NCBI GenBank assembly: GCA_029862185.1
Contig: JAOTXX010000036.1
Span: 1 to 41,073, forward strand
Length of the DNA stretch: 41,073 nt
Direction: 5' to 3'
DNA from: Myxococcales bacterium
GTDB taxonomy: Bacteria; Myxococcota_A; Polyangia; Polyangiales; Houyiibacteriaceae
Positions within the stretch are counted from its first letter, which is position 1; each line of letters starts with the position of its first letter. Below the pieces are notes generated by a model. It was not told the origin of the DNA and searched no databases. It was given only the letters and a program-made list of their open reading frames with translations. This document shows, one piece after another, positions 1 through 41,073 of this stretch. The position numbers and the translations under genes were made by a program.

Positions 1-687
1 AGCGAGTCCGGCGCCGAGATCGTGATCGCACGCGGCGGACGCGGAGGCCGGGGGAACATCAAGTTCGCAACGCCCCATGACCGCGCCCCGCGACGCGCCA
101 GCCCGGGCACCCCGGGGGAACGAAAGCAAGTCCGGCTGGTCCTGAAGCTCCTCGCGGATGTCGGCATCGTCGGGTTCCCCAACGTGGGCAAGAGCACACT
201 CATCGCGACCGTTTCCCGCGCACGCCCCAAGGTCGCCGACTATCCGTTCACGACATTGGTGCCCAATCTCGGTGTCGTTTCACTCGGTGTCGACCGCACC
301 TTCGTCATCGCGGACATCCCGGGCATCATCGAAGGGGCCTCCGAAGGCGCCGGCCTCGGGCTGCGCTTTCTCAAGCACGTCGAGCGAACCAAGGTGCTCC
401 TGCACATGCTCAGCGTCGACCCCGACCCCGAGCGCGATCCCGTCGCCGATTTCGACGCCCTCATGTCGGAGCTCGGCCGCTTCGATGCGAGCTTGCTCGA
501 ACGCCCAATGGTCGTGGCTGTCAGCAAATGCGACCTGCCGGAGGCACGCGAAGCCTACCAATCGGTTCGCGAAGCGCTCGAGCCACGGGGATTCCAAGTT
601 TTCGCGATCAGCTCGGCCACCCAAGAAGGGCTCACCCCTCTCCTCGAATCACTCGAAGCTATTTTGCGGCGGCCAAACGGCGCCTGA
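1..687 (+). CDS. obg: GTPase Obg/CgtA, 3' part (5' end outside window)
   Basis: Ribosome-associated GTPase of the Obg family, acting in late 50S assembly and stress control. The frame is open from base 1, so the N-terminal part of the Obg fold is missing. The visible Gly/Arg-rich stretch (GGRGGRGN) is the end of that glycine-rich domain. The G domain follows: G1 GFPNVGKST, G3 DIPGIIEGA, G4 as SKCD instead of the usual NKxD, and G5-like ISS. The protein stops just after the G domain, so there is no C-terminal OCT extension, as in many Obg proteins. Its 3' end overlaps the convergent queG by 29 bases. Identity is secure; the only oddity is Ser for Asn in G4. Confidence 0.95.
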   Translation, partial: SESGAEIVIARGGRGGRGNIKFATPHDRAPRRASPGTPGERKQVRLVLKLLADVGIVGFPNVGKSTLIATVSRARPKVADYPFTTLVPNLGVVSLGVDRTFVIADIPGIIEGASEGAGLGLRFLKHVERTKVLLHMLSVDPDPERDPVADFDALMSELGRFDASLLERPMVVAVSKCDLPEAREAYQSVREALEPRGFQVFAISSATQEGLTPLLESLEAILRRPNGA

Positions 688-1726
688 GCTCTGTCCCGCC
701 CCAGTCCGCAGCCTCTCGGACGACCTCCGAGGGATGGTTTCGGGTCGCGTCATCGAGCACCGGAAGATGAGCCTCGTGGCCGCGATTTCCCAACACGAGC
801 GCGGCGTTACGCGCCAAACCTTCGGGCTGGGCGCGCTTCACCGGCGAGCCTTCGGCCCAAGCGCGGAGCTGTTGGTCGCTCATTTGAAGAAACCTGGCGA
901 CCTCGAACCCATCCCAGCGCTCGGCTGGCTCAAACGCCTCGAGCGATCCCTCGGTTGCACCCGATGTCTGGTTGTAGGGACAGACGTCCTGGCAGACATC
1001 GCATCCGAAGACCCAAGGTCCGAGCGTCTGCCGCTGTGCCAAGGGAATCGGCCCTCGATGCTCGATCGTCAGATAGGAAATGCACTTTCGCGCATCGAGG
1101 CTGCGTGGACCGTTGAAGGCCTTGGTCGGACAAGCCTCGAGACAGAGGGTGCAGGTTCCGCAGCGACGTCCCATCGGGGCGTCGGCCTCGAGTCGCGCGG
1201 TCGTCACGACGCAGGCGAGGAAGGCGTGCGAGCCAAGCCCTGGGACGATGAGACAGCAGTTCTTGCCTATGAACCCGACTCCCGCGCGCTCCGCCCAGGC
1301 GCGCTCAAAAACGGGCTTCGAGTCGACCGCGACCCGCGCGGTGAAGCCCGCCTCTTGAAGCAAGCGCGCTATCTTCCGGCTCTTCTTCGTGAGCACATTG
1401 TGGTAGTCCCGCCCGAGCGCATACTTCGCGACGCGTGCCGGCGGCGGCCCTTGGTAGACGTTGCGCCGAAGGTACGGCGCCGCCATCACGACGACGCTCT
1501 TGGCATTCTCGAGCATCCGCGGGTCGCTCGGATCCTTTCGCACCGGCGCGGTCTCCGCCATCCACGTCATCTGCCCGTGATGCCCGGCGCCGAGCCAGGC
1601 ATCGAGATGCTCGCCCTCCTCGTCTAATCGACCGGCGTCGGCCACGCCCGTACGCGCAAAGCCAAGCGCCTTGGCCTCGGCTTTGACGCGCGCGGTCAGC
1701 TCGGCGTCTCGTTCGGCTTGGCTCAT
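659..1726 (-). CDS. queG: Epoxyqueuosine reductase QueG
   Basis: Cobalamin- and 4Fe-4S-dependent enzyme that reduces epoxyqueuosine to queuosine in the wobble position of tRNA(Asp/Asn/His/Tyr). The protein has 355 residues. Two ferredoxin-like clusters are visible: C189-x2-C192-x2-C195-x3-C199, and C242-x2-C245-x3-C249, with C215 between them. The active-site region VAVDSKPVFERAWAE (about residues 133-147) is typical of the family. The C-terminal ~80 residues resemble the HEAT-like tail of longer QueG proteins. Its ATG overlaps the TGA of the upstream TonB-family gene (ATGA, 1723-1726), so the two are probably co-transcribed and translationally coupled. The 3' end overlaps obg on the other strand. 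Other queuosine genes are not in view. Confidence 0.95.
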   Translation of the reverse strand: MSQAERDAELTARVKAEAKALGFARTGVADAGRLDEEGEHLDAWLGAGHHGQMTWMAETAPVRKDPSDPRMLENAKSVVVMAAPYLRRNVYQGPPPARVAKYALGRDYHNVLTKKSRKIARLLQEAGFTARVAVDSKPVFERAWAERAGVGFIGKNCCLIVPGLGSHAFLACVVTTARLEADAPMGRRCGTCTLCLEACPTKAFNGPRSLDARKCISYLTIEHRGPIPLAQRQTLGPWVFGCDVCQDVCPYNQTSGATEGSLEAFEPAERWDGFEVARFLQMSDQQLRAWAEGSPVKRAQPEGLARNAALVLGNRGHEAHLPVLDDATRNHPSEVVREAADWGGTELRRRLAAAK

Positions 1727-3324
1727 CCCAGGCCGGCGCCGGGGGGTGGAGGCGGCGCGGCGGGCGCCTTCTCTTCCCGCTCCTTCGGCTGCGCTGGCGG
1801 CGATTTCTCCGGAGGCCGCTTCGGCTCATCCTTGTCCTGCGACTCCTCCTCGCGCGTGCGCCACGTCGGCTTTGCGTCTCCGGGGACGACGGTGTCCCAG
1901 TCGGGCGCATCGGTCAGGCCGTCCTTGCGCCCCGTCGAACCGCGTGGATTCGGCACGATGTAAGGCTCCGCGTTGAACGTGCCGCACTGGCGCCGATTTC
2001 GATGGAAGCCCCAGTGGAAGTACACACGCCCGTCGCCGCTGAGAATCGACGAGGGGGCCGGCGGATAAGGCTGCCCGCGGAGCACCGAGTTGAACGCGCC
2101 GAAGTCGAACGGCAAGAGCCCGCTCGATCGGACGACGCCAACCCGATGGACGGAACCGTCGCGGTTGAGCACGATTTCGAGCTTGGTCACGAGCGTCGGA
2201 TCTTGATACGGGCTGCCGCCGATCGGCAGGCTCCGAAGAAAGCCGTCCGCAAACTCTTGGTGGATACGCCGGTGCACCGCTGCGATGTAGGTCGCAAAAG
2301 GCGATGCTGCCGCGTTCAACGCGGTAGTTGCGCCGCGCTTCACGCCAGGCACATAGTTCTCAATCGCCGCGCGAAATTCATTCCACGTCTTTTCGCGGGC
2401 GATCCCGCGCTGCGAAGACTTGCGCTCGGCAAGGTAGGCCCGTCGATCCTCATCGAGCTTTTTGGAGCCCACGGCGGCCTCGAACTCGGACCAAGCCATC
2501 TTGCCGCCTGGGCCTTTGCCCTGGGCCCGTTCGCCACCGCCCTGTGCGGAGTTGCTCGGCCGTCGAATGCTGAACGTCCCAGCGGGATCGGTAATCGTGA
2601 GCGTGTCTTCGGCAGCCTGTGCCGTACGGTCGCCGGCGTCGTTCGATCGCTGTCCGTTCGGCGCTTGGCGACTCACGCGTTCGGCCTGGATCGGGTCCGC
2701 CTTGATCGCTTTGTCGGGGCGCTTGCGCTGGGCTTCCTCTTCGGTGACCTTGCGCGCGTCGCTGCCGTCCTTGTTGCGGAGCTCGGCGATCTTCTCTTCA
2801 CGGGAGTTGCCCTGCTCTTCCAGGGTGTCGGAGGGTTTTTGCTGCGACCCGGGGGACGGAAGCTCGTCGTCGCGAATCATGTTGCGAACCTGGGCGACGG
2901 TTTGCTCTTCGACCCGGTTGTTCTCCTCGGCGATGAACTGCGGGTTGTCGGGCTCGAGATCGGGGTTGGTGCTGTGCTGCTGTACGGCTTGTGGTGACGT
3001 GAGCTCGGGCGGCGGCGGTTGCTTCTGTTGCTGGGCCTGCGCGCGCGCCTCCGCCTCGATGGCCTTCGCTAGGCGCTCGCGCTTCGCCTTCTCGCGTTCT
3101 CGCGCCGCTTTCTTCTTGAGCCGCTGGGGCTCTGCGCTGCCAGGCACCTCGAAGTCCACCTCCGCCGGCTCGAAGGTGACGGCCTTCCGCGCCTCTTCCT
3201 CCTGGAGCCGGATGCGGTCGGCCAAATCGCCAAGAATCTCGTACACCGGAAGGTGCACTGACAGCGATGCGATCAACGCAAGCGCGAAGGCAATGGCGAC
3301 TGGTTCTCTGTAACGTCGACGCAC
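1723..3324 (-). CDS. TonB-family energy-transducer-like protein
   Basis: A 533-residue protein starting at a GTG. A single N-terminal membrane segment (about residues 9-27, AIAFALALIASLSVHLPVY) anchors it in the inner membrane. A long Glu/Lys/Gln/Pro-rich periplasmic linker follows (about 35-330). A TonB C-terminal-like domain lies at about 340-445, recognisable by TKLEIVLNRDGSVHRVGVV, a conserved SSG, the final-strand FGAFNSVLR and QPYPPAP. TonB proteins normally end with this domain, but here about 90 more residues follow, ending in a Pro/Glu/Lys-rich tail with a polyproline run. No exbB, exbD or TonB-dependent receptor is nearby. It could transduce energy to the outer membrane or be a structural envelope protein; the partner is unknown. 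It is coupled to queG by a 4-base overlap. Confidence 0.8.
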   Translation of the reverse strand: MRRRYREPVAIAFALALIASLSVHLPVYEILGDLADRIRLQEEEARKAVTFEPAEVDFEVPGSAEPQRLKKKAAREREKAKRERLAKAIEAEARAQAQQQKQPPPPELTSPQAVQQHSTNPDLEPDNPQFIAEENNRVEEQTVAQVRNMIRDDELPSPGSQQKPSDTLEEQGNSREEKIAELRNKDGSDARKVTEEEAQRKRPDKAIKADPIQAERVSRQAPNGQRSNDAGDRTAQAAEDTLTITDPAGTFSIRRPSNSAQGGGERAQGKGPGGKMAWSEFEAAVGSKKLDEDRRAYLAERKSSQRGIAREKTWNEFRAAIENYVPGVKRGATTALNAAASPFATYIAAVHRRIHQEFADGFLRSLPIGGSPYQDPTLVTKLEIVLNRDGSVHRVGVVRSSGLLPFDFGAFNSVLRGQPYPPAPSSILSGDGRVYFHWGFHRNRRQCGTFNAEPYIVPNPRGSTGRKDGLTDAPDWDTVVPGDAKPTWRTREEESQDKDEPKRPPEKSPPAQPKEREEKAPAAPPPPPGAGLG

Positions 3325-3410
3325 GGAAGCTCTAGGGGGTTGAATGCACTTCCCTCTATAGGGTTACATTGCCCCCGCTGCCTAGCAAAGAGTCGACGAG
3401 CGACGAGGGG

Positions 3411-4697
3411 TTAACGGCTGCGGGCCCGGCCAGAACCGCCCGCCGCTGACCTACCGTAGCCTCCGCCCGGACGCGACCAGCCCGAGGAGCTGGGACGCGA
3501 CCACCCTGAGCTGGGTCGGCTGACGGCCCCAGCCCGTGACGAGTTCGGCCTGGAGCGCTGGACGCTGCTGGCGCGGCCCGAGCTCGGACGGCTGCTTGCG
3601 GGGCGGTTGACCTTCGCCCGTGAAGGCTTCGGTGCCGGTCGCCTTACAACACTGCTGGTGCGTGAGGGGCTCACGCGTGGCTGGCTCACCACGGCGGTGT
3701 TGGCCCTCGATCGGGGGACCGCGCTCGTGAGCGTGGATCCTCCGCCGGAGCGACCGACCGCCCTGGTTGCTGCGGCCGAGCCGGGAGGCCGATGGACAAC
3801 CGTCGTTTTCGCGGGCGTCGTCCGGACGCGGTTGACCGAGTCGACGCGGCTCGTGCTCGGCCGCGTGCGGGTTACCGTTCCTGTCCGCGTGCTCGGCGCC
3901 TGCGTCACGGTTCGGGTCCGAGTGTTCGGCGCCCGGGTCACCGTTCCGGTCCGGGTACTCGTCGCCCGTGTCACGGTTTGGGTGCGCGTCGGAATCGTGC
4001 GCGCGCGGCCGACCGAGCCCGAAGGCCTCACGATCCCTCGGCTCGAACGCACGGCGGGTGGCCTCGCTCGGACGGTCGTGTGTCGGTAGGGTACGCCTCT
4101 GTTGACCGGTACTGGATGACGCGTGCGGTAGTACGGATAATGATAGGGCGGATACCAGTGCCAGGGTCGGTAGTAGCCGAAGCCCACATAGACACCCCAC
4201 GGCCGATAGTAGCCGGGCACGAACCACCACACGTTCGAGTAATAATCCCAGCGCGGCTGGACGAAGACGTAGTTCACGCGCTCGACGACGCAGTGCCCGT
4301 CGACCCAAACGTAATCGCCGTTGCTATAGGCCCAGTAGCCGTCGACCCAGATCGCCCCCGGGCACTGCACCTCGGGTTGCACGACCACGACCGTCTGCGG
4401 AGCCGGTGGCGCCTGCTCCGTGGCCGCCAAAGGCTCGGGCTCCTGTACGACGATCACCGTCTCGCCGTCCACTACCTCGGTGCTGCCGTCCTCGGCTTCG
4501 ATGACCACGTAGGTCGTCGCCTCGGGCGTTGCGCCCGTCTGGCCTTCTCGCTGGTAGCCATCGTGCGAAACATCGAACCCATAGCCGGTCGACCCGCGGT
4601 AGCCGTCTGCACTGTCGTGGTCGGCAGCCACAGGCGCGGTCCATGCGACCGCAGCGCCAAGCGCAAAAAGCGAAACAAACCGAGCGAGCGAATCCAT
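3411..4697 (-). CDS. Secreted YXWQ/WxDGYW-type protein with Arg/Ser/Thr-rich repeat tail
   Basis: I cannot assign a function. The ATG at 4697 was chosen because AAGGAG lies at ideal spacing upstream and a signal peptide follows directly (FVSLFALGAAVAWTAPVAA, cleavage near residue 25); longer in-frame starts lack both. The mature protein (428 residues with signal) has an acidic Val/Glu-rich stretch with VVVVQPE. Next comes an aromatic region (about residues 115-200) with WVDGYW, YVWVDGHCV and many Tyr-Pro-Trp motifs, as in YXWQ-repeat surface proteins. The long basic Arg/Ser/Thr/Pro tail includes an 11-residue tandem repeat (TVTRAPNTRTR type). Low complexity and the signal peptide suggest an envelope or extracellular structural protein. 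It is divergent from the uridylyltransferase gene. Confidence 0.75.
   Translation of the reverse strand: MDSLARFVSLFALGAAVAWTAPVAADHDSADGYRGSTGYGFDVSHDGYQREGQTGATPEATTYVVIEAEDGSTEVVDGETVIVVQEPEPLAATEQAPPAPQTVVVVQPEVQCPGAIWVDGYWAYSNGDYVWVDGHCVVERVNYVFVQPRWDYYSNVWWFVPGYYRPWGVYVGFGYYRPWHWYPPYHYPYYRTRHPVPVNRGVPYRHTTVRARPPAVRSSRGIVRPSGSVGRARTIPTRTQTVTRATSTRTGTVTRAPNTRTRTVTQAPSTRTGTVTRTRPSTSRVDSVNRVRTTPAKTTVVHRPPGSAAATRAVGRSGGGSTLTSAVPRSRANTAVVSQPRVSPSRTSSVVRRPAPKPSRAKVNRPASSRPSSGRASSVQRSRPNSSRAGAVSRPSSGWSRPSSSGWSRPGGGYGRSAAGGSGRARSR
3838..4002 (-). repeat. 33-bp tandem repeat coding for 11-residue TVTR units
   Basis: Within the basic tail of the YXWQ-type protein, 33-base units occupy 3871-3903, 3904-3936, 3937-3969 and a decayed 3970-4002. 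A partial older copy lies at about 3838-3870. Each unit encodes an 11-residue block of the TVTR-x3-TRT-G/R type. Because the unit length is a multiple of three, copy-number change keeps the frame. Confidence 0.75.
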
Positions 4698-4810
4698 GGT
4701 GGCTCCTTGATGTGTATGTCCGTCTGGGCCTTTCGTCATCCCCCTGGTACGGAGCAGGCTCGGCCCGCTCGACAGAGCATGTGGAAAGTGCTTGGATTTC
4801 GGCAATTCTG

Positions 4811-5929
4811 ATGAACTCACGAGAAATAGACGCCGCGACCGCCCAACTTCTTCAACGCTACGGATTTGAGGATATCCCCTTCGAATCACTGAAACAGCGG
4901 ATACTCCGGGACGAGCTCGGAGACGCACAGAACCGGATCACGGGCAGGGTGGAACCGCCCGAGGCAGGCGACCTCCACGCCCTGCCCCCGCTCGGGAGTG
5001 ACCTGCGCCGGGCCCTGACCGAGCGCGGCCAGGAAGCAATGCGGCACGGTGAAGTCGCGGCCGTCATTCTCGCAGGGGGAATGGCCACTCGCTTCGGGGG
5101 CGTCGTCAAAGCCGGAGTCGAGGTCCTCGACGGGAAGTCGTTCCTCGAGCTCAAGCTCGAGGACATCGCAGCCGTGGCGGAGCGCGCCGACGCTACAATC
5201 CCGGTCTACCTGATGTCGAGCTTCGCCACCGACGAGGCGATTCGAACGATGGCCGAGCCGCTCAGCACGGACCGCGTTCCAATCGAGACCTTCTCGCAGT
5301 TGATCTCGCTTCGCGTCGCGCCCGATGGCGAGCTGTTTCGAGACGGCTCCGGCGCGCTCTCGCCACATGCCCCCGGGCACGGGGACCTGACGTTTGCGCT
5401 TCGGCGCTCCGGCATCCTGAAGGCGTTCCGTGACCGCGGCGGCCGCGTGCTCATGATGTCGAACGTCGACAATCTTACCGCAACGCTCGACCCGGCCATC
5501 ATCGGCGCTCACCTGGAGTTCGGCGCGGCGCTGACAGCCGAAATGGCGCCGAAGGAGCCCGGGGACAAAGGCGGCGCTCCCGCAAGGGTCGACGGGCGGC
5601 CTCAAATCGTCGAGGCGTTTCGCTTCCCGCAAGGCTTCGACCAGGAGCGCATTCCCGTCTTCAATACCAACACCTTCGTGCTCGATGCGGCCGCCATCGA
5701 CGCAGAGTTCCCCTTGACCTGGTTCGCCGTCAACAAGACGGTGGACGGCAAGCCCGCCGTGCAGTTCGAACGCCTCGTCGGCGAGCTGACCTCCTTTCTC
5801 GATTCGGCCTTCCTTCGTGTCGAACGGCACGGGCCGGATGCCCGCTTTCAGCCGATCAAAACCCCGGACGACATGGACAAAGAACGCCCCGACATCGTCA
5901 AAGCGCTCAAGGCGCGCGGCAGTCTTTAG
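4811..5929 (+). CDS. UTP--sugar-1-phosphate uridylyltransferase (UDPGP family)
   Basis: Makes a UDP-sugar (probably UDP-glucose) from UTP and the sugar 1-phosphate, feeding polysaccharide and envelope synthesis. The protein has 372 residues. The nucleotide-binding loop is AVILAGGMATRFGG (about residues 81-94), followed by VVKAGVEV, which supplies the conserved Lys. SNVDN (about 218-222) is the UTP/metal region, and NTNTFVLD, VQFERLVGEL and the late RFQPIKTPDDM block match the UDPGP family. The glycine loop is closer to the GG-x-GTR type of UDP-N-acetylglucosamine pyrophosphorylases, so the exact sugar is uncertain. The start is the first in-frame ATG; a GTG at 4781 is possible and neither has a good Shine-Dalgarno. 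The stop overlaps rlmN by 4 bases, convergent. Confidence 0.85.
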   Translation: MNSREIDAATAQLLQRYGFEDIPFESLKQRILRDELGDAQNRITGRVEPPEAGDLHALPPLGSDLRRALTERGQEAMRHGEVAAVILAGGMATRFGGVVKAGVEVLDGKSFLELKLEDIAAVAERADATIPVYLMSSFATDEAIRTMAEPLSTDRVPIETFSQLISLRVAPDGELFRDGSGALSPHAPGHGDLTFALRRSGILKAFRDRGGRVLMMSNVDNLTATLDPAIIGAHLEFGAALTAEMAPKEPGDKGGAPARVDGRPQIVEAFRFPQGFDQERIPVFNTNTFVLDAAAIDAEFPLTWFAVNKTVDGKPAVQFERLVGELTSFLDSAFLRVERHGPDARFQPIKTPDDMDKERPDIVKALKARGSL

Positions 5930-7092
5930 TCCGAGTCGGCGGCGAGGGCACCGCGCCCGGTTCTTCGGGGTGAGCCGTGGAACGCGAGTTGCCCGCAGGC
6001 GGCGGCGACGTCATCTCCGCGTGTCTTGCGGATGAACACCGAAAGCCCACGCCGCGTCAGCTGCTCTTGAAATCGCGTGACGTGACTCGTGTCCGGTGCG
6101 CGAAGATCCGATGCGGAGATCGGGTTCATCGGAATCAAGTTGACCTTGATGGGAATGCCACGGAGCAGCTCGACCAAGCCGTTTGCATCGCGCACCGAGT
6201 CGTTTACGCCTTCGATCAGCGTGTACTCGATGGTGATCCGCTGTCGCTTCGAAAGTGGGTAACGTCGCAGGGCCTCGGTGAGCTCGCCGAGCCCGTGTTT
6301 GCGGTTCACCGGCATGATCTTGCTCCGCTCCTCGTCGCGCACCGCATGGAGCGAGATCGCGAGCTGCACCTGGCCGTCGAAGTCCCGGCCGAGCCGATCG
6401 ATTTGCTTGACCAGACCGCTGGTGGATACGGTCACGCGGCGTTTGGAAAGATCGAGGCCATCCGGGTGCGTCAGCAATACGAGGGCACGTGCGACCGCAT
6501 CGTAGTTGTGAAGCGGTTCGCCCATCCCCATGAAGACAACGTTGCGAATGCGCTGATCGGGCCCGAGCTCGCGCCGGCCGAGCAAGACCTGCGCGACGAT
6601 TTCCGCGTCCGTCATTTGCCGTTTCAATCCGGCCACGCCCGACGCGCAGAACACGCATCCCATGGCGCAACCTACCTGGCTCGAAATGCACTGAGTCACG
6701 ACACGCTCATCGCCGAGTTGAGGAATGAGCACCGTCTCGACCATTTCGCCGTCGGGCATTCCGACGAGGAACTTCTTGGTCCGATCCGCCGACTCGTGGG
6801 TCGAAACGATGTGGATGGGCCAGCCGAGCCCTTCCTCTTTCAAGCGCTCTCGGAGGCGCTTAGGAACATTGCTCATCTCGTCGGGGTCGAGAATCCCTTG
6901 GCGATGGATCCAATCGAAGATCTGCTTGCCGCGGTACCGAGGCTCTCCCCAGGCGACGACGCACTCCTCCCACTCGGCGGGCAATCGCGCGACGGGATGT
7001 GCGGTGGGGGCCAATGTATCCGCTGAAAGCTTCACGACCCTTAGCGGTGGCAGAGTTTGAGGCGGCGCGCAATCACGCTTCCCGAGGAGCAA
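5926..7092 (-). CDS. rlmN: Dual-specificity RNA methyltransferase RlmN
   Basis: Radical-SAM enzyme that methylates C2 of A2503 in 23S rRNA and A37 of some tRNAs. Numbering from the TTG at 7092 (388 residues), the radical-SAM cluster motif is C142-x3-C146-x2-C149. The other conserved cysteines are present: C135 in VTQCISSQ and C366 in AAACGQL, the methyl-carrying Cys. GMGEPLHN, the SAM-binding GEP segment, follows the cluster. The start is uncertain: the TTG gives the longest frame, and a GTG at 7035 would give 369 residues; neither has a convincing Shine-Dalgarno. The function does not depend on this choice. Confidence 0.95.
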   Translation of the reverse strand: MLLGKRDCAPPQTLPPLRVVKLSADTLAPTAHPVARLPAEWEECVVAWGEPRYRGKQIFDWIHRQGILDPDEMSNVPKRLRERLKEEGLGWPIHIVSTHESADRTKKFLVGMPDGEMVETVLIPQLGDERVVTQCISSQVGCAMGCVFCASGVAGLKRQMTDAEIVAQVLLGRRELGPDQRIRNVVFMGMGEPLHNYDAVARALVLLTHPDGLDLSKRRVTVSTSGLVKQIDRLGRDFDGQVQLAISLHAVRDEERSKIMPVNRKHGLGELTEALRRYPLSKRQRITIEYTLIEGVNDSVRDANGLVELLRGIPIKVNLIPMNPISASDLRAPDTSHVTRFQEQLTRRGLSVFIRKTRGDDVAAACGQLAFHGSPRRTGRGALAADSD

Positions 7093-7122
7093 GCCGCGGA
7101 GGGGCGTGAATTAACCCCTAAG

Positions 7123-7150
7123 TTGTCGACCTTGATGGAGCTGTTAGGTT
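7123..7150 (+). promoter_or_regulatory. Weak sigma-70-like promoter candidate for the VWA lipoprotein gene
   Basis: TTGTCG at 7123-7128 and TAGGTT at 7145-7150, separated by 16 bases, lie 18 bases upstream of the ATG. Both boxes match the consensus only partly. An AGGGG/CCCCT inverted repeat (7100-7119) lies just upstream. Confidence 0.3.
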
Positions 7151-7168
7151 GATCGAGGGGGTTACGTG

Positions 7169-8431
7169 ATGAATCGAAGGCGTCGCGCGTTGGCGCTCGT
7201 CGCCATGTTTGCGCTTGGCTGTGAGTCGGCCGGACCAGGGGAAGGCACCATCCGACTCCAAGACCTGCCGAGCATCTGCGGGTACGCTGGCGCTCCGTCG
7301 GGCTGCGACGAGGCCTGCATGAGCGACTCCGGCTGTGGCGCGGGAACCTATTGTGACAACGGTCTGTGCATCGCGGTATGCACGCCCGAAGGCGAACAGT
7401 GCGGTAGCGCCGGCGAATGCACTTTGAACGGCCGCTGTGTACCCGTGTTCGGCGACGGCGGTGTCATCACCTCCGACGGGTCGGTGTGCGGCGAGCTCGA
7501 GCTGGCGACGGATCGAATCATCCCAAACATCATGGTCATCGTCGACCGCAGCGGAAGCATGCGTCGCGATTTCGAAGGCGACTGCCCGTTCACCGGAGAC
7601 GGATGTCCGAGCTCCGGCACCCCCAATCCCGACTTCGGTGAGGCCCGATGGGAATCGGTCGAGGACGCCTTGGTGGGCACGGACGGTCTCGTCCGACGGC
7701 TCGATTCGATTGCGCGCTTCGGTCTGACCTTATACTGGAAGCCCGGCGAGGATCCGCCGTCGATGTCCGACGGCGCGATGTGCGCGAGCACCGATGGCGT
7801 CGCGTTCAGCCAGAGCCTGGACAACGCCAATCCCATCGCTGCATCGTTTGCCGACAACAGTCCCGGCGGCTTCACGCCGACCGCCGAGGCCATCGAGGCC
7901 GTGACAAGCTTCCTGGTCGACACGCCGCCACCAAAAGGACCAACCGTCTATCTGCTGGCAACCGACGGAGCGCCCAACGGCTGCGACGAAGACGGTGAGG
8001 CAGTCGACCGCAGCAACAGCGTCGCTGCGGTGGACCGCGCGTTCGACCTGGGAATCGAGACCTTCGTCCTAGGCGTGAATTTCGACGACAGCCACCTGCA
8101 GGATTTGGCGAACGCCGGACAGGGTGTTGGCTCGGGCGCCACCCTGTGGACCGCAGACAGCGTCTCGGAGCTGCAGGCCGACCTCGAGCAAATCGTCGTC
8201 CAGAACATCCCGTGCACGGTGAGCCTGACCGACGGAATCATCGACATTGCGAAGGCGTGCGAGGGCAGAGTTCGGCTGAACGGGGAGCTGCTCACCTGTA
8301 ACGACGGCGGGCGCGGATGGCAGGGCGTCGACGGCAGCACCATTGAGCTCACCGGTTCGGCATGCCGGGACTGGCGCGGAGGAGACGCGGAGCTTGAAGC
8401 GGTCTTCCCCTGCGACGTCGTCGTGCAGTAG
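7169..8431 (+). CDS. Cys-rich von Willebrand factor A domain lipoprotein
   Basis: A predicted surface or periplasmic lipoprotein of 420 residues. The ATG at 7169 is preferred over the GTG three bases earlier because GAGGGGG sits at better spacing. A hydrophobic signal ends at Cys18 (FALGC, an acceptable if imperfect lipobox). Residues 37-90 form a cysteine-rich segment of paired C-x(n)-C motifs (SGCDEAC, GTYCDNGLC, GECTLNGRC), like the Cys-rich repeats of myxobacterial surface proteins. The VWA domain begins near residue 110 with IMVIVDRSGSM, which carries the metal-binding D116-x-S118-x-S120 motif; TPTAEA and LLATDGAPNGC continue the fold. It ends with a further Cys-containing domain. VWA domains with an intact MIDAS usually bind protein ligands; the partner is unknown. 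It converges on the TRAP-type gene with a 10-base gap. Confidence 0.85.
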   Translation: MNRRRRALALVAMFALGCESAGPGEGTIRLQDLPSICGYAGAPSGCDEACMSDSGCGAGTYCDNGLCIAVCTPEGEQCGSAGECTLNGRCVPVFGDGGVITSDGSVCGELELATDRIIPNIMVIVDRSGSMRRDFEGDCPFTGDGCPSSGTPNPDFGEARWESVEDALVGTDGLVRRLDSIARFGLTLYWKPGEDPPSMSDGAMCASTDGVAFSQSLDNANPIAASFADNSPGGFTPTAEAIEAVTSFLVDTPPPKGPTVYLLATDGAPNGCDEDGEAVDRSNSVAAVDRAFDLGIETFVLGVNFDDSHLQDLANAGQGVGSGATLWTADSVSELQADLEQIVVQNIPCTVSLTDGIIDIAKACEGRVRLNGELLTCNDGGRGWQGVDGSTIELTGSACRDWRGGDAELEAVFPCDVVVQ

Positions 8432-8441
8432 CCGAGGCGCG

Positions 8442-9434
8442 CTACTTCTTTAGGATCTCTTGGACTCGGTTGAGCAGAGACCGCGAGTACATCCGGCCGA
8501 CGAGTGATTCACGTGCTGCGAATTGCACCTCTTCCCACTGGCGCTGGGCTCGGAACAGATTGATCACCTTGAGTCGCTTCGCGAGCGTCTGCGCCGCCTC
8601 ATCGTCGAGCTTTCGGCCTTCCACGCGGAAGATCTCTTCGGTCTCGCCGGAGACCTCATCAAGGTAGTCTCGGGCCTCTTGGGGAAGCGTGGCCAAATGC
8701 TCGTTCCTGATGACGAAGGCCCCGGTGACGATCCCGCCCGCCTGCTTGGCCATGGTCTTGAGCTTCGTATGCCACTGGAAAGCCAGTACGCCGACGGAGG
8801 ACGCGATGATCGTGTCGATGATGCCGGTCTGCAAGCCGGAGTAGACCTCGGGCAGGTTGAGCAACACGCCGTTGGCACCCGAGGCCTTGATGAACGCCCG
8901 CATCGTCGCGGAGTCGCGCCAGACCCAGGGCCGGACCTTCTGCAAGTCCGTGGGCCCGAAGATCTTCTGGGTTGAGAAGATTCGGGTCTTGCCGGCGTCG
9001 CCCCAGGCGACGAGCCTGTACCCCGCCTTATCGAACATCGCTTCAAACTGCGGTGCGAGATCCTCACGCACCGCGTCGAGCTCCGGATAGCTCCGGATGA
9101 GCCCGGGCGCTTCCATGACGAGCACTTGCCGAACGAGCGCGGAGAGCCCGGTGGACGTGATCAAAGCGCCATCGAGCTGGCCGACACGCATCTTGCGAAC
9201 GACCGTGATCTCGTCGCCGGCGACGCCACCGTAGTACATCTTCATGTTCACGGCGCCGTTCGTGCGCTTCCTCATCTCGATTTTGAGATTGTGATAGACC
9301 TCGCCGAGGGAAGATTGGCGCGGGGCCAAAGTCGCAATCCTCAATTGGTGCGTTGCCTCCGCACGGGCTTCGGCGGTGAAGGAATCGCCACTGAATAGGA
9401 GGCCTACGGCCAAGAGTAGAAGGATGCTGCGCAT
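8442..9434 (-). CDS. TRAP-type C4-dicarboxylate transporter solute-binding protein (DctP family)
   Basis: Periplasmic ligand-binding protein of 330 residues with a signal peptide (ILLLLAVGLLFSGDSFTAEA). The mature part begins with LRIATLAPRQSSLGE and contains the DctP-family features: a polar YGGVAGDE segment, LDGALITSTGLSALV, a conserved Arg in KTRIFS, the WRDSATMRAFIKASGA region and LPEVYSGLQTGIIDT. The family delivers organic acids to DctQM-type secondary transporters, or serves as a sensor. No dctQ or dctM membrane gene is in the window, so its transporter is elsewhere or it works differently. It has 69 bases of its own upstream space before the next gene, so it may be transcribed alone. 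Confidence 0.85.
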   Translation of the reverse strand: MRSILLLLAVGLLFSGDSFTAEARAEATHQLRIATLAPRQSSLGEVYHNLKIEMRKRTNGAVNMKMYYGGVAGDEITVVRKMRVGQLDGALITSTGLSALVRQVLVMEAPGLIRSYPELDAVREDLAPQFEAMFDKAGYRLVAWGDAGKTRIFSTQKIFGPTDLQKVRPWVWRDSATMRAFIKASGANGVLLNLPEVYSGLQTGIIDTIIASSVGVLAFQWHTKLKTMAKQAGGIVTGAFVIRNEHLATLPQEARDYLDEVSGETEEIFRVEGRKLDDEAAQTLAKRLKVINLFRAQRQWEEVQFAARESLVGRMYSRSLLNRVQEILKK

Positions 9435-9504
9435 CCGACTATCTAACCACGAATGGGTAATGGACTACAAGACGGGAATCGCGAGCCCCCGAGAGTCGCC
9501 TTAT

Positions 9505-10206
9505 TCAAGGGTCCAGCGGCAAATCCGTGACGCTCAGCGACTCACAGAGGGGCAGCCGCTTGTCGTGTAGTACGAATGCCTCGCTCCAATTGGTCGCGCG
9601 ATCGAGCAGGGGCTGATTACCCATCCTCATGATTTCCGTCCCCAGAACGGCGATTCGATCGCGTTGCTCTCGAAAGAGCGAGAGCCACAAGACCCACTGC
9701 TCGCGCGGAAAGACATCCGCAATCCGCTTGAATTTGCCACGACCGTTCTCGAGCCATTCGTCGAGGAATCGTATCCCAAAATCGGATGCTCGAATCATCA
9801 TGAAGCCGCAATTGGGCGGGCGCAGAGTGCGTGCTGAGACCACGCCCCGCAGGCTGAGCGGCATCGGAACACCAAACCGTCGCGAGCAATCCTCCGAGAT
9901 GAGAAAATCTTTCCCCGGATGTACGCGAACGAGGTCGGCGAGCTCCCTCTCTGGCTTGTTGACGACGGTGTCGGCGTCGACGACGACCAGCCAGTCAGCG
10001 GTCATTTGGCGCATGTGGCGCCGCATCCACTCGATTTTCGACCAGATGAGATGCATGTCCTCGAGCACGGTTTCTCGCCAGACGACGAACTCATAGCCGT
10101 GGCGATCGCAGTACGCCTGCCAATTGGCCTGCGTCGCCTTGGCGTAGTGGTCGATGTGAGGTGTCGCCAGCATGGCGACGTCGAAAGATAGGTCAGTGAT
10201 ACGCAC
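9505..10206 (-). CDS. GT34-like (GMA12/MNN10 type) glycosyltransferase
   Basis: A 233-residue, signal-less protein. It matches the pattern of the galactosyl/mannosyltransferase GMA12/MNN10 family: NWQAYCDRHGYEF, then WSKIEWMRRHM, then the metal/nucleotide-sugar motif DWLVVVDADTVVNKP (DxD about residues 77-79), and a later GFMMIRAS with a conserved Asn/Cys-Gly before it. It probably transfers a hexose from a nucleotide sugar to an unknown acceptor. It starts at a GTG and is the last gene of the minus-strand run beginning with sucC, 35 bases after dapD. The acceptor and donor cannot be read from the sequence. Confidence 0.7.
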   Translation of the reverse strand: MRITDLSFDVAMLATPHIDHYAKATQANWQAYCDRHGYEFVVWRETVLEDMHLIWSKIEWMRRHMRQMTADWLVVVDADTVVNKPERELADLVRVHPGKDFLISEDCSRRFGVPMPLSLRGVVSARTLRPPNCGFMMIRASDFGIRFLDEWLENGRGKFKRIADVFPREQWVLWLSLFREQRDRIAVLGTEIMRMGNQPLLDRATNWSEAFVLHDKRLPLCESLSVTDLPLDP

Positions 10207-10241
10207 CTCTTCGGCGCAGCGGCGAACCGCTCTCGCTCGAG

Positions 10242-11075
<834 letters not shown>

Positions 11076-11078
11076 CGA

Positions 11079-11498
11079 TTACTTCAGCACGTACTCGGGG
11101 AAGAAGTATGCGACTTCGATTCGGCCGTTCTCCACGCTGTCCGAGCCGTGGCAGGCGTTTTCGCCAATGTCGGTGCCGTAGGCCTTGCGGATCGTGCCTT
11201 GACCAGCCTCGGCCGGGTCGGTCGAACCCATCAGTGTTCGGTACCGGGCCACGGCGTCGTCGGCCTGAAGCGCGCTCACGACGACGGGGCCGCGTGTCAT
11301 GAATTCGACGAGCTCGCCGAAGAACGGGCGATCTTTGTGAACCGCATAGAAGCCTTCAGCCTGTGCTCGACTCAGATGCAGCATTCGCATGCCGAGAATC
11401 TGGAGGCCTGCGCCCTGAATCATGGCGAGGATGCTCCCGATGTTGTTCTGCTCGACGGCGTCGGGCTTGATGATGCTAAGGGTGCGTTCGACAGCCAT
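11079..11498 (-). CDS. ndk: Nucleoside diphosphate kinase
   Basis: Moves the gamma-phosphate between nucleoside triphosphates and diphosphates through a phosphohistidine. The start at 11498 is chosen because GAGGAG lies 6 bases upstream and it gives the standard 139-residue length; a longer in-frame start would add 15 unrelated residues. RTLSIIKPDAV is at the N-terminus, the catalytic His is H117 (IGENACHGSDS), and ENGRIEVAYFF closes the protein. It sits in the succinyl-CoA synthetase run, an arrangement seen in many bacteria and consistent with NTP exchange linked to SucCD. Confidence 0.96.
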   Translation of the reverse strand: MAVERTLSIIKPDAVEQNNIGSILAMIQGAGLQILGMRMLHLSRAQAEGFYAVHKDRPFFGELVEFMTRGPVVVSALQADDAVARYRTLMGSTDPAEAGQGTIRKAYGTDIGENACHGSDSVENGRIEVAYFFPEYVLK

Positions 11499-11526
11499 GT
11501 GGCTCCTCTTCAAGTGTGGTGTTTGC

Positions 11527-11590
11527 GGGGACCGAAGCCCCATGGCGCCAGGGGCGCTTTGCGGGGCGAGCCCCGTGGCGACGAAGTCGC
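11527..11590 (-). repeat. Cluster of short GC-rich palindromes in the leader of ndk
   Basis: Between the alpha/beta hydrolase stop and the ndk start lie consecutive inverted repeats: GGGG/CCCC (11527-11541), TGGCGCCA (11543-11550), GGGGC/GCCCC (11563-11574) and GCGAC/GTCGC (11578-11590). In the minus-strand RNA, three would fold as hairpins with UUCG- or UC-type loops. They could slow RNA decay, attenuate transcription or be REP-like. No T-tract follows, so a standard terminator is unlikely. Confidence 0.5.
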
Positions 11591-11591
11591 T

Positions 11592-12482
11592 TTACGGGGT
11601 AGCGCGTTTTGATTGCTGGGCAATGTCCGCGGCGAAAGCCGCGATATGGGCCGAGATGACCGCGGGTTGCTCTTCCTGCAGGAAGTGTCGCGCGTCGACG
11701 CGGTGATCGGCGCGCAGCGGAAACACCTGCTTGATGTAATGGAGCTGGGACTTCGGAATTGCGATCTCCTGCTCTCCCCAGATGAGCTGCATTGGCTTGT
11801 CGATCGCGAGCAGGCCGTCGCGCAGCCAGTCCCGATGTTTCTCGCTGAGGTCGAAGCCGTCCATGATTTCGAGGAAACTGCGGTGCCCGCCGTTGTTCTT
11901 GAGCAGGTAGATGTAACTCGCGATGACCTCTTCATCGACGGCGTCCGCGTTCTTCACTCCGCTGTGCCGGAATAGGGGCAACATGGCTTTGGTGTTCATC
12001 GTGGAGAACACGAGATGCCGCATGACGGGGACGCGGAAGGTCCACATGGGGAATGGAGGAGTGAAGTGGGCGACATCCAGCAGGGTGTTTGTGACCGTGA
12101 TCGAGCGCACCTTCACGGGATTCTTGATCGCCCATTCGGCGCCAATCGGCCCGGCGATGTCGTGCAGGACCAGATGCACAGGCGGCAGGGCCAGCGCGTC
12201 GACGACGTGGCCGACCCAGTCCGCCAGCGAGTGCCAGTCGTAGTCGATGTCTTTGGGCTTGTCGCTCAGGCCCACGCCTGGGAAATCGAAGCTAATTGCC
12301 CGGAGCCCCTGATCGGCGAGCTCGGGCAGCATCTTCCGAAAGAGGAAGGAGCTCGACGGCACGCCGTGAAGGAGCAGAACCGGTTCGCCCTCTCCCTCTT
12401 CGCGGACGAAGATATGATGGTCGTCGACGACGATGCGCTTGCCCGCCGCTTCGTGCTCCTCGACCAGCCTCGGCTTTCGCAT
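11592..12482 (-). CDS. Alpha/beta hydrolase, haloalkane dehalogenase/epoxide hydrolase-like
   Basis: A 296-residue alpha/beta hydrolase. The oxyanion-hole motif HGVPSSSFLF is at about 39-48 and the nucleophile is D108 in VLHDIAGPIG. The late acidic residue is probably in WGEQEIAIP, and the catalytic His in DARHFLQEEQP. The Asp nucleophile places it with haloalkane dehalogenases, fluoroacetate dehalogenases and epoxide hydrolases. The Trp that follows the nucleophile in haloalkane dehalogenases and helps bind halide is Ile here, so dehalogenase activity is doubtful. It lies between mdh and ndk on the same strand, 36 bases after mdh. Substrate unknown. Confidence 0.8.
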   Translation of the reverse strand: MRKPRLVEEHEAAGKRIVVDDHHIFVREEGEGEPVLLLHGVPSSSFLFRKMLPELADQGLRAISFDFPGVGLSDKPKDIDYDWHSLADWVGHVVDALALPPVHLVLHDIAGPIGAEWAIKNPVKVRSITVTNTLLDVAHFTPPFPMWTFRVPVMRHLVFSTMNTKAMLPLFRHSGVKNADAVDEEVIASYIYLLKNNGGHRSFLEIMDGFDLSEKHRDWLRDGLLAIDKPMQLIWGEQEIAIPKSQLHYIKQVFPLRADHRVDARHFLQEEQPAVISAHIAAFAADIAQQSKRATP

Positions 12483-12518
12483 CGCGGCACCGCCTCCCCG
12501 GTTGGAATGGGCTGAAGC

Positions 12519-13502
12519 CTAGACCAGATGCGCGACGGCAGCAGCCTCTTCTTGAAGCTCCACAGCCGTGGCGTCCATCTTGGCGCGGCTGAACTCGTTG
12601 ATCTCCAGCCCCTGGACGATCGACCAGCTCCCACCGCGGCAGCTACACGGGAAGCCGTAGATAATCCCCTCCGCGATGCCGTAGCTACCGTCCGACGCAA
12701 CCGCCATCGAGGCCCAGTCGCCATCTTCGGTGCCCAAATGCCAGTCGCGGACGTGGTCGATCGCAGCATTGGCCGCCGACGCCGCGCTCGAGAGGCCGCG
12801 CGCGTCGATGATCGCTTTCCCGCGCTGCTGAACCGTCGGGATGAAGTCGTTCTCGATCCAGGCCTGATCGTTGATCAGCGAAGCGACGCTCTGGCCGTCG
12901 ATCTGGGCGTTGAAGAGGTCCGGGTACTGCGTTGCCGAATGGTTGCCCCAAATGGTGACCTTCTTGATGTCCGTCACGGGACACCCGGTCTTCGAAGCCA
13001 CCTGCGAAATCGCGCGGTTCTGGTCGAGACGGACCATGGCGCTGAAGCATGAGGAATCCAGATCCGGCGCGTTCTTCATCGCGATGTAGCTGTTGGTGTT
13101 GGCTGGGTTCCCAACGACGAGCACCTTGACGTCACGGCTGGCCACGTCGCTCAGTGCTTTGCCTTGCCCGGTGAAGATCGCGCCATTGGCCTCGAGCAAG
13201 TCCTTGCGAAGCATGCCCTTGCCGCGTGGCCGCGCGCCCACGAGCAGCGCGACGTCGCTGTCTTTGAAGCCCACGGTGGGGTTGTCGGTCGCCTCCATGC
13301 CGGCGAGCAGCGGAAAGGCGCAGTCCTCGAGCTCCATCATGACGCCGCTCACGGCCTTCATGGCCGGGGGAATGTCGACCAGCTGCAGGATGACCGGTTG
13401 GTCGCCGCCAAGCATCTCACCGACAGCAATTCGGAAGAGAAGGCTGTAGCCAATCTGGCCTGCGGCGCCTGTTACCGCCACACGCATCGGTTTCTTCGAC
13501 AT
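12519..13502 (-). CDS. mdh: Malate dehydrogenase
   Basis: NAD-dependent interconversion of malate and oxaloacetate in the TCA cycle. The 327-residue length and sequence fit the cytosolic-type MDH group. The NAD loop is [11 protein letters not shown] (about 11-21), the mobile substrate loop is [15 protein letters not shown] with both substrate arginines, VVGNPANTN follows, and the catalytic His is H188 in IWGNHSA. A GGGAGA Shine-Dalgarno precedes the ATG. It is the third gene of the sucC-sucD-mdh run, 26 bases after sucD. Confidence 0.96.
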
Positions 13503-13528
13503 GGTTTTCTCCCTTCAAATACTGACTG

Positions 13529-14398
13529 CTACAAAAGACTCTGCAGTGTGGTGCCCATGTCGGAGGGCGTCGGGGCAACCTTCACCCCGGCATCCTCGAG
13601 GGCCTCAATCTTGGCATCGGCAGTGCCCTTGCCTCCGCTGATGATGGCGCCCGCATGACCCATGCGCTTGCCTGGCGGCGCTGTGCGCCCCGCGATGAAC
13701 CCGGCGACCGGCTTTTTGAAGTGTTCTTTGATCCAGGCCGCGGCTTGCTCCTCGGCGTTGCCGCCGATTTCGCCAATCAAGATCACCCCGTCGGTATTTG
13801 GGTCGTCGTTGAATTGCTTCAAGACATCGATGAAGTCGGTCCCGTTGATCGGGTCGCCGCCGATGCCGACTGCCGTGCTCTGACCGATGCCGAGCGCGGT
13901 GAGCTGGCCGACCGCCTCGTAGGTCAGGGTACCGCTCTTCGAGACGACGCCGACCCGCCCGGCCTTGTGGACATGGCCGGGCATGATGCCGATCTTGCAC
14001 TGATCGGGGGTGATGACGCCCGGGCAGTTTGGCCCAACGAGACGCGTCTTATCCTGTGAATCTAGAACGCGTCGAGCTTTGATCATGTCCATCACGGGGA
14101 TGCCCTCGGTGATGCAGACGACCAGCGGAACCTCGGCGTCGACGGCCTCCAAAATGGCGTCTGCGGCGAAAGGTGGCGGCACGAAGATGCAGGAGGCGTT
14201 CGCCCCGGTCTGCTTCACCACGTCCCGCATCGTGTCGTAGATCGGCACATCCATCAGTGACTGGCCGCCCTTACCCGGCGTGCAGCCGGCGACGACCTTG
14301 GTGCCGTAAGCGAGCATTTGTTCGGTGTGAAACTGCCCGACACTCCCCGTCATACCCTGAACGACGAGCCTGGTGTTCTTGTCTACGAGAATCGACAT
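13529..14398 (-). CDS. sucD: Succinyl-CoA synthetase alpha subunit
   Basis: Forms the SucCD complex that converts succinyl-CoA, ADP/GDP and phosphate to succinate, CoA and NTP. It has 289 residues. The CoA-binding Rossmann part opens with [16 protein letters not shown] and contains VGPNCPGVI. The phosphorylated His is about H248 in [15 protein letters not shown]. It starts 5 bases after sucC, so the two are coupled and should be made in equal amounts. Confidence 0.97.
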
Positions 14399-14403
14399 CG
14401 CGC

Positions 14404-15582
14404 TTATCCCTTTGCCAATTCGACGATCTTTTTGGCGCCCTCGGCCATCGTGGCCGCCGACGTGATGGCCAACCCCGAGCTGTCGAGGATCATTCGGCCC
14501 TCCTCGACCTTGGTGCCCTCGAGCCGCACGACGAGCGGAACCGTCAACCCGAGCTCCTTGGTGGCCGCGACCACGCCGTTGGCGATGGTGTCGCAGCGCA
14601 TGATGCCGCCGAAGATGTTGACGAAGATGCCCTGAACGGCATCGGACTCGAGGATGATCCGAAAGGCTTGGGTGACAGCCTCTTGGCTTGCACCGCCGCC
14701 GACGTCGAGGAAGTTCGCCGGCTCGCCGCCGTAGTACTTGATGGTGTCCATGGTGCTCATGGCCAGGCCGGCACCGTTCACGAGGCAGCCGATGTTGCCG
14801 TCGAGCTGGATGAATGAGAGGCCCGCTTCCTTGGCCTCGGTTTCGGTCGGCGCCTCCTCGGACAGGTCACGCACCGAATCCCAAAACGCTCGGTGGCGGA
14901 ACTCGGCATTCGAATCGAAGTTCACCTTTGCGTCGAGCGCGATGACCTGCTCGTCCTCCGTGAGAATGAGCGGATTGATCTCGGCGATGGAGCAGTCTTC
15001 CTTCTCGAAGAGCTTGGCGAGCCCTCCGAGCAGCTTGCTGAAGTTCTTTTGCTCCTGCTTGGAGAGCCCGAGGCCGAACGCCAGTTGCCGAACCTGGTAG
15101 CCTTGGAGGCCGACGGCAGGGTCGATCGCAATGGTGTGAATCTTCTCTGGGGTGCTCGCCGCTACCTCTTCGATGTCCATGCCGCCTTCGGTCGAGGCCA
15201 TGATGGCGATTCGGCGGCTCTCGCGATCGACGACGAGGGCTAGATAGAGCTCGCTCTTAATCGCGAGCCCTTGCTCGACGAGGAGGCGCTGCACGACCTT
15301 GCCTTCCGGACCGGTCTGATGCGTGATCAGCGTCTTGCCGAAAATCTCGTTTGCAGCCGCCGTCGCGGCGTTCACACCTTTGACGACCTTCACGCCGCCG
15401 GCCTTGCCTCGGCCACCCGCATGAATCTGCGCCTTGACGACGACGACCTCGTTGCCCGTTTCATCGATGAGCTTCTTCGCCGCCACGGTTGCTTCTGCAG
15501 GCGACATGCATGCGATGCCCTTCGGCACGGGAATCCCGTACTTCCGGTAGAGTTCTTTCGCTTGATACTCGTGAATGTTCAC
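14404..15582 (-). CDS. sucC: Succinyl-CoA synthetase beta subunit
   Basis: ATP-grasp subunit of SucCD. It has 392 residues and starts at a GTG with GAGGAGG eight bases upstream, the strongest Shine-Dalgarno in the region. The N-terminus reads [16 protein letters not shown]. The ATP-grasp lysine region [17 protein letters not shown] is at about 51-67, and [11 protein letters not shown] and [11 protein letters not shown] mark the C-terminal ligase domain. It is the first gene of the minus-strand run to dapD and the glycosyltransferase. The 85-base gap to the preceding gene may hold the promoter. Confidence 0.97.
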
Positions 15583-15667
15583 GGTGCTTGCCTCCTCAAG
15601 GTCGCCTCCATTGCGTGCAGAGCGGCAGGGCTATAGCACGACTCTACCGAGGCGCCCGGATCCCGAT

Positions 15668-16189
15668 TCAGTCTGCTTCGGTGGGCAATTCGGCGAGCGC
15701 GCGGCGCGTTCCGATCAGCGTCGAGGTGCGCACGATCCGCTCGACCTCAGCCGAGGTCACACCCCGGTAGACGACCGCGTCGCGGCGCACCAAGCTCTGC
15801 GCGTCGGCAACGACGGCTTCTTGCTTACCTGGGTCATCGGGCAGCGTCACCAAGAGGTAATGTGCAAATCGAAAGCCGAGCTTGTCGGAGTCGCAAACCT
15901 CGATGTCTGGGGCGCCCCCCGCGTAGAGCTTCTCGACAAAGGTCTCGACATAGTCGGGGCGGCGGACATATTGCCGAGTCGCGGACGAGCCTACGTACTC
16001 GCGCGCCTCGTGGAGCTCGCAGTCTTGCTCCCGTAGGGTGCGATCTATCCACCGCTCCGCCGCCCCGCGGTCTCCGTTACGTGCCGCTTCGAGACCTGCC
16101 GCGCCCGCGTTCTGACGCCAGGAGTTCAGACCCCATGCCAATGCGAGCGAAACGATGAACCAGATGATCTTTGGGAGGTTTGGTGTCAC
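15668..16189 (-). CDS. Membrane-anchored protein of unknown function
   Basis: Not recognised. The GTG at 16189 is chosen because AGGAG lies nine bases upstream and the predicted membrane segment (IIWFIVSLALAWGL, about residues 8-21) then sits at the N-terminus. The remaining ~150 residues are soluble and probably periplasmic: charged helices with two cysteines (EQDCELHEAREYVG and IEVCDSDK) that could pair, and a final Arg/Glu-rich helix. It starts 5 bases after the stop of the L7/L12-like membrane protein, so the two are likely co-translated partners. Confidence 0.65.
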   Translation of the reverse strand: MTPNLPKIIWFIVSLALAWGLNSWRQNAGAAGLEAARNGDRGAAERWIDRTLREQDCELHEAREYVGSSATRQYVRRPDYVETFVEKLYAGGAPDIEVCDSDKLGFRFAHYLLVTLPDDPGKQEAVVADAQSLVRRDAVVYRGVTSAEVERIVRTSTLIGTRRALAELPTEAD

Positions 16190-16194
16190 CTCAG

Positions 16195-16857
16195 CTAGCT
16201 CCTGAGACTGGTGAAGAGGTCGTATCCGCCCGCGCCGAGGAAGTAGATGCCCAGGCCGTCGAAGCCGATGCCCATCCAATCGGCTTCGCCCCGGAGCACC
16301 GAGCCCCCGAGGAGGTAGCCAATCGCCAGGATCGCGAGACCGATCCCGAGGGTGGCTGCGGCTCGTGTTACCTGTCTGCGTTGCTGTTCCGCGAGGGCAA
16401 GGGACAGTTGCGAGTCGCTCGGCTCCTCGGGCAGCTCCGCCTCGGACGCGGAGCCCAGGTCGGCTTCGTCCGCTGGAGGAACCGCCTCGTCGACGGAAAT
16501 GCGAGGCACGCCCGGCTCGCCTGCGGTTGCGAACGGGTCAATTGCGGAAAGGCGGCCTGCAGGGAACAGATCCGCACCCGGTGGATGAAACACCGCAGCG
16601 CTATCGCGCCCGGTCGCTCCGGCGACCGGCTTGACCTCCCGTGCGGGGCGACACTCGACGACCGCGCCAATCGCCTCGAGAGCGATCCGCATCTCACCGG
16701 CGGCCTTTGCGGGCACGGCATGCTTGACGATCTTGGGAACGCTTTGCTCGAGTGATCGAGCGCTCGCAGAATCGATGCCGAATGCGGTTTCTAGGCGTTC
16801 CGCCGGAGAGGCGTCCCCCGGCTCGAATCGAAGGATCCAAACGTCGAACCTCGACAT
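16195..16857 (-). CDS. Membrane protein with ribosomal L7/L12 C-terminal-like domain
   Basis: A 220-residue protein from the ATG at 16857 (a GTG at 16875 is also possible). Residues about 3-70 follow the helix-strand pattern of the L7/L12 C-terminal domain: a first strand (FDVWILRF), a helix ending FGIDSASARSLEQS, VPKIVKHAVPAKAAGEM, and ALEAIGAVVE. This corresponds to the lysine-rich KEAKDLVE and ALEEAGAKVE parts of L7/L12 but lacks most of its lysines. A Pro/Ala/Glu-rich linker follows, then two hydrophobic segments at the C-terminus (TLGIGLAILAIGYLLGG and IGFDGLGIYFLGAGGY). The domain likely serves as a protein-binding module facing the cytoplasm. It is followed immediately by a second membrane protein. 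The function is unknown. Confidence 0.65.
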   Translation of the reverse strand: MSRFDVWILRFEPGDASPAERLETAFGIDSASARSLEQSVPKIVKHAVPAKAAGEMRIALEAIGAVVECRPAREVKPVAGATGRDSAAVFHPPGADLFPAGRLSAIDPFATAGEPGVPRISVDEAVPPADEADLGSASEAELPEEPSDSQLSLALAEQQRRQVTRAAATLGIGLAILAIGYLLGGSVLRGEADWMGIGFDGLGIYFLGAGGYDLFTSLRS

Positions 16858-16937
16858 CGGCCCGAGGATACCCACTTGGCGACCGCAGGGCGACTACTTG
16901 GGGTCCCTGGGGCGAATCCCGCAGCCAGGGATGCCAC

Positions 16938-17828
16938 CTACCCGCGAGGGTGATACCGCTCGTGCATCTTGTGCAGGTGGTCCCCGGTGACGTGGGTGTA
17001 GATCTGGGTGGTCGAAATGTCCGCGTGCCCGAGCATCGTCTGCACCGAGCGGAGGTCCGCGCCCCCGTCGAGCAGGTGGGTCGCAAAGGAGTGTCGGAGC
17101 TTGTGCGGCGAGATCGGCTTGGTGATGCCGGCCGCTGTCGCGTAGCGCTTGACCAGCCTCCAAAACCCTTGGCGCGTCATCGCCTTCCCGCGCGCTGTCA
17201 CGAAGCAGGCACGGCTCGCGGGTCGAGCCCATTTCGGCCTCACCGTCGCCAGGTACTCGACCAGCGCCGCTCGTGCGTGTGCGCCGATGGGAACGATGCG
17301 TCGCTTGTTGCCTTTGCCCAGAGCCGAAATGAAGCCTTCCTCGAGATTCAAGTCGCCGAGATCGAGCTCGGTGAGCTCGGTCACGCGGAGGCCGGCGGCG
17401 TACATCGTGTGCAGCATCGCCCGATCGCGAATCCTGTTCGGCTTCGTCCCGCTCGGCGCATCCAAGAGCCGAACAACCTCGTCGCGATTGAGGAGGGCTG
17501 GTAGCTTGCGCAAGAGGCGCGGCCCTTCGAGGAGCTCCGTCGGGTCGAGCGGCTCGCGCCCTTCCTGAACGAGGAACCGAAAGAAGCCGCGAAGAGAGCT
17601 AAGCGCCCTGGCCTGCGTCCGTGCACTCAGGCCGGCCTGTGACAGTGTGACGAGGTGGGCAGCGACTCGTGCTTCGTCGACTTGCCCGAGCGCGCCTTCA
17701 TCGTCGAGCCAAGCGACGAAGCGGGTCAGATCATGGGCGTAGGCATCCACCGTGTGCACCGAGAGTCCCCGTTCCACGCGCAAGTGCTGAATGTAGTCAT
17801 CCAACGCACCGTCAAATGCGACGGACAT
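16938..17828 (-). CDS. xerD: Tyrosine recombinase XerD/XerC
   Basis: Chromosome-dimer-resolving site-specific recombinase. From the ATG at 17828 it has 296 residues (an ATG at 17843 would add five), matching XerC/XerD length. The N-terminal SAM-like core-binding domain (about 5-95) precedes the catalytic domain with all active-site residues: R148 (AAGLRVTEL), K172 (LGKGNKRR), H242 and R245 (PHKLRHSFATHLL), H268 (LGHADISTTQ) and Y277 (QIYTHV). No inverted repeats, attachment sites or phage genes flank it, so I read it as the housekeeping enzyme. XerD versus XerC cannot be settled without the second paralog; the sequence leans to XerD. Confidence 0.9.
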   Translation of the reverse strand: MSVAFDGALDDYIQHLRVERGLSVHTVDAYAHDLTRFVAWLDDEGALGQVDEARVAAHLVTLSQAGLSARTQARALSSLRGFFRFLVQEGREPLDPTELLEGPRLLRKLPALLNRDEVVRLLDAPSGTKPNRIRDRAMLHTMYAAGLRVTELTELDLGDLNLEEGFISALGKGNKRRIVPIGAHARAALVEYLATVRPKWARPASRACFVTARGKAMTRQGFWRLVKRYATAAGITKPISPHKLRHSFATHLLDGGADLRSVQTMLGHADISTTQIYTHVTGDHLHKMHERYHPRG

Positions 17829-17950
17829 ACCACTCGCTACCATATTCCGATCTTCGAGCCCATTTTGTGTACGTCCAGACCCGACTTGTGGGCGCCCGTT
17901 TCATTGATGCAGATCGGGCCGCGTGGTACCAATTGAGATGGGGATTAGTT

Positions 17951-18001
17951 ATGAAGCAGGACTCCACTTACTCTTCACTTGGGCGGTCGAACCATGAGTA
18001 G
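17951..18001 (+). CDS. Possible 16-codon leader ORF overlapping the amidotransferase-like gene
   Basis: A short frame, MKQDSTYSSLGRSNHE, begins with an ATG seven bases after a GGGG Shine-Dalgarno-like run. It ends in a TAG that overlaps the first codons of the next gene (its ATG is 17994-17996). The downstream gene has a poor ribosome-binding site, so translation of this leader could deliver ribosomes to it. The peptide resembles nothing I know and may be chance. Confidence 0.3.
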   Translation: MKQDSTYSSLGRSNHE

Positions 18002-18806
18002 GCTCATCGGCTACGTCGCGAATCGAGCCGACCGAATGCGCGATGCCCTTTACCAAGAGCGGGCCGTTCTTCGCCACGAGACTGCAGCTGAAGACGCGAG
18101 CGGTTGGGGCATCGGCTTTTACCACGGAGACGAGGTGCTCCATAAGAAGCGCCCAACTCGTGCCGGAGAGCGAGTCGATTGGCAGAACATCGCAGGCGAC
18201 GTTCGTTCGGACTGCGCTGTGTTGCATATGCGCCAACCAACGGTCGGAGACTTCCGCGCAGAGAACGCGCATCCGTTCCGCATGCGCAGCTGGCTGTTTG
18301 CACATCAGGGCACCATCGAGGGCTTTGATGCGATCCGAGACAACCTTTCCGAGATGATCCCTGACTTCCTTCGACGCAACATCCGTGGGCAGACCGACAG
18401 CGAGTTCCTCTTCCACACGGTGCTTACCATGCTTCACGACGCAGGCCAGCTCGACAACCCCGATGTCAACGAGGCGCAAACTCTTCCGGCGATCAGTGCC
18501 GCCGTCACTCTGATCGAACGGCTCGCCGCCGAAGTCGGAAGCACCGACAGCAGCCTCAGTTTCATTCTGACGAACGGCCGCTCGATGTACGCGCTAAGGC
18601 ACGGCGCGGCGATGATCTACGTTGAACGCCAGGGCCTCCACGACCCGCCGCAGGATTACACGCCCCCGCCGGTGGGAAGCACGCAACTGCGGTACGTTAT
18701 GGTGGTGGGCGGCGTCAATGAAGACCAGGTCGGCTACGAAACGATTCCTGAACGCTCCGTCGCGGTCATCGACCGCGGTTTGGACGTGAGGGTTCACGCC
18801 CTTTGA
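17994..18806 (+). CDS. Class II glutamine amidotransferase-like protein lacking Cys2
   Basis: A 270-residue member of the GATase type 2 (Ntn-hydrolase) group, closest in pattern to YafJ/EgtC-like proteins. The N-terminal pattern RLIGYVANRADRMRDALY, SGWGIGFYHGDEVLHKKRP, LHMRQPTVGDFRAENAHPF and LFAHQGTIEGFD (about 97-108) match the family's core, including the Arg-Gln and Asn-His-Pro-Phe contacts for the glutamine pocket. The catalytic nucleophile should be Cys2 (MCR-). Here codon 2 is AGT, Ser. After Met removal the protein would carry an N-terminal Ser. It could be a Ser Ntn-hydrolase or an inactive binding protein. It is divergent from xerD and 13 bases before cutA. Confidence 0.75.
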   Translation: MSRLIGYVANRADRMRDALYQERAVLRHETAAEDASGWGIGFYHGDEVLHKKRPTRAGERVDWQNIAGDVRSDCAVLHMRQPTVGDFRAENAHPFRMRSWLFAHQGTIEGFDAIRDNLSEMIPDFLRRNIRGQTDSEFLFHTVLTMLHDAGQLDNPDVNEAQTLPAISAAVTLIERLAAEVGSTDSSLSFILTNGRSMYALRHGAAMIYVERQGLHDPPQDYTPPPVGSTQLRYVMVVGGVNEDQVGYETIPERSVAVIDRGLDVRVHAL

Positions 18807-18819
18807 GCCCCCGCGATCC

Positions 18820-19146
18820 GTGAGCGCCGACGACGAGCTAGTTCTGGTGCTGTGTACGGTGCCCGACGAGGCGGCTGCGAGAAAGCTGGCCACAGGGCTC
18901 GTCGATGCGCGGCTGGCAGCCTGCGTGAACGCAATTCCCGGGCTGACGTCGGTCTATCGCTGGCAGGGCAATGTCGAGATCGACTCCGAGATTCAACTGC
19001 TGATCAAGACGCGCAGGGGCCGATTCGACGAGCTGGCGGCGTGGATCAAAGCGAATCATCCGTACGACGTGCCGGAGATCATTGCGGTGGCTGCAGAACG
19101 GGTGAGCGACGACTACCTAGCCTGGGTACTGAAGCAGACCAGCTAG
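18820..19146 (+). CDS. cutA: Divalent-cation tolerance protein CutA
   Basis: Small trimeric PII-like fold protein of 108 residues. The family pattern is clear: LVLCTVPDEAAARKLA, the AACVNAIPGLTSVYRWQGNVE segment in two parts, EIQLLIKTRRGRFDEL and HPYDVPEIIAV with the conserved His-Pro-Tyr-Pro-type turn. The exact function of CutA is unsettled; copper tolerance in E. coli and signalling-like ligand binding have been proposed. It starts at a GTG 13 bases after the amidotransferase-like gene and is probably co-transcribed with it. Confidence 0.93.
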   Translation: MSADDELVLVLCTVPDEAAARKLATGLVDARLAACVNAIPGLTSVYRWQGNVEIDSEIQLLIKTRRGRFDELAAWIKANHPYDVPEIIAVAAERVSDDYLAWVLKQTS

Positions 19147-19438
19147 ACACTGGCACCCCGTAGAGACGCCGCTCCGCGCCGTCCACGGGGCTTCGCTGCC
19201 TCTGGCGCTGCCGCGGGTGTCGTGGGGGGTGGTTGCTTAACGTGGCGCCTGGTCTGGTTTAATTACACCGCCCGCCCACCCCCGTAGTTCCAGTTCTACT
19301 CTCACGCGAGTGAGCAGCGTGCCTGGCGCGGCATTCGCTTCGCTTTGCCTTGCCGGCGCTCTGCGCCGTGCTTCGCCCTACGGGCTCGCGCTGCCGCCTG
19401 CTGTCGTGTGGGGGTACTCCAGTGCCGCGCCTCGGTTC
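19147..19438. other. Convergent intergenic region with several short palindromes
   Basis: Between cutA and the patatin-like gene (292 bases) I see no credible gene. It holds small perfect hairpins: CTCAC-GCGA-GTGAG (19301-19314, a GNRA-type loop), CGGCGC-TCT-GCGCCG (19354-19368) and GCCC-TAC-GGGC (19375-19385). A long-range CCCCGT/ACGGGG pair spans about 19156-19190. The hairpins may protect or end the two convergent transcripts. None has a T-tract. Confidence 0.5.
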
Positions 19439-20359
19439 TTACGCGTTGCCGATGCTTCGCACGTTCGGCACGACGTCGAACACCCCGCGGCGCTTTGCCT
19501 TCGCGAGAATACGCAATGCGTCGCGGTAGCCTCGGCGGAGCATCTTTCTGGCGTGTATCCGCGAGGTGAATGGCAGGCGCCCTAGATCCGGGGACACGAC
19601 CAAGACCTGGATTTGCGGATACATCTTGTGAATGAGGTCGATGCCGCGCTTCTCTTTTTCGTTGAGGATGATGTTCAACGACTGGCGGACGACCGCGAGC
19701 CCGCCTTGGTGGACCAATGAGGGGCTGCCAGCCCGACCGACGTGCGGACGGTAGACGTTGGATATGATGACGACGTCGGCGCCGGCCTCGACGGCCAAGT
19801 CGATGCTGAGTGTGCGAACCACCTCGCCGTCGATGTAGAAGCGATCGCCGATGCGATGCGGGCGGAACAGACCTGGCACGCAGGTCGAGGCCGCAACCGC
19901 CTTGCTGATCGGAACGTCGTCGCGGTATCCGCGACCGAAGACCACTCGACCGCGACCGTCGACGTCGGCTGCCGTCACCATGAGGTGCTTTTCGAGCTTT
20001 CGGAAGTCGTTCTTGGGCAACTGCTCGGCTACGAAGGCCTCGAAGCGGTCGATCGAGAAAAGGCCGCTGGTGAGGTAGCCCAAGCTCCGCCGCTGCTCCT
20101 GAGTCGGCAAGCCGAAGAAATACCGGGCCTTGAGCGGCGGGCTCTCGAGCCCTCGCTGCCAAAAGGGGCGAAACCAGTCGATTAGTTGATCGGGCGTGTA
20201 GCCCTCGGCATAAAACGCACCAGCGATCGCCCCGGCTGACGCGCCGACGCAGATGTCGGCCTCGATGCCCAACTCCTGCATCGCCCGGAGCACACCGATG
20301 TGAGCCACACCCTTCGCGGCGCCACCTGAACCTACGAATGCAACCCGCGGTCGTGCCAT
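19439..20359 (-). CDS. Patatin-like phospholipase
   Basis: Predicted Ser-Asp dyad lipid acyl hydrolase of 306 residues. The oxyanion-hole motif GSGGAAKG is at about 10-17, the nucleophile elbow GASAG has S41, and the Asp of the dyad is D177 in YIDGEV, where the family usually has DGG or DGA. The ATG at 20359 is preferred to a TTG directly before it. Bacterial homologues of the RssA/NTE type act on membrane lipids. There is no signal peptide, so it is probably cytoplasmic. It is isolated on the minus strand, with the palindromic region downstream. Confidence 0.85.
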   Translation of the reverse strand: MARPRVAFVGSGGAAKGVAHIGVLRAMQELGIEADICVGASAGAIAGAFYAEGYTPDQLIDWFRPFWQRGLESPPLKARYFFGLPTQEQRRSLGYLTSGLFSIDRFEAFVAEQLPKNDFRKLEKHLMVTAADVDGRGRVVFGRGYRDDVPISKAVAASTCVPGLFRPHRIGDRFYIDGEVVRTLSIDLAVEAGADVVIISNVYRPHVGRAGSPSLVHQGGLAVVRQSLNIILNEKEKRGIDLIHKMYPQIQVLVVSPDLGRLPFTSRIHARKMLRRGYRDALRILAKAKRRGVFDVVPNVRSIGNA

Positions 20360-20421
20360 CAAACGTCAACGTGCCACAGGACGCCGGCTGCGTCGACACG
20401 CGGTAGCGTTGGGGCAGCTTC

Positions 20422-21327
20422 TCAGGGGCTGCTGACGGGCGCCGCGGTCGCTGCCTTCTTCCCGAGGTACGCCTCTCGTGTCACTTCGCGAAGCATTGGC
20501 CGCGCGTCGCGTGAAAGGGCGGACCGCGGCCATTTCTTGATCAGGAGCTTCAGCGCATCACGTGAGGTGTCGAGATCGCCGATGTCCCGGGCGCAACGTG
20601 CCACCAGCCACCAGCCATCCGCTTGAAGCGCCGCGTCCGTCGTTTGGTCTGCAACCTGTTGCGCATACACGAGCGCCTCCGCCGAGCGCTTCTCGCTCCG
20701 CAACGAGAGCGCGAGGCTCTGCTTGACCGCTGGAACGTGCGAGCCGTTTGGGTGCCGCTCGAGCGCCTCTTCGAATCGCTTAATCGCTTCAGCGTGCTTC
20801 TTCCCCTCAGCGAGTGCGAGTCCCTTCTGATACGCCTCGAGCGAGAGGTCTTGCCGGAACTGCTGCTCGAAGTCCCGGAACACGGCGGCCTCTGCTGGGG
20901 ACAAGGCCTCATTGGACATCGCCGCGTAGTCACGAACGACTTCCGCACGTTTCCGGGCGCGAATCAGATCGTAGTACTTGGCTGCCTTTGCAGCCGCAGT
21001 TCCCCGGTCCGACGCGCGGCGAACCTCGTCTCCCAGGTCGTTACGGAGCTCCTCGGCGGCGGTTTCGGCGGCCAGCTTGTCCGATTGCATCGCTCCGGTT
21101 TGCGCGTCGAAGTAGAGCTTGAGCCCAACGAACGAAAGGACGCCGATCACCGCGATTGCGACGCCGCTATTCCAGTTGAGCCGCCTCTCGTATCCGGCTT
21201 GACGCTTCGCGATCGACTTGATGTCTGCGCCCAGGGCATTGACCAGATTGTTGGTCTTGATGATCAGACCACGGCTTTCGACGATCTCTTTTTTGATCTG
21301 ACGCACCTCGTCGTCGACATCTCGCAT
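20422..21327 (-). CDS. Coiled-coil/TPR single-pass membrane protein
   Basis: Not a named family. From the ATG at 21327 it has 301 residues. A charged helical N-terminus (DDEVRQIKKEIVESRGLI, about 5-50) is likely coiled coil. A membrane segment follows (SGVAIAVIGVLSFVGLKLYF, about 54-73), then a second helical stretch. TPR-like repeats cover about 155-270 (AYQKGLALAEGKKHAEAIKRFEEAL, AEALVYAQQVADQ, RDALKLLIKKWPRS), as in BamD/YbgF-type periplasmic scaffolds. The longer frame upstream of 21327 runs into the divergent gene's leader and is unlikely. It is divergent from the lipoprotein-efp-epmA operon, with which it may share a regulatory region. Confidence 0.7.
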   Translation of the reverse strand: MRDVDDEVRQIKKEIVESRGLIIKTNNLVNALGADIKSIAKRQAGYERRLNWNSGVAIAVIGVLSFVGLKLYFDAQTGAMQSDKLAAETAAEELRNDLGDEVRRASDRGTAAAKAAKYYDLIRARKRAEVVRDYAAMSNEALSPAEAAVFRDFEQQFRQDLSLEAYQKGLALAEGKKHAEAIKRFEEALERHPNGSHVPAVKQSLALSLRSEKRSAEALVYAQQVADQTTDAALQADGWWLVARCARDIGDLDTSRDALKLLIKKWPRSALSRDARPMLREVTREAYLGKKAATAAPVSSP

Positions 21328-21373
21328 GGAACCCGGAGTACCGCCGACCCGCGCGAGAGGCAAGGGCAGGCGC

Positions 21374-21402
21374 TTGACGGGGCCAGACGGGCCGCCTACA
21401 AG
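21374..21402 (+). promoter_or_regulatory. Sigma-70-like promoter of the lipoprotein-efp-epmA operon
   Basis: TTGACG (21374-21379) and TACAAG (21397-21402) are separated by exactly 17 bases, matching 5/6 and 4/6 of the consensus. Transcription would begin near 21409, just before the GGAGG Shine-Dalgarno at 21412-21416 and the GTG at 21422. Confidence 0.6.
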
Positions 21403-21421
21403 CCGAGCCGTGGAGGTTTCC

Positions 21422-21829
21422 GTGGGGCTTCGCCTTATCTCTTTGATCGCGGTATTGATGATCGCAAGTTGCAATGCACTGGCTGACTATGCGCTGGTTG
21501 GGAGTGCCTATGTACCCGCCGCACACGGCGAAATCGACATCGAGAAAATCGACAGGCAACAGATTCTGGTCACGGTGATTTTGGACCACCTCGTCCCACC
21601 AGAAGAAATCGAGCTCGGGCTGACCTACTACATGGTTTGGTTCAGCCCCCCAGGCGAGCTTCCCGTGCGTCAACAAGCACTCGAATATGATGCCAAGGCC
21701 CAGATCGGCCGTGCCTCGATTCCGACCACACTGCGCGAGTTCGAGCTTCAGATCACCGCCGAGAATGGCGACACCCCCAATCAACCGAGCGACCTCGTCG
21801 TCGCCTCCCAGCAGATCCGCGAGAAATAG
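21422..21829 (+). CDS. Small predicted lipoprotein of unknown function
   Basis: The GTG at 21422 is chosen because GGAGG lies five bases upstream. The 135-residue product then starts with a short signal (LRLISLIAVLMIASC) ending in a good lipobox with lipid-carrying Cys17. The mature part is a compact ~118-residue domain rich in beta-strand-like stretches (QQILVTVILDHL, LTYYMVWFSP, FELQITAENG). A fold related to small beta-sandwich lipoproteins is possible but I do not recognise it. It lies 4 bases before efp and probably shares its promoter, so growth-rate-linked expression is expected. Confidence 0.7.
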   Translation: MGLRLISLIAVLMIASCNALADYALVGSAYVPAAHGEIDIEKIDRQQILVTVILDHLVPPEEIELGLTYYMVWFSPPGELPVRQQALEYDAKAQIGRASIPTTLREFELQITAENGDTPNQPSDLVVASQQIREK

Positions 21830-21833
21830 ACCG

Positions 21834-22397
21834 ATGGCAGACACCTCCGACATCAAGAAAGGCTTCAAGATGCTCCTCGACGGCGTTCCGTTCGCGGTCG
21901 TGGATCACCAGTTTGTGAAGCCGGGCAAGGGACAGGCCTTCGTTCGCACCCGCATCAAGAACATGATGACCGGCGCGGTGATCGACCGAACGTTCAAGAG
22001 CGGCGAGAAGCTGGACAAGGCGGACACTGAAGAGCGGACGATGCAGTACCTCTACCCCGAGGGCGACACGCGGGTGTTCATGGACACTCGGAGCTACGAG
22101 CAACTGGCTCTGACGAACGAGCAGCTCGGCGAGAACGTGCACTACCTTCTCGATGGGACCGAAGTCGACGTCATGCTGTTCGAGGGTCGCCCGATCGGCG
22201 TCACGCCACCGACGTTCGTCGAGCTCCTGGTCACCGAGACGGAGCCTGGGTTCAAGGGCGACACGAGCAGCAACACCACGAAGCCCGCGACGCTCGAAAC
22301 GGGTCTGCAGGTGAACGTGCCGTTGTTCGTAAACGCGGGCGATCGGCTGAAGGTCGACACGCGGACCGGCTCCTACGTGGAACGCGTCAAAGGCTGA
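21834..22397 (+). CDS. efp: Translation elongation factor P
   Basis: Relieves ribosome stalling at polyproline stretches. It has 187 residues in three beta-barrel domains. The tip loop VKPGKGQAF carries K32, equivalent to the E. coli K34 that receives beta-lysine. The epmA gene directly follows, which supports lysylation of this residue. The C-terminal domain holds the typical KPATLETGLQVNVPLFVNAGD segment. The TonB-family protein in this window ends in a polyproline run of the kind EF-P helps translate. Confidence 0.96.
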   Translation: MADTSDIKKGFKMLLDGVPFAVVDHQFVKPGKGQAFVRTRIKNMMTGAVIDRTFKSGEKLDKADTEERTMQYLYPEGDTRVFMDTRSYEQLALTNEQLGENVHYLLDGTEVDVMLFEGRPIGVTPPTFVELLVTETEPGFKGDTSSNTTKPATLETGLQVNVPLFVNAGDRLKVDTRTGSYVERVKG

Positions 22398-22404
22398 GCG
22401 CCGA

Positions 22405-23319
22405 GTGCCGGAGCCCGCTGATGCCGCCATGGTTCAGGTACTGGAGCTCCGCGCCACCCTGCTTTCGGCGATCCGACGCTTCTTCGCAGACCGCGACTTC
22501 ATCGAAGTAGAGACCCCGGCCATCGTGCCCTCCCCGGGGCTCGACGTGCATCTGTCGGCATTCGAGGTGCGAGACCCCAGAGGCAAGCGCGCCGGATGGC
22601 TCGCGACGAGCCCAGAATACCAGATGAAGCGACTCCTGAGCGCGGGCGCGAAGCGAATCTTTCAAGTCTGTCGAAGTTACCGCGGAGAGGAACGAGGCAG
22701 CCACCACGAACGCGAGTTCACGATGCTCGAGTGGTATCGCGCGGACGCTACGTCCGACGACCTGATCGGTGACACCGAAGAGCTGGTCGCATTCGTCGCC
22801 GGCTCGCTGGACCAACCCGCCCCCGAAGTTCAGCCACCTTGGCAGCGGATGACGGTTGACGAAGCGCTGCAGTTCCACGCGAACCTGACGCTGGCCTCGT
22901 TGCTCGACGACGAGGAGCGGTTCTTTCGCGTCTGGGCCGAAGAGGTGCAACCGCGTCTTGGCGCCGAGCGGCCGATCGTGGTGACGGATTGGCCGGCGTC
23001 GATGGCGTCGCTTGCGAAGCTCAAGCCCAATGGGATGGCGGACCGGTTCGAGGCGTTCTTCCAAGGTGTGGAGCTTTGCAATGGCTTTGGCGAGCTCACC
23101 GACGCCACCGAACAACGGCGACGATTCGAGCGAGATCAGGCAGAGCGCAAAGCGGACGGTCTGCCGGTCTATCCCATCGATGAACGCTTCTTGGCTGACC
23201 TCGAACGGGGCATGCCCGAAAGCGGTGGCAACGCGCTTGGCGTGGACCGATTGCTGATGCTGCTGCTGGGCGCATCCTCGATTCAGGCAGTCATGCCGTT
23301 TCCCGACGAGCAGCTCTAG
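22405..23319 (+). CDS. epmA: EF-P lysyltransferase EpmA (PoxA/GenX)
   Basis: Class II lysyl-tRNA synthetase paralog that attaches (R)-beta-lysine to EF-P. Its 304 residues include only the catalytic core; the N-terminal tRNA anticodon domain of LysRS is absent, as in EpmA. Motif 2 is RIFQVCRSYRGEERG...HEREFTMLEWY, and motif 3 is GNALGVDRLLMLLLG near the C-terminus. FQGVELCNGFGELTD marks the lysine pocket. It starts at a GTG 7 bases after efp (an ATG at 22429 is an alternative). The mutase EpmB is not in the window. Confidence 0.94.
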   Translation: MPEPADAAMVQVLELRATLLSAIRRFFADRDFIEVETPAIVPSPGLDVHLSAFEVRDPRGKRAGWLATSPEYQMKRLLSAGAKRIFQVCRSYRGEERGSHHEREFTMLEWYRADATSDDLIGDTEELVAFVAGSLDQPAPEVQPPWQRMTVDEALQFHANLTLASLLDDEERFFRVWAEEVQPRLGAERPIVVTDWPASMASLAKLKPNGMADRFEAFFQGVELCNGFGELTDATEQRRRFERDQAERKADGLPVYPIDERFLADLERGMPESGGNALGVDRLLMLLLGASSIQAVMPFPDEQL

Positions 23320-23361
23320 CGACCGAACGCGACCGCACCGGCATCGGTGGCCTCAGGCGTT

Positions 23362-24150
23362 TCACGCTTTGCGCTCGACGGCCTTCGCACGCTCCCACAT
23401 CTCGTCCAGCTCGGGCTCATCGTAGTCTCGAAGGGTCTTGCCATCCGTTTGCGCTGCGAGCTCACAGTGTCTGAATCGCGAAGAGAAGCGATTGAGCGAA
23501 GCGCGAATGGCGGCTTCCGGATCCAAACCCTGTTTGCGGCCGTAGGTCGCCAGCGCGAATAAGAGGTCGCCGAGCTCGTGCTCGAGGGCGGCCATGTCCT
23601 GCCTCTCGGCGGCTTCGTCGAGCTCCTCGAGCTCTTCGTCGATCTTGGCACGCGGACCGCCGGCGTCGGGCCAATCGTAGCCGACCGCGCTGGCCTTCTC
23701 GCCTATGCGGACGGCGCGCAGGAGCCCCGGCAAGGCCACGGGAACGCCGCTCAGGGCGCCACGGTCCTTTTTTTCCTTCGCCTTGATCGCTTCCCAGCCG
23801 TTGATGGCACCGCTTGCGTCGTCCACCTCTTCGTCTCCGAACACCCAGGGATGCCTGCGAACGAGCTTCTCGCAAATTGCATCGACCACGCCATCGATGT
23901 CGAACCAGCCTTTTTGATCGGTGAGTGCAGCCTGAAAAACGACTTGCAGCAGGAGGTCGCCGAGCTCTTCGCGGAGCAGCTCAGGAGTGCCCTGATCGAT
24001 CGCGTCGACGACTTCATGAGCCTCTTCGATCACGTACTGGCGAAGGGTTTCGAGGGTCTGCTCGCGATCCCAGGGGCAGCCTTTGGGACCGAGAAGGGTG
24101 CGCATTAGCTCGACGAGGCGGGATAACGACTGACCTTGTTCACTCACCAT
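23362..24150 (-). CDS. mazG: Nucleoside triphosphate pyrophosphohydrolase MazG
   Basis: Hydrolyses NTPs and dNTPs to monophosphates and pyrophosphate, cleaning the nucleotide pool and modulating ppGpp in E. coli. The 262 residues contain two MazG domains. The first has CPWDREQTLETLRQYVIEEA...EVVDAID and EELGDLLLQVVF, with EExxE-type metal ligands. The second has KIDEELEELDEAAER and LEHELGDLLFALATYGRKQG. It converges on epmA and is divergent from the TetR gene. Confidence 0.95.
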   Translation of the reverse strand: MVSEQGQSLSRLVELMRTLLGPKGCPWDREQTLETLRQYVIEEAHEVVDAIDQGTPELLREELGDLLLQVVFQAALTDQKGWFDIDGVVDAICEKLVRRHPWVFGDEEVDDASGAINGWEAIKAKEKKDRGALSGVPVALPGLLRAVRIGEKASAVGYDWPDAGGPRAKIDEELEELDEAAERQDMAALEHELGDLLFALATYGRKQGLDPEAAIRASLNRFSSRFRHCELAAQTDGKTLRDYDEPELDEMWERAKAVERKA

Positions 24151-24208
24151 GCGGCTCTAGCACAAGCGGTTGACTAGCCCCAGCAGCTGGCGTCATGGTC
24201 GCACGTCC

Positions 24209-24814
24209 ATGGCGTACGCAAAGAGCGCAGTCAGCTCCCAGCAAATCATCGACGCGGCGATCCGCGTCCTTGCGCGCCAGGGCTACGCCAAAACCAGCCT
24301 GCTCGAAATCGCCAAAGAGGCCGGCATGAGCAAGGGCGCCCTGCACTATCACTACCCGACCAAAGAAGCACTGATTCATACCGTGCTCGAGACCGCATGC
24401 AATGCCGTGCAAGCACGCACGATGCAGGCCTGGTCACCTTCGGACAATCCCTTCGCGGCGCTTCGGAAGTCGCTCGAGGAGCTTTGGGCGACGCGCGCGG
24501 AGCGCAGCGACGAGGCCCTCGTGGTCGCCGATCTGCTCGCGCTTAGTCTGTCCGATGAAAGTCTTCGTCCGAAGCTGGCCGAGTTCTACGAGCTCGGCGC
24601 CGAGCAGATCCGCGCCTATCTCGAACAGAACTTGATCTCGCTCGGCCTCGAGCCTCGAATCTCTCTCGAGATCCTGCCCCGGATCGTGATCGGGCTCCTC
24701 GACGGCTTGGTGATGCAAGCATTCGTCGACCCCGACGCCCTGTCTCCGGATGAAGTCGTCGACGCCGTGCAAACGATCGCGATTTCGATCTTCACCGGGG
24801 GCTCCGGAAGATGA
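24209..24814 (+). CDS. TetR/AcrR-family transcriptional regulator
   Basis: A 201-residue repressor-type protein from the ATG at 24209; an upstream in-frame start would add 13 residues. The N-terminal helix-turn-helix (about 8-52) reads SSQQIIDAAIRVLARQGY, then SLLEIAKEAGMSKGALHYHYPTKEAL. The C-terminal ligand-binding domain is all-helical (about 70-195) and has no recognisable ligand signature. It overlaps holB by ATGA. It may control the divergent mazG or itself; no efflux pump is adjacent. The target is unknown. Confidence 0.88.
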   Translation: MAYAKSAVSSQQIIDAAIRVLARQGYAKTSLLEIAKEAGMSKGALHYHYPTKEALIHTVLETACNAVQARTMQAWSPSDNPFAALRKSLEELWATRAERSDEALVVADLLALSLSDESLRPKLAEFYELGAEQIRAYLEQNLISLGLEPRISLEILPRIVIGLLDGLVMQAFVDPDALSPDEVVDAVQTIAISIFTGGSGR

Positions 24815-25794
24815 GCGCGCTCGATTCGGTAAGAGCGCAGGACGGCGCGGTGCTCGCGCTCACTCGCGCCCGTGAGCACGGCCGACTGGCTTCAGCCTAC
24901 CTTTTCGACGGGCCGAGCGGCGTAGGCAAAGAGCTCACCGCCCTTGCACTGGCTACGGATATCGTCGCTTCGGGCGATCCCCACATCGTCGAGCGAATCG
25001 AGCTGGGGGCGCATCCCGACGTGCGCGTGTTTGGTCCACGCGACGAAGGCAGGCGCAACATCCAGGTCGAAGTTCTCCGCACGGAGATTCTCCCACTCGC
25101 CCAGTTCGCGCCCTTCGAGGCTGGGGCGACCTTCTTCATCTTTCCCGAGGCCGACGTCTCCTTTCCAGTGTTCCAGCCGGAGGCGGCCAATGCCTTGCTC
25201 AAGACGCTCGAAGAGCCTCGCCCTAACGTGCACTTCATTCTCACCTCGGAACGACCGGACTCACTGCTGCCCACGATTCGCTCGCGCTGCCAACGCGTTC
25301 GATTCGGGCGCCTCCCTCAGGCGATTCTGTGTGACATTCTCAGATCGCAGGGGGTCCCCGAAGATTGCATCGGCCCAGCCATCGCGCTGAGCGGAGGCCG
25401 GGCCGACGTCGCGTTGGCCCTGGCAAGCGATGGCGCGGTGGAGGCGCTGAGCGCGCTGGTGTTTTCGATCGACGATGCGATTCGGACCCCGGGCCCCGGC
25501 GTCCTGGTCGAGCTTGCAGAGCAATTGGCGCGGCGGGACGACCTCGAGCTGGCGTTACTCACACTCCAAAGCTTCTACCGGGATCTCGCGGCGACCTCGC
25601 TCGGCCTTCCTGTCGAAGGGTTGGGGTTCTCCGAACGCGGAGAGGAGTTGAACGAGCGAGCGGCGCCGATTTCGCCGACCGCTGCCGCTGCGCGCGTCTC
25701 CCTCATTCACGACTGCGTGCGATCCATGCAAAAGAACGCGAACAAGCAAGTTGCGCTCGACTCCTTGCTCTTTGGTCTTCGAAATCTCCGCTAG
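24811..25794 (+). CDS. holB: DNA polymerase III delta' subunit
   Basis: Clamp-loader AAA+ subunit. The 327-residue protein has a P-loop-like DGPSGVGKELTALALA (about 31-46), LLKTLEEPRPNVHFILTSE (sensor 1 region, split here for brevity into about 129-147) and the SRC-type motif TIRSRCQRVRF, which distinguishes clamp-loader subunits. The zinc module of DnaX is missing, which favours delta' over tau/gamma. It begins inside the TetR stop (ATGA) and is followed by metG, an order common in bacteria where holB, metG and tatD cluster. Confidence 0.88.
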   Translation: MSALDSVRAQDGAVLALTRAREHGRLASAYLFDGPSGVGKELTALALATDIVASGDPHIVERIELGAHPDVRVFGPRDEGRRNIQVEVLRTEILPLAQFAPFEAGATFFIFPEADVSFPVFQPEAANALLKTLEEPRPNVHFILTSERPDSLLPTIRSRCQRVRFGRLPQAILCDILRSQGVPEDCIGPAIALSGGRADVALALASDGAVEALSALVFSIDDAIRTPGPGVLVELAEQLARRDDLELALLTLQSFYRDLAATSLGLPVEGLGFSERGEELNERAAPISPTAAAARVSLIHDCVRSMQKNANKQVALDSLLFGLRNLR

Positions 25795-25833
25795 CTGGCG
25801 TCTCGGCCGATATTGGCTAGTCTCGGGCGCGAA

Positions 25834-27819
25834 ATGGCTCGTCCCTTTTACGTCACCACGCCGATCTACTACGTCAACGATCGGCCCCACATCGGGCACG
25901 CGTACTCGACCGTCGCCGCGGACGTGGTGTCGAGGTACCAGCGCCTTCGCGGCAAGCCGGCATACTTCCTGACCGGCCTGGACGAGCACGGCCTGAAGAT
26001 CGAGCGCCGCGCGAAGGAAGAGGGGCTCGCGCCCCGAGAATTCGTCGACCGGATGGCGGCGCCGTTCCGACTCGCCTGGGAAGAGCTCGGCTGCGCACAC
26101 GACGGCTTCATCCGAACGACGTCCTCCCAGCACCGCGAGAACGTCCAAGCGCTCTGGAAGCTAATGGCCGCGCGGGGAGACATCTACCTCGACGACTACG
26201 AAGATTGGTACTGCGTTGGCTGCGAGTCCTTCAAGACCGAGAAGGAGCTCCTCGATGGCAATCTCTGCCCGATTCATCAGAAGCCCGTCGAGCGCATCAA
26301 GGAGCGCAGCTACTTCTTCCGCCTGAGCAAGTACACCCAGCCCCTGCTCGATTACTACGAAGCGCATCCGGGATTCGTGAGACCTGACGCGCGCTTCAAC
26401 GAAGTGAAGTCCTTCGTCAAAGAGGGACTACGCGACTTGTCGATTTCGCGGACCAGCTTCCGCTGGGGCGTCCCGGTGCCCGATGACCCGGAGCACGTCG
26501 TCTATGTCTGGCTCGACGCCCTGATGAACTACGTGAGCGCATTGGGCGGTCCTGCCGAAGACGGCGAAGCGCCACTCTACGACGAATTTTGGAAGTCATC
26601 CGAAGCGATCATTCACATCGTCGGCAAGGACATCCTTCGCTTCCACACGATCTACTGGCCTGCGTTCTTGATGAGCGCGGGCATCCGCCTTCCGACCCAG
26701 ATTTGGGCGCACGGCTGGCTCACGGTCAACGGCGAGAAGATGTCGAAGTCCCTCGGCAACTTTCTCCCGCCGGGCCCGCTGGTCGAAGCGGTGGGCGCAG
26801 ATGTACTGCGTTACTACTTCATGCGCGAGGTCGGCTTTGGCCAGGACGGCGACTTCAGCCACCGAAATCTGCTCAATCGGTACAATGGCGAGCTCGCCAA
26901 CGGCCTCGGCAATCTGATGAACCGAATCGTCGCGAGCATCCTCAAGAAAAACCTCGACGGTCGGGTGCCGAAGGTCGACCTCGAGCAACTCGATCCGACC
27001 GACCGGCAGCTGATCGACAGGGCGAAGGACGCGTCCGCGGAAGCGGCCAGGCACCTGGAGGCGCTCGCGTTTCACCGCGCGCTCGACACGATTTGGGAGC
27101 TCGTTTCGGCCGCAAACAAGTACGTCGACTCGACCGAGCCATGGAGGCTCGCCAAGCAGGACGACAAGACACGGCTGGCGCAGGTTTGTTACACGGTGCT
27201 CGAAACGCTCAGATGGCTTTCGATCATGCTGTTTCCGGTGATGCCCGAGAAGTGCAACGAGCTACGTGCGCAGCTCGGGATGCCCCCGCTGCTGCCGACA
27301 GAGCAGGTGGACCTGTGGCCAAGCGCGTGGGGCGGTCTGAGGCCTGGCACGCAGACACAAAGCGCCACACCACTCTTCCCCAGGTTCGACGAGGCCCAGG
27401 AGCGCTCGATGTTGGAGCGTCTCGGCGTCGAGGCTCCCAAGTCAGAACAAGAAAAGGCAGCGGCCATGACGGAGACCGAGAAACTCAAAGACGAATTCAT
27501 CGAGTTCGACGATTTCATGAAGGTCGACCTTCGGGTGGCACTGGTGAAAGAAGCGGAGAAGGTCCAAAAGAGCAAAAAGCTGATCAGGCTCGTCGTCGAC
27601 GCGGGCGAGGCAGAGCCGCGCCAGATCGTCGCCGGCATCGCCGAGCACTACAGTCCCCAGGACCTCATCGGCCGACGAGTCGTGATCGTCGCCAACCTCA
27701 AACCCCGTAAGCTCATGGGCCTGGAGTCGCAAGGGATGGTGCTCGCCGCCAGCGACGAGAGCGGTCTGTGCATGCTCGGCGTCGACAAAGACGTCGAACC
27801 CGGGTCGCGCGCGAAGTGA
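25834..27819 (+). CDS. metG: Methionyl-tRNA synthetase
   Basis: Charges tRNA(Met). It has 661 residues from the ATG at 25834. The class I motifs are HIGH (19-22) and KMSKS (302-306). The zinc knuckle is WYCVGCES...NLCPIH, a C-x2-C/C-x2-H set rather than four cysteines, as in single-knuckle MetRS. The anticodon-binding helical domain spans about 355-520. A C-terminal EMAP/Arc1p-like tRNA-binding domain begins at about 562 (FDDFMKVDLRVALVKEAE, RQIVAGIAEHY, NLKPRKLMGLESQGM), joined by a charged linker; it serves dimerisation and tRNA binding. The TGA overlaps the next gene's GTG. Confidence 0.97.
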   Translation: MARPFYVTTPIYYVNDRPHIGHAYSTVAADVVSRYQRLRGKPAYFLTGLDEHGLKIERRAKEEGLAPREFVDRMAAPFRLAWEELGCAHDGFIRTTSSQHRENVQALWKLMAARGDIYLDDYEDWYCVGCESFKTEKELLDGNLCPIHQKPVERIKERSYFFRLSKYTQPLLDYYEAHPGFVRPDARFNEVKSFVKEGLRDLSISRTSFRWGVPVPDDPEHVVYVWLDALMNYVSALGGPAEDGEAPLYDEFWKSSEAIIHIVGKDILRFHTIYWPAFLMSAGIRLPTQIWAHGWLTVNGEKMSKSLGNFLPPGPLVEAVGADVLRYYFMREVGFGQDGDFSHRNLLNRYNGELANGLGNLMNRIVASILKKNLDGRVPKVDLEQLDPTDRQLIDRAKDASAEAARHLEALAFHRALDTIWELVSAANKYVDSTEPWRLAKQDDKTRLAQVCYTVLETLRWLSIMLFPVMPEKCNELRAQLGMPPLLPTEQVDLWPSAWGGLRPGTQTQSATPLFPRFDEAQERSMLERLGVEAPKSEQEKAAAMTETEKLKDEFIEFDDFMKVDLRVALVKEAEKVQKSKKLIRLVVDAGEAEPRQIVAGIAEHYSPQDLIGRRVVIVANLKPRKLMGLESQGMVLAASDESGLCMLGVDKDVEPGSRAK

Positions 27820-28826
27820 TCCCTCCGCTGACGCCGACGTTCGACGCCGCACTTCGAGACGTGAAAGCTCAACAGCCGCGATTTCGAGGCGCGGCGGCTG
27901 CGCGGCTTGCACACGCTCCGACGGACCGAAGAGACGAAGCCGTGCAAGGCCTGCTCAGCCTGGCAAGGGACGAGGTTGGCGCAGTCCGTGAGGCCGCATT
28001 CGAGTCACTCGGCGCGCTCGGCGCGCGCGAAGGGTTGAGCACCCTGCTCGAGGCCTTCGAGGACGAGCACATCGGCGCCCGTCAAACGGCAGTACTCGCA
28101 GTCGGACGCGTGGCGCCCGACGCCGGAATCGATGCGATTGCCGCCTTGCTCGAGGATCCCCGCCCGGAGATGCGCTTTTCGGCGATATGGACCTTGTCGT
28201 ACCTGGGTGCAGAGCAATCCGAACGGATTGCCGCGGCCCTGGGCGATCGAGACGACGAAGTGCGCGCGCTGGCGATACAATGCCTCGGCGAGCTCGGCGC
28301 CACCGGCAGCGTCGATGCGATCGCGCGCTGCTTGGACGACGCATCGGACTCGGTTCGTTTCGCCGCGGCAACCAGCCTCGCGACCTTGGGCGACGCGAGG
28401 GGCGCCGCAACGCTTCGGGCGTCCCTCGACCAGCCCGACCGTGCCTTTGCTGCGGCGGTCGGGCTTGGCGACCTCGCCGACCGGGATTCGTTGGCGGCGT
28501 TGACGCGGCTTGCGAAGCATCGTTGGCGGTCTCCCATTTTGCGTGCAGCCGCCGCACGCGCCCTCGTCCGTCTCGGCGACCCGGCCGGCGCCGAGGTGAT
28601 TCGCAGGATCGTGCGAAGTTGGCGGATCGAAGCTCGCCAGTACGGCGTGGAGCTCGTAGGGGAGCTCGGCCTGACATCGCTGCTCCCCGACGTGACCCGT
28701 GCGTTGCGTAGGAGCCGAAGGGCCGAAAGGCCGGTGTACGAATCCACGCTCGAGCAGCTCGCACCGAAGAGTGAGAAGGCAAAGGCCTTGCTTGCGTCTC
28801 TGCGCCAGACGAACCACCTTCCGTAG
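27816..28826 (+). CDS. HEAT-repeat protein
   Basis: A 336-residue all-helical protein made of about nine HEAT/PBS-lyase-type repeats. Each has the pattern of an Ala/Leu-rich helix followed by D-x-VR or similar (DEVGAVREAAFESLGALGAR, DEHIGARQTAVLAVGRV, DPRPEMRFSAIWTLSYLG, DDEVRALAIQCLGELGA, DASDSVRFAAATSLATLGD). These repeats form a protein-binding superhelix; no catalytic residues are visible. The GTG start overlaps the metG stop (GTGA), and its TAG overlaps the tatD GTG by one base, so it is translationally embedded in the metG-tatD operon. Partner unknown. Confidence 0.8.
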   Translation: MIPPLTPTFDAALRDVKAQQPRFRGAAAARLAHAPTDRRDEAVQGLLSLARDEVGAVREAAFESLGALGAREGLSTLLEAFEDEHIGARQTAVLAVGRVAPDAGIDAIAALLEDPRPEMRFSAIWTLSYLGAEQSERIAAALGDRDDEVRALAIQCLGELGATGSVDAIARCLDDASDSVRFAAATSLATLGDARGAATLRASLDQPDRAFAAAVGLGDLADRDSLAALTRLAKHRWRSPILRAAAARALVRLGDPAGAEVIRRIVRSWRIEARQYGVELVGELGLTSLLPDVTRALRRSRRAERPVYESTLEQLAPKSEKAKALLASLRQTNHLP

Positions 28827-29617
28827 TGAACCGGGCCATGCTCTTCGACACGCACTGCCACTTGGACGACCCACGTCTCTCCGGAGAGCTGGACGCGGTG
28901 CTCGAGCGCGCCGCGGAAGCGGGCGTACGGCGCATCACCAGCATCGGCTGCGCGAGCGACGTGGCTTCGGTGACCTCCGCGATCGAGATCGCCCGACGAC
29001 ATCCCGACCGAATTTCGGCGACCGTCGGCGTGCATCCGCACGACGCCAAGCATCTCAATGACGCGCTCTGCGATGCGATTCGCGACGCTGGCACCGACGC
29101 GTCAGTGGTGGCCATCGGCGAAACCGGGCTCGACTTCCACTACGACCACTCGCCCCATCCCGCCCAAGAAGAAGCGTTTCGAAGGCAGATCGCGATCGCC
29201 AAGGAGCTCAAGAAGCCGCTGGTCATTCACACGCGATCGGCGCCTGAGGACACCCTCCGAATCTTACGCGAAGAGCGCGCGAAGGACGTGGGCGGCATCA
29301 TCCATTGCTTCAGCGAGGACGCCCCCTTCGCCAAAGCCGCGCTCGATCTGGGATTCGTATCCTCGTTCAGCGGGATCGTGACCTTCAACAAAGCGGTAGC
29401 GGTCCAAGACGCGGCCATCCAGCAGCCGGCCGACGCGCTTCTGATCGAGACGGACGCCCCCTACTTGGCCCCGATGCCGAAGCGTGGAAAACGCAATGAA
29501 CCCGCCTATGTAGCCTATACGGCAGCCCGTATCGCAGAGCTCCGAGGCGAGGACCCGGAGGCTCTGGCACAGGCAAGCTACGAAAACGCCGTGCGAATCT
29601 TTGGAATTCACGAGTGA
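28826..29617 (+). CDS. tatD: TatD-family metal-dependent hydrolase
   Basis: TIM-barrel, metal-dependent deoxyribonuclease family; roles in DNA repair and D-aminoacyl-tRNA-type quality control have been proposed for members. It has 263 residues. The metal ligands are all present: DTHCHLD (about 8-14), GETGLDFH, VIHTRSA, GGIIHCFSED and ETDAPYLAP. It starts at a GTG overlapping the previous stop by one base; an ATG at 28838 would shorten it by four residues. Placement after metG is a common arrangement. Confidence 0.93.
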   Translation: MNRAMLFDTHCHLDDPRLSGELDAVLERAAEAGVRRITSIGCASDVASVTSAIEIARRHPDRISATVGVHPHDAKHLNDALCDAIRDAGTDASVVAIGETGLDFHYDHSPHPAQEEAFRRQIAIAKELKKPLVIHTRSAPEDTLRILREERAKDVGGIIHCFSEDAPFAKAALDLGFVSSFSGIVTFNKAVAVQDAAIQQPADALLIETDAPYLAPMPKRGKRNEPAYVAYTAARIAELRGEDPEALAQASYENAVRIFGIHE

Positions 29618-29648
29618 TCAGGGCAAGGGGCGGTCGAACGCATCCGCC

Positions 29649-29676
29649 TTGACTCCCCCCCGCTCATCACTATCTT
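29649..29676 (+). promoter_or_regulatory. Sigma-70-like promoter of rplC
   Basis: TTGACT (29649-29654) and TATCTT (29671-29676) are 16 bases apart, matching the consensus 5/6 and 4/6. Transcription would start near 29683, giving a ~22-base leader with a GGGGAGA Shine-Dalgarno before the GTG at 29705. The 87-base gap contains little else, so rplC appears to have its own promoter. Confidence 0.65.
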
Positions 29677-29704
29677 TGCGGCCCTTTTCCCGGGGAGAAC
29701 ACTT

Positions 29705-30433
29705 GTGAATACGAATCCCGGCCTCATCGGCACCAAGCTCGGCAACACCCAAATCTTCCTCGACGACGGGGAGGTCCGACGCGTCACTGCAATCAAGGCG
29801 GGGCCCTGCGTGGTCGTGGGCAAGCGCACCCCGGCGAAAGACGGCTACTCCGCGCTGCAGCTCGGCTTTGGCAACCGTCGCGAAGCGCGCGTGAGCAAGC
29901 CCGAGGCGGGCGCATTCAAGAAGGCCAGCGTCGACGCCCAGCGGGTCGTTCGCGAGTTTCGCATCGACGAGTCGCTCCTCGAGCGCTTCGAGGTCGGCCA
30001 GACCCTGGGCGCGGCCGACATCTTTCAGGATGGCCAGTTCGTCGATGTCTCTGCCACGAGCAAGGGCCGTGGCTTCACCGGCGTCATGAGGCGACACAAC
30101 TTCGCTGGCGCCGGCACGGTGGGTCACGGCACGCACGAGGCCAAACGCGGTGGCGGTTCGATCGGTATGGCGACGACCCCGGGCCGTACCCCCCGCGGTC
30201 AGAAAATGGCGGGCCAGCACGGCAACAAGAAGGCAACCATCTTGAACCTTCGCGTCGTCAGGGTGCTCCCGGACGAGAACATCGTTCTGGTCGAAGGCGG
30301 TGTTCCCGGTCCCCGCAACGGTTTTCTCACCTTGAAGGGCGCCATCAAGAAGGCAGCGGTGCCGCTTCCCGAGCGCAAGGTCAAAGAAGAAGAGGCCTCC
30401 GCACAGGCGCCGGAAGCCACCGACGAGGGCTAA
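29705..30433 (+). CDS. rplC: 50S ribosomal protein L3
   Basis: Early-assembling 23S rRNA-binding protein at the peptidyl-transferase centre. It has 242 residues, longer than the 209 of E. coli because of a short N-terminal extension and an acidic C-terminal tail (EEEASAQAPEATDEG). The signature GRGFTGVMRRHNF, the SIGMATTPGRTPRGQKMAGQ loop and NLRVVRVLPDENIVLVEGGVPG are all conserved. In place of the common LGMTQ the N-terminus has LGNTQIF. Unusually, it is not in an S10 operon: rpsJ and rplD are absent and its neighbours are tatD and rlmE. It may be the only copy moved out of S10 or a second copy. Its TAA is directly followed, in frame, by rlmE. Confidence 0.93.
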   Translation: MNTNPGLIGTKLGNTQIFLDDGEVRRVTAIKAGPCVVVGKRTPAKDGYSALQLGFGNRREARVSKPEAGAFKKASVDAQRVVREFRIDESLLERFEVGQTLGAADIFQDGQFVDVSATSKGRGFTGVMRRHNFAGAGTVGHGTHEAKRGGGSIGMATTPGRTPRGQKMAGQHGNKKATILNLRVVRVLPDENIVLVEGGVPGPRNGFLTLKGAIKKAAVPLPERKVKEEEASAQAPEATDEG

Positions 30434-31024
30434 CTGAGCCGCCGCCGCCAGCAGGATCACCACGGACGCCGGGCGCGGCGCGAAGGCTACCCAGCTCGTT
30501 CGGTTTACAAGCTCCAGGAAATCGACCGACGCCTTAATCTGTTCAAGAAAGGCCAGCGCGTTCTCGATCTTGGAGCAAGCCCTGGCTCCTGGACCCTCTA
30601 CGCCGCGGAGAAGGTCGGCCCGGGCGGTCGCGTGATTGGGATCGACCTCAACGACCCGGACCTTGCACTACCGGCCCATGCCGAAATCCGAGTGCTGGAC
30701 GCTTTCGAGGCCGATCCGCAGAGCTTGGGAGGACCGTTCGACCTGGTCATCAGCGACATGGCGCCGAAGACGAGCGGCCAGCGCCATGCCGATCAGTTCC
30801 GAAGCTACGAGCTCGTCATGCGCGCGCTCGAGCTCGGCAAGGCGGTGCTGCGGCCGGGCGGCTGCTTCGTCGCGAAGATCTTCCAGGGCGCCGAGTTCGA
30901 GGACGCACGCAGTGCGATGCGCGAAGTGTTCGGCAAAGTCCGGACCATTCGCCCTGAGGCAACACGTGACGAAAGCTACGAGCTGTTCTTGGTTGGCCTG
31001 GGATTTGAGCCACTCAGTTCTTGA
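30434..31024 (+). CDS. rlmE: 23S rRNA (uridine2552-2'-O)-methyltransferase RlmE (FtsJ), CTG start
   Basis: SAM-dependent 2'-O-methyltransferase for U2552 of 23S rRNA. The catalytic tetrad is complete: K in ARSVYKL, D in VISDMAP, K in FVAKIFQG and E in DESYELFL. SAM motif I is LDLGASPGSWTLY. All frame codons from the rplC stop at 30431 to 30632 lack ATG, GTG and TTG, and the GTG at 30632 would remove the first Lys and motif I. The first codon after the stop is CTG (30434), preceded at four bases by GAGGG (30425-30429), which fits initiation. The product then has 196 residues starting like other RlmE proteins (SRRRQQDHHGRRARREGYPARS). It is coupled to rplC and overlaps the convergent lipoprotein gene by 11 bases. 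Confidence 0.85.
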   Translation: MSRRRQQDHHGRRARREGYPARSVYKLQEIDRRLNLFKKGQRVLDLGASPGSWTLYAAEKVGPGGRVIGIDLNDPDLALPAHAEIRVLDAFEADPQSLGGPFDLVISDMAPKTSGQRHADQFRSYELVMRALELGKAVLRPGGCFVAKIFQGAEFEDARSAMREVFGKVRTIRPEATRDESYELFLVGLGFEPLSS

Positions 31025-32006
31025 GCGCCTCGAGCCGTGCGCGCGCGCGATCCGCATAGGGCCCATCCGGATCGAGATTCGCGGCGCGCCTCAGGTGGGC
31101 GCGAGCCTTCCCAAGCTGGCCCTGTTTTGCCAGGATGGAGCCGTAGGCATACTGAAGCGCTGGATCGCGCTCGTTCTGTCCGACAGCGCGACGCATCGTT
31201 GCTTCCGCCGCGTCGAGGTCCCCGGTTGCGTACTGCGCCAAGGCGAGCTCCGCGAGAAGCTCCGTAGGAGGCGGTTCGGGCGCCTGCCGGAGCGCCGTCT
31301 GCAGAACCGGCACCGCCTCGGCCGGTAAGCCGGCACGCCGCAAACCCTCCCCGACCGCGATCGACAGTAAGACGTCACCGAGGACCATCGGACGGACTGC
31401 GCGGAGCTGCGCCGCTGCGTCTTCGGGCCGCCCTGCATCGAGAAGCATCATGGCTAAATTGATTCGCGGGATCGGATCGTCAGGGAGTCGATCGATGGTC
31501 GCGAGGTATTCACGTTCGGCATCCACCAGCTCTCCGAGCTCTTCGTAGGAGAGCGCGAGGTTGAACCGGGCAGCAGCGAGCCCAGGGTCCAGAGCGACCG
31601 CGCGTTCGAGCATCGCCGTCGCCTCCGTGAGCTTGCCCGCTTCCCGCAAGAGCACGCCCAGATTGTTGAACGGTTCGGCGAAGTTCGGGTCGAGGGCGGT
31701 CGCACGCCGGTACGCCTTCTCGGCTAAGGCCCAATCACTCGTCTCTTCGTGCGAGAGCCCCAAATCGAGCCAGGCCCTGGCGTCGTTCGGATCATCGGCA
31801 AGTGCCTTCTCGAAAACACTTTTCGCCTCCGCAACCTTGCCTTCGGCGAGCAAGCGCTCTCCGCGAAGCACATCGGGGCGGGCCGAAGGATGACTGACGA
31901 CGGAGCGCGATGGCAGTTCGGCCGGTGCGCCTGGACTGGAGCCACAGCCGGCACCGAGCGCTCCGAGGATCGCCCCGCAAAACAGCAGAGCACCCAGCGC
32001 TTTCAA
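31014..32006 (-). CDS. TPR-repeat lipoprotein
   Basis: A 330-residue predicted lipoprotein: signal MKALGALLFCGAILGALGAGC with a good lipobox at Cys21. About seven TPR repeats cover residues 45-325 (GERLLAEGKVAEAKSVFEKA, AWLDLGLSHEETSDWALAEK, PFNNLGVLLREAGKLTEATA, ARFNLALSYEELGELVDAER, AELALAQYATGDLDAAEATM). Such PilF/NlpI-like proteins scaffold envelope complexes; PilF assists secretin assembly for type IV pili, and pilT lies in this window, but the link is only suggestive. The TTG start overlaps the glnD stop (TTGA) and a GAGG Shine-Dalgarno lies four bases upstream, so it is coupled to glnD. Confidence 0.85.
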   Translation of the reverse strand: MKALGALLFCGAILGALGAGCGSSPGAPAELPSRSVVSHPSARPDVLRGERLLAEGKVAEAKSVFEKALADDPNDARAWLDLGLSHEETSDWALAEKAYRRATALDPNFAEPFNNLGVLLREAGKLTEATAMLERAVALDPGLAAARFNLALSYEELGELVDAEREYLATIDRLPDDPIPRINLAMMLLDAGRPEDAAAQLRAVRPMVLGDVLLSIAVGEGLRRAGLPAEAVPVLQTALRQAPEPPPTELLAELALAQYATGDLDAAEATMRRAVGQNERDPALQYAYGSILAKQGQLGKARAHLRRAANLDPDGPYADRARARLEALKN

Positions 32007-34693
32007 AGGACCTCTGCACGTGCGTGAAGCGCAAAAATGCGATCGTAGAGCACCCGCTGGAGCCGCTTCAAGCGCTCGTGGTCGTGCACCTTATTCCCGT
32101 CGCCGTCGGAAACGTAAAACACGTCCGCGACGCTCTGACCTTCGGTGTTCACTTTCGCGAGGGCGATGGTCAAATCGAGCTGGTGCAGCGTGCGCGCGAT
32201 CTCGTGCAAGAGGCCAATGCGGTCGCGCGTAAAGACGTCTACGACCGTGTATCGCAGGGACGCGTTGTTATCGACGCTGATGTGCGTAGGCACGTCAGGA
32301 CCCCGGCGCACCGACCAGGGAGGCGGCGTGCTTTGCCGCGCGATCAGATCTTGGGCCGAGACGCGGTTCGTGACTCGGTGCGCGATGTCTTCTTGGAGCG
32401 CCTCGGCGAGCCTCGTGGGTGATGGCGTATTGTCTCCTACTCGGACCCAGAACACGTCAAACACCTCGTCTCCGCTCTCCCGTTGGCGGGTGTAAAGCTG
32501 TGCCGCGAGGATCGAGAGATCGTGCGCTGCAAACACCGCGGTGAGATCTGCAAGCAAGCCCGAGCGGTCCGCAGAGACCACCACCACCGATTCCACGTCT
32601 TCGCTCGGGCCCGGGCCGACGCGAACGGTCGCAAGGGCTTCGTCGCGGTCACGTGAGATGCGGGCATGGCGTCGAACGACGTCCACCGGGTTGGCGAGGA
32701 AGTAGCGGTCTGGCATTTCATCGATGAAGCTTTGAAGCTCATCCTGCCCGGCGTCGCCTGCAAATCCAACGACGGCCTGTAGCTTCACCTCCAGAACCCG
32801 GCTTTCCGTCTGTGCCGACGCACTGCCTGATTCGAGTTGCGCGAGTGTTGCGAGATAGAGGTCCTCGAGCGCGCGCGCCTTCCAGGAAGTCATCGCTTTG
32901 GGATTCACGGTCGATACGACCGAAACGGTGCACAGGAACAAGTCGCGAAGGCGCTCAGGTGTTTCCACCATCTTGACGACCTCGTTCAAACCTTGCGGGT
33001 CGTGGATGTCCCGCTGGGTCGCCCAGCGGTAGAGCGAGCTCTGCTCACGCACGAGCCAAGCAACGTGCTGAGCGTCGACAGGAGTGAGGCCCAATCGGAG
33101 TGCCACGTTTTCGGCGAGACGCGCGCCTGCTTGCTCTTGCTCCCGACCCCGCGTGCGACCGAGCGAATGCAGGAGCACGGCCAAAAAGAGTGGAAGCCGC
33201 CTCGGGGCCTCTGCGGCGAGGCGAGCCGAGAGCGCCCGCCGGCGGCTCTCACCTCGGGTCAGTGCCTGCAGGTGCTCGAGCGCTTTGACCGCATGAATGT
33301 CGGCAGTGTAGACGTGGAACACGTCGTGGTAGACGCGACCAACCAGGGGCTCGAACTCAGGAATCATCGCGGAAATGAGCCCAACCTCGTGGAGCTCGGC
33401 GACGGTGGAGCCGCTGCGGAATGCCGGCTCATCGATGCTATTGAGCAGGGCCAGGAAGAGCTGCGTAGCTTCTTCGGAGTCTTGGAGCCGGAGACGCCAT
33501 CGCTTGTCCGGTGCAATGCGGGCGATCGCGTCCAAGGCGGAGTGGTCGGGCCGCTTGTGGTAGCGAAGAGCCTGTCGGTAGAAGCGAAACGCAAGCGCGG
33601 GATCGCCGTCGAGCCGTTGAGGCTTCTCGAGGCTGATGATCCCGTCGGCCAAAACGATCCCATGTGCGAGTTTCCGGAACGTCGCGGCTCGAGTCCGATT
33701 GCGCGGGCGAGCGCGGTCGAGCATTCGTTCCGCGGTGAGCGCGACGATGCGCGCGTGCCGATAGTAGGCCTGCATGAATTGCTCGACACCTAGGGCGACG
33801 CCATCAACGAAGCCGAGCTCCTGCGCAATGTCTTCTTGATCGCCGAAAGTGAGTCGGTCCTGCTGACGGCCTGCACGCAAATGCAATAGGTTACGCACGC
33901 GCCAGAGCATCTCTCGAGCGTCTTCGAGCTCTCGAACCTCGCGTGCGAGAAGTGCTCCCGTTCGGACGTAATCCTGTTCGTCTCGCGCGCCCCAACGTGC
34001 TCGTGCCGCCCATTCGGCGACGTCCATGTCCCTCAGGCCGCCGCGCCCCTGTTTCACGTCCGGCTCGAGAAGGTACAGGCTGCCGCCGAAACGGCGATGG
34101 CGTGTCTCGGTGTCCTGCTCGAGAGCGCCGAGGAACTCGACGAGGTGCGGCTCGAAGACCTGCTCGCGCGCTCCACGCTCCAGCGCATCGAGCAGCGAGC
34201 CGCTGCCAGCGACACGCCGAAAGTCGATCAGCGTCGTGGTGGTGCGAATGTCTTGGCGAGCGAGACTCAGTGTCTCAGCGACGCTTCGAACGGCGTGCCC
34301 GATGTCGACCCCGAGGTCCCAAAGTGGATAGAGCAGCCCCTCGGCCAGCGCCCCGACGAACGGGTCGTTCGAATCGTCGCACAGGAACACGACGTCGACG
34401 TCGCTGTTGAGACCGAGCGTCGAGCGGCCATAGCCACCCACCGCGACCAGAGCGACGCGCCCGCGCGGCTCGAGACCCAGCGCGCGCGTGGCCGCATCCG
34501 AGGCGCAGTACAGCGCGCTCAGCAGACCGTCGAGGGCGCGCGCATGAGAGAGAGCGGTGCCGACGCCCGGGTCTCCTCGGCGCACCGCGTCCTCGAACGC
34601 CCGGCGATAACCACCCAGGTATCCGCTACAGGTCTTGCCGAGCGCAGGTGCGAGCCCACCCAGATCGACGACCGGACTGGAACCATCCGACAA
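32003..34693 (-). CDS. glnD: [Protein-PII] uridylyltransferase GlnD with degenerate HD domain
   Basis: Nitrogen sensor that uridylylates PII proteins and, normally, also removes the UMP. The 896 residues hold the usual domains in order. The nucleotidyltransferase has GGYGR (86-90) and the metal motif SDVD (D98, D100). The HD domain is at about 440-640. Two ACT domains, near 695-765 and 810-880, have DRSGLLADLTAVFAAHDL and DRIGLLHEIARTLHQLDL. The HD domain keeps H467 (VYTADIHAV), but the canonical LLHDIGKGRGGDHS reads LLHSLGRTRGREQE, giving H509-S510. The later conserved His (NHL) region reads WLVREQSSLY. Uridylyl removal is therefore probably lost while transfer is kept. The TTG is the only usable start, since a stop codon precedes it by two codons. 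Confidence 0.93.
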   Translation of the reverse strand: MSDGSSPVVDLGGLAPALGKTCSGYLGGYRRAFEDAVRRGDPGVGTALSHARALDGLLSALYCASDAATRALGLEPRGRVALVAVGGYGRSTLGLNSDVDVVFLCDDSNDPFVGALAEGLLYPLWDLGVDIGHAVRSVAETLSLARQDIRTTTTLIDFRRVAGSGSLLDALERGAREQVFEPHLVEFLGALEQDTETRHRRFGGSLYLLEPDVKQGRGGLRDMDVAEWAARARWGARDEQDYVRTGALLAREVRELEDAREMLWRVRNLLHLRAGRQQDRLTFGDQEDIAQELGFVDGVALGVEQFMQAYYRHARIVALTAERMLDRARPRNRTRAATFRKLAHGIVLADGIISLEKPQRLDGDPALAFRFYRQALRYHKRPDHSALDAIARIAPDKRWRLRLQDSEEATQLFLALLNSIDEPAFRSGSTVAELHEVGLISAMIPEFEPLVGRVYHDVFHVYTADIHAVKALEHLQALTRGESRRRALSARLAAEAPRRLPLFLAVLLHSLGRTRGREQEQAGARLAENVALRLGLTPVDAQHVAWLVREQSSLYRWATQRDIHDPQGLNEVVKMVETPERLRDLFLCTVSVVSTVNPKAMTSWKARALEDLYLATLAQLESGSASAQTESRVLEVKLQAVVGFAGDAGQDELQSFIDEMPDRYFLANPVDVVRRHARISRDRDEALATVRVGPGPSEDVESVVVVSADRSGLLADLTAVFAAHDLSILAAQLYTRQRESGDEVFDVFWVRVGDNTPSPTRLAEALQEDIAHRVTNRVSAQDLIARQSTPPPWSVRRGPDVPTHISVDNNASLRYTVVDVFTRDRIGLLHEIARTLHQLDLTIALAKVNTEGQSVADVFYVSDGDGNKVHDHERLKRLQRVLYDRIFALHARAEVL

Positions 34694-34741
34694 AGGTCAG
34701 CGAGTATGACCGTCGACCCTGCGGTCGGCAAGCCATCCCCC

Positions 34742-35956
34742 CTATCGAGTCAGGAGGTACGACGCAATGCCGGATGCGATGCCGTTGGCAAGGGCGCGGC
34801 GATATCGATGCTTGGCTAGCGCGCGCGCATCAGGCTCGTACGTCAGAAACGACGCTTCGAGAAGCACCGCCGGCATGCGGGCGCCCACCAAGACGTAGAA
34901 CATCGCGCGCCGTACACCGCGATCGGCAAGGTTCGGGAGAACCGTGCGGCCCCGTTTCAGGGTGTGGCGCTGAATCTTACCCGCCAAGGTCAGGGAGCCC
35001 TCTGCTTGGTTCTTCCGATGGTGCTTCGCTAGGAGGCTCTGAATGCCGGTCACCTCGGCGACGCGCGTGCCGTTCTCGCGCGCTGCCAGACGAAGGGCCT
35101 GACGGTTGTTCGTCGTGTCCAGGACGAAGGTGGTTACGCCTCCTTTGCGAACCTGCTCCGAGCTGGCGTTTAGATGGATCGAGACGAACACGTCCGCCTC
35201 CATCGCATTGGCCAGAGCGCAGCGTTCTTCGAGCGAGAGATCGACGTCGCTCGACCGAGTGAGCATCACGCGCGAACGCGGCATGATCGCACGCAGCCTG
35301 GCTGCCGCCAGCTCGGCCAACTCGAGCGCCACCTGCGATTCGACGAGCCCGTATCGATCGTTTGCGGCACCAGGTTCTCGACCACCGTGCCCAGGGTCGA
35401 ACACCACCAGCGGCCTTCTCTTCTTCCGTGACGGCCGCGCGGCGCTCACGTCGACGACGATACGGTACGGGTCGGTCAGGAAGAATACGCGGCCCGACGC
35501 CGTCGGATGGAGATCCAACACGACGCGAGGGTTGGGCGTGGCAAGCCGGACGCGCTGGAGGCCTCCTCGCTCGACCGCCTGAGAAACCGGGACGCTAGCG
35601 TCCCATTCGGCGTCCTCCAGCTCGATGGCGATGCGCGGCGGCAATATCCCCTCCGCGGGCAACTGCTTTTGTGTGAACAGCGGTGCTCCTTCGAAGAGAA
35701 GCACCACGCGTGCACCGGCCGCGTCCTTCGCGTCAGCGCCGTACACGTCGATGCGCAGCAGCCGGGCCTTTTCAACTCGAGGTTCGGCCGGCTCGGCCAG
35801 CTCCACCGACGGCGCGGAAAGCTCCTGTTGGCGCCGCGGAGACGAATCAGCCTGGCAGCCCGAGGCGGCCATCAGCAGCCCGAGGACGGAGAGCCTCCAT
35901 CTGTCTACCCCTCTTGGAATGGACGCGTGTGTACGCGACGAGCGCGCGAGCGTCAA
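34742..35956 (-). CDS. N-acetylmuramoyl-L-alanine amidase (AMIN + Amidase_3), lipoprotein
   Basis: Zinc amidase that cuts the amide between MurNAc and the stem peptide, as AmiA/B/C do in cell separation. It has 404 residues. The N-terminus carries a hydrophobic segment ending in a lipobox (LMAASGC, Cys34), suggesting a lipoprotein. An AMIN domain (about 60-170) targets septal peptidoglycan. The Amidase_3 domain (about 180-400) has its zinc ligands in FDPGHGG, LVESQVAL and VSIHLNAS, and the catalytic Glu in VLLEASFLT. The TTG start lies in an inverted repeat shared with the purM promoter. It is probably periplasmic and partnered with an EnvC/NlpD-type activator not in view. Confidence 0.92.
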   Translation of the reverse strand: MTLARSSRTHASIPRGVDRWRLSVLGLLMAASGCQADSSPRRQQELSAPSVELAEPAEPRVEKARLLRIDVYGADAKDAAGARVVLLFEGAPLFTQKQLPAEGILPPRIAIELEDAEWDASVPVSQAVERGGLQRVRLATPNPRVVLDLHPTASGRVFFLTDPYRIVVDVSAARPSRKKRRPLVVFDPGHGGREPGAANDRYGLVESQVALELAELAAARLRAIMPRSRVMLTRSSDVDLSLEERCALANAMEADVFVSIHLNASSEQVRKGGVTTFVLDTTNNRQALRLAARENGTRVAEVTGIQSLLAKHHRKNQAEGSLTLAGKIQRHTLKRGRTVLPNLADRGVRRAMFYVLVGARMPAVLLEASFLTYEPDARALAKHRYRRALANGIASGIASYLLTR

Positions 35957-35975
35957 CGGAGCGTCGCTCGTTGAC
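35952..35975. promoter_or_regulatory. Inverted repeat in the divergent amidase-purM regulatory region
   Basis: GTCAAC at 35952-35957 pairs with GTTGAC at 35970-35975, and GAGC (35959-35962) with GCTC (35966-35969), leaving one bulged G and a 3-base loop. It overlaps the amidase start codon and the purM -35 box, so a bound regulator could affect both genes. Confidence 0.4.
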
Positions 35976-35999
35976 CCGCTCGGGTCGATCGCCTAGCTT
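35971..35999 (+). promoter_or_regulatory. Sigma-70-like promoter of purM
   Basis: TTGACC (35971-35976) and TAGCTT (35994-35999) lie 17 bases apart, matching the consensus 5/6 and 3/6. The predicted transcription start is at or next to the purM ATG at 36007, which would make a leaderless or near-leaderless mRNA. Confidence 0.5.
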
Positions 36000-36006
36000 C
36001 CGCCGC

Positions 36007-37032
36007 ATGGCGGGGCTGACCTATCGTGACGCCGGAGTCGACATCGAGGCCGGTGAACAGCTCGTCGAACGGATCAAACCGCTCGCGCATTCGACTCGTT
36101 CAGAACACGTGCTCGGTTCGCTCGGTGGATTTGCCGGGCTCTGCGCGATACCGAGCGACATCGAGGACCCGGTCCTGGTTTCCGGAACCGACGGAGTGGG
36201 AACCAAGCTGAAGCTGGCCTTCGAGCTCGAGCGGCACGACACGATCGGCATCGATCTCGTGGCGATGTGCGTCAACGACATCATCACCGTCGGCGCCAAG
36301 CCGCTGTTCTTCTTGGACTACTTCGCGACATCGAAGCTCGATGTGGACCAGGGCGAGGCGGTCGTGAAAGGCATCGCGGAAGGGTGTCGCCAGTCCGAGT
36401 GCGCTCTTCTCGGAGGCGAAACGGCTGAGCTCCCGGGGTTCTACGCCCCTGGGGAATACGACTTGGCGGGTTTCGCAGTGGGCGTCGTCAGTCGCAAGCG
36501 TATCATCGACGGCAAAGCCACGAGACCCGGCGACAAGCTGGTCGGCGTCGCCTCTTCGGGGCTGCACTCGAACGGGTTCTCATTGGCGCGGCGCGTGCTC
36601 ATCGAAGGCGATTCGCCGCTCTCGCTGCAAAGCGCTTTTGGGCCGCGTGGGACGCTCGGTGACGCCCTGCTCCGGCCCACGCGAATCTACGTAAAGGCAG
36701 CGCGAATTGCGCTCGAGCACGGCGTGCGTGCCATGTGCCACATCACTGGCGGCGGGCTCCCCGAGAACCTGCCTCGTGCCACGCCCGAAGGCCTGGGGCT
36801 GGCGATCGATGCAGGCTCTTGGACCGTCGACCCCCTCTTCACTCTCATTCAGGACCGGGGCGCCGTGGCCGACGCGGAGATGCGGCGCACGTTCAACATG
36901 GGCGTCGGCTTCACGATGGTCGTATCGCCCGATCGTGCAACGCAACTGGTGAACGCGCTCAACGCCAGCGGCGAACGCGCCTTCGTCATGGGCGAGATCG
37001 TCGACCACGAGGGCGTTTCGTTCTCATCTTAG
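36007..37032 (+). CDS. purM: Phosphoribosylformylglycinamidine cyclo-ligase
   Basis: Converts FGAM and ATP to AIR in purine synthesis. The 341-residue length is standard. The ATP-binding signature GTDGVGTKLKLA (about 60-71), ALLGGETAELPGFY, VGVASSGLHSNGFSL and HITGGGLPENLPR are all present. It is first in a purM-purN pair, 8 bases before purN, as in many bacteria. No clear Shine-Dalgarno is seen upstream, consistent with the leaderless reading of its promoter. Confidence 0.97.
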   Translation: MAGLTYRDAGVDIEAGEQLVERIKPLAHSTRSEHVLGSLGGFAGLCAIPSDIEDPVLVSGTDGVGTKLKLAFELERHDTIGIDLVAMCVNDIITVGAKPLFFLDYFATSKLDVDQGEAVVKGIAEGCRQSECALLGGETAELPGFYAPGEYDLAGFAVGVVSRKRIIDGKATRPGDKLVGVASSGLHSNGFSLARRVLIEGDSPLSLQSAFGPRGTLGDALLRPTRIYVKAARIALEHGVRAMCHITGGGLPENLPRATPEGLGLAIDAGSWTVDPLFTLIQDRGAVADAEMRRTFNMGVGFTMVVSPDRATQLVNALNASGERAFVMGEIVDHEGVSFSS

Positions 37033-37040
37033 AGCCCGCT

Positions 37041-37679
37041 ATGGATATCGTCGTTCTCGTTTCCGGTCGTGGTTCGAACTTGAAAGCGATTTGCAACGCG
37101 ATCGATGCGGGAACCTGCGACGCAAACATCGTAGGAGTCGTTTCCGATCGAAAAAAGGCTGCGGCGCTCGGTTTCGCAGACGCTCGAGAAATCCCGACTC
37201 GGGTAGTTCCACTCAGCAAAGGCGATGACCGCGACCTCTGGAACGATTCGCTAGCCGAAACGGTGGCATCGCTCAACCCGGACTTGGTCGTCTTGGCCGG
37301 GTTCATGCGGGTTCTTGGTGCGCCCTTGCTCGAACGCTTTCCGGGTCGCATCATCAACGTACACCCTGCCCTGCTTCCCGCGTTTGCCGGGCACAACGGG
37401 CCGCAAGAGGCACTCGCAGGCGGCGTCCGCGTAAGCGGATGTACGGTCCACGTCGTCGATGCCGGTGTAGACACGGGTCCGATCATCGCACAGGCGGCCG
37501 TCCCGGTGCTCGGCGCCGACAGTGCGGAATCGCTCCATGCGCGAATCCAAGTTCAGGAGCATCGACTCTTGCCGGCTGTAATTCAACAGATCGCGATCGG
37601 GGCGATCACCCTCGACCCGCTCACCGTGAGCACACCCGTTGCCGACCCCTCTCGATCGCTGACCGTGCCGGACACATAG
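37041..37679 (+). CDS. purN: Phosphoribosylglycinamide formyltransferase
   Basis: Transfers a formyl group from 10-formyl-THF to GAR in purine synthesis. It has 212 residues. The phosphate loop SGRGSNL is at about 8-14. The catalytic Asn and His are in INVHPALLPAFAG and the catalytic Asp in VVDAGVDTGPII, with the folate contacts VLAGFMRVL. The last ~15 residues are a non-conserved tail. It is coupled to purM and ends 4 bases before the CrtI-like gene. Confidence 0.96.
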   Translation: MDIVVLVSGRGSNLKAICNAIDAGTCDANIVGVVSDRKKAAALGFADAREIPTRVVPLSKGDDRDLWNDSLAETVASLNPDLVVLAGFMRVLGAPLLERFPGRIINVHPALLPAFAGHNGPQEALAGGVRVSGCTVHVVDAGVDTGPIIAQAAVPVLGADSAESLHARIQVQEHRLLPAVIQQIAIGAITLDPLTVSTPVADPSRSLTVPDT

Positions 37680-37683
37680 ACCG

Positions 37684-39207
37684 GTGCCGACGAGCTTCTA
37701 CGACGTCGTCGTCCTGGGCACCCGAATGGAGCCGCTTCTCTGTGCAGCCCTGTTGGCGCGCGAAGGCCTTCGAGTCCTCGTGCTCGGTCAGGGGGTGCCC
37801 GAGCCATTCTACTCCTTGGCGGGCGTCGCGATCGAGCCGTACGGATTGACGATGGCGGGGGCTCAAAGCCCGATCGTTCAGAGCACATTGGAGGAGCTCG
37901 CGCTGCGGCAAGACGTCCGGCAGCGCATGGCGGATCGGTCCAACGTGCTTCAGTTGCTGCTCCCTGAGCATCGCTTGGATGTTTATCCTGAAGCCGATAG
38001 ATGGTTGGCCGAGCTCGGCCGGGAGTTCCCAGGTGTGCGGCGCCAGGCTACCGACATCACGCGCACTCTAGCCGAGGTGCGAAGCGAGCTCGACACGGTG
38101 GTGGCGCGAGGGCTCGTTTGGCCTCCGGAAACTTTTCTCGAACGCCAGCAATTTTCGTTGACCGCAACGGCGCAACGGTTCGACCGGCAAGGGCAAGGCT
38201 GGACATCGTGGAACCAACTTGCGGTGCGGCACCCATTGAGGACCGCGTTCGACGGGGTCCTTCCCCATCTGTCTGGTCTCGTCCCCTCGCAACATTCGGA
38301 CTCGACTCGCGCGCGGCTACACGGGCACGTTTTGTCGGGAGTCAGCGACCTCAGTGGCGGTTGGTCCTGGTTCCAAGAAGCGCTGTTCGCACGCATTCGG
38401 TCTTGGGGCGGCGATATCAGGCCGCGCGACCGGGCCGATTCCATCCGCCACGAAGGCAGGCGGGGCCACAGCATTCACCTCGCACGGACCGACGAGGAGA
38501 TCGGTTGCTCCCAGATTGCGCATGGCACCCCGATCGGCGAGCTCTCCCAATTGCTTCCCGAACGCGGCTCGATGGCCACGATGTTCGAGCGGGTGGGTGA
38601 ACCGCGTGCCCGCGCATACCGTTGCTCAGTGCACTTCTTTACGGAGAAACGCGGCATTCCGGACGCACTTGGGCCTCTTGCCTTACGGTGTATGGGCGAA
38701 ACCGACCCGAACCAAATCTTCATGCTTCGGCGTCGCGACGTGGAAACAAATCGTGTGCTGCTCTCCGCGACCCGCCTCGTTGAAGAGCATATGGTCGATA
38801 CGGGATCCTCACCACTTCACTTCGTTCGCGAAGAGGCGCTAGATGCAATCCGCAGCGTCGTTCCATTCTTCGACGAGCACGCGATCTGGGTGGATAGCTC
38901 GCACGATGGCCTGCCTCCTCGCGCGTTCCGCGCCAACACGGAACTTCCGTGCAGCGACCCATGGGCCCGAGGTCCGTCGACGATGAGAGCCGTGTACGAC
39001 TATCCGACGCGACGCGCGCTTGGCGTGTGTGCGCTGACTACACGTACCCCCGTTCGGGGGGTGTACCTGTGCAACGAACAGGTGGCACCCGGTCTCGGTT
39101 TGGAGGGGTCTTTTCTGACCGCCACCTCGGTTGCCAAGATCATCGGCTCACAGTACCGGCGGCGGGACTGGCTCCGACGCGGTCCGTGGGCCCACCGTAG
39201 CGTTTAG
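37684..39207 (+). CDS. CrtI/phytoene-desaturase-like protein with degenerate dinucleotide-binding site
   Basis: A 507-residue protein with the overall layout of the FAD-dependent CrtI/amine-oxidase family. It opens with a beta-alpha-beta unit (YDVVVLGTRMEPLLCAALLA) and closes with GVYLCNEQVAPGLGLEGSFL, which matches the family's C-terminal FAD segment. The GxGxxG loop is replaced by GTRMEP, the acidic residue at the end of the second strand is Gly (VLVLGQG), and the final GD contact reads CNE. FAD binding may be altered or absent. The middle (about 90-400) has no motif I recognise. It starts at a GTG 4 bases after purN and precedes pilT by 35 bases. It may be a structural protein derived from an oxidoreductase. 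Confidence 0.65.
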   Translation: MPTSFYDVVVLGTRMEPLLCAALLAREGLRVLVLGQGVPEPFYSLAGVAIEPYGLTMAGAQSPIVQSTLEELALRQDVRQRMADRSNVLQLLLPEHRLDVYPEADRWLAELGREFPGVRRQATDITRTLAEVRSELDTVVARGLVWPPETFLERQQFSLTATAQRFDRQGQGWTSWNQLAVRHPLRTAFDGVLPHLSGLVPSQHSDSTRARLHGHVLSGVSDLSGGWSWFQEALFARIRSWGGDIRPRDRADSIRHEGRRGHSIHLARTDEEIGCSQIAHGTPIGELSQLLPERGSMATMFERVGEPRARAYRCSVHFFTEKRGIPDALGPLALRCMGETDPNQIFMLRRRDVETNRVLLSATRLVEEHMVDTGSSPLHFVREEALDAIRSVVPFFDEHAIWVDSSHDGLPPRAFRANTELPCSDPWARGPSTMRAVYDYPTRRALGVCALTTRTPVRGVYLCNEQVAPGLGLEGSFLTATSVAKIIGSQYRRRDWLRRGPWAHRSV

Positions 39208-39242
39208 GGCAAAGCGCCTGCCGCTCTGATATGCTTTAGCCC

Positions 39243-40370
39243 ATGGCGGCACCACAGGAGGCACCAAGGCTCACCCTTCGGCAGTTGCTTCGACTCATGG
39301 TCGAACGCGGCTCTTCGGATTTGCACATCACGACGGGATCGCCCCCGCAGCTCCGCATCGACGGCTCACTGATGCCGTTGCGGACGCCACCGCTGAAGCC
39401 GCGCGAAAGCAAGGCGCTCTGCTACGAGGTGATGACCGAAGATCAGCGCCTGCGCTTCGAAAAAGGGCACGAGATCGACTTCTCTTTTGGCGTGAAGTCG
39501 CTGTCGCGCTTCCGAGCCAACGTCTTCCTACAGCGCGGCGCAGTCTCCGGTGCGTTCCGAGCGATCCCGTTCGAGATCCGGCCGCTGGATCAGCTCGGGG
39601 TACCTCCCGTCGTTGCAGAGCTCTGCACGCGACCGCGTGGCTTGGTCTTGGTCACCGGGCCGACGGGTTCCGGCAAATCGACCACGCTCGCCTCGATGAT
39701 CGACAAGATCAACAGCGAGCATCGTCATCACATCGTGACGGTCGAGGATCCGATCGAGTTCCTCCACTCGAACAAGCTATGCGTGGTGAACCAGCGAGAA
39801 GTCGGATCCGACACCGCCGGTTTCAAGGACGCGCTGAAGTACGTCCTACGCCAAGACCCTGACGTCGTGCTGGTGGGCGAGATGCGAGACCTCGAAACGA
39901 TCGAAGCAGCGCTCACAATCTCCGAGACGGGCCATCTCGTGTTCGCAACGCTCCACACCAATACCGCGGTCCAGTCGATCAACCGTATCATCGACGTGTT
40001 TCCTTCGGGCCAACAGAGCCAGATCCGAGCCCAGCTCTCCTTCGTCCTTCAGGGGGTACTCAGCCAGATGCTGCTACCGCGGGCCGATGGGCCGGGCCGG
40101 GCGATGGCCTGCGAAGCGATGGTGCCAAACGTAGCGATTCGAAACCTGATTCGTGAAGACAAGGTCCATCAGATGTACGGCATCATGCAGACCGGCCAGG
40201 GCACCTCAGGCATGCAGACGATGAACCAGTCGCTCTTGCATCTGGTCGCCCATGGAGCGCTGGACCGCGATGTGGCCACGATTCGATCGCCGGAGCCCGA
40301 TGAATTCCGTCTAATGCTCGATCAATTGGACAAAAAGGGCTACCACCAGGCCATTCGCACCGGTGGCTGA
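39243..40370 (+). CDS. pilT: Type IV pilus retraction ATPase PilT
   Basis: Hexameric ATPase that retracts type IV pili for twitching (S-type) motility. It has 375 residues. The N-terminal PAS-like domain has SSDLHITTGSPPQLRIDG. The Walker A is GPTGSGKST (about 140-148), the Asp box is VTVEDPIEF, the Walker B is DPDVVLVGEMRDLETI and the His box is HLVFATLHTNTA. The C-terminal signature follows as AIRNLIREDKVHQM, the PilT equivalent of AIRNLIRE. No other pilus genes are visible, so it is outside the main pil cluster or a PilT paralog. Confidence 0.95.
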   Translation: MAAPQEAPRLTLRQLLRLMVERGSSDLHITTGSPPQLRIDGSLMPLRTPPLKPRESKALCYEVMTEDQRLRFEKGHEIDFSFGVKSLSRFRANVFLQRGAVSGAFRAIPFEIRPLDQLGVPPVVAELCTRPRGLVLVTGPTGSGKSTTLASMIDKINSEHRHHIVTVEDPIEFLHSNKLCVVNQREVGSDTAGFKDALKYVLRQDPDVVLVGEMRDLETIEAALTISETGHLVFATLHTNTAVQSINRIIDVFPSGQQSQIRAQLSFVLQGVLSQMLLPRADGPGRAMACEAMVPNVAIRNLIREDKVHQMYGIMQTGQGTSGMQTMNQSLLHLVAHGALDRDVATIRSPEPDEFRLMLDQLDKKGYHQAIRTGG

Positions 40371-40381
40371 TTCGGCTTCCC

Positions 40382-40417
40382 CCAAGATTTTTACTATCGT
40401 TAACGGTGGGATCTTGG
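40382..40417 (+). other. Inverted repeat before the last gene
   Basis: CCAAGAT (40382-40388) pairs with ATCTTGG (40411-40417), with the palindrome CGTTAACG (40398-40405) in the loop. A TACTAT -10-like hexamer (40392-40397) lies inside, without a good -35. It could be an operator or the rho-independent-like end of pilT; no T-tract follows the right arm. Confidence 0.35.
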
Positions 40418-40419
40418 TG

Positions 40420-41073
40420 ATGGGACGCACGACCATAGGCCGCGGGTGGATCGCACCTGCCGTTCTGACGTTTGGCCTGCTGTTTGCGTCCGCGGCCGCA
40501 GCGGAGACGCAAGCTTCGAGCCCTCCGCGCGCATCGGTCGAAGACCGAGCGGAGGCCGCAGAGGCGTACGACCAGGCCACGTCCGCGTATCTTTCTGGCC
40601 GCTATGAGCTCGCCGCACATTGGTTCGAGCGAGCCTATCGCCTGGTTCCAACTTCCGCCGCATTGCTCCAGGCCGTGCGCGCGCACGACAAGGCGGGCAA
40701 CTCGGTTCGCGCTGCAAACCTCGCGCTGCAATTGCGCGACAAGTACCCGTCGGACGAGCGCGCCAAGAAGGCCGCCAACGCGGTGATCGCAGCGGTGCGA
40801 CCCTTGAATGTTCTCGTAAAGGCCGAGTGTGAGAAGGAATGTGCGCTCGATCTCGATGGTGCCCTGCTGCAACACCCGACCTTCTTGGCGACGCCTGACG
40901 TTGAGCATTCGCTCCATGCAACGTTCGATGACGGTGAAAGCTCGACGTATGTGCAAGGGTCAGCAGGTGAGACCAAGAAAGCGACCCTAGCCGCACCCGC
41001 CCCCCCGTCTCCACCGCCGATTCCACGCTGGGGCTTCTTCTCGTCGCTTGGCGCGACGATTGCATTGGGCGCG
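40420..41073 (+). CDS. Secreted/envelope TPR-type protein, 3' end outside window
   Basis: An open frame of 218 codons running off the window end. A signal peptide is clear (WIAPAVLTFGLLFASAAAAET). A TPR-like pair follows at about 50-105 (AAEAYDQATSAYLSGRYELAAHWFERAYRLVP, ALLQAVRAHDKAGNSVRAANLALQL, given here as separate helices). A short domain with a cysteine pair (KAECEKECALDLDG) comes next, PEGA-like in its strand pattern. Then a Pro-rich spacer and the start of a hydrophobic segment (WGFFSSLGATIALGA) at the edge. Such TPR-plus-membrane-segment proteins are common in Myxococcota; the function is unknown. Alternative GTG (40417) and TTG (40414) starts lie in frame. Confidence 0.75.
   Translation, partial: MGRTTIGRGWIAPAVLTFGLLFASAAAAETQASSPPRASVEDRAEAAEAYDQATSAYLSGRYELAAHWFERAYRLVPTSAALLQAVRAHDKAGNSVRAANLALQLRDKYPSDERAKKAANAVIAAVRPLNVLVKAECEKECALDLDGALLQHPTFLATPDVEHSLHATFDDGESSTYVQGSAGETKKATLAAPAPPSPPPIPRWGFFSSLGATIALGA

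Follow-up and report, generated by a model that had tools for sequence, protein, structure and literature searches.

A Myxococcota family with the class II amidotransferase fold that lacks the catalytic cysteine and is under purifying selection

We analysed a stretch of 41,073 nucleotides (hereafter, the window) from a Myxococcales bacterium (assembly GCA_029862185.1, contig JAOTXX010000036.1). The gene of interest (17994..18806, forward strand) encodes a Cys-less protein of 270 amino acids with a class II amidotransferase fold, as indicated by its open reading frame, Pfam profiles, a structural model, and structure matches. The interval 17994-18340 given by the first-pass annotation covers only the N-terminal part of it. 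The translation begins MSRLIGYVANRADRM, i.e., the gene starts ATG-AGT (Met-Ser), which confirms that codon 2 (AGT, 17997..17999, forward strand) specifies Ser at the position of the catalytic Cys2. The start codon is backed by the orthologues, whose alignment begins at the same Met, and in five loci (L044, L117, L130, L132, L166) the open frame itself begins with this Met. An upstream start error hiding an N-terminal Cys is described for archaeal PurF in PMC3261824. We rejected a hidden upstream start with a Cys for the window gene: no Cys is encoded from the in-frame stop upstream of it up to residue 12, and the upstream stretch is not conserved.

The gene is flanked by a divergent gene for an XerC-type tyrosine recombinase (16938..17843, reverse strand; Pfam match on the L104 homologue, synteny seen across the genus and in some further families) and by a CutA1 gene (18820..19146, forward strand; Pfam and synteny) that starts 13 bases past its stop. 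In this genus, cutA is probably co-transcribed with it. Among the genus loci (L069-L082), xerC is divergent and 127-198 bases upstream in 14/14. For 11 of these loci, 250 bases or more of DNA are available on the downstream side, and cutA follows after 15-29 bases in 10 of them; it was not found in L082. Across the best 80 of 200 relatives, a divergent xerC within 700 bases is present at 19 loci and a cutA on the same strand within 700 bases downstream at 14. The block sucD-sucC-xerC-focal-cutA-patatin-TPR-efp-epmA is partly retained in other lineages (e.g., L092, L098, L135), and Sorangium-like loci have a patatin gene about 750-830 bases downstream of the focal gene; these arrangements support vertical descent. 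We clustered the neighbouring ORFs of 74 loci, recovering the focal gene in 65 of them, and scanned 20 neighbour proteins with Pfam. The neighbours vary by lineage (xerC, cutA, patatin, class II tRNA synthetase, SPOR, haem-oxygenase-like, FHA/sigma-54), are mostly housekeeping genes, and showed no functional partner in this search. The gene directly upstream on the same strand in Sorangium-like loci (L115:5003-6361) encodes a class II (D/K/N) tRNA synthetase.

The window protein matches GATase_4 (PF13230; 74 bits for a cut-off of 23) and GATase_6 (PF13522; 40.1 bits for a cut-off of 27), and GATase profiles are its only Pfam matches along the 270 residues. With NCBIfam EgtC (TIGR03442) it scores 67.9 bits, below the equivalog cut-off of 218.65, and is thus not classed as EgtC. 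An AlphaFold2 model built on an alignment of 38 sequences (A1) has a mean pLDDT of 90.2 and a pTM of 0.90, and its top Foldseek matches are EgtC chains. In VIA-align, it superposes best on 3mdn (chain 3mdn_C; Z 24.4, rmsd 2.6, 207 aligned residues), followed by EgtC (Z 22.4), EgtC C2A with its natural substrate (4zfl, Z 22.0), and the GlmS C1A glutamate complex (3ooj, Z 21.9). The profile matches, together with the Ntn-hydrolase sandwich fold of the predicted model, place the protein by descent in the class II glutamine amidotransferase family (GATase_4). It shares with the stand-alone enzymes of the EgtC/YafJ type (4zfj, 4zfk, 4zfl, 3mdn, 1te5) the fold, the length, the Arg/Thr/Asp positions, and the single-domain organisation, but differs from them in lacking Cys2 and the Asn of HNG and in having conserved basic motifs of its own.

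Most related genomes (55/57) contain some match at E ≤ 0.001, Cys2 paralogues included. Within the genus, 15 of 19 genomes have an orthologue; the other four, which are 66-87% complete, have only a distant match (E of about 1e-22 to 1e-24) that corresponds to the Cys2 paralogue of other genomes. Cys2 in all close relatives would have pointed to an error or a recent inactivation, and this was checked and did not occur. Ser2 is conserved in all 15 genus members, and relatives have Gly, Ala, Ser, Thr, or Pro at the position: 46 orthologues (L001-L046) have 18 Ser, 15 Gly, 12 Ala, and 1 Pro, and the best 80 of 200 relatives, a sample from named genomes that partly overlaps the former, have 42 Ala, 21 Ser, 15 Gly, and 2 Thr. 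Pooling the two sets, the latter limited to the best 80 of 200, gives 92 distinct orthologues (49 Ala, 23 Ser, 17 Gly, 2 Thr, 1 Pro) with no Cys2 among them. Sorangium cellulosum So ce26, So ceGT47, and So0157-2 (L110, L114, L115) are among the Cys-less orthologues. Small residues at position 2 are all compatible with removal of the initiator Met, and the Ser2 of this genus is best explained as one among several interchangeable small residues. The Ser2 codon is AGT in 15/15 genus members despite widely differing synonymous sites, and this invariance may reflect a translation-start constraint.

Separate paralogues with Cys2, starting MCRLFGF, MCRLLG, or similar (L047-L063, L065-L068), occur in related genomes, and the window's own genome encodes one of the MCRLFGF type (L056). 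Considering all fetched loci except L179, in which a contig end cuts the N-terminus and which was left out of both tally and tree, there are 155 distinct sequences: 34 with Cys2 and 121 Cys-less (52 Ala, 38 Ser, 18 Gly, 4 Thr, 3 Pro, 3 Met, 1 Glu, 1 Arg, 1 Tyr). This tally and the 105-row trees described below include L064 (64 bits, Glu at residue 2), which is too divergent to be called an orthologue. In L181, L190, and L207, from other Myxococcota families, the protein begins MKLFACMCNQ or MRLFACMCNQ, and the initiator Met itself occupies the place of the nucleophile. The sampling covers Myxococcota plus one MAG labelled Planctomycetaceae: 79 of the best 80 of 200 loci carry titles of Myxococcota, of the older Deltaproteobacteria or Proteobacteria labels, or of uncultured bacteria. 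The sole non-Myxococcota label in that set is L108 (JABWBL010000218.1, Planctomycetaceae MAG_29); its protein resembles the Sorangium type, and the contig may be misbinned or transferred.

We then placed these sequences in a phylum-wide tree. Of 377 genomes searched, 204 had a hit at E ≤ 1e-30, a count to which Cys2 paralogues contribute, and 40 further regions were fetched to add intermediate sequences. A set of 204 sequences was thinned to 105 rows, 78 Cys-less and 27 with Cys2; L015 and L082, which contain runs of N, were omitted. A single branch (SH-aLRT 99) separates all Cys-less from all Cys2 rows, and the split persists without residues 1-3 and 104-106. It is also found with a bootstrap/SH-aLRT of 100/100, in all 200 bootstrap trees, in a tree of 79 rows (62 Cys-less, 17 Cys2) that was built with the catalytic columns removed and that leaves out 4 rows on long branches and 22 from dense regions. 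Given this single-branch split in an unrooted tree, the Cys was either lost once or gained once in the sample. Class II amidotransferases generally use a Cys nucleophile, which makes loss far likelier than gain. No Cys2 has been regained in the family in our sample, and the best reading is that the family is ancient and vertically inherited in Myxococcota.

To follow the glutamine pocket, we split the Cys-less rows into group A (24 Polyangiales rows, including the window), group B (23 rows of the MARL type), and 31 other, more distant rows. Residue 2 is Gly in 16, Ala in 5, and Ser in 3 rows of group A; Ala in 22 and Pro in 1 of group B; and Ser in 20, Thr in 4, Pro in 2, Met in 2, and Glu, Arg, or Tyr in 1 each of the distant rows, compared with Cys in 27/27 Cys2 rows. 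The first-pass annotation had described the remainder of the pocket signature as preserved. This holds for RQP(T) and NAHPF and fails for AHQGT, since all 27 Cys2 rows have HNG there. The window protein has Gln105 (18306..18308, forward strand) where HNG has its oxyanion-hole Asn; position 105 is Asn in 4/24 rows of group A, 0/23 of group B, and 2/31 of the distant rows, compared with 27/27 Cys2 rows. Within the genus it is Gln in 12/15 and Glu in 3/15, and a carboxylate at this position would disfavour an oxyanion.

The residues predicted to anchor the amino-acid end of glutamine fare differently in the alignment. Carrying over the assignments from GlmS, we take the Arg and Thr to hold the alpha-carboxylate of glutamine and the Asp its alpha-amino group. 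In the window protein, the first two align with R80 and T83 of R80-Q81-P82-T83 (18231..18242, forward strand) and the third with Asp135 of TDSE (18396..18398, forward strand); the same correspondence of the Arg, Thr, HNG, and TDSE positions is seen in the alignment to 3mdn. Arg80 is kept in 23/24 rows of group A, 20/23 of group B, and 21/31 distant rows; Thr83 in 19/24 (plus 3 Ser), 17/23 (plus 2 Ser), and 10/31; and Asp135 in 24/24, 22/23, and 17/31; all three are invariant in the 27 Cys2 rows. The window protein thus has the predicted anchor R80/T83/D135 and lacks both Cys2 and the oxyanion-hole Asn. Judging from these alignments, groups A and B appear to retain most of the predicted anchor and not the chemistry, and the distant rows loosen both. 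Since Thr83 is incompletely kept and the anchors decay in the distant rows, ligand binding may not be general in the family. A distant Cys-less subgroup of the MSQVFGYLCSD type (L194, L195, L196, L198), from one other family code of the phylum, has no match to the usual N-x-H-P-F pattern.

The gene is under strong purifying selection. Nei-Gojobori dN/dS ranges from 0.035 to 0.126 over 19 genus pairs, the larger dS values being near saturation, and from 0.035 to 0.086 in the six pairs with dS < 0.5, a pattern of substitutions by which the gene is evidently kept for a function. In addition, group A conserves, at ≥85%, more than 40 positions that most Cys2 rows do not share, including N10-R11-x-D13, H50-K51-x-R53-P54, R96, R98, F125, R131, and R261. 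The N10-R11-x-D13 motif (18021..18032, forward strand) is conserved in the Polyangiales Cys-less groups A and B and not in Cys2 enzymes; H50-K51-K52-R53-P54 (18141..18155, forward strand) is a family-specific basic motif, absent from Cys2 enzymes, whose counterpart in group B is of the L-R-R-R-P type. Conservation of such family-specific positions argues for a new constraint rather than for decay.

These results point to an old Myxococcota family that would have kept the amidotransferase fold, given up glutamine hydrolysis, and turned to ligand binding, a combined reading that we regard as probable by a modest measure. Its parts differ in strength: from the residues lost, the glutaminase function has very likely gone, and from those kept, the odds that a glutamine-like ligand is still bound are about even or slightly better. 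An ancestor would have lost the Cys2 nucleophile and, largely, the oxyanion-hole Asn. Through Arg80, Thr83, and Asp135, the pocket might still bind an alpha-amino acid of the glutamine-like or gamma-glutamyl type, holding it uncut, as does the EgtC C2A mutant crystallised with its substrate. Binding could then serve as a signal or regulate a partner, and the new conserved basic residues (R11, K51, R53, R96, R98, R131) could contact a second part of the ligand or form a partner surface. The window protein is thus probably a ligand-binding or regulatory protein, in line with the earlier suggestion of a ligand-binding relic selected to stay folded, which fits the low dN/dS, the conserved predicted ligand residues, and the confident fold. 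More tentatively, a gamma-glutamyl amidohydrolase, by losing its nucleophile and oxyanion hole once, long ago, may have become a sensory receptor that is widespread in Myxococcota, is inherited vertically, and captures metabolites of the glutamine-like or gamma-glutamyl kind uncut; we give this narrower version less than an even chance. If true, it would be a natural counterpart of C2A substrate-trap mutants. Cys-to-Ala laboratory mutants of the same fold (EgtC C2A, GlmS C1A) have been crystallised with ligand, according to their PDB titles, and Ala is the commonest residue 2 among the 92 orthologues (which include the best 80 of 200 relatives).

Alternatively, the protein could be a non-catalytic partner or scaffold subunit that pairs with an active enzyme and for which the pocket is dispensable. 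The Cys2 paralogue in the window's own genome and the decay of the anchor residues in distant Cys-less rows would fit this, as does PurF', a Cys-less paralogue (Ala or Val) retained beside an active PurF (PMC3261824). However, the Polyangiales groups show hardly any variation at the anchor Arg and Asp, and beyond xerC and cutA in the window's type of neighbourhood there is no recurrent adjacent partner gene. We consider such a role rather unlikely. Another possibility is a pocket rebuilt for a reaction independent of residue 2, with D13, H50, K51, R53, R96, R98, R131, and H148-D149 as candidate residues. The many group A positions unshared by most Cys2 enzymes are what such a change would leave, but H50 and K51 are not common to group B, and R11, H50, and K51 are not common to the distant rows. 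Since several of the new positions are restricted in this way, the family as a whole has no one new catalytic set in common, and we hold the proposal, residues included, to be unlikely.

The switched Ser nucleophile proposed by the first-pass annotation does not fit the family. Ntn hydrolases other than class II amidotransferases use Ser or Thr, Ser2 is fixed in the genus, and Ser or Thr is commonest at residue 2 of the distant Cys-less rows (24 of 31). Yet Ser2 is fixed only in this genus and occurs in a scattered way beyond it: most close relatives have Gly or Ala, incapable as nucleophiles, and a conserved N-terminal Ser was not found in group A (3/24), group B (0/23), or the distinct orthologues (23/92). 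The same genus also lacks the oxyanion Asn, with Gln or Glu in its place. In E. coli PurF, Ser cannot replace Cys, as changing the N-terminal Cys to Ala or Ser leaves no detectable glutamine-dependent activity (PMC3261824). A working Ser2 nucleophile in this genus is therefore very improbable. That the Ser is a sequencing error, or marks an ordinary enzyme only recently inactivated, has a negligible probability; one base change from Cys to Ser would suffice, but nothing was found in favour of this reading, and it is ruled out by the 92 Cys-less orthologues (including the best 80 of 200 relatives) and the purifying selection.

The favoured reading, an amidotransferase fold reused for ligand binding, has practical consequences. 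The family matches the Pfam amidotransferase model, and glutaminase activity is thus likely mispredicted for this gene across Polyangiales. One ancient loss of catalysis, followed by long purifying selection, with an active-type Cys2 paralogue in the same genome, makes the family a natural experiment in which to test to what new use an N-terminal nucleophile fold is put after losing its nucleophile.

Class II amidotransferase paralogues without the Cys are already known as a kind, with precedents in PurF' and in the beta-lactam synthetase domain. We take the N-terminal domain of beta-lactam and carbapenam synthetases (1jgt, 1q15) to be a class II amidotransferase fold without glutaminase function; that domain is presumably fused to the synthetase, whereas the window protein stands alone and aligns to the two with Z of only 12.0 and 8.9. 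PurF' is a Cys-less PurF paralogue of Crenarchaeota, where its pairing with PurF has been proposed (PMC3261824). The resemblance lies in a Cys-less class II amidotransferase paralogue held across a whole lineage beside an active one. In contrast, PurF' is PurF-like and near purine genes, and the window protein is a 270-aa single domain from a bacterial phylum, with xerC and cutA as neighbouring genes. In the open PMC literature, no paper was found that by title or abstract describes this Myxococcota family or its setting, and the consulted parts of PMC13060819 and PMC9140057 hold no precedent for it. The window gene was also not assigned to PurF', its neighbours being sucC, xerC, cutA, patatin, and efp rather than purine genes; purM/purN-like ORFs, named from their translations, lie about 17-19 kb downstream in the window and are not adjacent. 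At 21834-23319 of the window (forward strand), an epmA-like lysyl-tRNA synthetase paralogue comes immediately after efp, both named from translation, an adjacency that suggests EF-P lysylation in this lineage.
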